A stretch of DNA of 39,636 nucleotides from Nitrospinae bacterium RIFCSPLOWO2_12_39_16 (GCA_001805005.1 MHDO01000152.1:1-39636); one strand, 5' to 3'. Counted from the stretch's first letter, positions 1-39,636 are shown. Numbers and translations are program-made. Notes: a model not told the origin generated them from the letters alone.

Positions 1-620
1 TTTAATGCGCGTTCTGCCTCTAATTCCGGACCGGGTTGACGATATTGTTTCCCTTCCGACGTGCCATTGAAATGTGCTTCAGTGTCAAGAAAATCCGCAT
101 CAACAAGACAAGAAAATACCATGCGAATATCCAGCATCGTGCTAACAGTGCTGTTTAATTCGTTGCCTAATAGCGTGTTTTTAATACTTGGGGTTATTCC
201 ATCAGTGAGCAGTCGGGATTTTATGACATCAAGATTTGTTTCACTTAACCGCAACTGTAGTGGATGATTCATTTCAAGTTGTTTCGGGTTGATACCACTT
301 AGATGATTTTTGCTGAGATGCTGCAAACCGATGTGATGTCCTTCTATAGCTAATGCGGCTGCTATTGCTTTATATTCACTTATCGCCGACCATGCGCCAA
401 AAGACCAATGATCAATTCCTTTTTCTTCACCTTTAAGCCTTGCCTGAAACAAATCGCCATATTTGCCGAGATCATGAAGAAGTCCAGCCAAAACTGCCTC
501 ATCTGCCAAAGGCGTATCTGCAAGTAATTCACCTGCCAACTTGCTGACTGAGGATAGATGATCAGATAGGTGATGCTTAATACCTGCTTTATTACGGCTA
601 TGCGCATATAAATCAGTCAT
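1..620 (-). CDS. cas3: Cas3-type HD nuclease (Cas3'' domain), 5' part only
   Basis: The frame is open from an ATG at 620 to the left edge (206 codons), so only the N-terminal HD domain is in view; a helicase part, if fused, would lie outside. Cas3 HD domains are metal-dependent ssDNA nucleases of type I CRISPR interference. Visible motifs: YAHS near residue 6, LLHDLGKYGDLFQ with the HD pair at 49-50, DHW at 70-72, GHHIGL at 94-99, and RMVFSCLVDADFLDTE around 166-181 carrying the conserved late Asp. This motif order fits the Cas3'' family rather than a generic HD phosphohydrolase. The start overlaps the end of a decayed Cas3-like fragment (613-792) by 8 bp. No CRISPR array or other cas gene is visible in this window, so the rest of the locus must be to the left. 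The frame checks without interruption over the whole stretch. Confidence 0.85.
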   Translation of the reverse strand, partial: MTDLYAHSRNKAGIKHHLSDHLSSVSKLAGELLADTPLADEAVLAGLLHDLGKYGDLFQARLKGEEKGIDHWSFGAWSAISEYKAIAAALAIEGHHIGLQHLSKNHLSGINPKQLEMNHPLQLRLSETNLDVIKSRLLTDGITPSIKNTLLGNELNSTVSTMLDIRMVFSCLVDADFLDTEAHFNGTSEGKQYRQPGPELEAERAL

Positions 621-792
621 TCAGAATCCCCCCCAATTGCCCCATCCCCGCCAGCCTTCCCCATTCCCCGCACCCGAATTCCGCGGCAAAAGACCCAGCC
701 AGTTCAGCAGTCCCCTTTAGATGCTCCTCAAGAGTATGCCATTTGTCTAATGGCTTTCCTTTAACGCTATGTGCGTAAAATTTTTGCAACAT
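613..792 (-). pseudogene. Decayed N-terminal fragment of a second Cas3 HD domain
   Basis: A 59-codon frame from ATG at 792. Its start, FYAHSVKGKPLDKWHTLEEH, and the following AELAGSFAAEFGCGEWGRLAGM match the usual start of a Cas3 HD domain. Where the metal-binding WHDLGK motif should follow, the protein reads GQLGGILND and stops. The DNA there (ATGGGGCAATTGGGG) looks like an ATG-TGG-CAT-GAT-TTG-GGG stretch that has lost a few bases, next to a run of seven G. I read this as a pseudogene remnant upstream of, and overlapping by 8 bp, the intact HD start at 620. The alternative is a short leader peptide retained for translational coupling. Confidence in the Cas3 resemblance is good, in the mechanism of decay only moderate. 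Confidence 0.6.
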
Positions 793-850
793 TTTTCAAA
801 AAATATTTAATAGAATGTTATTTTTATAAGATAGGCGGTCTGATTACAGG

Positions 851-1231
851 CTACAGGCTTCCAAGAAGCCTCTTGATTTCAGCTAAAAAAGCTTTTCCCT
901 CTTCAATTTTCAGCGATGCAGTTGGCTCAACGATTTCTTCCTGAATATCATAATCAGCTATCTCGCGTATCTTCCTTGCATCTATAAGCATCCTGTGGTA
1001 TTTTGAATTAATTTTTCCGGGCTTTGCAAAGTAATATCCAAATGCTGATTCAACGGCTGAATGCTTGATAACATCAATCCCTTCTGATTTCAAAAGCGCC
1101 TGCGCTGCATAATACATTGAATAATAGATTTTGCTTGCGGCATCTGACGGATAGCTGTCATCCATCAGTTTCTCCGCCACTTCAAGCGCATGTTCAGCCT
1201 TTTCAATCAGTTTTTTTACTTCCTCGGTCAT
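851..1231 (-). CDS. HEPN-domain protein of an MNT/HEPN pair
   Basis: This 126-aa, alpha-helical protein matches the HEPN family found beside minimal nucleotidyltransferases. It has the typical helix AASKIYYSMYYAAQALLKSE at about 31-50, then KHSAVESAFG and a late RKIREIADYD segment. HEPN/MNT pairs usually behave as toxin-antitoxin modules, with HEPN as RNase toxin and MNT as AMPylating antitoxin. Here the canonical RX4-6H RNase motif is not seen; the equivalent place reads REIADY, as in the pfam05168-like branch. RNase activity is therefore not supported by sequence. The start overlaps the stop of the upstream nucleotidyltransferase by 4 bp, so translation is probably coupled. Confidence 0.8.
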   Translation of the reverse strand: MTEEVKKLIEKAEHALEVAEKLMDDSYPSDAASKIYYSMYYAAQALLKSEGIDVIKHSAVESAFGYYFAKPGKINSKYHRMLIDARKIREIADYDIQEEIVEPTASLKIEEGKAFLAEIKRLLGSL

Positions 1232-1557
1232 GCTGAAATCCCCTCTTTTTCAACATGCCTATAAAAGGAAAAACCCCTTTTAAGGGCGTTGTAAAAGTGA
1301 GATTCAGAGAATACCTTGAGGGATATGATAGGCTTAAAATCATGATCCCACATAACCTGATACACTATATCTTCAAGATGTTTTTCAATTTCAGGGGTTT
1401 TTTCATCTACTAATGCAATAGCATCAAGGTCTGAATCCTCTGCTGCTTCACCTCTCACCCTTGAACCAAAAACTATGAGACGCTTCACATGGTCTGCTAA
1501 ATCCGATGTGAGTCTTCTTTTAATTTCGAATATCAAATCCCTGTCTCTATCATCCAT
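1228..1557 (-). CDS. Minimal nucleotidyltransferase (MNT, antitoxin-like)
   Basis: A 109-aa nucleotidyltransferase of the pol-beta fold. The catalytic GSRVRGEAAEDSDLDAIALV segment at residues 31-50 carries the GS motif and the two metal-binding aspartates (D43, D45). It is the first gene of a two-gene unit with the HEPN protein and overlaps it by 4 bp. A strong ribosome site (AAGGAGGAG) lies just upstream of the ATG at 1557. In characterised MNT/HEPN systems this protein adds AMP to its HEPN partner and neutralises it. That role is inferred here, because the partner lacks the RNase motif on which toxicity depends. Confidence 0.85.
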   Translation of the reverse strand: MDDRDRDLIFEIKRRLTSDLADHVKRLIVFGSRVRGEAAEDSDLDAIALVDEKTPEIEKHLEDIVYQVMWDHDFKPIISLKVFSESHFYNALKRGFSFYRHVEKEGISA

Positions 1558-1876
1558 AACATCTCCTCCTTATCTGCAGAATACTGACATTCAGCCCCAA
1601 AAACAGTTTAGCCTTAAAATAATCTCAAGGCAAGGTCATTTTTCGTCCTTATTTTTTTACCAAAATTTTAGGCGCATGGAACACCTTATATAGATAAGAA
1701 ATATACTTTCCCAAATCATACCTCAACCTCGCCAGATATACCCACTCCCCGCATCCGATAATCCCCCATCAAGTTCTCTCCAATAAAAAACACAAGCTTC
1801 CCTATGACAAAACAGATGGTTAAATCTACACCTCCCAGTAAAAACTGTCAATTCTTTCTTATGTCCATTTTTCCAA
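1558..1876. other. Intergenic region between MNT/HEPN and VapBC
   Basis: About 320 bases between two divergent toxin-antitoxin-like units. The left end holds the ribosome site of the minus-strand nucleotidyltransferase. The right end leads into the VapBC promoter. I see no credible gene: frames on both strands here lack a ribosome site and resemble no family. Confidence 0.5.
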
Positions 1877-1905
1877 TTGACATAGTTACTATTATAGTCT
1901 ATATT
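1877..1905 (+). promoter_or_regulatory. Sigma-70 promoter of vapBC with direct-repeat operator candidate
   Basis: TTGACA at 1877-1882, a 17-base spacer, and TATATT at 1900-1905 form a near-consensus promoter ending about 20 bases before the antitoxin ATG at 1925. The 8-mer TATTATAG occurs at 1890-1897 and again at 1902-1909, spaced 12 bases and straddling the -10. Antitoxins of this class bind their own promoters, so the repeat is a plausible autoregulation site (inference). Confidence 0.7.
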
Positions 1906-1924
1906 ATAGCGAAAGGAGGGCGGC

Positions 1925-2200
1925 ATGAAAACTTTAACGGCACTTGATTTAAGGAAAAAACTCGGCTCTGTTCTTGACGATGTATCAATGAAAGGCGAGG
2001 AGGTAATCATATCAAGGGCAAATAAGCCCCTTGCCGTAATAATCTCCATAGAAGAATATGAGGAAAAAGTCCAGAAAAAACACAGGGAGAAAAAACTCGT
2101 TGATGTAGCGGCAGAAATGGACAGATGGAAAAAGAAGCATCTTAAAGAAACCAGGATAGATACTGTAAAAGCCATCAGGAAAATCAGAGAGGGCAGATGA
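1925..2200 (+). CDS. Phd/YefM-type antitoxin
   Basis: A 91-aa protein whose first 50 residues have the Phd/YefM fold signature: TALDLRKKLGSVLDDV, then a turn and EEVIISRANKPLAVIISIEE. The charged C-terminal half (KKHREKKLVDVAAEMDRWKK) would wrap the toxin. It probably binds its own promoter and neutralises the PIN-domain protein encoded next, which it overlaps by 4 bp. The start is fixed by GAAAGGAGGGCGGC before ATG and by the promoter at 1877-1905. Phd-type antitoxins paired with VapC-type toxins are common. Confidence 0.88.
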   Translation: MKTLTALDLRKKLGSVLDDVSMKGEEVIISRANKPLAVIISIEEYEEKVQKKHREKKLVDVAAEMDRWKKKHLKETRIDTVKAIRKIREGR

Positions 2201-2601
2201 TAGTCCTTGATGCCTCCGTTGTCCTTAAGTGGATATTTGGAGATGAAGACAGGGAAGAAAAGGCAAGGCTTTTCAGGGAAAACCACACTTCAGGCAAAGA
2301 TACCATAGCTGTCCATAATCTCTTTTTCTATGAGATAGCAAATGTCTTTTCAACTAAAACAAGGCTGAGTTATAATGACGCTTCCGATGCCTTTTCCCTT
2401 ATATGGGATTTTGATTTTGATGTCTTTGGTTTCGGACAAAATGAATATCTTAGCTCAATATACCTTTCAAAGCGTTATGGCATAACCCTCTATGATGCAT
2501 CTTATATAGAACTTGCACAGAGATTGAAATGCAGATTCATTACTGCCGACAGAAAACTCTATGAAAAGGTAAAGGGGATAAGTGGAATTGAACTTCTGTA
2601 A
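2197..2601 (+). CDS. vapC: PIN-domain toxin ribonuclease, VapC-like
   Basis: A 134-aa PIN-domain protein. The acidic metal-binding residues of the family are in place: D5 (VLDASV), E46 (FYEIANV), D100 (LYDASYIELA) and D118 (ITADRKL). PIN toxins are magnesium-dependent RNases that cut tRNA or rRNA when freed from the antitoxin. The ATG overlaps the antitoxin stop by 4 bp (ATGA), as usual for coupled pairs. All catalytic residues are present, so the toxin looks intact. The gene ends without an obvious hairpin terminator. Confidence 0.9.
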   Translation: MIVLDASVVLKWIFGDEDREEKARLFRENHTSGKDTIAVHNLFFYEIANVFSTKTRLSYNDASDAFSLIWDFDFDVFGFGQNEYLSSIYLSKRYGITLYDASYIELAQRLKCRFITADRKLYEKVKGISGIELL

Positions 2602-2709
2602 TATACCCCAATCATGCCACACAACTTCAACCCTAAATTCAATCCGATTTTACCCAACTTAAGCCAACTTGCTTAATAATGAATCATTTGATACAATTCA
2701 AAAAATCCA

Positions 2710-3582
2710 ATGAAATATCTATTTAAAATCACAACATTCCTCTTTTTATCAATCTTCTACCTTGCAGATTCAGTTTACCCCCACACCTATTTCCAACGGT
2801 TACCGATGCCCATTCGAAACGACTCAACTTCCGCAGGAATAGGTGTGGGGGTTGACCTGCCGGAGGAATCTCTCTATTACGATATTAGTTTTTTGTGGTT
2901 TAAAAAGGCTGCTGAAGGAAAAATAACATTTAAGAAAAATAATAATGATAGTAATTATACTGCTGTATTAGAGGCGGAGACACTTGGGTTTATAGGCTTC
3001 ATCACAAGTTATCGCAAATATTTATACATCTCACATCTCAGATATGATGAGAATCTTAATAGATTAATATCCACAAAATTTGAAAGGATTGAGATTGTAG
3101 GAAATAAGATATGGCAGTCTGCCACTCTTATAGACTATGAAAGCAATAAGATAAACTGGAAGTCTTCTTTCATGCAAAAACTCTTAAAGGAGACTGTTGA
3201 AGAGATACCTTCTGATACAATCTATGATGATATTCTTTCTGCACTATTTAATTTCAGATTTGGATTCCTCGGGAATATTGAGAAAGGAAAAGATTATATT
3301 GTTAAAGGAATTCCTGATAAGGGGATTGTGAACTATTCCATTCATGTGTCCTCACATGGAGAGGAGATTCCTGTAAGGAAAAGATTGGGTATAGAAAAAG
3401 AGGACGGTTATATGCTTCTGGTAAAAATCCCCAGAGCGATATTCAAATCAAAAGGGATTGTCTGGATATGGTTTACCAAAGACCTGCTTCCTATAACAGC
3501 AACAGTTGAAGATGCTGTTATATTCGGCGATATAACAGGCGTATTAAATAACAATAGGCAACCCAATCTCTCATTACTATAA
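2710..3582 (+). CDS. DUF3108-like exported protein
   Basis: A 290-aa protein with an N-terminal signal peptide (hydrophobic LFKITTFLFLSIFYLADSVY). Its body resembles DUF3108: a YDISFLWFKKAAEGKITF strand pattern near residue 60, a DILSALFNFR helix near 177, and a closing VEDAVIFGDITGVL. DUF3108 proteins are periplasmic or outer-membrane-associated and predicted beta-rich (LolA/VioE-like fold); their function is not settled. The gene lies 14 bases upstream of fabI on the same strand, so the two may be co-transcribed. No strong ribosome site is visible before the ATG, and no haem motif is present. Confidence 0.7.
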   Translation: MKYLFKITTFLFLSIFYLADSVYPHTYFQRLPMPIRNDSTSAGIGVGVDLPEESLYYDISFLWFKKAAEGKITFKKNNNDSNYTAVLEAETLGFIGFITSYRKYLYISHLRYDENLNRLISTKFERIEIVGNKIWQSATLIDYESNKINWKSSFMQKLLKETVEEIPSDTIYDDILSALFNFRFGFLGNIEKGKDYIVKGIPDKGIVNYSIHVSSHGEEIPVRKRLGIEKEDGYMLLVKIPRAIFKSKGIVWIWFTKDLLPITATVEDAVIFGDITGVLNNNRQPNLSLL

Positions 3583-3596
3583 TTATTGGAGGATAT

Positions 3597-4367
3597 ATGG
3601 GATTAATGGATGGTAAAAAGGGTATTGTATTTGGTGTGGCAAATGAGAGGAGTATTGCATGGGCATGTGCCAAACAATTGGCAGATGCAGGGGCTGAGGT
3701 TGCATTTACATATCAAAATGAAATCTTAGAAAAAAGGGTAAGACCATTGGCAGAGAGTGTTGGTGCAAAAATTATTGAGCCGTGTGATGTAAGCAAAAAT
3801 GAGCAGGTTGAGTCAGTTTTTAAAAAAATCAGCGATAGTTTTCAGGGGCTTGATTTCATGATACATTCCCTTGCATTTGCAAATAAAGATGAACTTTCAG
3901 GGAGATATATTAATACAAGCAGAGAAGGGTTTTTACTGGCAATGGATGTGAGTGTCTATTCCCTCACTCTATTGTGCAGGCATGCCGAACCTCTTATGAA
4001 TGGAAGAAATGGGAGCATTGTTACATTGACATATTATGGGGCAGAAAAGGTAATACCAAATTATAATGTTATGGGGGTGGCAAAGGCAGGGCTTGAGGCG
4101 AGTGTCCGCTATCTGTCATCCGATATGGGACAGAATGGCATCAGGGTAAATGCAATATCTGCAGGACCAATAAAGACACTTGCCGCATCAGGTATTGCAG
4201 GGCTTAGAACTATGCTGGAACATTGCGGTGAAAAATCACCATTAAAAAGGAATATTACAGCCGAAGAAGTTGGTAAGACAGCACTCTATCTATGCAGTGA
4301 CCTCTCAAGTGGTGTAACTGGCGAGATTATATATGTTGATGCAGGATATAATATAATCGGCATGTAA
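3597..4367 (+). CDS. fabI: Enoyl-[acyl-carrier-protein] reductase (NADH), FabI
   Basis: FabI reduces trans-2-enoyl-ACP in the last step of each fatty-acid elongation cycle, in the cytoplasm. The 256-aa length matches the family. The atypical short-chain dehydrogenase nucleotide motif is at the start (GIVFGVANERSIAWACAKQL). The catalytic set falls at the same positions as in the E. coli enzyme: Y146 in TLTYYGAE, Y156 and K163 in NYNVMGVAKAG. The acyl-binding loop ISAGPIKTLAASGI is present. A good ribosome site (TTGGAGGATAT) precedes the ATG. The gene ends 12 bases from the stop of the convergent cytochrome b gene, with no visible terminator between them. Confidence 0.96.
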   Translation: MGLMDGKKGIVFGVANERSIAWACAKQLADAGAEVAFTYQNEILEKRVRPLAESVGAKIIEPCDVSKNEQVESVFKKISDSFQGLDFMIHSLAFANKDELSGRYINTSREGFLLAMDVSVYSLTLLCRHAEPLMNGRNGSIVTLTYYGAEKVIPNYNVMGVAKAGLEASVRYLSSDMGQNGIRVNAISAGPIKTLAASGIAGLRTMLEHCGEKSPLKRNITAEEVGKTALYLCSDLSSGVTGEIIYVDAGYNIIGM

Positions 4368-4379
4368 CCCCACACACAC

Positions 4380-5378
4380 CTATCCCATGTGATGCCCTGC
4401 TGATGTAATCATTCCATTTATTATAAGTCCAATCATTATCAGGAATATTATAATAAATACTGCAATCGCTGTCTTTCTTTCCCCGAGCTTTATTGAACTG
4501 TTTCTGTCAAAAAAAGGTAAAAGGATTAGTGGTGTAAATATTATAAAAGGGGCAAATATCAGAGAATATACCCAGATATTTTCTAATGAATATAGCCACA
4601 GGAACATCCATGGCGGTTTTGTAACCTCAATCCCTTCTACTGGCTCCCCCCCAAGCGAAGGCTCTATTATAAGGGCAAAGATAGAAATAATTAAAAGTGT
4701 AAATAGTCCATATTTTATCAACTGCCTTATATGGGAAGTAAAATCTACCATTCTTTCTTCTCCTCCTGACGGCAGCGGAGAAATTCTATGTATTTTTATA
4801 AGAAAAACATGGACTGATAACAAGAAGATAGTAAGAATTGGCAGAATTGAGATGTGAAGTGTATAAAACCTCCCCAATATATTGACTCTTGAAAATTCTG
4901 AAGAAAATATATTTCCAATAGCTCCAAGTTTTTCCATCGCCCACAGATGATGATGTAGTGCCTCATAACCCTCCTGGTCCCACTTTAAGACAGTCCCGGT
5001 AAATATAAATCCTCCTGCTAATGAAAGAAGTAATACACCGCTAAGCCAGGTAAATTCCCTCGGTTTTTTATATGATGCGGTTAAAAATACTCTGATTAGA
5101 TGCAGCGATACTGTTACAGTAATTATCTGAACTGCCCAATAGTGTATCCCTCTTATAAACCACCCAAGATATACTTCATCCTTTATATATGAGATACTCT
5201 TATTGGCATCTGAGACAGCAGGATTATAGAATTGAGTAAGAATAAAACCACTTATAAATAGAATAACAAGAGATATTAGTGTAATGCCTCCAAGTGTATA
5301 GGGTATTTTGTTGGCATGGGAAGGAATTTGATAGTGAAAAGAATTTATTCCTAATGACTCTTTAAATTTATCAACCAT
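4380..5378 (-). CDS. Cytochrome b (b6/bc1-type, N- and C-domains fused), Rieske-less context
   Basis: A 332-aa integral membrane dihaem cytochrome b of the quinol-oxidising bc/b6f superfamily. Haem ligands are visible as H79/H93 (14 apart) and H175/H190 (15 apart, the b6-like spacing). The C-terminal subunit-IV-like part begins after about residue 215. The quinol-site PEWY motif is replaced by KPPWMFLWLY. No Rieske iron-sulphur gene is nearby. Instead a small anchored protein overlaps its start by 8 bp and a 26-haem cytochrome lies just upstream, suggesting a menaquinol:multihaem cytochrome c oxidoreductase, similar in idea to Cbc complexes. The segment ISPLPSGGEERM near 199-210 resembles a translated dispersed repeat in a loop between membrane segments. 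Confidence 0.85.
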   Translation of the reverse strand: MVDKFKESLGINSFHYQIPSHANKIPYTLGGITLISLVILFISGFILTQFYNPAVSDANKSISYIKDEVYLGWFIRGIHYWAVQIITVTVSLHLIRVFLTASYKKPREFTWLSGVLLLSLAGGFIFTGTVLKWDQEGYEALHHHLWAMEKLGAIGNIFSSEFSRVNILGRFYTLHISILPILTIFLLSVHVFLIKIHRISPLPSGGEERMVDFTSHIRQLIKYGLFTLLIISIFALIIEPSLGGEPVEGIEVTKPPWMFLWLYSLENIWVYSLIFAPFIIFTPLILLPFFDRNSSIKLGERKTAIAVFIIIFLIMIGLIINGMITSAGHHMG

Positions 5379-5709
5379 CTCTATCCCTCTCTCTCCAATA
5401 AAATGAAACTAACCCCCAAACAACTGCATTAAATCCTGCAAAAACAACTGCAACATTATAACCCTGCTTCTCGCCAATCTGGATTGCATTAAACGAGCCT
5501 GTCTTTACTATTTTTGTGTGCCCATGTCCCTCATGTGAAACAGGAGGTAATGCAACTGCCTTCTCCTCTATGCCTTTGTCCTTTGGTTCTGCAACAGTTT
5601 CAGTACTCTTATCCACATGTTTTTCCTTTCCATGCGGATAGGCATCTTCTGCCCATATACATGCCATACAAAAAACTAACATCATTAGAAGTATTTTATA
5701 ACTCTTCAT
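5371..5709 (-). CDS. Small anchored periplasmic protein, putative cytochrome b partner
   Basis: A 112-aa protein of unknown family. It starts with a signal or anchor segment (KILLMMLVFCMACIWAEDA). A charged, proline-containing linker with a His cluster (SHEGHGHTK, about 58-66) follows, then one C-terminal membrane helix (VAVVFAGFNAVVWGLVSFYW) and a basic/acidic tail RERDRDG. It lies 12 bases after the 26-haem cytochrome and overlaps the cytochrome b start by 8 bp, so it is probably a structural subunit of that complex. The His-rich stretch might bind metal or provide a haem ligand, but nothing in the sequence proves it. Confidence 0.65.
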   Translation of the reverse strand: MKSYKILLMMLVFCMACIWAEDAYPHGKEKHVDKSTETVAEPKDKGIEEKAVALPPVSHEGHGHTKIVKTGSFNAIQIGEKQGYNVAVVFAGFNAVVWGLVSFYWRERDRDG

Positions 5710-5721
5710 ATATCATCTTTC

Positions 5722-7746
5722 CTATTTTGAGTCAGGATGGCATTCTATACATCTGTTATCTTCAAAAGGTTTATGAAGAATTGTATGAAGAAGATTCTTG
5801 TTTTTAGAGAAATGAGACTCGTGACAGGAGGTACAATTCCCCTCCTTTAAAGGAATATTTCCGTGCCGCTGTATAAAACCTTTATCTGTTTTTTCATGAC
5901 AATTTGAGCATAGTGTCAGGTTATCAGACAGCAGCAGATTTTCCTCTTTTGCATAGTGGGGATGGTGGCATTTCAGACACTCGCCTTCATCAACTGGCTT
6001 ATGAATAAAACTGCCAGGGGTCGCCAGTTTATCAGCAATATCTTTATGACAGGAGAGACAGAGGACTTTCACAGACCTCTTTAAATAGCCCTTTATCTTG
6101 CCTCCATGAGAATTATGACATACCATACATTTACCCTCTGATAAAGGGATATGGGTATGTTTCATGGCGGCAAGCCCTACCTTTGTATCTTTATGACAGC
6201 CATAACAGAGTTCCGGTTCGTCATCTATCAATTGGTTATTTCTATTGCTGGCATGCGAGTCATGGCAGCTATAGCAATTCCCATCTTTATATGGACCATG
6301 CACAGCATCCTTTCCCCATTCCTTTTCCATATTGGTATGGCAGTTAAAACAAAGGTCCTCCTTTTTTTGCGTCAGCATCCCGTCTATATTAGAGCCATGA
6401 GGTTTATGACACTTTGCACAATCCCCATTTTTTAGCGGAGTATGGGTGCTAAATTTCTCAGATTTTTTCTTTATTTCATTATGGCACATATAGCAGATAT
6501 TCCCTTTCTCTGCAATAAGGCTATTTTCAAAGTCCGAGGCATGAGGGGAGTGGCATGCAATACATTTTCCTTCAGCAACAGGAGTGTGCGAAACCGTATT
6601 TTTAAAATTATCTTCTTTGTGACATTTGTAGCAAAGCATTCCGCCTGCATATTTCAGCCCCTTCTCTTGTTCGGAGGCATGGGGGTCGTGACAATCGGAA
6701 CAATTGTTTTTAGTCAAAGCCGTATGAATATATTTTTTCTTATGTTCTTTTTTTTGTTTTTCATGACAGCTATAGCATAGTTCTTTTTCAGGGCTTCTCA
6801 ATCCATTCTTATAATCTGATGCATGCGGACTATGACAAGACAGACATCTGCCATCTTTGACTGGGGCGTGGATATGTGCTTTTTGAAAGGACTCTTTCTT
6901 ATCAGAATGACATTTATAACATAGGGCATCTCCTTCTATCTTCATCCCCAGAGGTAATTTTGAGTCTGAGGGATTATGACAGGAACCGCAATCTAATTCG
7001 GCAAACGGCTTGTGAATATTCTCTCTTAACAGCTTTTCATTTGACGAAGAATGTGATGCATGGCAACTTGTACAATCACTATCTTCAAAAGGGTAATCCT
7101 TATGGGCTGCTTTTAACTCTATATTCACCTTGTGACAGTCCAGACATAATTGTCTAACAGGCATGGTGAGCCCGTGGGGACTATCCGATGAGTGAGGGTC
7201 ATGACACTTTATACATCCCTCTTCCTGGGGTTTATGAATCTTTTTTTTCTGATAATCCTCTTTACTGTGACAGTTAAAACAAAGGTCATTCCCAGCTATG
7301 CGTAATAATTTCTTTGTCTTTGATGAGTGTGGACTATGGCAGATTAAACAGTCTTTCTTTTTTAACGGGTCGTGCAGGTTTTTCTTTTCAAGCCTGACTT
7401 TATCTTTTTCATGGCAGTTATAACACAGGGCAGACCCTTGATTTTTTAAATAAAGTGCACCTATGGCACCATGAGGGATGTGGCACCCTTCACAAAGCTT
7501 CTGCGTTACAGGAATATGCTGACTCTCATCGCTGGAAAATTTCTTGTATTCTTTCTGATGGCAGTCAACACATGTCCTCCTTACAATGGCCACCTTTGGA
7601 GGTATGCAACTGTAAGACGCAAGGAGCAGGAGACAAGAAGCAAGAAGCAAGAAGCCAGACTTTTTGCTTCTTGTATCTTGTTTCTTACATCTTGTTTCTT
7701 GCATCTTGTTTCTTACCTCTTGTTTCTTACTTCTTGCCTCTTGCAT
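5722..7746 (-). CDS. 26-haem c-type cytochrome of the doubled-CXXCH family
   Basis: I count 26 CXXCH sites in 674 aa. They come as alternating pairs (LCYxCH, then about 20-25 residues, then GxCxxCHxPHxS), the doubled-CXXCH pattern of exported multihaem cytochromes. Extra histidines (CHSPHAS, HTPxxxGxC) supply axial ligands. It should act as a periplasmic or surface electron wire. The N-terminus (about residues 1-50) is encoded by repeat DNA: MQEARSKKQEVRNKMQETR and so on, then a hydrophobic stretch with possible lipobox cysteines at C38 (LLASC) or C47. Translation may really begin at the internal Met 15. Its start overlaps the PPIase stop by 20 bp. Genes for a small anchored protein and cytochrome b follow, suggesting it accepts electrons from that membrane unit. 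Confidence 0.92.
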   Translation of the reverse strand: MQEARSKKQEVRNKMQETRCKKQDTRSKKSGFLLLASCLLLLASYSCIPPKVAIVRRTCVDCHQKEYKKFSSDESQHIPVTQKLCEGCHIPHGAIGALYLKNQGSALCYNCHEKDKVRLEKKNLHDPLKKKDCLICHSPHSSKTKKLLRIAGNDLCFNCHSKEDYQKKKIHKPQEEGCIKCHDPHSSDSPHGLTMPVRQLCLDCHKVNIELKAAHKDYPFEDSDCTSCHASHSSSNEKLLRENIHKPFAELDCGSCHNPSDSKLPLGMKIEGDALCYKCHSDKKESFQKAHIHAPVKDGRCLSCHSPHASDYKNGLRSPEKELCYSCHEKQKKEHKKKYIHTALTKNNCSDCHDPHASEQEKGLKYAGGMLCYKCHKEDNFKNTVSHTPVAEGKCIACHSPHASDFENSLIAEKGNICYMCHNEIKKKSEKFSTHTPLKNGDCAKCHKPHGSNIDGMLTQKKEDLCFNCHTNMEKEWGKDAVHGPYKDGNCYSCHDSHASNRNNQLIDDEPELCYGCHKDTKVGLAAMKHTHIPLSEGKCMVCHNSHGGKIKGYLKRSVKVLCLSCHKDIADKLATPGSFIHKPVDEGECLKCHHPHYAKEENLLLSDNLTLCSNCHEKTDKGFIQRHGNIPLKEGNCTSCHESHFSKNKNLLHTILHKPFEDNRCIECHPDSK
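7619..7745. repeat. CAAGAAG/CTTCTTG heptad-like repeat forming an inverted pair
   Basis: Left arm: tandem CAAGAAG units at about 7634-7655. Right arm: CTTCTTGTATCTTGTTTCTTA units continuing to 7745. The two arms are complementary and could fold back. The whole element is translated on the minus strand as the basic and hydrophobic N-terminus of the 26-haem cytochrome. Confidence 0.85.
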
Positions 7747-9445
7747 TAAGACCTCTCATAAAAGATTCATTTATTCTAATCTTTGAAACTGCCCTTAATT
7801 TCATAATATAATCAGACATAAGCTGTTCATACTTTTTTTTACTCAAGGATTCAATAATGCTATCTCTAACAGATTCAAAATCTCTCAATTTCCCTTCCTC
7901 TTTCCCAGTGAGCTTAATAATAATAAAATCTTTTTCAAAATTAAAAGGCCCATATATCTCCCCTACCTCCATCTCATTTAGCCCATCTTTAATATCAGGA
8001 GGCATCATATTAACATATAACCAGCCTGTATCTTCCCCTTTTGAGACAGCTGAAGTATTAGATATATCAGAGGCAGTTATATCAAAATCAGCACCCTTTT
8101 TTAACTCGCCAATAATCCTCTCCGCCTTTTCTTTTTCCTTAATCTTAATTGTGCTCATTCTGATTTTTTCAGGTTCTTTAAAGAGCTTTTTGTTATCATC
8201 ATAATATCTTCTGATTTCCTCATCATCAACTTTAATTGCAGCAGCGATAATTTTATTTTTAAAAAACCTGTTTAAGACAGCCTCCTTTGTAATTAAGAGC
8301 GAATATCTAAAGTCTTCATTTTTCTCATAATTTCTTCTATCAGCTTCCCTGTCAAGAAGCCTCTGGTTAATTATACTGTCTATAACTAATTTTTTTAATC
8401 TATCCATCTCATCTTCATCTCTTCCCAAAGGTGCTGACCTCAAGCGAGCCAGAACTTCATCCCTTTTGATATCTTCCCCTTCTACAGTCGCCGCAATCCC
8501 TTTTCCCCCATCAAATTCCTCATCCCTTTTGATGCTTTTCAGTATATCTTCATTGATGGTAATTTTTGCCGTTTCTATTAATTTTGTCAGGTATTCCCTG
8601 TTTTTTTCTCGTTCTTTCTCACTAAAGATTAACCTCTCTGTTCTTTTTTTCTCCTTGTCGGAAATTGTTTCAGCTGGCACTCTTCTCTCCTCTAATTTGA
8701 TTATATGAAAACCATGCGCTGTATTGATTAACCCGCTTATTTCCCCTTCTTTCATGCCAAAGGCTGCATCCGCTATCTCCTTTGGCAATTCATCTCTCCT
8801 TTTAAAACCCACATCACCGCCTTTTTTCTTTACCCCATCAGAGTCTTCTGATTCCTTCTCTACGAGATTGGTAAAATCAGCTCCTTTTTTTAATTCGCCA
8901 ACAATCTTCTCTCCCTTCTCCCTTTCTTTTGTAAAGAAATGACGCAATCTCACTGATTCGTAAAGGATCATATAACGATTCTTTATTTCTTCATCTGTTA
9001 CCTTGACCTTATCAATAACTTCTTCTTTTTTTAGCATATATAGAGAGAGATTGAGTCTGTAGAGTTTATAATCCCCTGTAAATTCAGGTGTCTTATCAAG
9101 ACCTATCTTAATCGCCTCCTGAACAATCAGCTTATCATCTATCATCTCATTTAGTATTTTGAGATAGTCAACATTCGCTATATCTATATGCATCTTATCC
9201 CCTATATCCTTTATTGTATGAAACCCTTCAAGTCTTTTTTTGAAATCATATTCTGTAATTGTATCATCATTTACTTTTGCAACATACCTATCTCCCTGTA
9301 GCCAGAATGTCCCTCTACTACAACCGCTCAAAAAACAAGAAACAAGAAGCAAAAAAAAAGCTGAAAGCCTTAAACTTTGAGCTTTGAACCTTGAACTGTC
9401 TCTTGCCTTTATGCCCTTGCATCTTGCATCTTGCATCTTGTTCAC
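7727..9445 (-). CDS. Peptidyl-prolyl isomerase lipoprotein with two parvulin domains (PpiC/SurA type)
   Basis: A 572-aa lipoprotein: hydrophobic LSAFFLLLVSCFLSGC with lipobox cysteine C42. A SurA-like N-terminal chaperone region has the helix VDYLKILNEMIDDKLIVQEA. Two parvulin-type rotamase domains follow. The first, about 165-265, contains RLRHFFTKE, GGDVGFKRRDELPKEIADA and HGFHIIKLEE. The second, about 415-525, contains RMSTIKIKEKEK and GEDTGWLYVNMMPPDI and ends in FIIIKLTG. It should assist folding of exported proteins at the membrane. It overlaps the 26-haem gene by 20 bp and is overlapped by 4 bp by the gene before it, so it sits inside the operon. PPIase genes recur beside nanowire-cytochrome genes in known metal reducers. 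The first 27 residues derive partly from repeat DNA. Confidence 0.88.
   Translation of the reverse strand: MNKMQDARCKGIKARDSSRFKAQSLRLSAFFLLLVSCFLSGCSRGTFWLQGDRYVAKVNDDTITEYDFKKRLEGFHTIKDIGDKMHIDIANVDYLKILNEMIDDKLIVQEAIKIGLDKTPEFTGDYKLYRLNLSLYMLKKEEVIDKVKVTDEEIKNRYMILYESVRLRHFFTKEREKGEKIVGELKKGADFTNLVEKESEDSDGVKKKGGDVGFKRRDELPKEIADAAFGMKEGEISGLINTAHGFHIIKLEERRVPAETISDKEKKRTERLIFSEKEREKNREYLTKLIETAKITINEDILKSIKRDEEFDGGKGIAATVEGEDIKRDEVLARLRSAPLGRDEDEMDRLKKLVIDSIINQRLLDREADRRNYEKNEDFRYSLLITKEAVLNRFFKNKIIAAAIKVDDEEIRRYYDDNKKLFKEPEKIRMSTIKIKEKEKAERIIGELKKGADFDITASDISNTSAVSKGEDTGWLYVNMMPPDIKDGLNEMEVGEIYGPFNFEKDFIIIKLTGKEEGKLRDFESVRDSIIESLSKKKYEQLMSDYIMKLRAVSKIRINESFMRGLNARGKK
9333..9441. repeat. 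Mixed CAAGAAG / CTTGCATCTTG dispersed repeat
   Basis: ACAAGAAACAAGAAGC at the left and three CTTGCATCTTG-like units at the right, with GAGCTTTGAACCTTGAAC between. The same units occur in the element at 7619-7745. It encodes the first 25-30 residues of the PPIase on the minus strand. Confidence 0.75.
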
Positions 9446-10128
9446 TTTATTGTCTCAATTATCTCCGAAACTACTCTTTTTGTAAGGGCGCTTATTGACC
9501 TTACCCGACCAAAGCCAAACACAGTAATATAATCGTCACCACTCTTCTTGTGCCTGACCATCCATAATATCTTCCCGCTTCTGATATCAATTAATTTAAC
9601 GCGGATAACTACTACAGGGGTTGTCAACCTGCCTCCCCAATCTCCACCTGTAAATTCTTCTACAACACCGATGAAAACTGCATCAATTTTTAATCTCATC
9701 CCTAATTTTTTTAACTGTTCCATATCCATCATTTGAACAGATTTTACTTTTTCGCTAATTAGAAACTTTTCTATATTACCCTTCTCCTCTATTTGAAATA
9801 TATCGCTTTTAAATAATATGGTATTAAATGTATTTGTAACAATCTCTCCTGCCTGCCGTTTTTCACTTTCATTTACAAATGGGAGCACCCCAACCCTCTT
9901 TATTTCAAATAGTCCTTTTTCTCTATTAAGATCAGAATAAATTATAACAGAAGAAGAACATCCATGAAATAATAATGGCAATATAAGGATTGCTATCAAA
10001 AACAAAAAACTGATTAATTTACAGATTTTGCCAACACCATTCCTGCCCCTGCTTTTGCAGGGGTAAACTTGTCCCTGCGAAAGCAGAGAGCAGAAATTTA
10101 TTTCCTTATACTGATTTTTGTTTTTCAC
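9442..10128 (-). CDS. CsgG/TolB-N-like lipoprotein (paralogue 1)
   Basis: A 228-aa lipoprotein with hydrophobic LISFLFLIAILILPLLFHGC and cysteine at 57. The following domain starts IKRVGVLPFVNESEKRQAGE and carries MRLKIDAVFIGVVEEF and IRSGKILWMVRHKKSGD. That pattern is shared by CsgG, GNA1162/DUF799 and TolB-N-like periplasmic domains. Two other proteins here (10209-10784 and 15307-16887) have the same domain. Residues before about 33 include translated palindromic repeat DNA (10046-10086), so the true start could be internal, for example near VGKICKLIS. The gene overlaps the PPIase start by 4 bp. Role inferred: outer-membrane assembly or secretion accessory for the cytochrome system; a true CsgG pore is not demonstrated. 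Confidence 0.7.
   Translation of the reverse strand: MKNKNQYKEINFCSLLSQGQVYPCKSRGRNGVGKICKLISFLFLIAILILPLLFHGCSSSVIIYSDLNREKGLFEIKRVGVLPFVNESEKRQAGEIVTNTFNTILFKSDIFQIEEKGNIEKFLISEKVKSVQMMDMEQLKKLGMRLKIDAVFIGVVEEFTGGDWGGRLTTPVVVIRVKLIDIRSGKILWMVRHKKSGDDYITVFGFGRVRSISALTKRVVSEIIETIK
10046..10086. repeat. Palindromic element, CCCCTGC-TTTT-GCAGGGG core
   Basis: A perfect 7-bp stem with a TTTT loop at 10046-10063, followed by a second half-palindrome CTGCGAAAGCAG up to 10086. It is translated within the N-terminus of the lipoprotein gene at 9442-10128. It resembles widely dispersed REP-like elements. Confidence 0.8.
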
Positions 10129-10208
10129 TCCCTTAATAACGGTTGGGTAACTTTAATCCCGAAGTGGAAATTCTTTTTATTAGCAATCAGTGAGTTTTAT
10201 AAAATGTG

Positions 10209-10784
10209 TTAATACTTTCCAAAAAATGTCGCAAATACCTTTTTTACTACTTCGTTGCTTAATTCAATCTCACCTTTTTGCTCAATTCCAAATATTGATC
10301 TCATTAAACTGCTGCCTTTTTGAGAATGAAAACCCCGCCATAATGTCAGCCCGGAATTTGACTCTACCAGTCGAAGAGATAGGGAAACAACGGCATACTG
10401 TGAGCCTCCCCCACGGTTTTGACCGTATGACTCCACTGAACCAATAAAAATCGCCTGTACCCCAAGCTTCTCAGAAATTCTCTTGATGCCCTCAATGTCC
10501 AATGCAACAAGTTCTCCCTCTCTGAACCCCATTTCCCTAAAAACATCAACTACCACCTTATTAACTTCTCCATCTTCCGCCACTTCAAAAACACCGCTTT
10601 CAAGTATATTCATTACAATCATACTCTTAAGTTTCTCGCCAGCATACTTGTCATCCGTCAGATTATTAAGAGGAAGCACTGCAACCTTTTTAATATACTG
10701 AAAGTTTACATTAGTCCTGATATATTGTTTCGGAGATGTACCGCATCCACTATGAACAACTAAAAATCCAAATAAGGGAATCAA
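10209..10784 (-). CDS. CsgG/TolB-N-like lipoprotein (paralogue 2)
   Basis: A 191-aa protein with a lipobox-like VHSGCGTS near residue 14. The conserved domain then starts IKKVAVLPLNNLTDDKYAGE. Later landmarks LGVQAIFIGSVESYG and LVESNSGLTLWRGFHSQKGS match those in paralogue 1. The best start is doubtful: TTG at 10784 gives a signal without positive charges. The frame stays open upstream to about 10859 (residues KWYIKYILL precede), but no in-frame ATG or GTG with a ribosome site is visible. It lies between the barrel gene and paralogue 1 on the same strand. Function is inferred from context only: a periplasm-facing lipoprotein, perhaps for outer-membrane assembly. Confidence 0.68.
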   Translation of the reverse strand: MIPLFGFLVVHSGCGTSPKQYIRTNVNFQYIKKVAVLPLNNLTDDKYAGEKLKSMIVMNILESGVFEVAEDGEVNKVVVDVFREMGFREGELVALDIEGIKRISEKLGVQAIFIGSVESYGQNRGGGSQYAVVSLSLRLVESNSGLTLWRGFHSQKGSSLMRSIFGIEQKGEIELSNEVVKKVFATFFGKY

Positions 10785-10919
10785 TAAAATATATTTTATA
10801 TACCATTTCTTAATTTCAACATCACCCCTTTCTTCATCAATTTTATTAAATAAATTGTATTAATGTATCACTTTTTTATAATTTATTGAAATATTTTCTA
10901 CCGTTTTTCTTGAATTTCT

Positions 10920-12983
10920 TCATCTGCGGATTAATAAAGCTATACTATATAAATTACTGCGGTCTCCTGTGCTGTTGTGAGTCAAAGTCGTAGTATAGCT
11001 TGAAGAAATATACAGATATCTGCTTATATTCCAGTAAATACTGCCTCCCATTGTCTCTGCGCCTGTTTGTGAAACATTGTAATTAATATTCATTTGCAAA
11101 CTGCCCGGCAGCCGTGTATTTATAGAGTAATTCTGCTTCGTCTCAGGAAGATGCTGAATATTGGCAGACAAATTTACAAACCGTGATGGAGTTATATTTA
11201 CCGTTGATGTTAGAGCTTCAGATTGAGAACTGCTCGTTTCTCTCCCGGTATCAGATGTGGAAGATGAAAATGCGCCATTAATGAGGATGTTTATGCTATT
11301 TTTCGGTATTAAGGTTAAATTTCCGTTAACTGAATTAGTTGCCGTTTTTGTTCCACTGATAAGGTCATCTGTTTTGCTTGATGTAAAACCTGTTCCAAGG
11401 TCAATACCAGAATACAATCTAAAGAACATATTTATATTTTCAGAAGTTGTTTCCGAAGTTTTATCATCCCCCGAAAGGGATTCAAAACGGCCAAGGGCAA
11501 TTGATCCATTTATAGTTTCCATTGGGTTTGTGCTTAATGAAAATGTATAATTATTTGAACCGATACTTTTGCTTGATGTTGATTCAGTTTTCTGACTTTG
11601 ATAGTTTAGAAAAAATGAGGCATATTTAGACATTGCATAGGACAATACTATCCCCTGATTGATATTCGTATCTTTGCGGTCAATAGGAGACTGTTTTGAT
11701 TCATCATAATTTATATTGTATGAAATACCCGTCTTCTCCGTTGGTCTTAGGCTCAGATTCATCCCGCCATATTGTCTATCAGTAATTGTCTCAACTGTAA
11801 CGCTGGTCTTTTTAGAGATTGACCCTATCGCCTCTATCTCCGTAACACTTATCTTCTGGGCTGAAGAATCATAAGTTGTATTTACCGCCTTAAAAAAGAG
11901 TGCATTTATAGGCACTGAAAAAACCAGTTTAAATCGTTTATTAACCTCATCATAGGAACTGTCCGATACAGTTGCAAAGCTCCAGATAAGCCCTGAGAGG
12001 TCATTACTATAATAAATATTCCATCCGAAATTCATATTTGCTATATTGCTATCCAATGTATCTATATATATATAAATAGTGTTTATTGTATCTGTATTTT
12101 TTAATTTCAAACCTATATTTCTATAAGAACCGTTTAAGTCAATTCCTGTATCCGAAGATTTATTATCATCAATTAAAGATGGGTAATCGGACAACTGCCC
12201 GTCGCCAGGCAAGGTATCTATCGCATAAAGCCCATTGCTTGCATCTTTTTTATCAGGAAAGGTCTGAGGCACACCAGATAAACTTATACTTGTAGAGGTT
12301 GAGTTTGTTACACCAACATTTGTGCTAATATTCAACCTGTTATCAAAAAAGGAGTTATTATAACTGACGGTCCCCAGATGTGTCGGGTTCTCTTGTTTTA
12401 TCTGTGAGACAAAATCATTCAATGTTGAACTGCTATAATTATACAACAAATTAAGACGTTTGATTGTGTAATCTGTGCTGGCACTCATATATGACTGTCT
12501 TGAATTAACAAGAGAAAATCTGTCTTTTGATTGCAATTCATTATAATTAAATCTCAATGAGGGAAAACCAGCAGGGGCTGTTGAGAAAATGGCATTTTTT
12601 GAGGTAGTATTTATACTGTTACCTGTTGCAAGAAAACGATCATTTACCTGATACCCAATATTTGAATTAAAATATTTATTATTCATATCCAAAAATAAAG
12701 AGGGGGCAATTGTGCTGTTTTCAGTTGAATCCACCTTGTTCTGAGATGCTCTTATATCCCCAGACAACCCCATTGTCCCTGTAATTTTTTTATTAAAAAC
12801 AAATGAATAAACCTGAGATAAAGTCGACTTGGTGGTCATCTTTCCTGCAAATTCATTCTCGCTCATTGTATAAATTACATCTCCATTCAAAGATAGACCA
12901 TCTGCAAAACTTCTATTTAAGGAACCTATCAAATATAAAATCGTTATTCCTGTTATAGTACCAACTCTTTTTATTATTCTCAC
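10920..12983 (-). CDS. Outer-membrane beta-barrel protein with discoidin-like insert
   Basis: A 687-aa exported protein: signal peptide ending SFADG near residue 29, then long runs of alternating polar and hydrophobic residues rich in Ser, Thr and Asn, as in transmembrane beta-strands (for example SVTVETITDRQYGGMNLSLR, INYNVSQTGA). About residues 285-387 break the pattern with a discoidin or F5/8C-like module: INTIYIYIDTL, WNIYYSNDLSG, FFKAVNTTY and VTEIEAIG. There is no CXXCH. In the middle of a multihaem cytochrome locus this is the best candidate for an outer-membrane conduit or export channel, though similarity to MtrB/PioB porins cannot be asserted by eye. The C-terminus ends LLIRR rather than in an aromatic residue, which is unusual for Omp85-inserted barrels. 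Confidence 0.72.
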   Translation of the reverse strand: MRIIKRVGTITGITILYLIGSLNRSFADGLSLNGDVIYTMSENEFAGKMTTKSTLSQVYSFVFNKKITGTMGLSGDIRASQNKVDSTENSTIAPSLFLDMNNKYFNSNIGYQVNDRFLATGNSINTTSKNAIFSTAPAGFPSLRFNYNELQSKDRFSLVNSRQSYMSASTDYTIKRLNLLYNYSSSTLNDFVSQIKQENPTHLGTVSYNNSFFDNRLNISTNVGVTNSTSTSISLSGVPQTFPDKKDASNGLYAIDTLPGDGQLSDYPSLIDDNKSSDTGIDLNGSYRNIGLKLKNTDTINTIYIYIDTLDSNIANMNFGWNIYYSNDLSGLIWSFATVSDSSYDEVNKRFKLVFSVPINALFFKAVNTTYDSSAQKISVTEIEAIGSISKKTSVTVETITDRQYGGMNLSLRPTEKTGISYNINYDESKQSPIDRKDTNINQGIVLSYAMSKYASFFLNYQSQKTESTSSKSIGSNNYTFSLSTNPMETINGSIALGRFESLSGDDKTSETTSENINMFFRLYSGIDLGTGFTSSKTDDLISGTKTATNSVNGNLTLIPKNSINILINGAFSSSTSDTGRETSSSQSEALTSTVNITPSRFVNLSANIQHLPETKQNYSINTRLPGSLQMNINYNVSQTGAETMGGSIYWNISRYLYISSSYTTTLTHNSTGDRSNLYSIALLIRR

Positions 12984-13024
12984 TCAACCTATCCTGCCTC
13001 TCCTCATGAACAAAAACCTGAAAG

Positions 13025-13052
13025 TGCCACAGAGATACAGAACTCTGTGCCT
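13025..13052. repeat. Short CACAGAG/CTCTGTG inverted repeat
   Basis: TGCCACAGAG at 13025-13034 and CTCTGTGCC at 13043-13051 form a hairpin between the propeller gene and the barrel gene. It is a short version of the palindromes at 15116, 28159 and 39276. It could attenuate transcription between the genes, but there is no T-tract. Confidence 0.65.
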
Positions 13053-13072
13053 AATTTAAATATGCCGAAATA

Positions 13073-14566
13073 TTATTTTACTGAAACAATTCCATAAGGC
13101 TTTTTCCCTACTATAATTATCTTTTCTACAACTTCGGAGACAGGATTTATAAGTATCACCCTGTTGGAACTATAATCAGTGATATAAAGATGGTTTCTTC
13201 CTTCATCAATTGCTAGTCCTATCGGCTTACTTCCGGCATTTATGCTTCTCGTAATGACTGCAGACGACGGAATTAAAAAAGAAACCTGTCCAACACCATA
13301 ATTTGAAAGATAAATTCTGTTGTATTTTTCAGAATAAATTCCCTTTCGCGGATTAATACCTGCCTGTATTCTCCCCTTAATAGTTTTTGTAACGGTATCT
13401 ATAATTGTAATACTATCTGATTCGGCATTCAGGACATAAATGTTATTTCTTACAACTACAACATCTACAGGTGTTCTGTCAACATTTATGGTAGCCTTTA
13501 CTTCATCTGTTATAGAATCAATAACTGAAATGGAGTTTGACCCGCTGTTGGCTACATATACTTCCTGCCTTTCTGGATTGGCGGATACTCCAAGCGGAGC
13601 ATTGCCAACCCTTACACTCTTTATCTGAGATTTCATAAATGTATCTATAGCAGTAACATCATTAGACCCCCGATTCGTAATATATAGTTTTCCATGATTT
13701 CTCCTGTCGCTGTATGGAATCATAGCCATTTCAACAGGTTCAATTCCTGAACTAAATTGTATCCTGTCCCGGACAAAGTCCTGCGATGTATCAATAATTG
13801 ATATGCTATTTGACCTGGAATTTAAAACATACAACCTCTCTTGTTCCTGGCTTAAAACAAGACTTGTAGGATTCTTTTCTACACCTATTACACCAACTAC
13901 TCTATTTTCAAACCTATCAACAACCGATACATAATTTGAACCGCTGTTTGCAACATATAAAAGCAGTGTCTTTGGAGAAACTCTTTGAGATTCAATAGTT
14001 ATTGAAGGGCTAAAAAGATAGTTATTTGAGACAGATTTATCAGGTTCCCATGTTAAAAATATAGCCCTACTCTCACTGCTTCCTATACTTATAATATCCC
14101 CTTTGAGTTCTACCTCTCCATTCGGTTGAGGCAGTGCCAGTGTATGAAATTTTTCATTTCTCCTTACACTGGCATTGGAGATACGTATCATAACCCTGTC
14201 ATACTCTCCTTCCATTATATTTGATTCAGTTAACAGAACCTGATCCTTTGCTATATCAAGGGACCTTATTACAAATGGTTTTTCTGATAATTTAATCCAT
14301 CCCCCATCCCTTTGTTTGATTTCAATCTTCTCAATTGTAAAATTTATATCCTGCTGGTTAGAATTTGGAAGATAAAGGTAAAAAACCAATGTCCCCTCTG
14401 ACACCTCTTCTCTTTCAATCTTCATCCCTGTACAAGAGATAAGGATAAGAAGTAAGAAGCAAAAAACCAGAGGACAGAGGACAGAAGACAGAAGACAGAC
14501 TTCTGACTTCTGTCTTCTGACTTCTAACTTCTGGCTTCTGACTTCTAACTTCTGGCTTCTATTCAT
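13073..14566 (-). CDS. YVTN beta-propeller lipoprotein with N-terminal DUF4382-like domain
   Basis: A 497-aa lipoprotein. Residues 1-24 are translated repeat DNA (RSQKLEVRSQKLEVRRQ). The hydrophobic segment then ends LISC with cysteine 45. About 55-200 looks like DUF4382 (VFYLYLPNSN, IEKIEIKQRDGGW, YDRVMIRISNASV). From about 203 on, repeats of the YVTN type build a propeller: LLYVANSGSNYVSVVD, LYVLNSRSNSISIID, LYITNRGSNDVTAID, VYVANSGSNSISVID, LYITDYSSNRVILIN. Such propellers lie at the cell surface and mediate protein contacts. Its start overlaps the trihaem gene by 8 bp. It may scaffold or anchor the cytochromes; no catalytic motif is visible. Confidence 0.85.
   Translation of the reverse strand: MNRSQKLEVRSQKLEVRRQKSEVCLLSSVLCPLVFCFLLLILISCTGMKIEREEVSEGTLVFYLYLPNSNQQDINFTIEKIEIKQRDGGWIKLSEKPFVIRSLDIAKDQVLLTESNIMEGEYDRVMIRISNASVRRNEKFHTLALPQPNGEVELKGDIISIGSSESRAIFLTWEPDKSVSNNYLFSPSITIESQRVSPKTLLLYVANSGSNYVSVVDRFENRVVGVIGVEKNPTSLVLSQEQERLYVLNSRSNSISIIDTSQDFVRDRIQFSSGIEPVEMAMIPYSDRRNHGKLYITNRGSNDVTAIDTFMKSQIKSVRVGNAPLGVSANPERQEVYVANSGSNSISVIDSITDEVKATINVDRTPVDVVVVRNNIYVLNAESDSITIIDTVTKTIKGRIQAGINPRKGIYSEKYNRIYLSNYGVGQVSFLIPSSAVITRSINAGSKPIGLAIDEGRNHLYITDYSSNRVILINPVSEVVEKIIIVGKKPYGIVSVK
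14441..14564. repeat. ACAGAAG/CTTCTGA repeat forming an inverted pair
   Basis: AGAGGACAGAAGACAGAAGACAG on the left faces CTTCTGACTTCTGTCTTCTG and further CTTCTGG/CTTCTAA units on the right. The element is translated on the minus strand into the first 44 residues of the propeller lipoprotein, including part of its hydrophobic segment. Confidence 0.85.
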
Positions 14567-15227
14567 TTTTTATTTCTTTCACCTTATCCTTTTGTAACCG
14601 CTCCATATGACACCTGTAGCATTCCCTTAAAGGAAAGGCTATTTTACCATGACACCTGCCGCAATACTCTCCACTTAAAATTTTCCACATGGTCATCTCA
14701 GGATTACCACCCTTCTTTTGAACAAAAATACCCGGATGACAAATTTTACAACTTAACCAATATGTATGAATACTGTGAGGAAAGATGACATCCGTCATAA
14801 ATTCATTCTTAGCCTTGATTGATATAAGAAGGTCAATGGGATCATCATCTTCTTGCAAACCATCAATTGATGAAAGCGGAGAAATTATACCACTCCTCAC
14901 AGCCCCTGCCCAGTCAATTAAATCGTATTTGTCCCTTGGTAGAAGTGTAAGAGGAATAGCCCTTTGCTGGAGGAGAGATTGTGCTGTCACCTCATTCGCA
15001 GTTTTATACTTATATTCGTAAAACTGCTCTATGTAGCTATTTAAGGAGTTAGAGGAAGGGTTATCCTGATTTTCAACTGCATAAGATGGTGATATTAAAA
15101 AACAGATACTTAATTTACCACAGAGGACACAGAGAAAGAGGAAAGAACAAAGACCCGACCTTAGCCGCGAAGGACACAAAGGTAAAAATAATTTTAGGGT
15201 TTTTAATCTCTGTGCTCTCCGTGCCAT
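14559..15227 (-). CDS. c7-type trihaem cytochrome (222 aa)
   Basis: Three CXXCH sites lie in the C-terminal third: CKICH, CGRCH and CYRCH, with FPHSIHTYWLSCK before the first. This is the c(7)/nanowire-type trihaem domain (VIFPHSIHT..., GEYCGRCHGKIAFPL). The preceding region (PRDKYDLIDWAGAVRSGIIS) is shared with the 249-aa protein at 22434-23183 (LDKYKLINWAQVVRDKTIDP), so the two are paralogues. The first 45 residues, including FLFLCVLCG, are translated palindromic repeat DNA (15116-15226). The signal peptide probably ends at PSYA before VENQD. It should be a periplasmic electron carrier. Its stop overlaps the next gene by 8 bp. Confidence 0.85.
   Translation of the reverse strand: MARRAQRLKTLKLFLPLCPSRLRSGLCSFLFLCVLCGKLSICFLISPSYAVENQDNPSSNSLNSYIEQFYEYKYKTANEVTAQSLLQQRAIPLTLLPRDKYDLIDWAGAVRSGIISPLSSIDGLQEDDDPIDLLISIKAKNEFMTDVIFPHSIHTYWLSCKICHPGIFVQKKGGNPEMTMWKILSGEYCGRCHGKIAFPLRECYRCHMERLQKDKVKEIKNE
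15116..15226. repeat. Imperfect palindrome ACCACAGAGGACACAGAG ... CTCTGTGCTCTCCGTGCC
   Basis: The arms lie at about 15117-15136 and 15208-15225, with degenerate repeat sequence between. It belongs to the common class of CACAGAG palindromes and is read through as the N-terminus of the trihaem cytochrome at 14559-15227. Confidence 0.8.
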
Positions 15228-15306
15228 TTGTGTTTAAATTTTCTATACAAGAGCAAAAAATTGATTTTATCGCAGATAACTTTGATTTAAACAGATTTTC
15301 ACCAAT

Positions 15307-16887
15307 CTAAAAATCGCTCTCCCCCCATCCAAATTGTAATTTTTCATTTCTCTTTGCAAACTTTTCCTTTTCTTTCTTTGAGAAAGCAATTGTCTGGTTT
15401 GAGGTTTTAAATATGTTTCCTGCTTTATCCACAGCCTTAAAAGCATACATTATCTTTCCACCACCTGCTGTCACTTCTCTGTTTTCAGATATTAAAGGTA
15501 TAATTAGCTTTTTAGCTACATTCCCTCTTCCGCTTAAATTCTTTATAATTTTTGAGTCCTCGCCCAATATTACAAATTCCCACTTCTCCATCATTTCATT
15601 TTCTTCGTAGTCAAGGTTAAAAATTACCACATCATTATCATCAGTTGCTTCAGCCTCTATTTTTACTGCCGGTGGTGTTGCATCCAGTATTATCTTCTTT
15701 TGAAAAACCCCTGCATTTCCTGCAGTATCCCATACCGTAAGGTTAAGATAATATATTCCATCATCATTTCTACTTCCTGCATTATTCTCACCTCTCCACA
15801 TAAGCTGCATAGGTAATGCACCAAATCCCCTCTCTCCTCTCACAAATTTATTTTCTTTATCCACTATTTCAACTTCCCACTTTTCTATAACCTCATTTGT
15901 TTTAAGGGTAAATATAATTGAATCCTTTTTTACAAGCCCGGCAGTAACATCTTTGTCTGTTGAAACTGTTACTTCTGGCGATACTGTATCAACCTTTACC
16001 TCCCCTACTGAAGGAAAATGAGAAATCTTATCATCAGACAGCACAGCAATAATATCTACAGGATATAAGCCATCTGCATAGGGAACGGTAATCTCGCCAT
16101 CATAATAATCACCATCTCCATCCTTCAAATCAAATTTCATTTCACCTATATAAGCCTGAACCTTCACTATTTTTTCTACAACAGATATAATTTTGACTGA
16201 TACCTTTGCAGACTTCCCCCCTCTGACAATTGCGGGAGAAATCTTTAAGCTCCCTATCTCAAAAAGATTATCATCTCTATTTTTCAAGAGATATTCCCTT
16301 GGTATCCCACCCACAATATTGCTAACAGCTACCGATCCAAGCTGAACAATCAATTTCACTCTACCAATACCAAGCAAGCCGGCAAAATCGCTTCCAGCAT
16401 AGGAAACGGTGTCCATCCATATTATTGAACAATCCCTTGTCCCAACAAGGCGAAGAGTTAATCCTACATATATTTCATTACTAACATTGGAATACTGGTC
16501 AATTGAACCTAAAACCACCGCATCAACTCCAAGCTCACGATTTAACTCAAGCGTTGTTATTCTGTCAATAAAACTCGTATTCCTAATTCTTCTCTTGGTC
16601 AAAAATTTATCCACATCTTCATATGGAACCAATTCAAACCCTCTTTTTTCAAGTTCTTTCTGAAGCAATGAATCTATAATTGCACGAGCATCTAAATTTC
16701 CAGAAATGTTTGCCATAGGAAGGACCACAATCCTATCTATTTTATGAACATCCTTTCCCACTTCTGCCTGAACAGCGGATGCAAAAAACAGTAAGCAGTA
16801 GGCAGTAAGCAGTAGGCAGTAAGCAGTAAACAAGAGATAAGTGGTCTTGCTTCTGGCTTCTGGCTTCTGACTTCTATCTTTTATCAT
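15307..16887 (-). CDS. CsgG/TolB-N-like exported protein with C-terminal Ig-like (FlgD-type) repeats
   Basis: A 526-aa protein. The signal peptide TTYLLFTAYCLLLTAYCLLF ends at VQA before EVGKD near residue 41; its hydrophobic core is translated repeat DNA. About 50-200 is the CsgG/TolB-N-like domain: IDRIVVLPMANISGNLDARA, LGVDAVVLGSIDQYS, LVGTRDCSIIWMDTV. Residues 225-500 hold Ig-like repeats: a domain starting ISPAVVRGG-like, then DTVSPEVTVSTDK with GIYYLNLTVWDTAGN, then DATPPAVKIEAE with MYAFKAVDKAGN. The Ig-like part should be extracellular or periplasmic and adhesive. It lies 10 bases downstream of a hexahaem cytochrome with ribosome site GGAGA. It may link the export apparatus to filaments, an inference from domains and position. 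Confidence 0.75.
   Translation of the reverse strand: MIKDRSQKPEARSKTTYLLFTAYCLLLTAYCLLFFASAVQAEVGKDVHKIDRIVVLPMANISGNLDARAIIDSLLQKELEKRGFELVPYEDVDKFLTKRRIRNTSFIDRITTLELNRELGVDAVVLGSIDQYSNVSNEIYVGLTLRLVGTRDCSIIWMDTVSYAGSDFAGLLGIGRVKLIVQLGSVAVSNIVGGIPREYLLKNRDDNLFEIGSLKISPAIVRGGKSAKVSVKIISVVEKIVKVQAYIGEMKFDLKDGDGDYYDGEITVPYADGLYPVDIIAVLSDDKISHFPSVGEVKVDTVSPEVTVSTDKDVTAGLVKKDSIIFTLKTNEVIEKWEVEIVDKENKFVRGERGFGALPMQLMWRGENNAGSRNDDGIYYLNLTVWDTAGNAGVFQKKIILDATPPAVKIEAEATDDNDVVIFNLDYEENEMMEKWEFVILGEDSKIIKNLSGRGNVAKKLIIPLISENREVTAGGGKIMYAFKAVDKAGNIFKTSNQTIAFSKKEKEKFAKRNEKLQFGWGESDF
16789..16880. repeat. GCAGTAAGCAGTAGGCAGTA tandem repeat
   Basis: Tandem 7-mers (GCAGTAA/GCAGTAG) at 16789-16829, then TTCTGGCTTCTGGCTTCTGA units to about 16875. 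On the minus strand it encodes the signal-peptide core YCLLLTAYCLLF of the 15307-16887 protein. The same DNA recurs at 17941. Confidence 0.9.
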
Positions 16888-16897
16888 CTCGTCTCTC

Positions 16898-18043
16898 CTA
16901 TTGATTATGACACTGCTGGCATGTATCTCTCATCATTGTGCCAGCCCCCCCTGATGCTGTCGGTGCCCCAAATATTAAATTAGAATGATTTGGAGAACCA
17001 TGCGACCTGTGACAGGTAAGACAAAACGGCTGTTCATCGCCGCCACTGTCAAGCCCATCCGGATTTATAGCACGCACCCGATTAAAACCAGTTATTGATG
17101 CAAAATTTGCCGGGACTGTATGCCCATTTCCAACCCCAACTGAAATCTTACCTACAGGATGACGAACCCATTGAGTATCTGTCCCGCTATCGCCTGTAAC
17201 ACTGCCACCCAACTTCCCACTTCCATAACCAATATCATCACCACCATACCCGTTAGAATTATAAAATTTTACATGACATTTACCACAAAAACCAGCTATT
17301 TGTTTAGTACTACTCCTAAATGTCATGTTAGATGTGGAATATTGGTTGGCAGGGTTACTCCCATCACAATTCCCATCTATAACCGCCTGTGCAATTGAGG
17401 ATATACCATCCCATACTCCATTATTATAGGTTACTATTTTATATGAATCCGCTGGTGTGCTATCTCCCGGTTCTCTGAAAGAGGGGTCTAATGGTTCGGG
17501 CCTAAAATTTCTGTAATTACTATTTCCATGCTGGTCATGGCAGTATATACAGCTGAAAACAGGACCGTATTTTGTCTGTGCTGTAGTCCAGTCACTCCCT
17601 ACATAACCCGGTGGCTTTATCCCTGTCAAATCAACTCCGATACTGTGCCGTTTATCTTCGTCAGGTGTTCCGCCTGTATTAAAATCACCTGCCGAAGCGT
17701 TATAAATAGGACTAAACAGGTCAGGTGCACCGATATTAATAGGATCTCCATCATGACAGTATTTACAAAGATTAACCACTGAATCTGCCCTAAGTAACTT
17801 TTCGTAAGTATTTATTCCTCCACTATAAATCAAAGATACACTACCCTGCGTGCCATGCATAACATGACACTGGGCACATGCAAGCGTAGTTTCAGCAGGA
17901 ATACCTGATTTATGATAATCTCCGGCAAAGGAATCATTAGCAAACAGTAAGCAGTAGGCAGTAAGCAGTAAGCAATATATAGTTTTTTTCTGCCTACTCC
18001 ATACTGCATACTGCCTACTTCTATTTGTTTCTTGTCTTTTCAT
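16898..18043 (-). CDS. OmcS-like hexahaem c-type cytochrome (1)
   Basis: A 381-aa exported protein with six CXXCH sites: CAQCH (56-60), CKYCH, CIYCH, CGKCH, CLTCH, CQQCH. Spacing and flanking motifs follow the filament-forming cytochrome OmcS: a first haem CHVMHGTQG, a third CHDQHG, a fourth followed by VRHPV, a fifth CHRSHGSPN, and a sixth almost at the C-terminus (CHNQ). In OmcS the second His of the first motif binds a haem of the next subunit; here it is H63. The signal peptide ends at SFA (residue 40) and its hydrophobic core is repeat-encoded. The gene begins 1 base after the NHL propeller gene and shares clear motifs with the second hexahaem protein at 20583 (HSIG, FSC..CHD.HG, RHPV). 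Confidence 0.85.
   Translation of the reverse strand: MKRQETNRSRQYAVWSRQKKTIYCLLLTAYCLLFANDSFAGDYHKSGIPAETTLACAQCHVMHGTQGSVSLIYSGGINTYEKLLRADSVVNLCKYCHDGDPINIGAPDLFSPIYNASAGDFNTGGTPDEDKRHSIGVDLTGIKPPGYVGSDWTTAQTKYGPVFSCIYCHDQHGNSNYRNFRPEPLDPSFREPGDSTPADSYKIVTYNNGVWDGISSIAQAVIDGNCDGSNPANQYSTSNMTFRSSTKQIAGFCGKCHVKFYNSNGYGGDDIGYGSGKLGGSVTGDSGTDTQWVRHPVGKISVGVGNGHTVPANFASITGFNRVRAINPDGLDSGGDEQPFCLTCHRSHGSPNHSNLIFGAPTASGGAGTMMRDTCQQCHNQ
17941..18030. repeat. GCAGTA inverted tandem repeat
   Basis: Left arm CAGTAAGCAGTAGGCAGTAA at about 17945-17964, right arm TGCCTACTCCATACTGCATA at 17991-18010 plus CTGCCTACTT. It is translated on the minus strand as the N-terminus and signal-peptide core of the hexahaem cytochrome and repeats the element at 16789. 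Confidence 0.9.
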
Positions 18044-18044
18044 C

Positions 18045-18923
18045 TTATTCCACCTTCTTAAACATACTAACCCTTCCCCTGCCTTTTTCTACTACATAAA
18101 AGTTCTCTCCCTTAAAATCAATGCCAAGGGGGTAATAGAGGTTTTCCCTGGAATTTCCATAAATACCAAATCCACTCAGTCTTTTTCCTTCATCATTAAA
18201 ACCTGTCACCCGATGCTTAAAGGCATCAACTACCCATATCATACCGTCATCATCGACTTTTATTCCAGAAGGCATAGAAAAATTCTGTTCCCCTTCCCCA
18301 ATATGCCCAAAACCTGCAAGGTATTCGCCTTTTGTATCAAATATCCTTACGACAGGGTCAGCACTCATTACCGACACATAAATCTTTCCACTCTTTGCTG
18401 CAATACCGCCAATTGATTTAAACAGATTTCTGCCGCCAAAGTTAAATTGATATTTCCCATCTTTATCAAATACACAAATCTTTAAAGAATTTCTATCAAC
18501 AACAAGAAAACCTACCCCATCCATAACCGCCATCTTACCTGGTGTAAATCCCTCATAAGGAGGCTCAATGCTTCCAACCTTTTCTCCCCTGATATTAAAA
18601 ATCTCTATATAATTTTTACCTTCTCCACTCATATAGATATAATTATTTGAAACAAAAATATCAATGGGGGATGATACCCCCTTTTCTTTTCCAAACCGAA
18701 AAACAGGCGTCCCATCAAGTTCAAAAATATAGATATTGTTCCCTCCATTATCAACAACATATAGTTCATCATCTTCTATAAAAATTGAGGATAATCCCTC
18801 AAATCTATATTCATCTGAAAATCTGTCAATAGCGCTGATAAAATAGAAACTCGAAGGTGCGGATTCTACCTTAGCTATAAGAATAATCAGAATTCCACAT
18901 GTTAAAAAGAATCTTTTCATCAT
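18045..18923 (-). CDS. Exported NHL-repeat beta-propeller
   Basis: A 292-aa protein with a signal peptide (RFFLTCGILIILIAKVESA) and about six NHL-type blades: GLSSIFIEDDELYVVDNGGN, FGKEKGVSSPIDIFVSNNYI, VVDRNSLKICVFDKDGKYQF, MPSGIKVDDDGMIWVVDAFK, YPLGIDFKGENFYVVEKGRG. It has no haem and no catalytic residues. Propellers of this kind bind partner proteins and occur beside nanowire cytochromes in metal reducers. It is the first gene of the operon that continues with the hexahaem cytochrome 1 base later. A sigma-54 promoter candidate lies about 100 bases upstream (19036-19053). Two adjacent Met codons start the protein, and no strong ribosome site is seen. Confidence 0.85.
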   Translation of the reverse strand: MMKRFFLTCGILIILIAKVESAPSSFYFISAIDRFSDEYRFEGLSSIFIEDDELYVVDNGGNNIYIFELDGTPVFRFGKEKGVSSPIDIFVSNNYIYMSGEGKNYIEIFNIRGEKVGSIEPPYEGFTPGKMAVMDGVGFLVVDRNSLKICVFDKDGKYQFNFGGRNLFKSIGGIAAKSGKIYVSVMSADPVVRIFDTKGEYLAGFGHIGEGEQNFSMPSGIKVDDDGMIWVVDAFKHRVTGFNDEGKRLSGFGIYGNSRENLYYPLGIDFKGENFYVVEKGRGRVSMFKKVE

Positions 18924-19035
18924 AAGTAATTAAGAACAAAAACCCGAACAAAAAATAAAATCATTAGACAGAATAAACAGGATTTTTTTATTTTTCTTTT
19001 CTTTAGTTATCTTGTAAATCTTGACTATATATTAA

Positions 19036-19053
19036 AGCAAAGAATATGCCAAA
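19036..19053 (-). promoter_or_regulatory. Sigma-54 (-24/-12) promoter candidate for the propeller/hexahaem operon
   Basis: Read on the minus strand: TTGGCATATTCTTTGCT, with GG and GC separated by exactly 10 bases. It matches the consensus YTGGCACGRNNNTTGCW apart from the middle of the -24 element. Transcription would start near 19025, about 100 bases before the ATG at 18923. It just precedes the stop of the NHL-OmpA gene. Confidence 0.7.
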
Positions 19054-19057
19054 ACAA

Positions 19058-20521
19058 TTACTTTCCAATCAAAAACTCCACTCTTCTATTAATCTTTCTC
19101 CCCTCTTCAGTGTCATTATCGGCAATTGGTCTTGATTCTCCAAAGCTTATAGTGATAATTCTTGAGGGGGCAATACCCTTATTAGTGAGGTATGCCTTTA
19201 CCGCATCTGTTCTCGCCTGTCCAAGTTGCAGATTATTAACTTCTGCCCCCATATTATCAGTATGCCCGGTGATATGCAATTTATATGTCGGTTTCTTTAT
19301 CAGCAACTCGTATAATTTATCTAAAAATTCAAAGGAAGATTTTTTTATAATAACCTCCCCACTTTCAAATTCCAGATTTTTGAATACATCTGCCAATATA
19401 TCTTCCTCCTGCTTTTCAATTTTTATCGGCTCAATTTCTTTCTCAACAGACTGTGGCTCAACTACTTTCTCAATAACAGGCTCAACCTTTATTGGTTCGG
19501 TTGCCTTACCCCCCTCGCTCAATCCCTCTCCACTTGTGGAAGAAGGGAGGGGTGAGGGGATAGATTCAACAGTTTCTGGCAGTTTACCCTTACTAATTTG
19601 CTGAACAACCTTTTCTTCTGGCATAACAAGCTCATATACCTGAACCCTTGCATTACCCGTATCACAAACATATATCTTGCCATTTTCACCTATTTTAACA
19701 TCCGAGGGCCATGAAAGGTTTTCAGGGTTTCTGCCGGCCCCTCCAAACTCTGCTATTGGTTTACCATTCCTATCAAAGATTATTACAACAAACCTGTTTG
19801 TATCTACAACAAATAATCTCTCTCCATCTGTATCAATATTTGACGGCATACTAAAACCGCCGAACAAGCTTGATATAATGCCAAACATGAAAAGAAATTT
19901 ACCATCTTCCTTATTATAAACTGATACACGAAATAGTGCCGGGTCAAGAAGATAAAACCTCTCTGAATCTGTAGTAATTGCCTTTGCGTTCAAAAACTCC
20001 CCTTCATTACTACCCTTTTTCCCAAACTGAAATAAAAATTTACCTGCACTATCAAAGACAATAATCCTGCTTAATCTTCCATCACCTATATAAATATAGC
20101 CATTTTCATCTATGTGCAGCGACTGGATAGATAAAAGTGTGAAATCTGGCACAGAAGAAAGGTCGAACTTCCTCAGATATTCTCCCCTATAGTTAAGGAT
20201 ATTTATCTCACCTGCATCAGATAAATAAATATTCCCATCCTTTGTTACAGAGAAAATCTGTATAGAATTTGCAAGTGGGATTTTAAAGACTGCTATACCA
20301 TCTTCATTGATAATTATGATTTCTTTGCTCTTGCTGGCAACATAAAGCTCGCCCTGCTGATGGTCAATATGAAGTTTTGAAGGAGCTCCCCCTCCCATTG
20401 ATTTTGCTGTGTAAGAGGTAATATGTCTTACATCAATCTTTGAGGCGGCTTCTATATCAACTGATGCAAATATCAATATAGCTATGACAAAAAATATTGA
20501 ACGGGTTATATATATATACAT
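19058..20521 (-). CDS. NHL beta-propeller fused to OmpA peptidoglycan-binding domain
   Basis: A 487-aa exported protein. The signal peptide spans about 1-26 (FFVIAILIFASVDIEAASK). NHL-type blades follow to about residue 300 (LSIQSLHIDENGYIYIGDGR, FGKKGSNEGEFLNAKAITTD, WPSDVKIGENGKIYVCDTGN). A Pro/Glu-rich linker (305-375) follows, partly from repeat DNA (PSPLPSSTSGEGLSEGG). An OmpA-C-like domain completes it, with the TGHTDNMGAEVNN motif, LGQARTDAVKAYL and GRKINRRVEFLI. The OmpA part should bind peptidoglycan while the propeller contacts partners, so it may anchor the conduit or filament to the envelope. It lies just after a terminator behind the OmcS-like gene at 20583, so some expression may be readthrough. 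Confidence 0.88.
   Translation of the reverse strand: MYIYITRSIFFVIAILIFASVDIEAASKIDVRHITSYTAKSMGGGAPSKLHIDHQQGELYVASKSKEIIIINEDGIAVFKIPLANSIQIFSVTKDGNIYLSDAGEINILNYRGEYLRKFDLSSVPDFTLLSIQSLHIDENGYIYIGDGRLSRIIVFDSAGKFLFQFGKKGSNEGEFLNAKAITTDSERFYLLDPALFRVSVYNKEDGKFLFMFGIISSLFGGFSMPSNIDTDGERLFVVDTNRFVVIIFDRNGKPIAEFGGAGRNPENLSWPSDVKIGENGKIYVCDTGNARVQVYELVMPEEKVVQQISKGKLPETVESIPSPLPSSTSGEGLSEGGKATEPIKVEPVIEKVVEPQSVEKEIEPIKIEKQEEDILADVFKNLEFESGEVIIKKSSFEFLDKLYELLIKKPTYKLHITGHTDNMGAEVNNLQLGQARTDAVKAYLTNKGIAPSRIITISFGESRPIADNDTEEGRKINRRVEFLIGK
19503..19561. repeat. CCCTCTCC...GGAGGGGTGAGGGG element inside a coding region
   Basis: A GC-rich dispersed element with CCCCCTCGCTCAATCCCTCT facing GAAGGGAGGGGTGAGGGG. 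It is translated in frame in the linker of the NHL-OmpA protein without disturbing either domain. Confidence 0.75.
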
Positions 20522-20528
20522 TTAGAGC

Positions 20529-20563
20529 AAAAAAAAAGGGAAGCGTCCCCGCCTCCCCTTTTT
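20529..20563 (-). terminator. Rho-independent terminator after the OmcS-like gene
   Basis: On the minus strand, AAAAAGGGGAGGCG pairs with CGCTTCCCTTTT around a GGGA loop, followed by a run of T. It lies about 20 bases after the stop of the gene at 20583-21800 and before the NHL-OmpA start. Confidence 0.8.
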
Positions 20564-20582
20564 GAAATTAAACCAAACTTCA

Positions 20583-21800
20583 TTATCTGTTATGACACAA
20601 CTGACATCCTTTTGTTGATGAAACAGCATTACCTGTCTGACTACCTGTCCCAACAGCGGATGTATAATCCCATCTTAGATTATCATTATAAGGACCGCCA
20701 TGTGCAAAATGACAGGATAGACACATAACCCTATCGGTTGAATTATTTGTTTTGTAAAATACCCTATTAGACGATGAAGCACTTGCAACAGGAAGGTAGT
20801 AACCTGCTGTTGTAACATCATAATTAGTAGTATCTATGATAGTTACACCTGCCCCAGAAGTTGTTGAACCATCGCCAGCCAATGTGTTATTAACAGGATG
20901 CCTTTTCCAATCATCACCTGAGGCATTGGTCGTTACTATAGCCTCATGCCAGTTATCATGACACTGGGCACACCATCTTGAAATGCCATTTGACCCTCCA
21001 CCATAGGAATTGCTATTTGCAGTATCATCAGCAGCTGATCCTGTAGTAGACGCAGTTTTGATTACCGGCCATATATTATTCTTATTTGATGCCCCGCCTA
21101 TTGCAAGTATAGTATCCTGAAAGTTTGTCCCATTAATACCTCCAACCCAACTCGTATGGTCTGCATCAGTAAGTTCAACACCTGCATTACTTCCTGCATT
21201 TGTTGCACTCATCCTCAGATTTCTGAACTTATTTATAGCAGTATCGGCTGCATTGGCAGTTCCATGAGGGTCATGGCAAGATGTGCATGAGAAACCTGCT
21301 ATTTGCGTACTATCTGCACTACCCGGCGGTATGACATTTGCGAGACCAATGGAATGCCCTCTTCCAAGCGCAGTACTGCCTCCATCTGTACTCAATGTAA
21401 AATCTGCATTAACCTCTGGAAAGAAGTTACCACCAGCACCTATACCAGTCAGGTGATCCGTCTGTGTCCATAGTGTGCCAGTTGCAAGGTGCACCTTTGG
21501 TGGTTTTACATTCTTTGGCGCAAATTGAACATCTCCATTAGGGCCTTGATCAGAATGACACTGCAGACAAAGCCTGTGAATATTTTCTCTGCTGGATACA
21601 TCCGCCCTAAGCAAAACGAGTGAGCCGCCGGATGCACCACCAAGCGTATTAGTACCACCTCCCTGGCTGTTATGCATTGTATGACAGTTACCGCATGTCA
21701 AATCACCTGCACCTTTATGAACTGCAAAAACCGATGTATTTATTAATAAGAAACCAGTAATCAAAACAACAACTCCTAACCATTTTTTCATGTCTTTCAT
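20583..21800 (-). CDS. OmcS-like hexahaem c-type cytochrome (2), putative nanowire subunit
   Basis: A 405-aa exported protein with six CXXCH sites. Its layout follows Geobacter OmcS closely: CGNCHTMHNSQGG (haem 1, 36-48), LCLQCHSDQGPNG, SCTSCHDPHGT, WCAQCHDNWHEA then KRHPVNN, MCLSCHFAHGG then NDNLRW, and a last CQLCHNR at the C-terminus. The His of the first motif that in OmcS ligates a haem in the next subunit is H43. Regions between haems are Gly/Ser/Asn/Thr-rich. The signal peptide ends near FAVHKG. The start is supported by GGAGG ten bases upstream. The gene stands alone between a sigma-54 promoter (21876-21892) and a terminator (20529-20563), as expected for a highly expressed structural protein. 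OmcS-like filament formation is inferred. Confidence 0.9.
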   Translation of the reverse strand: MKDMKKWLGVVVLITGFLLINTSVFAVHKGAGDLTCGNCHTMHNSQGGGTNTLGGASGGSLVLLRADVSSRENIHRLCLQCHSDQGPNGDVQFAPKNVKPPKVHLATGTLWTQTDHLTGIGAGGNFFPEVNADFTLSTDGGSTALGRGHSIGLANVIPPGSADSTQIAGFSCTSCHDPHGTANAADTAINKFRNLRMSATNAGSNAGVELTDADHTSWVGGINGTNFQDTILAIGGASNKNNIWPVIKTASTTGSAADDTANSNSYGGGSNGISRWCAQCHDNWHEAIVTTNASGDDWKRHPVNNTLAGDGSTTSGAGVTIIDTTNYDVTTAGYYLPVASASSSNRVFYKTNNSTDRVMCLSCHFAHGGPYNDNLRWDYTSAVGTGSQTGNAVSSTKGCQLCHNR

Positions 21801-21875
21801 AATATTTTCCTCCTTTCTTTTCTTTATGTTTATTTTGTAATTTTATATTGCCTGTAACCCTTGCCTTGAATAATA

Positions 21876-21892
21876 AGCATATATCATGCCAT
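21876..21892 (-). promoter_or_regulatory. Sigma-54 (-24/-12) promoter of the OmcS-like gene
   Basis: On the minus strand: ATGGCATGATATATGCT, with GG and GC separated by 10 bases. The predicted transcription start near 21865 leaves a leader of about 65 bases with GGAGG before the ATG at 21800. Confidence 0.75.
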
Positions 21893-22016
21893 TCCAAAAA
21901 ATATTAATTTTCAAAATGAACAAAACCTAATTTAACCACAAAGACAGGAAAATCAAAGGCTTCAAGTTTATAAAGTAAAAATTTCATAAAAATAACTTTA
22001 GTGAAGCTGTAGATTT

Positions 22017-22032
22017 TGTGTAAAACTACACA
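22017..22032. promoter_or_regulatory. Dyad TGTGTA-N4-TACACA, possible activator site
   Basis: A perfect 6-bp dyad about 130 bases upstream of the sigma-54 site at 21876-21892, a usual distance for an enhancer of NtrC-type activators. The rest of the gap 21801-22085 shows CACAAAGACAGG repeat debris and an imperfect CCCCCC/GAGGG hairpin after the trihaem gene, but no gene. Confidence 0.4.
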
Positions 22033-22085
22033 TTGTTTAGTTAAATTTCACACATTACCCCCCTTTTGTTAAGAGGGATTTAGAG

Positions 22086-22421
22086 TTATACATGACATTT
22101 TTTACAGGTTGACATATCCCATGAAGACTTCCCATTATGGCATTTTCCACAATATTCACCTTCTACATTCTTTTTCATTGTAACCAAATTTGCACCTTTT
22201 TTCTCTTTAAAAACAGATGGATGGCAATCTTTACATTTCAATTTACTATGCTTTGAATGGGAAAAGCGGGCAGGAGGCATATCTGCCTTTTTCCTGCTCG
22301 CCTTTTGATTTTCAAATACAATAACATCCTGCGGTTTTTTCTCCGCCGCAAATAGAGGAAAAATCCACACAATTGACACTACATAAAAAATTATAAAAAT
22401 TTTTAAAGTAGTTTTCATCAA
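22086..22421 (-). CDS. c7-type trihaem cytochrome (111 aa)
   Basis: A small exported cytochrome with a signal peptide (IFIIFYVVSIVWIFPLFAAE) and a compact C-terminal c7 domain: RFSHSKHSKLKCKDCH, GEYCGKCHNG, CKKCHV. Three haems in about 70 residues with FxHxxH ligands recall the periplasmic Ppc-type shuttles of Geobacter. It is the last of three trihaem genes in one minus-strand unit, 12 bases after the 249-aa protein. No strong ribosome site is seen, so translation may depend on the upstream gene. Confidence 0.88.
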   Translation of the reverse strand: MMKTTLKIFIIFYVVSIVWIFPLFAAEKKPQDVIVFENQKASRKKADMPPARFSHSKHSKLKCKDCHPSVFKEKKGANLVTMKKNVEGEYCGKCHNGKSSWDMSTCKKCHV

Positions 22422-22433
22422 TTAAAGCCCATA

Positions 22434-23183
22434 CTACTTAGATACTGTCCTCAGAGTAATAGTATCGTCAGGTTTATTCTTCTTTGGAAAGGTATGGCAT
22501 CTCTTACAATCTGCAAGAGGGAATGCAATCTTATTATGACACCTGCCGCACCACTTGCCGCCAGCCATTTCTATCATCTTTACATCATTCCCGCCTGCTA
22601 CCGGCTCAAATATAGGTCCACCGACACTCGCGTGACAAACCTCACATTTTAACCACCATGTATGGATAAAATGGGGAAATATAACATTATCCATAAAATC
22701 GCTTTTGGTCTCAAATAATATATTCATATCAAGTATCGCTTCATCATCAGGTTTTGCATTTGAGTCTAAATCAAAACGGGGGTCAATCGTCTTATCCCTA
22801 ACAACCTGTGCCCAATTAATCAACTTATACTTATCCAATGGAAGTCCTGAATCTGTAAGAGCAGTAGGATGCCATCCTGCCCCAATTTTTGCAAATGTAG
22901 ATGCAACTCCTGATTTATTGATATCACCCGTTCCAGCCATTTCGCCCTTTGTATCAAGGTAAATAAGACTTTTTTTATCTTTTGGGTCAAGAGTCTTTGT
23001 AGAAGGTGTCTCTACTGTAGGAGTTGGAGGTGCTTTAGGCTGTTCTACTACTACTGGTGGAGCTGCCTTTTCAGCAGCCTTCTTTGATGGTTTTTTTTCA
23101 GCCGCGTCAACTGAAATACAAAATATTGCAATAAATATTGTAATTAATAATGATATTTTTTTTAAAATTTTATTAATCTTCAT
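22434..23183 (-). CDS. c7-type trihaem cytochrome with long N-terminal region (249 aa)
   Basis: The signal peptide is followed by an Ala/Pro/Lys-rich stretch (KKAAEKAAPPVVVEQPKAPP) that could span the periplasm or peptidoglycan. Then comes a domain shared with the 222-aa cytochrome (LPLDKYKLINWAQVVRD), and three haem sites: CEVCH, CGRCH, CKRCH, with FPHFIHTWWLKC before the first. The start is supported by GAAAGGAGGGAATCA. It lies between two other trihaem genes in the same direction, 22 bases after the 126-aa one. The linker suggests a tethered rather than free shuttle. Confidence 0.87.
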   Translation of the reverse strand: MKINKILKKISLLITIFIAIFCISVDAAEKKPSKKAAEKAAPPVVVEQPKAPPTPTVETPSTKTLDPKDKKSLIYLDTKGEMAGTGDINKSGVASTFAKIGAGWHPTALTDSGLPLDKYKLINWAQVVRDKTIDPRFDLDSNAKPDDEAILDMNILFETKSDFMDNVIFPHFIHTWWLKCEVCHASVGGPIFEPVAGGNDVKMIEMAGGKWCGRCHNKIAFPLADCKRCHTFPKKNKPDDTITLRTVSK

Positions 23184-23205
23184 TGATTCCCTCCTTTCTA
23201 TTTAT

Positions 23206-23586
23206 TTATTTGGCAATCTTCTTTGAATACTGAACAACACCAGGCGACCAGCCAGGTTCCCATGAATGACATCTCTCACAATAAAGAGGCTCCCATGCTA
23301 TAATACCATTGTGACACTTACCGCACTTTTCTCCATTCATAATCAGACTCATATTGATATCATTAGCACCTGCCTTTAATATAAAAATATCTTCATGACA
23401 AACCTTACACTTAAATCTTATACGGTGAAACCAGTGAGGAAACATGACATCATTAACCCCTGCCTTCCTCATACTTTCAGCCTTGCTATTCAGTATTATA
23501 TCTCCATATTCGGCAAATGAAAATTCAGCTAAAAAAAGAAAAGAATATAATCCTAAAAGTAAACCAATTAAAATTCTAATTTTCAT
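23206..23586 (-). CDS. c7-type trihaem cytochrome (126 aa), first gene of the trihaem operon
   Basis: The signal peptide (LIGLLLGLYSFLFLAEFSFA) is followed by VMFPHWFHRIRFKCKVCH, GEKCGKCHNG and CERCHSWEPGW, three haem sites. The His-rich motif ahead of the first haem gives axial ligands, as in c7 cytochromes. A G-run with GGGAG precedes the ATG. A sigma-54 promoter candidate lies about 180 bases upstream (23763-23779), next to the NtrC-type gene. Its role is probably periplasmic electron transfer. Confidence 0.87.
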   Translation of the reverse strand: MKIRILIGLLLGLYSFLFLAEFSFAEYGDIILNSKAESMRKAGVNDVMFPHWFHRIRFKCKVCHEDIFILKAGANDINMSLIMNGEKCGKCHNGIIAWEPLYCERCHSWEPGWSPGVVQYSKKIAK

Positions 23587-23762
23587 TTCACTCCCCCCCC
23601 TTTTTTTATTTTATGTGTATTTTCACACTCTATGAGTGTTATATTGCCCATCTTTCCTTTTTGAACTTTATGTATCCTTAAAAATAAAACAAAATATTTC
23701 AACAAATTACATAAGCAGTTCACCTCCCCATGTTTTACAAAACAGATAAGTAGATATATAAA

Positions 23763-23779
23763 AGCAATTAATATGCCAT
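23763..23779 (-). promoter_or_regulatory. Sigma-54 (-24/-12) promoter of the trihaem operon
   Basis: On the minus strand: ATGGCATATTAATTGCT, with GG and GC exactly 10 bases apart and TTGC intact. Transcription would start near 23752, leaving a leader of about 165 bases before 23586. It shares GGCAT with the sites at 21876 and 19036. Confidence 0.72.
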
Positions 23780-23793
23780 TAATTAGAGGAGTT

Positions 23794-23845
23794 ATAAAGT
23801 CTATCAAGTTGAAAGTTAAAAGTTGCTTTATGACTTTATTAACTT
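23794..23845. repeat. Nested dyads upstream of the sigma-54 site
   Basis: ATAAAGTC (23794-23801) pairs with GACTTTAT (23832-23839), and AAAGTTAA (23812-23819) pairs with TTAACTTT (23838-23845). It could be an activator site for the promoter at 23763 or only a dispersed repeat. The remainder of 23587-23876 shows no gene. Confidence 0.45.
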
Positions 23846-23876
23846 TACAAACCTTATAACTATATTCTTTCTAATC

Positions 23877-25271
23877 TTAATCTGTAGCATCTGCTTTTAA
23901 ATATCCAATCTTCTTCAACCTATATCTTAAGGCATATCTGCTCAGGCTTAGAAGTTTTGCAGCCCTGGATTGATTTCCCCCGGCTTTTTTGAGTGCTTGA
24001 ATTAAAAGATTTTTTTCTACTTCTTCAAGTGGAACTCCACCTTCCGGAAGGACAAAACTTGATTGTTGCTGTTCTTCACCTTTTACAGGGACACCCTCTA
24101 CCACTTCAATAGGTAGATGCTCAATTAATATCTCATCTTTGCTCTCAAGGATAATCGCCCTTTCAATCACATTTTTCAGTTCTCTCACATTTCCGGGCCA
24201 ATGATATGAGAGAATAGCCTGTTCAGCCTTTGATGATAAACCTTTAACATCTTTCCTGAACTCCTGATTGAACTTATCTATAAAGTACTTAGCAAGAATT
24301 AGTATATCTCCTTTTCTCGCCCTCAGCGGCAGTATAAAAATCGGTATTACTCTGAGGCGGTAATATAAATCCTCTCTGAACCTCCCATTCTTAATCTCTT
24401 CTTTTAGATTCTTATTGGTTGCCGCTATAATCCTGACATCCACCTCAATATCCGAAGCCCCTCCAACCCTCTTAAACCGCTTATTCTCAATAAATTTTAA
24501 CAGTTTCGTCTGTGTCATAAGTAGCATATCTCCGATTTCATCAAGAAGGACACTCCCGCCATCTGCAAGCTCAAATAGCCCTATTTTTTTCGCCTTTGCA
24601 TCTGTAAATGCGCCTTTTTCATAGCCAAAAAGCTCACTCTCAACAAGTGTATCTGGCAATGCAGTGCAATTTATATCCATGAATGGTCTTGCTGACCGTC
24701 TGCTCGCATAATGTATAGCCCTTCCTACAAGGTCTTTACCTGTCCCGCTCTCCCCTTCTATTAAAACAGTAGTTGCATCGCTCTGAACTATCTTTTGAAT
24801 CATGTCCAGAACATCTTTAATCTCTTTACTCTCCCCGATTATACTATCAATACTGTGGGTCTTCTTTTCCTTTTCAAGTCGCCATGTAACCTCCCTGTTG
24901 ACCCTTTTAGACTCAATAGCCTTCTTTGCAATTATAGCGACCTCAGTGAGGTTAAAGGGCTTGCTGATATAATCATAAGCCCCAAGCTTCATGGCAGTTA
25001 CTGCTGTATCAACTGAACCTGAGCCTGTAATCATAATTACAGGGATATCTTCATTTAAACCAATAATTTCCTTCAATATCTGAATTCCACCTATATCAGG
25101 CAAGAAGACATCAACAAATGCGATATCCGGCATATCTTCCCTTATAGAATTGATTGCCGATTCGCCATTTTCTGCAGTCTTGACTTCAAAGCCCTCTTTT
25201 GTCAGTTTTTCCTGCAATGTCCATGCAATAATATTTTCATCATCAACTATCAACGCCCTTGCCTTTTTCAT
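23877..25271 (-). CDS. NtrC-family sigma-54 response regulator
   Basis: A 464-aa regulator in three parts. The receiver is about 1-120, with DDE near 10-12 and phospho-acceptor D54. The AAA+ domain is about 140-380: Walker A GESGTGKD at 173-180, ESELFGYEKGAFTDA at 211-225 with the sigma-54-contacting GAFTDA loop, and Walker B VLLDEIGDM. A C-terminal Fis-type HTH (GNQSRAAKLLSLSRYALRYR) completes it. It should activate sigma-54 promoters when phosphorylated by the kinase whose gene precedes it with a 4-bp overlap. Three sigma-54 site candidates in the adjacent cytochrome locus are its likely targets. All motifs needed for activation are present. Confidence 0.95.
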   Translation of the reverse strand: MKKARALIVDDENIIAWTLQEKLTKEGFEVKTAENGESAINSIREDMPDIAFVDVFLPDIGGIQILKEIIGLNEDIPVIMITGSGSVDTAVTAMKLGAYDYISKPFNLTEVAIIAKKAIESKRVNREVTWRLEKEKKTHSIDSIIGESKEIKDVLDMIQKIVQSDATTVLIEGESGTGKDLVGRAIHYASRRSARPFMDINCTALPDTLVESELFGYEKGAFTDAKAKKIGLFELADGGSVLLDEIGDMLLMTQTKLLKFIENKRFKRVGGASDIEVDVRIIAATNKNLKEEIKNGRFREDLYYRLRVIPIFILPLRARKGDILILAKYFIDKFNQEFRKDVKGLSSKAEQAILSYHWPGNVRELKNVIERAIILESKDEILIEHLPIEVVEGVPVKGEEQQQSSFVLPEGGVPLEEVEKNLLIQALKKAGGNQSRAAKLLSLSRYALRYRLKKIGYLKADATD

Positions 25272-26815
25272 AATAAAACCTCACTATCGTTATATTCGGC
25301 ATCTTCCTCAACTATATTTAATGAATTCTCAAGGGGTAATACTATTACAAACTTACTACCTTTGTCAACAACACTTTCTACCTTAATTGTCCCCTTATGT
25401 TTTTCCACTATCCTTAAGCTGATTGGCAGTCCCAACCCGCTGCCATCCTTCTTTGTCGTAAAAAACGGGGTAAATATATTCTTTATAATTTCAGGAGAAA
25501 TACCGCATCCTGTATCAGAAATCTCTATCTGAATGTATTCGCAGCCATTGGGTTTATCTGTTGATGTTGTAATTGTCAGCTTGCCATTTTCCTTCATAGA
25601 TTCAACAGCATTGAGGCAGACATTGAGTAATACCTGCTGCATCTTCTCTCCATCAATCAAGATATTTGGAATATTACTAAGGCTTGTGTCAATAGATATT
25701 TTACCCTTTCTGCACTTGAATTCAAGCAGATTAATTGTATCTGTTATCAGTTTATTCAAATCGTGCATCTTTGGATTTACAACAATAGGCTTTGAGAACA
25801 TGAGAAGGTCTTTTAGCATTGAATCCAACCTCTGAACCTCCTTAACTATCATATTAATAATCTCCTTTTTGGGGTCATCTGACGGAAGATCTTCATCAAT
25901 CAGTTGAACTGCACCACTGATTCCAGTAATAGGGTTTTTTATCTCATGTGCCAAAACAGCCGATATCCTGCCGAGAGATGCGAGGTGGCTCTCCTGTTTC
26001 AGCCTGTCAAGCATTATATTAAAATGCCTTGCCATATATCCAATCTCATCATTTGACTTCAAACCAATCCTCTGGTTTTTATTGCCATGTTCAATCTCCT
26101 TTATTGTCTTAATAACTGCATTCAGCGGCTTAGAAACCAGATTATAAACAATCCAGCTTATTACAATTACCAAAATGATTACAGTAGCTACAGATATCCA
26201 TAACATGATAATAAGGTGGTTATTTAGATGCTCAGCAAATTTTTCGTCGGATAAGGAAATTTTTAAAATACCACGAATCTTTTCTTTATCGCCATGACAT
26301 TTATGACATGCAGGCTTATTTAAAACTGGCAGATAATAATCATAGAAAACCTTTCCGTTTTTATCATAGCCATAGAACTCTTTCTCCTTCCCTTCTCTCA
26401 AGACATCTTTTATCTTCTCATCGCTGACCACATCTGCCTTTCCCTCTTCTAAATTCATATACTCCTCTATGACATCATGGGAAAATTGGTAAATCTCCTT
26501 TACCTTATAAAATGTCTCAAAATCCTTAAATGCCTCTTTTCCGTTTGTTCTGATTACCTGTAAATTTTTTATCCCTGGAATTTTTTTAAATTTATGGATT
26601 AGATCTCGGACAATAAAAGGCCTTTTTCCCTCCATTTCTTTTTCTATCATTGTAGAAATAGAATTTGCATATACCTTCGTCTTGGTAAGCCAGTCGTCAT
26701 GGAATATGTCCCTCTCCATTCTTTCTACGGTATATATCATGATGGAAAAAATTATGACAATAGCTATAATGATTGGCAATATTATTTTTACCTGCAGTCT
26801 GTTAAAAAAAATCAT
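25268..26815 (-). CDS. Sensor histidine kinase with periplasmic haem-c (CXXCH) domain
   Basis: A 515-aa membrane kinase. TM1 is about 10-29 and TM2 about 201-224. The periplasmic domain between them contains ACHKCHG at 169-175, a covalent haem-c site. HAMP is about 225-275. HisKA has phospho-acceptor H290 (AVLAHEIKNP). The ATPase has LNVCLNAVESM (N box), DTGCGIS and GSGLGLPI. A haem in the sensor suggests redox or gas sensing. The flanking pattern (YLPV...CHKCHG...RGILKISLS) recurs in the chemoreceptor at 33834-35354. It is translationally coupled to the NtrC-type regulator (4-bp overlap). Output should be cytochrome expression through sigma-54 (inference). Confidence 0.92.
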   Translation of the reverse strand: MIFFNRLQVKIILPIIIAIVIIFSIMIYTVERMERDIFHDDWLTKTKVYANSISTMIEKEMEGKRPFIVRDLIHKFKKIPGIKNLQVIRTNGKEAFKDFETFYKVKEIYQFSHDVIEEYMNLEEGKADVVSDEKIKDVLREGKEKEFYGYDKNGKVFYDYYLPVLNKPACHKCHGDKEKIRGILKISLSDEKFAEHLNNHLIIMLWISVATVIILVIVISWIVYNLVSKPLNAVIKTIKEIEHGNKNQRIGLKSNDEIGYMARHFNIMLDRLKQESHLASLGRISAVLAHEIKNPITGISGAVQLIDEDLPSDDPKKEIINMIVKEVQRLDSMLKDLLMFSKPIVVNPKMHDLNKLITDTINLLEFKCRKGKISIDTSLSNIPNILIDGEKMQQVLLNVCLNAVESMKENGKLTITTSTDKPNGCEYIQIEISDTGCGISPEIIKNIFTPFFTTKKDGSGLGLPISLRIVEKHKGTIKVESVVDKGSKFVIVLPLENSLNIVEEDAEYNDSEVLL

Positions 26816-27082
26816 AATTTGCCTTGCCTCGTTAGAAAATCACGCCTACTCCGTTAGACAAATTATAGAAAAAACTTTCTAACGGGATTTGCTTTGGCAT
26901 GATATTTGGATATATAACTTTAATTAAGCAATTATAATCTCCATTTATTTTAAAAGCAACAGCAAATAAACAACATTTACATCCCTGCCTGTCCTGTTTG
27001 CCAGCAGGTAGGTCTAATATATTATTACAATCTGTGTCTTTTAATACACATTAATGTTGCATATAGCACAAATTTTTTAAAT
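26816..27082. other. Divergent intergenic region between kinase and HD-GYP regulator
   Basis: It contains an exact inverted repeat CCGTTAGA (26851-26858) and TCTAACGG (26878-26885), with another CGTTAGA at 26830, possibly an operator. A sigma-54-like sequence TTGGCATGATATTTGGA at 26895 has GG instead of GC at -12. A dispersed palindrome CCTGCCTG...CCAGCAGG lies at about 26985-27011. No gene is seen. Confidence 0.5.
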
Positions 27083-28243
27083 ATGGAAAAAAGAACCGTT
27101 TTTATTATAGATGATGAGGAGATTATAAGAAAGACCCTCTCTATCCATCTGACAAAGGGAAATTATTCGGTCATTCAGTCAGCTGGCGGCTCTGGGATAT
27201 TTGAGGAGCTAAAAAATAACAATTATGAGCTTGTTATCAGTGATATCAGAATGCCTGAGGTTAATGGGCTGCAGATATTAGAATATGTCAAGAAGAATTA
27301 TGCTAATATCCCTGTCCTAATCCTCACAGGTTTGATGGATTTCAATATTACCATTGAAGCCATGAAAATGGGTGCCTTTGATTTCCTTATAAAACCAATT
27401 ACGAAAGAGCACCTCTTAAATACTGTCCAGAACGCACTTCATAATAGAGACCTCCTTATTCAGAATAAAAAATTAGAAAAAGAAAATCTTGAATATCGCA
27501 CCATTCTGGAAAATAAGGTAGAAGAGAGAACAGAGCAGCTCAACAAAAAGACTGTTGAACTTGAAAATGCTTATGAAACACTGCAAAAAATGAATTTTCA
27601 GATGGTAAAGGTGCTTGCTGAGGCAATTGAAGCAAAAGATAAGTATACGAGGGGGCATTGTGACAGAATGCGTTTCATCTGCCTTAAGATTGGTGAATTA
27701 CTTGGTATTTCAGGAGGGGAAAGGACTGACCTTGAATTTGCCGCCATCCTGCACGACCTTGGTAAAATTGGAATTGCCGATTCAATCTTAAACAAGATAG
27801 ACACCCTTAATGAAAATGAGTTTGATATGATAAAAGAACACTCTTTAATTGGCGAGAAGATTATCTCGGAGATAAGCACATTTAAAAATGTAAGCATGAT
27901 TATAAAACATCACCATGAAAATTATGATGGAAGCGGATATCCGGGAGGACTCAAAGGCAGCCAGATCCCCCTCCTCTCACGAATTATTGCAGTAGCGGAT
28001 GTATTTGATGCGCTGACAAGTAAACGCCCATATCGTGAATCCCTCTCCATAGAGAGTGCCATTTCTGAGATAAAAAATATATCTGGGACAAAATTGGACC
28101 CGTCTATTGTCCAGCTTCTAATCAACAACAAAGAGTACACAAAACTAAAACCTAATCAGCCACAGAAACACAGTGACACAGAGGAAAAAAATAAATTATT
28201 AAAAAAATCTCTGTGTCTCCATGCCTATGGCAATTCTCTGTAA
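27083..28243 (+). CDS. HD-GYP response regulator (c-di-GMP phosphodiesterase)
   Basis: A 386-aa cytoplasmic regulator. The receiver is about 1-120 (IIDDEE, D54 in SDIRMP, K at KPI). A coiled-coil linker with KVEERTEQLNKK follows. The HD-GYP domain (about 170-345) carries RGHCDRM, ILHDLGKIGIAD, HSLIGEKII, HHHENYDGSGYPGGLKG and AVADVFDALTSKRPYR. Such enzymes hydrolyse c-di-GMP, linking a signal to biofilm, motility or surface behaviour. The last 30 or so residues (QKHSDTEEKNKLLKKSLCLH) are translated palindromic repeat DNA, not part of the domain. The kinase gene starts 15 bases later and is the likely phosphodonor. Confidence 0.93.
   Translation: MEKRTVFIIDDEEIIRKTLSIHLTKGNYSVIQSAGGSGIFEELKNNNYELVISDIRMPEVNGLQILEYVKKNYANIPVLILTGLMDFNITIEAMKMGAFDFLIKPITKEHLLNTVQNALHNRDLLIQNKKLEKENLEYRTILENKVEERTEQLNKKTVELENAYETLQKMNFQMVKVLAEAIEAKDKYTRGHCDRMRFICLKIGELLGISGGERTDLEFAAILHDLGKIGIADSILNKIDTLNENEFDMIKEHSLIGEKIISEISTFKNVSMIIKHHHENYDGSGYPGGLKGSQIPLLSRIIAVADVFDALTSKRPYRESLSIESAISEIKNISGTKLDPSIVQLLINNKEYTKLKPNQPQKHSDTEEKNKLLKKSLCLHAYGNSL
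28159..28231. repeat. CACAGAG palindrome read into the HD-GYP C-terminus
   Basis: GCCACAGAAACACAGTGACA on the left, CTCTGTGTCTCCATGCCTAT on the right. It is of the same class as 15116 and 39276 and adds a C-terminal tail to the HD-GYP protein. Confidence 0.8.
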
Positions 28244-28258
28244 TTTCTTATTGCTTGT

Positions 28259-30685
28259 ATGGATCAGGAAAAAACAAACCTCATTTTTACCATCCGCAAT
28301 AAACTTATCATTATCTTCCTTCTTGCTTCAATACTGCCATTTATTATATTAGGTTATACAACCTATAAAAAAGGTGAATCTATCTTAAGGGAAAAAATAT
28401 TCAATCAATTGAGCAGTATTGCCGATAGCAAAGAAAAAAAGATCAGGACATGGTTTATAGAGAGGTTTAATGATACAGAGATGATTGCCCATAATAGATT
28501 TATGGAAATAAGTCTATCAAAACTTCTATTGATTAAAAAAGATTATGAGCATAGAGGGTTTCCACCAGAAATCTATTATGGGCGACTATCTAAATATACA
28601 GAGAGTGAGGAATACAGCAACATCGTCTCTTTCTTGAATATGACAATGAGTCAATTTGGTGTTTTTTCTGAGATATTCATTTTAGATACCACAGGACATG
28701 TAGTCCTCTCTACAGATGTCAAAAGACTTAATGAGGATGAATCAAGTAATGATTACTTTAAAATACCAATTTTACAAAAAGAGGTTTATATAAAGGATGT
28801 CTATTATTCTGATAGATTAAAACAGCCTATTATTACATTTTCAGATGTCATATACGATTACGGCGGAGAAGAACATGGTGTTGTCAACGGCGTCGTGGTT
28901 GCAAAAGTAAAGGTAAATGAGATATTGGAGCCATTGGTTGAAGATGCATCAGGAATGGGCGAAACAGGAGAAGAGATTCTTGTCAACAAGGATAATATTT
29001 CATTATTGAATCTCAAAGATTTTAAAGATAGTGCATTAAAATATAAACTGCCGGAAGAAACACCATCAACACTGGCTATTGCAGGAAAGAATGGTATCAC
29101 TGAAGGGATAGACTATAGGAAAAGGCATGTCCTCGCAGCATATAGGTATATACCCGACCTGGACTGGGGATTGGTAGTCAAGATGGATATTGATGAGGCT
29201 TATGCACCAATTAATAAACTATTTAAGATAATTATTATATTCACAGCAATAGGTATCAGTTTTATCCTGTTCTTCATCTCACAGGTATCAAGGCGTGTAA
29301 CAGCCCCCCTAATTGAAATGAAGTCAATTGCCAGAGAGATTTCACACGGCAATTATCAAAAGGGTAATGATTATAAACTTAAGAGGACAGACGAGATTGG
29401 AGGCCTTGCCCATTCAATCAGGGAGATGTCTATAAACCTGAATAAAAAACAGTCTGAGGTAGAAAACTACAAACAGAAATTGGAATCAAGGCTAAATGAA
29501 ATATCTGAAAAGAATCTTAACCTTGAAAAGACATACCAAGAGCTTTATAAGACAAAAAACTATCTTGAAAAGATTATTGACCATTCAAAGGATATAATCA
29601 TAACAACTGATATTAATGGAAATATTGTGGAATTTAACCCTGAGGCAGAGGAAAAGCTCGGATTCAGAAAAGATATGATAATAGGCAAGCCTGCTTCAAT
29701 CCTTTACGAAAACCCAGATGAGAGAAAACAGATAATGGAGTTCGTCAATAAATTTGGTGCGGTCAGAAACAAAGAAGTCCGTCTGCTGTCAAAAACCGGA
29801 GATGTTCATCATGTAAGCCTTACCATATCACAACTAAAAAACGACTCCGGAGAGATTGACGGAACTATCGGAATATCTAAGGATATCTCGGAAGAAAGAA
29901 TGCTTCAATATAAATTAATACAATCTGAAAAGATGGCTGGCATCGGGACACTCGCCTCTGGAATTGCCCATGAGATAAACAATCCCCTTGCAGGCATTCT
30001 TGGCATGGCAGAGGCTATTCTTGATGAAAATGACCACATCAGGATAAACTCATACGCAAAGGATATAGTCCATTATACCCTTGAAGCTACAGCCATCGTA
30101 AAAGAATTATTAACATATTCCCGACAGACACAAAATGAATCCATATCAACAATTGATATGGCAGTCATTCTTGAAAATTCCGTAAAGATGGCAAAACATT
30201 CAGCCGACTTCTCTTTAATCACCATCATCGCGGACATGAAGAGGGGGTGCTGGATAAATGCAAACGCAGGTGAAATGCAGCAGGTCTTTATAAATCTTAT
30301 AATAAATGCAACACATGCAATGGAAGAAAAAGGGGGCAAGCTGATATTAAGCTGCTATAAGACAAATGATTCTATCAATGCAGTTGTTACTGACACAGGG
30401 ATAGGGATTAAAAAAGAACATCTCAAACAGATTTATAATCCATTTTTCACTACAAAACCAGTGGGCAAGGGGACCGGCTTGGGGCTGTATGTGGTATATA
30501 AGATTGTTACAAAATACCATGGGCATATTGATTTGATTTCAGAGGAGGGAAAAGGGACATCTTTCGTTATAACACTCCCGATTGCCGAAGGCATAGCCGC
30601 CATTCAAGAAAACGGCTCTGAGGGCAAAGATGTAGCATATATGGTTGACGATGCTGATAATTCACAGATAAATCTATTTACTTAA
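28259..30685 (+). CDS. Sensor histidine kinase: dCache-HAMP-PAS-HisKA-HATPase
   Basis: An 808-aa membrane kinase. TM1 is about 14-32, followed by a long extracytoplasmic region (about 33-320) of double-Cache type. TM2 is about 323-341 and HAMP about 340-395 (RRVTAPLIEMKSIAREISHG). A coiled coil leads to a PAS domain (about 440-555: IIDHSKDIIITTDINGNIVE). HisKA has H571 (SGIAHEINNPLAG). The ATPase has LINATHAMEE, DTGIGIKKEH and GTGLGLYVV. Cache domains bind small ligands such as organic acids. It lies 15 bases after the HD-GYP regulator gene, so the two should form a system. The C-terminal tail after about 780 is poorly conserved in appearance. Confidence 0.92.
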   Translation: MDQEKTNLIFTIRNKLIIIFLLASILPFIILGYTTYKKGESILREKIFNQLSSIADSKEKKIRTWFIERFNDTEMIAHNRFMEISLSKLLLIKKDYEHRGFPPEIYYGRLSKYTESEEYSNIVSFLNMTMSQFGVFSEIFILDTTGHVVLSTDVKRLNEDESSNDYFKIPILQKEVYIKDVYYSDRLKQPIITFSDVIYDYGGEEHGVVNGVVVAKVKVNEILEPLVEDASGMGETGEEILVNKDNISLLNLKDFKDSALKYKLPEETPSTLAIAGKNGITEGIDYRKRHVLAAYRYIPDLDWGLVVKMDIDEAYAPINKLFKIIIIFTAIGISFILFFISQVSRRVTAPLIEMKSIAREISHGNYQKGNDYKLKRTDEIGGLAHSIREMSINLNKKQSEVENYKQKLESRLNEISEKNLNLEKTYQELYKTKNYLEKIIDHSKDIIITTDINGNIVEFNPEAEEKLGFRKDMIIGKPASILYENPDERKQIMEFVNKFGAVRNKEVRLLSKTGDVHHVSLTISQLKNDSGEIDGTIGISKDISEERMLQYKLIQSEKMAGIGTLASGIAHEINNPLAGILGMAEAILDENDHIRINSYAKDIVHYTLEATAIVKELLTYSRQTQNESISTIDMAVILENSVKMAKHSADFSLITIIADMKRGCWINANAGEMQQVFINLIINATHAMEEKGGKLILSCYKTNDSINAVVTDTGIGIKKEHLKQIYNPFFTTKPVGKGTGLGLYVVYKIVTKYHGHIDLISEEGKGTSFVITLPIAEGIAAIQENGSEGKDVAYMVDDADNSQINLFT

Positions 30686-30700
30686 GGAAATTATAAAATT

Positions 30701-30797
30701 AACCACAGGTTTTTTAAACCGTTTAAGCCGTTTAAACCGTTTAAACTGTTTGAACCGTTTTTAATGAATCTGTGTTAATCTGTGTCCATCTGTGGTT
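30701..30797. repeat. Palindromic element with five 9-bp tandem units
   Basis: AACCACAG at 30701-30708 pairs with CTGTGGTT at 30790-30797. Inside, 30717-30761 is five 9-bp units: AACCGTTTA, AGCCGTTTA, AACCGTTTA, AACTGTTTG, AACCGTTTT. It sits between the kinase and CheR genes. Confidence 0.85.
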
Positions 30798-30834
30798 TCA
30801 TTAGGTTTTGTTCTTGACTTTTTACGAGATAGTT

Positions 30835-32370
30835 ATGATTGTGAAAGAAAATAGAGATATAACCAATAAAGAAAACCTGCTTATTGTAAGAGACCTGATA
30901 CAGAAGAGGTCAGGAATATTCTTTCCTGAATCAAAAATCCTTACATTAGAAAAATCTATTTACTCAAATTATCTTGAGTCAATGGCAAATAACTTTAATG
31001 AATATATATTGTGCCTTTCTTCAAAGAACGGAGACAGTTATTTTAGAAAATTGATTTCCTTCCTGACAACAAATGAGACCTACTTCTTCAGGGGAAAGGC
31101 GGATTTTGATATATTGAAGAATATCATCTTTCCCGAGTTAATTAAAAGAAAATCATCCAATCATAGAACTATCTCTATCTGGAGTGCGGCTTGTTCAACA
31201 GGCGAAGAGCCCTATTCGCTGGCAATTATACTGAAAGAACTTATTCCAAAAATAGAAACATGGAAGATTAACATCATTGCTTCAGATATTGATGAGACGG
31301 CAATCAGCACCGCAAGGAAAGGGGAATACAGTCAATGGTCTTTCCGCGGGGTTGATACTGCTACTATGAATAAATATTTTTATAAAAAAGGTGATACATA
31401 TAAAATAAAGGAAGATTATAAGACACTTATTCATTTTATAAATCATAATCTCATCTCAGACCCTCCCCCTGCAAATGAAAATGATAATCTTGCCTCCGCA
31501 GACAGTAAGCATGAATTTGATATTATTATCTGCAGAAATGTCACCATCTATTTTAAAAAAGAAACAACCATGAATCTCGCTTTGAAGTTCTATAATTCCC
31601 TTAATGAGGGTGGCTACCTTGTTGTAGGACATACCGAGTATTCAGCAGATAATTACAGTAAATTTATAAGCAGGGTTTTCCCGGTCGGTATCGTTTATCA
31701 AAAAGCAACCAATGGTGCAGCAAAAAATAAGACTACTCCAGAACTGATTAGCATAGAAAAAAAACAGGTTAAGGAAACTGACAAATTGCTGAACATTATT
31801 AAAAAGAGCACCCCATCATTGCCGAAAATATCTGACAATCTCAACTTACATGAGCATAGAAACAATTTAAGTGAAGAGAAAATCATATTCAATGAGGCTA
31901 TAAAGTATTACACCAATAATAATTATGACTTCGCCATTGATAGATTCTTCAAAGTCCTTGACATCAATCCAAAAAATGTGAGAGCATCCTGGATGCTGTG
32001 CCATATATCAGCCAACAGGGGACATTTTGAAGATGCTATCAAATGGGGAACCCGCTGTATTGAGATAGACCCCCTTTTCAAAGAGGCATATTATTCACTC
32101 GCACTGATTAACCTTGAGAGGAAAGAGTATAATGAGGCTGTGGAGAAGCTGAAAAAGGTAATCTATATTGATCCGAATTTCACTCTCGGTTATTTTACAC
32201 TTGGAAATATCTACACATTAATGTATCTACATTCCCAGGCAACAGATTGTTTTAAGATAGCAATCGATATTTTGTCAGTAAAGCCGTCTGACGAAATCGT
32301 TTTTCAGGCTGAACATCTGACGGTTAAAGAACTCTTAAACCTTATTGAATTGAAGTTCCGTGCATCATGA
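30835..32370 (+). CDS. cheR: CheR chemoreceptor methyltransferase with C-terminal TPR
   Basis: CheR methylates glutamates of chemoreceptors using S-adenosylmethionine. The N-terminal helical domain is followed by TTNETYFFR, the SAM motif SAACSTGEEPYSLAI, ASDIDETAISTARKGEYSQW and the late IICRNVTIYF and LVVGHTEY. The C-terminal 150 residues are TPR units (ALINLERKEYNEAVEKLKKV), as in FrzF/WspC-type CheR, and could bind the receptor or CheW. I choose ATG at 30835; an upstream in-frame TTG at 30808 would add 9 residues derived from repeat DNA. It is the first gene of the Che cluster. Confidence 0.93.
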   Translation: MIVKENRDITNKENLLIVRDLIQKRSGIFFPESKILTLEKSIYSNYLESMANNFNEYILCLSSKNGDSYFRKLISFLTTNETYFFRGKADFDILKNIIFPELIKRKSSNHRTISIWSAACSTGEEPYSLAIILKELIPKIETWKINIIASDIDETAISTARKGEYSQWSFRGVDTATMNKYFYKKGDTYKIKEDYKTLIHFINHNLISDPPPANENDNLASADSKHEFDIIICRNVTIYFKKETTMNLALKFYNSLNEGGYLVVGHTEYSADNYSKFISRVFPVGIVYQKATNGAAKNKTTPELISIEKKQVKETDKLLNIIKKSTPSLPKISDNLNLHEHRNNLSEEKIIFNEAIKYYTNNNYDFAIDRFFKVLDINPKNVRASWMLCHISANRGHFEDAIKWGTRCIEIDPLFKEAYYSLALINLERKEYNEAVEKLKKVIYIDPNFTLGYFTLGNIYTLMYLHSQATDCFKIAIDILSVKPSDEIVFQAEHLTVKELLNLIELKFRAS

Positions 32371-32392
32371 ACAAAGACTTAATTTCCTATAC

Positions 32393-32839
32393 ATGAACTT
32401 TGTGATATTTTTTTTAAATAATGTCCGTTATGCAATTGATATATCGGTAGTTGAAGAGGTCATCCCTCTCCCCGCAATTACCCCAATTGCAAGGCTCCCA
32501 TCATTTATCCGTGGAATCATCAATTTAAGAGGAAGTGCTATTCCTGTTATTGACCTGAAAGAGAGGCTCGGGATTGGCTCAAGTACTTATGAGCTGAATA
32601 ATGATATTATTGTTGTCAGGGCACACAATAAAAAGGCAGGCTTTATCGTTGATGATACACTCTCTATAACGGATATCCCTGATAGCTTCTTTGCCCCTCC
32701 TCCTGATATAATCAGTGGAATTGATATCAGATATATATCTTCAACTGCCCAGATTGGTAAGGATTTGATAATCTCTCTAAATCTGGATAACATTTTAACC
32801 CTATCAGAAAAAGAGGAATTTGTAAAACTTGAGGTGTAA
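32393..32839 (+). CDS. cheW: CheW coupling protein (1)
   Basis: A CheW-fold protein of about 148 aa linking receptors to CheA: NNVRYAIDISVVEEVIPLP, then FIRGIINLRGSAIPVIDLKE, IIVVRAHNKKAGFIVDDT and LISLNLDNILTLSE. The ATG at 32393 gives the usual CheW start. An in-frame GTG at 32360 would overlap CheR by 11 bp and add 11 residues. Confidence 0.9.
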   Translation: MNFVIFFLNNVRYAIDISVVEEVIPLPAITPIARLPSFIRGIINLRGSAIPVIDLKERLGIGSSTYELNNDIIVVRAHNKKAGFIVDDTLSITDIPDSFFAPPPDIISGIDIRYISSTAQIGKDLIISLNLDNILTLSEKEEFVKLEV

Positions 32840-32848
32840 TAAACCACT

Positions 32849-33012
32849 TAACACAGAGAAAATTAAAAATTAAAGATAAAAAGTAAAAAATGCATATTAA
32901 AATGCAAAAATCATTTCTTACGCTTCAATTCACAAACTCATCTTTAATTTTTGATTAGTCATTTTGCATTTTTATTTTTAACTTTTTATTTTTTTAACCT
33001 GTTACCTCTGTG
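32849..33012. repeat. Long AT-rich imperfect palindrome between the two cheW genes
   Basis: Left arm AACACAGAG... with AATTAAAAATTAAAGATAAA and AATGCATATTAAAATGCAAA. Right arm CATCTTTAATTTTTGATTAG with CATTTTGCATTTTTATTTTT and ending ACCTCTGTG. It would fold into one long hairpin. No gene is seen in it. Confidence 0.8.
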
Positions 33013-33067
33013 ATTAAAATTTTTATAATTTCATATGATAAAACACAAGACAAAAGGAAGTGTTGCT

Positions 33068-33733
33068 ATGACAAATACGGATGTCTGGGAAAAAATCAGG
33101 AAAAGGGCTAAGGAGATTCAAAAGAAGTCAGAACTTCTGGAAAAGATATCTGATAGTGAAAAGAAAAAAATTTTCAGGGAACGGGCTGACAGGCTAAGCC
33201 AGATTAAAAAGGAATCTGATGATAGTAAAGATTTAATAAAAATTATCTCTTTTAATATCGGAAAAGAACTGTATGGAATTGATATAAGGTATCTTAACGA
33301 GGTCTATGAACTTGATAAAATCACCCCTATCCCCTGCACACCTCAGACAATATCAGGATTGATAAACTTGAGGGGGAGCATTTTAACTGTTCTAAATCTG
33401 AATTTATTACTCAACCCCTCAGCCGAGACAACTCAAAAAGAGTTATCTGATGAACTATCTTCCTTTCATCCTCCACTTGCAAAGAGGGAAAACAGGGGGA
33501 TACATAAAATCCTTATACTCAGCAGTGGAGAAATAAAGGCAGGCATCAGGGTTGATAGTTTTAACGCTCTATATGAACTCCCAAAAGACAGCATTCAACC
33601 AGTATCATCAATCTTTTTCAAGAAAAATAAGATTATCAAACATGAGTTTTATGTAAACAATACCTCACTCTGGATTATTGATGTAGAAGAGCTATTAAAT
33701 GATGAGAGATTAATTGTTAATGAAGATGTATAA
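33068..33733 (+). CDS. CheW-like protein (2) with N-terminal helical extension
   Basis: About 60 charged, helical residues (WEKIRKRAKEIQKKSELLEK...) precede a CheW domain: IISFNIGKELYGIDIRYLNE, TPIPCTPQTISGLINLRGSI, ILILSSGEIKAGIRVDSFNA, LWIIDVEELLND. Residues HPPLAKRENRGIHK in a loop look like an in-frame dispersed repeat. ATG at 33068 is preferred because AAGGAAG lies 7 bases upstream; an in-frame ATG at 33035 would add 11 residues. The extension might bind a different receptor array or a signalling partner. Confidence 0.88.
   Translation: MTNTDVWEKIRKRAKEIQKKSELLEKISDSEKKKIFRERADRLSQIKKESDDSKDLIKIISFNIGKELYGIDIRYLNEVYELDKITPIPCTPQTISGLINLRGSILTVLNLNLLLNPSAETTQKELSDELSSFHPPLAKRENRGIHKILILSSGEIKAGIRVDSFNALYELPKDSIQPVSSIFFKKNKIIKHEFYVNNTSLWIIDVEELLNDERLIVNEDV
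33468..33501. repeat. In-frame dispersed repeat inside the CheW-like gene
   Basis: CCTCCACTTGCAAAGAGGGA followed by AACAGGGGGA resembles the common CCCCCTTTGCAAAGGGGGA element. It is translated as HPPLAKRENRGI in a loop of the CheW fold. Confidence 0.55.
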
Positions 33734-33770
33734 ACATAAGAAGCTCAAAGGGTTTGTTTTCAGCTTTCAT

Positions 33771-33798
33771 TTGTTTCTTTCATGTCTTATGTTATAAT
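33771..33798 (+). promoter_or_regulatory. Sigma-70-like promoter of the chemoreceptor gene
   Basis: TTGTTT at 33771-33776, 16 bases, then TATAAT at 33793-33798. The ribosome site AAAGGGAGG and ATG at 33834 follow. It suggests that mcp and later genes can be expressed apart from cheR/cheW. Confidence 0.6.
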
Positions 33799-33833
33799 CG
33801 GTTTCTAAATTTATTAAAGGGAGGAAAAATAGG

Positions 33834-35354
33834 ATGAAAATTTTATTTTTTTTAAATTTCAGCAAATTGCAGAGACAGCTTGTTCTGACCGTAACACTTA
33901 CACTTATTATCGGTTTCTGTATAACAACATTTTTATCTATTAAACATGATATGGCTAATATGGAAGAGGGGGAGCGGATAAAGATCGCCCTGTTTACATC
34001 CACAGTTTCCGATGTAATAAGGGAAGAGATGGTCACTGGCAATGCAGAGCTTGTTACAAACTGGCTAACAAATATCAAAAATTCCGGAAGTTTTAAGGTG
34101 GTTCGCCTTATGCGCACCGATAAGACAGAGGCATTCGCTGACAACCAGACAATAGACAAGGTAAACAATTATCTTAATTCCAAGGCATTTTCTCAAAAAT
34201 TAGCTACAAAACAACAGAATGAAATCTTAATTACAAATAAAGATATGTTTGATAGGGCAGTTCAAGGTGCCGCTGAAGTTGCCTACAATGAAACAATAAA
34301 TGGAGAGCCTGTCCACACCCGTTTGATCCCAATTGTCAGGGATGAGCGATGCGTTACCTGTCATGGATATGAAAATAACCCTGTCCGAGGTATCCTCCAT
34401 GTTTCAGCATCAAGGACTGAACTTTTGAGTAATATAAAGAACGATGCTATTAACGGAATTATAGGTGCTGTAATTATAATTATAGCAATCAGTATTACTA
34501 TGAGTTATCTTATTCAAAAGATAGTCATAAAACCTATAGCAGAGGTTATTTTTAAAATAACATCAGCCGTAACCCAGCAGGAGCAGGTTACTTCACAGCA
34601 AGCATCATCTGTTAACCAGATAACTACAACCGTAGAAGAACTGAATGCGTCATCAAAACAGGTATTTACAAAATCAGAATTCCTTGCACAACAGTCTAAA
34701 GAATCCCTCTCTATTGCACAGGAAGGGCAGAAGGCAGTGGAAAAAAGCATTGCTGAAATGAATTTAATAAAAGATAAGGTGGGGACGATTGCAGAAGAGG
34801 TTCTCACCTTAAGTGAAAAGACAAATCAAATTGGCATGATTATAAATGTAGTTGAAGATATAGCCAATAAGACTGATATGCTTGCATTAAATGCCTCAAT
34901 TGAGGCCGCAAAGGCAGGAGAGCATGGAAAGGGTTTTGCGGTAGTCGCATCTGAAGTGCGTTCCCTTGCAGACCAAAGCAAGAAGGCTACAGAGAAGATT
35001 TCTACCCTTATTCAGGAGATACAGTCATCTGTCAATTCCACAGTCCTTGCAACTGAAGAGGGGGCAAAAAAAGTAGATGCAGGGGTCAGCCATATTTTAA
35101 ATGCAGGCTCAACCATTAATAACTCTATCAATACAATCCAGACAACTTCAGATTCAGCCAACGAAATCAGCATTGCATCAAGACAGGAATCCCTTGCAAA
35201 TGATCAGGTAGCCGAGGCTATGACTCATATCAATAACGGAATGAAAGAGACAAGCAATGCAATAAAAGACCTGCATTTAATTGCACAGGATTTACAAGAA
35301 CTGGTTGATAGACGGAAAATCAGTAGGCCTAAATTAGATCTGAAAAATAAATAA
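33834..35354 (+). CDS. Methyl-accepting chemoreceptor with periplasmic haem-c (CXXCH) sensor
   Basis: A 506-aa receptor. TM1 is about 16-34 and TM2 about 207-227. The periplasmic domain holds RCVTCHG at 172-178. Its surroundings (RLIPIVRDE..., [10 protein letters not shown]) and the earlier stretch (REEMVTGN..., [15 protein letters not shown]) mirror the kinase at 25268-26815. No complete HAMP domain follows TM2. The signalling domain has the hairpin [20 protein letters not shown] and [21 protein letters not shown] haem receptor points to redox or electron-acceptor taxis, as known for some Geobacter haem-c receptors. A GGGAGG ribosome site supports the start. Confidence 0.93.
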
Positions 35355-35403
35355 GGAAGGGTTCAAGTAAATACCCTTGCCGCTGGAACCTTACTTAAAC
35401 AAT

Positions 35404-38136
35404 ATGCCATTCAGTAAAGAGGAATTTGAGAAGCTGTTTGAAATTTTTAAATTGGAGTGTGATGAGCATATACAGAAACTCAACAGCGGCATACTGACCC
35501 TTGAGGAAAATCCTGATAATATAGGACTCATTGGGGAAATTCTTCGGGATGCACACAGCCTTAAAGGTGCTGCCCGAATGATTGATTTTAAGTCAATAGA
35601 GGATATTTCCCACAACCTTGAAACAATTCTCGGAAAAATTAAAAAGGGTGAAATCAAACTTTCAACTGAAATCGCCAATCTAATCTTTAACAGCCTGGAA
35701 AACATTTCTGAAATCGTAAAAATCATATCACAGGGAGGCAGAGAAGATGAGGTTGATATCTCATCACTGATTGAACAGCTAAAGAAGGCATCAAAAGGTG
35801 AGCCATTTTCAAAGCCATCAGCCAAAAAAAATAAGCCAGATGAAACACCCCGCCTATCCCCCCTTTCTGAAGATGGGATAGATATGAATCTCTTCATGGA
35901 AGAGACAACTGATTCATATCAGAATCTTATAAACAGCCTCATCAAGATTGAGAAATCTCCTGACAATAAAAAGGCGATAGAGATTGCCTATAACCAAATA
36001 CATGCCCTAAAGGGGAGTGCCCGCATGATAAAACACAGTAAAATGGATTCACTCTCACTTGCCATGGAACAGATATTATCAGGGGCTATGGACAAAAAAA
36101 TTGTTATAACTCCTTCGTTGATAAGCACCCTCCTATCAGGTGCAGATTTCATAAAAATATTTATCCATCAAATCGGCAGCAAGATGAATCCTCCGTATAA
36201 TTGGCAAAACTCTGATGAAGTTCTGCCTAAAGATATAGACCAAAACACATTTAGAGAACTTACTGATATTATCAATTCAGTTAATCCATATCTATCGACA
36301 GGCAGGCAACAGACGACTGAAACTTCATCAAAAATACCTAACATTAAAAAGGGGCATAAGCCTAATGGTGGGGCTTCTGCCATCCAGTCAAAAAGCACTG
36401 TTAGGGTAGCTTCCGAAAAGCTTGATAGACTTATGGAAGAGGCGGGCGAGCTTTTAATCATGAAGTTAAAGGCACAGCAGAGAGTCATCCATGTCCAGTC
36501 AATAATCAATGACTGTAATTTGACTAATCAGTCATTTAAAAAAAATAAAAGGGTAATTCGCCACCAGGCAAAATTGAAGAATGATAAAACCTCAGAGGTT
36601 ACAGAGAAACGCATATTAACAGAATTTGAAAAAAAGATTTCAAATCTCTCTGACAGGCTTGATTCTCTCTACAAGACACTGTCTAATGACAGTCACCAGC
36701 TTTCACTTATCATCGAAAAACTTCAGGACGATATTAGAAAAACAAGGCTCCTCCCCTTCCATACAATCATGAGTGCATTTCCAAAGATGGTAAGGGATAT
36801 ATCTGTCAATGAAAATAAAAAGATAAAATTTGAATTCTCAGGCGGCGATATTGAGCTTGATAAATTTATCCTTGAAGAGATTAAATCCCCCCTTATGCAT
36901 ATGCTACGCAATTCCATTGACCATGGAATAGAACCGACGGAAGATAGAATAAAATTTGGTAAAACCGAGGAGGGAAATATAAAAATATTGCTGTCTCAGA
37001 AAGGGAATAATGTCATTATAGAAATAAATGATGACGGTAGTGGAATAAACATTGAACAACTAAAGAGTTCTGCTGTAAAAAAAGGATTATATACAGAAAA
37101 AGAGATGCAGCAGATGAAGGAGAGACAAATACTGAATATCATATTTCAACCAGGCTTTTCTACAAGTAAAATTATTACGGACATATCAGGCAGGGGAATT
37201 GGAATGGATGTAGTAAAGGCTACCATTGAACGGTTAAATGGAACAATTGACATTGAGACATCAAAAAATACAGGAACAAGATTCATTCTTACAATCCCTC
37301 TAACCCTCAGCATAACCCATGCTATTAAATTTTTAGTCAACAACGAAATTTATTACATCCCTATCGATATGATTGAAAGAATAATAATAGTTGACGAGAA
37401 AAATCTGTCTACCATTGAGAGGGGACTTGCGATACATTATAATGGTTCAATAATACCTTATGTCCGCATGCAGCAGATATTGGAGATACCGGTGTCTGAG
37501 TCTAAAGAGTCAGAGAGATTTGCGATTATCCTTAAAACAGGCAATACAATGGCAGCATTTGCTATAGATAAATTCCTTGGGGAGGAGGACATAACCATAA
37601 AAGGGCTGGGAAACTATATGAAGAGGGTTAGAAATATCTCAGGGATTACTATTATGAGCGATGGCAATATTGCACCACTTTTAAATGTAACCGATATGAT
37701 TAATACAATCCAGCTCAGAGGAATAGCATCAACAAAGAGAAAAATAGAAAGTCCTGATGTAGAAAAACACCTTTCAATTCTTGTGATTGATGATTCAATT
37801 ATGACAAGAACACTTGAAAAAAATATACTTGAATCTTATGGCTATGATGTAGTAACCGCCATTGACGGGCAGGATGCAATTTTAAAGCTGCATGAAAAGA
37901 ATTTTGATGTTATTGTAAGCGATGTCCAGATGCCAAACATGGACGGCATTGAATTGACAGAGAAAATCAAACAGGATAACAGATACAGCAAAATTCCTGT
38001 CATACTTGTTACCGCCATGGAATCGGATGAAGATAAAAAAAGAGGAATGCAGGTAGGTGCAGACGCATACATAGTCAAAAGCTCATTTGACCAGTCAAAC
38101 TTATTAACAACTATAAAACGGCTGACAAGTATATGA
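35404..38136 (+). CDS. cheA: Hybrid CheA: two Hpt, kinase core, CheW-like domain and receiver
   Basis: A protein of about 910 aa. Hpt1 has phospho-His H51 (DAHSLKGAARMI). Hpt2 has H200 (IHALKGSARMI). A P3 dimer region (VASEKLDRLMEEAGELLIMK) follows, then the ATPase with LRNSIDHGIEP, DDGSGIN and GFSTSKIITDISGRGIGMD. Next come the CheW-like P5 domain and a C-terminal receiver with D840 (SDVQMPNMDG). Fused receivers and multiple Hpt sites are typical of non-flagellar chemosensory systems (type IV pilus or alternative-function classes). I choose ATG at 35404; an in-frame TTG at 35377 adds 9 residues. It phosphorylates its own receiver, CheB and the CheY-like protein downstream. Confidence 0.94.
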   Translation: MPFSKEEFEKLFEIFKLECDEHIQKLNSGILTLEENPDNIGLIGEILRDAHSLKGAARMIDFKSIEDISHNLETILGKIKKGEIKLSTEIANLIFNSLENISEIVKIISQGGREDEVDISSLIEQLKKASKGEPFSKPSAKKNKPDETPRLSPLSEDGIDMNLFMEETTDSYQNLINSLIKIEKSPDNKKAIEIAYNQIHALKGSARMIKHSKMDSLSLAMEQILSGAMDKKIVITPSLISTLLSGADFIKIFIHQIGSKMNPPYNWQNSDEVLPKDIDQNTFRELTDIINSVNPYLSTGRQQTTETSSKIPNIKKGHKPNGGASAIQSKSTVRVASEKLDRLMEEAGELLIMKLKAQQRVIHVQSIINDCNLTNQSFKKNKRVIRHQAKLKNDKTSEVTEKRILTEFEKKISNLSDRLDSLYKTLSNDSHQLSLIIEKLQDDIRKTRLLPFHTIMSAFPKMVRDISVNENKKIKFEFSGGDIELDKFILEEIKSPLMHMLRNSIDHGIEPTEDRIKFGKTEEGNIKILLSQKGNNVIIEINDDGSGINIEQLKSSAVKKGLYTEKEMQQMKERQILNIIFQPGFSTSKIITDISGRGIGMDVVKATIERLNGTIDIETSKNTGTRFILTIPLTLSITHAIKFLVNNEIYYIPIDMIERIIIVDEKNLSTIERGLAIHYNGSIIPYVRMQQILEIPVSESKESERFAIILKTGNTMAAFAIDKFLGEEDITIKGLGNYMKRVRNISGITIMSDGNIAPLLNVTDMINTIQLRGIASTKRKIESPDVEKHLSILVIDDSIMTRTLEKNILESYGYDVVTAIDGQDAILKLHEKNFDVIVSDVQMPNMDGIELTEKIKQDNRYSKIPVILVTAMESDEDKKRGMQVGADAYIVKSSFDQSNLLTTIKRLTSI

Positions 38137-38213
38137 AGAAGGGGTCAAGGATACGAGGATTCAGGTGGAAAACACTTGAACCCATGGACCCTTGAATCCT
38201 TGAACCCTTTGTT
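38137..38213. repeat. TCAAGGAT/ATCCTTGA palindromic repeat
   Basis: GGGGTCAAGGATACGAGGAT on the left and CCCTTGAATCCTTGAACCC on the right fill the gap between cheA and cheB. A related GGGTTCAAG unit lies at 35359-35367 before cheA. Confidence 0.75.
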
Positions 38214-38224
38214 TAATTTTCTAT

Positions 38225-39316
38225 ATGATTAGAGTATTGATTACAGAAGATTCGCCGACAATAGCAGAGATTATAAGGATGACCCTTATCAAGGATAAGG
38301 AGATACAGGTCATTGGGTGGGCGAAAAATGGCAAAGAGTGTATAGAGATGACTAATAAATTAAAACCGAATGTTATTACAATGGATATCCGCATGCCTGT
38401 AATGGACGGTTTTGAGGCAACCAAGCAGATAATGGCAAAAACTCCCACCCCGATATTGGTCTTTAGTGCCTCTATAAATGATGACTTAAATGTTACCTTT
38501 AATGCACTAAAATTCGGGGCATTGGATGTCCTTGAAAAGCCCAGAACACTGACAGCCGGCAAGTCATCAGATGATATGGCAGAGGAACTCATACAGCGAA
38601 TTAAAATTGTATCAAGGGTCCGCCCCTTCAAAAAAACTTTTAAGCCAACTCCTCTGGAAAGTAAAAAACATCGTCCAAAAAGAATATCTATTTCTTCCGA
38701 TGGAGACAGCATCTTAATTATCGGCGCCTCAACAGGTGGGCCGCCTGTATTAAATTATATCCTAAATAAGCTGCCTTCAAAATTTCCTTTGCCGATTCTG
38801 ATTGCACAACATATAGCACGTGGATTTATTGAAGGACTGGTTACATGGCTTCAGGATGGATGCTCAATCAAAATTAAAATTGGCGAAAACAACGAAACCG
38901 TTGAAAAGGGTAAAGTCTATTTTGCACCTGACAATTATCATATGGGAATTACAGATAACAAAAAAATATTCCTGAGTAATGCCCCGCCAATTTCGGGACA
39001 CCGTCCTTCAGTGAATTTTTTAATGGAATCCTCTGCATCCGTATATAGAGAGCACTGTATGGGTATAATACTTACAGGCATGGGAAGGGATGGTGCCATG
39101 GGGATGATGGCAATAAAAAAGGAAGGGGGTTTTACCCTTTCACAGGATATGGAGAGTAGTGCTATCTTCGGTATGCCAAAGGTTGCAATTGAGAGTGGTG
39201 CTGTTATGAAGGTGTGTAATATTGAGCAGATTCCTAACGAGATAATATGGTGGATTCAGAAAAAAAACCTAATAAGCCACAGAGACACAGAGGCACAGAG
39301 AAATAAAATAAGTTAA
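38225..39316 (+). CDS. cheB: CheB receptor methylesterase
   Basis: CheB removes receptor methyl groups when phosphorylated. The receiver is about 1-120 with D54 (TMDIRMPVMDG), followed by a linker. The methylesterase triad is visible: S169 in GASTGGPP, H196 in IAQHIARGF, D289 in GMGRDGAMG. The tail SHRDTEAQRNKIS is translated palindromic repeat DNA; the family normally ends near the preceding residues. It pairs with CheR-TPR in this cluster. Confidence 0.95.
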   Translation: MIRVLITEDSPTIAEIIRMTLIKDKEIQVIGWAKNGKECIEMTNKLKPNVITMDIRMPVMDGFEATKQIMAKTPTPILVFSASINDDLNVTFNALKFGALDVLEKPRTLTAGKSSDDMAEELIQRIKIVSRVRPFKKTFKPTPLESKKHRPKRISISSDGDSILIIGASTGGPPVLNYILNKLPSKFPLPILIAQHIARGFIEGLVTWLQDGCSIKIKIGENNETVEKGKVYFAPDNYHMGITDNKKIFLSNAPPISGHRPSVNFLMESSASVYREHCMGIILTGMGRDGAMGMMAIKKEGGFTLSQDMESSAIFGMPKVAIESGAVMKVCNIEQIPNEIIWWIQKKNLISHRDTEAQRNKIS

Positions 39317-39347
39317 AGAAATCTCCGTGTCTCCGTGCCTCTGTGGC
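39276..39347. repeat. CACAGAG palindrome at the end of cheB
   Basis: GCCACAGAGACACAGAGGCA (from 39276) faces GTCTCCGTGCCTCTGTGGC (to 39347). The arms of about 25 bases are nearly complementary. It encodes the last residues of CheB and could form a strong hairpin between cheB and the next gene. Confidence 0.9.
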
Positions 39348-39361
39348 AAATTTTATATATT

Positions 39362-39636
39362 ATGAATAATAAACGGGTATTGGTGATAGATGACAGCAAA
39401 ACCCAGCTTGTCTCGCTGCAAATGTCCCTCCAGAAGTATGGGTATGATGTCATAACTGCAGGTAATGGCATGGAAGGGGTCAACCGTGCATTCAGAGACG
39501 CACCTGATATTGTTGTCTCCGATGTAATGATGCCAGAATTAAATGGCTATCAAGTATGCAGACTGCTAAAAAATAATAAGGAAACCTCCGATATCCCTAT
39601 TATTCTGCTAACAAGTATGGACCAGCCGCAGGATAG
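39362..39636 (+). CDS. CheY-like response regulator, 5' part only
   Basis: A receiver domain running off the right edge (91 codons visible): VLVIDDSKTQLVSLQMSL, then VVSDVMMPELNGYQV with the phospho-acceptor Asp, and IILLTSM. It could be a single-domain CheY or a longer regulator. It starts 15 bases after the CheB-terminal palindrome and is probably a target of the hybrid CheA. Confidence 0.9.
   Translation, partial: MNNKRVLVIDDSKTQLVSLQMSLQKYGYDVITAGNGMEGVNRAFRDAPDIVVSDVMMPELNGYQVCRLLKNNKETSDIPIILLTSMDQPQD

Follow-up and report, generated by a model that had tools for sequence, protein, structure and literature searches.

The repeat-bearing gene cluster

The window, meaning the whole stretch of DNA analysed here, is a single 39.6-kb contig from a metagenome-assembled genome (MAG) of 1.88 Mb that is 73% complete (G000). 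Its closest named relatives are the Nitrospinota MAGs UBA9963 (G001), NC_groundwater_1752 (G002) and RIFCSPHIGHO2_02_FULL_39_82 (G005), the last of these from another genus. All comparisons were made with MAG sequences of uncultured Nitrospinota; genes were predicted with a home-made caller and their starts are inferred, some with a weak Shine-Dalgarno sequence. The minus strand of the window carries a cluster of cytochrome and envelope genes, several of which have tandem 7-base repeats at their 5' ends, and all window features described in this and the next two paragraphs lie on that strand.

The gene for a CsgG/GNA1162-like exported protein of 526 aa (15307..16887) has orthologues in G001, G002 and G005, and its mature part matches the Pfam GNA1162-like family with E=1e-5, 0.2 bits under the curated cut-off. 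Its leader comprises, in order, an AGGAG Shine-Dalgarno sequence (16895-16899), ATG, an array of the purine-rich heptamers AGAAGCC/AGAAGTC (16845..16885) encoding the putative n-region RSQKPEARSK, an array of the pyrimidine-rich heptamers TTACTGC/CTACTGC (16786..16832; GCAGTAA/G on the other strand) encoding the putative h-region LLFTAYCLLLTAYCLLF, and the gene's own c-region ASAVQA with a signal-peptidase-like site (16765..16782). Orthologues have the similar c-regions TFAQA, PPVQA and SFAQA. In G001 the start of this gene (locus L048) contains a run of Ns inside the signal-peptide array, which suggests that such arrays also break assemblies. The neighbouring gene (16898..18043), which adjoins the end of an upstream NHL gene, encodes a hexahaem c-type cytochrome of 381 aa with six CxxCH motifs (Paired_CXXCH) and is organised in the same way: AAGG (18053-18056), ATG, AGTAGGCAGTATGC..., with the purine-rich heptamer arm AGTAGGCAGTATGCAGTATGGAGTAGGCAG (17990..18019) providing the n-region RSRQYAVWSRQKK from GCAGTAT-type units that contain no in-frame stop, then an array of TTACTGC units (17939..17977) providing the h-region IYCLLLTAYCLLF, and the gene's own c-region ANDSFA (17924..17941), with cleavage predicted before GDYHKSG. 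The c-regions found among the hexahaem orthologues are ANDSFA, SVFSFA, ANYSFA and PPAHA. In the G002 orthologue (L043, about 18100) a PERSRR-type segment within the n-region MKKTETCPERSRRDRRQ seems to be a repeat of a second type, adjoining the heptamers. As the original prediction held, the GCAGTAA/G repeats encode an identical core in these two exported proteins: their longest common peptide is exactly YCLLLTAYCLLF, residues 23-34 in both, when the number of shared 12-mers expected by chance is about 4e-10. Both ATGs are preceded by their Shine-Dalgarno sequences and lie 5' of the arrays; if the leaders are translated and cleaved as drawn, which we infer from the sequence, the mature proteins would begin with EVGKDVHK and GDYHKSGIPAETTLACAQCHVMHG.

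Four further N-termini had been attributed to repeats, and this is borne out for three of them as heptamer arrays. They are those of a cytochrome with 26 CxxCH motifs by count (5722..7746; purine arm 7660-7744 in the n-region, pyrimidine arm 7614-7659 encoding FLLLASCLLLLAS), a SurA-like peptidyl-prolyl isomerase (PPIase) lipoprotein (7727..9445; purine arm 9416-9440 encoding MQDARCKG, pyrimidine arm 9329-9355 encoding FFLLLVSCF) and a propeller/DUF4382 lipoprotein (13073..14566; purine arm 14498-14560, pyrimidine arm 14446-14499). The fourth, a trihaem protein of 222 aa (14559..15227), owes its FLFLCVLCG stretch to the 8-base repeat CACAGAGA/TCTCTGTG and not to a heptamer, while retaining the purine-first layout (octamer-type purine arm 15206-15227, pyrimidine arm 15118-15141). 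The usual traits of Sec signals, namely a charged n-region, a hydrophobic h-region and an AxA-like or lipobox c-region, are recognisable by eye in the focal proteins and in most of the N-termini listed.

Other repeats are scattered through the window. An octamer-type element, GCCACAGAGACACAGAGG..., lies at 28140-28198 and 39257-39315, where two proteins have their C-termini built from it: an HD-GYP-like response regulator (tail QKHSDTEEKNKLLKKSLCL) and a CheB-like protein (tail HRDTEAQRNKIS). The 8-base family thus rewrites C-termini too. Arrays also lie between chemosensory genes at 30713-30794 and 38171-38209; the units in this region are TTTAAACCG (9 bases, five copies), AATCTGTGTC (10 bases) and AACCCTTG (8 bases, five copies). 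At 851-2601 there are two small gene pairs which, judged by eye from their translations, resemble toxin-antitoxin systems (HEPN/nucleotidyltransferase and Phd-like with PIN domain).

Abundance and placement of the arrays

A search of G000 with three copies of TTACTGC, allowing up to three mismatches, returned 70+68 matches, against a single match for the reversed pattern. Arrays of period 7 number 80 in 440 kb of this genome, while each of the other periods between 4 and 12 yields 0 to 11; in the first 257 kb there are 50 period-7 arrays, where replicates of a first-order Markov control average 0.2. G005 has 58 such arrays in 303 kb. All six genomes of the family contain the AGAAGNN array pattern; among the 77 genomes searched in the phylum, just one further genome has it. 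An assembly artefact can be rejected, because arrays occupy matching places in relatives that were published separately (UBA9963 and the groundwater and RIFCSP MAGs). In G003 a single succession of units, AGAAGCAAGAAGTAAGAAGCCAGAAG, is repeated on both strands at numerous unlinked sites, a distribution that points to the copying of entire arrays more than to slippage at each site separately.

The placement of the arrays was assessed in samples of G000 and G005 from which the contigs behind the original observation had been left out. Pooled array density per 10 kb is 4.5 in the first 150 nt of genes and 3.9 between genes, falling to 1.15 in the middle of genes and 0.12 in their last 150 nt; 39 arrays lie at 5' gene ends and one at a 3' end (p=7e-11). 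In random samples of G002 and G003, by comparison, arrays at 5' ends numbered 2 of 15 and 4 of 20, with no enrichment against a uniform null. The enrichment at 5' ends that had been anticipated for exported genes holds for this genome and G005, and is unequal across members of the family.

Genes with 5' arrays were also classified from Pfam matches, scored solely on the part of the protein after the repeat to avoid circularity. On the author's own reading of Pfam names, 31 are clearly envelope proteins and five cytosolic, against 8 and 16 among the classifiable members of a control set of 30 random array-free genes (p=4e-5). The domains represented include DegP, SurA-like PPIase, a Wza-type export protein, an EnvC-like M23 peptidase, YfiO-like, LptE, TolC-type OEP, several cytochromes c, PD40 propellers, FGE-sulfatases, Lnt and TlpA-like proteins, among others. 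The cytosolic proteins are NuoB, MurD, GlgC, a member of the UDG superfamily and a probable SufD, the last by sequence recognition only; in these five genes the arms are hydrophilic or may be non-coding leaders, and there is no sign of export.

Turnover and replacement of signal peptides

Where the mature parts of orthologues are well conserved, as in the CsgG-like protein, the hexahaem cytochrome and DegP, different heptamer arms are found at the matching position. The CsgG-like orthologues of G002 and G005 have other heptamer families in this slot, MPEDRRQKTEDRRQKTEARSKKSVLCSLSSVLLFLVSCFF... and MKMQNAKCKMQNAES...FLSSCFLLLTSCFLLFAPPVQA respectively. Between G000 and G001 the signal peptides of the hexahaem cytochrome and DegP are only 45% and 65% identical, compared with 80-100% for array-free signals. 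Turnover is not uniform, since two of the four array signals compared, those of the propeller and 222-aa proteins, are conserved at 93-94%. In three congeneric genomes the DegP leader consists of MARAQDTSGSHYRR, a purine arm, a pyrimidine arm and HAQERRTP or a close variant; DegP of G003 has the same arms with a different start.

Comparison with orthologues lacking the repeats, which the original prediction had proposed, could be made for four proteins and gave ordinary signals throughout. DegP has an ordinary signal without arrays in other families (G008, G014, G015); the array-free hexahaem cytochrome of G014 begins with the ordinary signal VLRNTILIIAIIGMSILFLIPPAHA followed by GDYHKS; the array-free 26-haem orthologue of G005 has an ordinary lipoprotein-like signal; and the array-free propeller orthologue of G014 has an ordinary lipoprotein signal. 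These orthologues indicate that export of the proteins predates the repeats. The comparison supports the view that the repeats replaced existing signals, each gene apparently keeping its own cleavage site; of the two alternatives in the original prediction, that repeats had created export signals or replaced them, it is the second that stands.

In some genes a longer composite cassette can be recognised, running from the Shine-Dalgarno sequence and ATG through a purine arm, spacer and pyrimidine arm to the end of the h-region. It is near-identical in G000 and G005 and precedes unrelated mature domains (propellers, an FGE-sulfatase and a protein without a Pfam match). This best-defined cassette is restricted to one gene cluster per genome in three genomes, which rules out a genome-wide mobile cassette, and no fixed element ends were seen in the alignments made. 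In G012 and G014, which belong to another Nitrospinota family, the n-region of the CsgG-like protein (L035 and L036, around 1430-1500) contains the repeat CCGCAGCACCGCAGCACC, translated as HHRSTAAPQH; this points to a similar process running in parallel there with a different repeat.

Polarity, coding and folding of the arms

The order of the arms is almost invariant. Among adjacent arms with clear opposite polarity, 57 pairs are purine-then-pyrimidine and one is reversed (43 and one, respectively, at 5' ends), and when six genomes were searched by pattern, each had the purine-first order and none the reverse. All 14 pairs away from 5' ends are likewise purine-first, so that the order must be at least partly intrinsic to the element and selection on coding cannot be its sole cause. 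On the coding strand, purine arms are found at codon offsets below 8 (35:14) and pyrimidine arms at offsets of at least 16 (39:5; p=4e-9). Purine-rich heptamers encode K, R, Q, E and S, and their complements L, F, C, S, T and Y. The choice of unit also differs between arms, in a test that is partly circular because arms were counted within open frames. Of the units in coding purine arms, 31 of 99 are AGAAGTC, against 1 of 96 in pyrimidine arms, where its complement would bring TGA into frame; of GCAGTAA, which contains TAA, pyrimidine arms have many copies and purine arms few. A frame with charged n-like and hydrophobic h-like stretches is present in 86% of the purine-pyrimidine elements at 5' ends and in 7% of random genomic segments. 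Most pairs away from 5' ends contain stops, and any signal-like frame is found in 21% of them; arms between genes nevertheless have the appropriate composition, with a mean hydropathy of 1.13 for pyrimidine arms and +0.135 charge per residue for purine arms.

At the RNA level, strong hairpins are predicted for three of the four window elements tested (z from -5.1 to -9.1), and the leader of the CsgG-like gene folds no better, to a significant degree, than its shuffles (z -1.4). Complementary purine-pyrimidine pairs are present between genes too. By a shared-hexamer test, 22 of the 43 pairs at 5' ends are non-complementary, and with about half of the pairs in this state a hairpin is insufficient as the sole reason for the pairing of the arms.

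Proposed origin and role of the repeat-built signals

The interpretation that we consider probable is that paired heptamer arrays specific to this family have repeatedly landed in, and now supply, the Sec signals of proteins that were already exported. It draws on the positions, frames, polarity and unit choice of the arms, on orthologue turnover and on the replacement of ordinary signals, all read directly from the genomes. The elements would be dispersed short repeats, usually of two heptamer arrays, purine-rich 5' and pyrimidine-rich 3', which have inserted downstream of the start codon and ahead of the signal-peptidase site; the purine arm would then form the n-region (K/R/Q/E/S) and the pyrimidine arm the h-region (L/F/C/S/T/Y), with the c-region remaining the gene's own. 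Arms may land anywhere, surviving mainly between genes and within signal peptides. Since a signal peptide requires charge and hydrophobicity but no given sequence, it would be a safe harbour for such repeats, and selection on these two properties presumably filters the insertions. Once in place, the arms could expand, contract or be swapped for other heptamer families, so that signal peptides would turn over much faster than the mature proteins. The arms most likely arise, change and spread by slippage together with recombination or conversion among dispersed copies. It is conceivable that changes of 7 nt, which shift the downstream frame, also provide on/off phase switching.

A different account would place the function in the RNA, with 5' hairpins tuning translation or mRNA stability and the encoded residues incidental and merely tolerated in signal peptides. 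The strong hairpins predicted for most of the window elements make such a role possible, as do the complementary pairs between genes, and for the TAACTGA heptamers found just 5' of starts in Beggiatoaceae a translational role has been proposed (PMC4679880). Set against this are the non-complementary half of the 5' pairs and the unremarkable folding of the CsgG-like leader. The unit variants in the two arms, moreover, differ in such a way as to keep the coding strand open, and cytosolic genes are largely avoided, so we regard the RNA-level account as unlikely, with an additional regulatory function of the hairpins still conceivable. Much less credible is the suggestion that translation starts downstream of the arrays, leaving them as untranslated leader sequence, and that gene calling alone produced the hydrophobic stretches. 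Some candidate starts do have a weak Shine-Dalgarno sequence, and plausible starts after the array exist in a minority of genes (for example GlgC in L099). The hexahaem gene, however, has no in-frame ATG, GTG or TTG between codon 1 and codon 62, its first CxxCH being at residues 56-60, and the suggestion is rejected for that gene. It is improbable for the others: a Shine-Dalgarno sequence and ATG lie 5' of the arrays in several orthologues despite their differing arrays, mature parts begin directly after AxA-like motifs with the array-coded core preceding, and many of the envelope proteins concerned would lack a signal without the arrays.

The original prediction went further, seeing in the repeats a route by which formerly cytosolic genes were recruited to the envelope through newly created signals. 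The hydrophobic pyrimidine arms and net positive purine arms between genes would offer ready-made material for this. Yet no cytosolic protein gaining export was found among the cases examined, every array-free orthologue found (hexahaem, 26-haem, propeller, DegP) has an ordinary signal, the domains of the array genes are typical of the envelope, and the cytosolic genes with arrays give no sign of export; we consider recruitment of this kind scarcely believable. Returning to the supply of signals to proteins already exported, it is tempting, though distinctly more speculative, to regard the repeat family as a dispersing, orientation-indifferent donor of signal peptides and a continuing source of fresh export signals. 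Because the arms are purine-first on either strand and a heptamer array yields one heptapeptide cycle whichever frame is read, insertions close to a start would, in either orientation, tend to read as an n-region followed by an h-region. If this were true, the family would be renewing its secretome's signal peptides at a far higher rate than it changes its proteins. For annotation there is a practical warning, in that N-termini of the RSQKPEARSQK...LLLTAYCLLF type, which resemble junk or start errors, are probably genuine leaders.

Comparison with known systems

In-frame repeat insertions, as in the Rickettsia palindromic elements (RPEs), and heptamer repeats (PMC4679880) are both already known. 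The TAACTGA heptamers of Beggiatoaceae are dispersed tandem 7-mers in many copies, lineage-restricted and often near starts, and bacterial heptamer repeats can give stop-free translation on one strand and tolerated insertions at protein ends (MacGregor 2015, PMC4679880; Mrazek 2007, reviewed there). The 2015 paper reports no pattern in the function of downstream genes, and no signal-peptide role was noticed in it. The Nitrospinota arrays resemble these repeats in being dispersed tandem 7-mers with period 7 far above chance. They differ in that their units are many (AGAAGNN, GCAGTAN, CTCATTG and others) with no one predominant sequence, and in that their arms are paired, purine-rich first and pyrimidine-rich second, forming the putative n- and h-regions of envelope genes. 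The STRR repeats of cyanobacteria are also heptanucleotide simple-sequence repeats.

RPEs are short palindromes retained in frame within many unrelated proteins; they are conserved single sequences without tandem heptamers and, to our knowledge, are not concentrated in signal peptides. The Nitrospinota arms, unlike RPEs, are variable heptamer arrays, and in roughly half of the pairs at 5' ends the two arms are not complementary. In the coding palindromes of Nematomorpha mitochondria both arms encode functional peptide while nucleic-acid pairing is kept, but these are perfect inverted repeats within conserved respiratory proteins, with neither tandem heptamers nor signal peptides (PMC6649704). 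No report of repeat-derived bacterial signal peptides on such a scale was found in the open-access literature. Random peptides in laboratory libraries can replace secretion signals and, since only charge and hydrophobicity matter in them, an array is able to take a signal peptide's place; what sets the Nitrospinota genomes apart from such libraries is that natural repeats appear to do so repeatedly. Signal peptides vary widely and tolerate random sequence, but one can seldom see where new ones come from. In these genomes repeats apparently supply signals again and again and orthologues preserve different states of the leader, which makes it possible to measure how signals arise and turn over.
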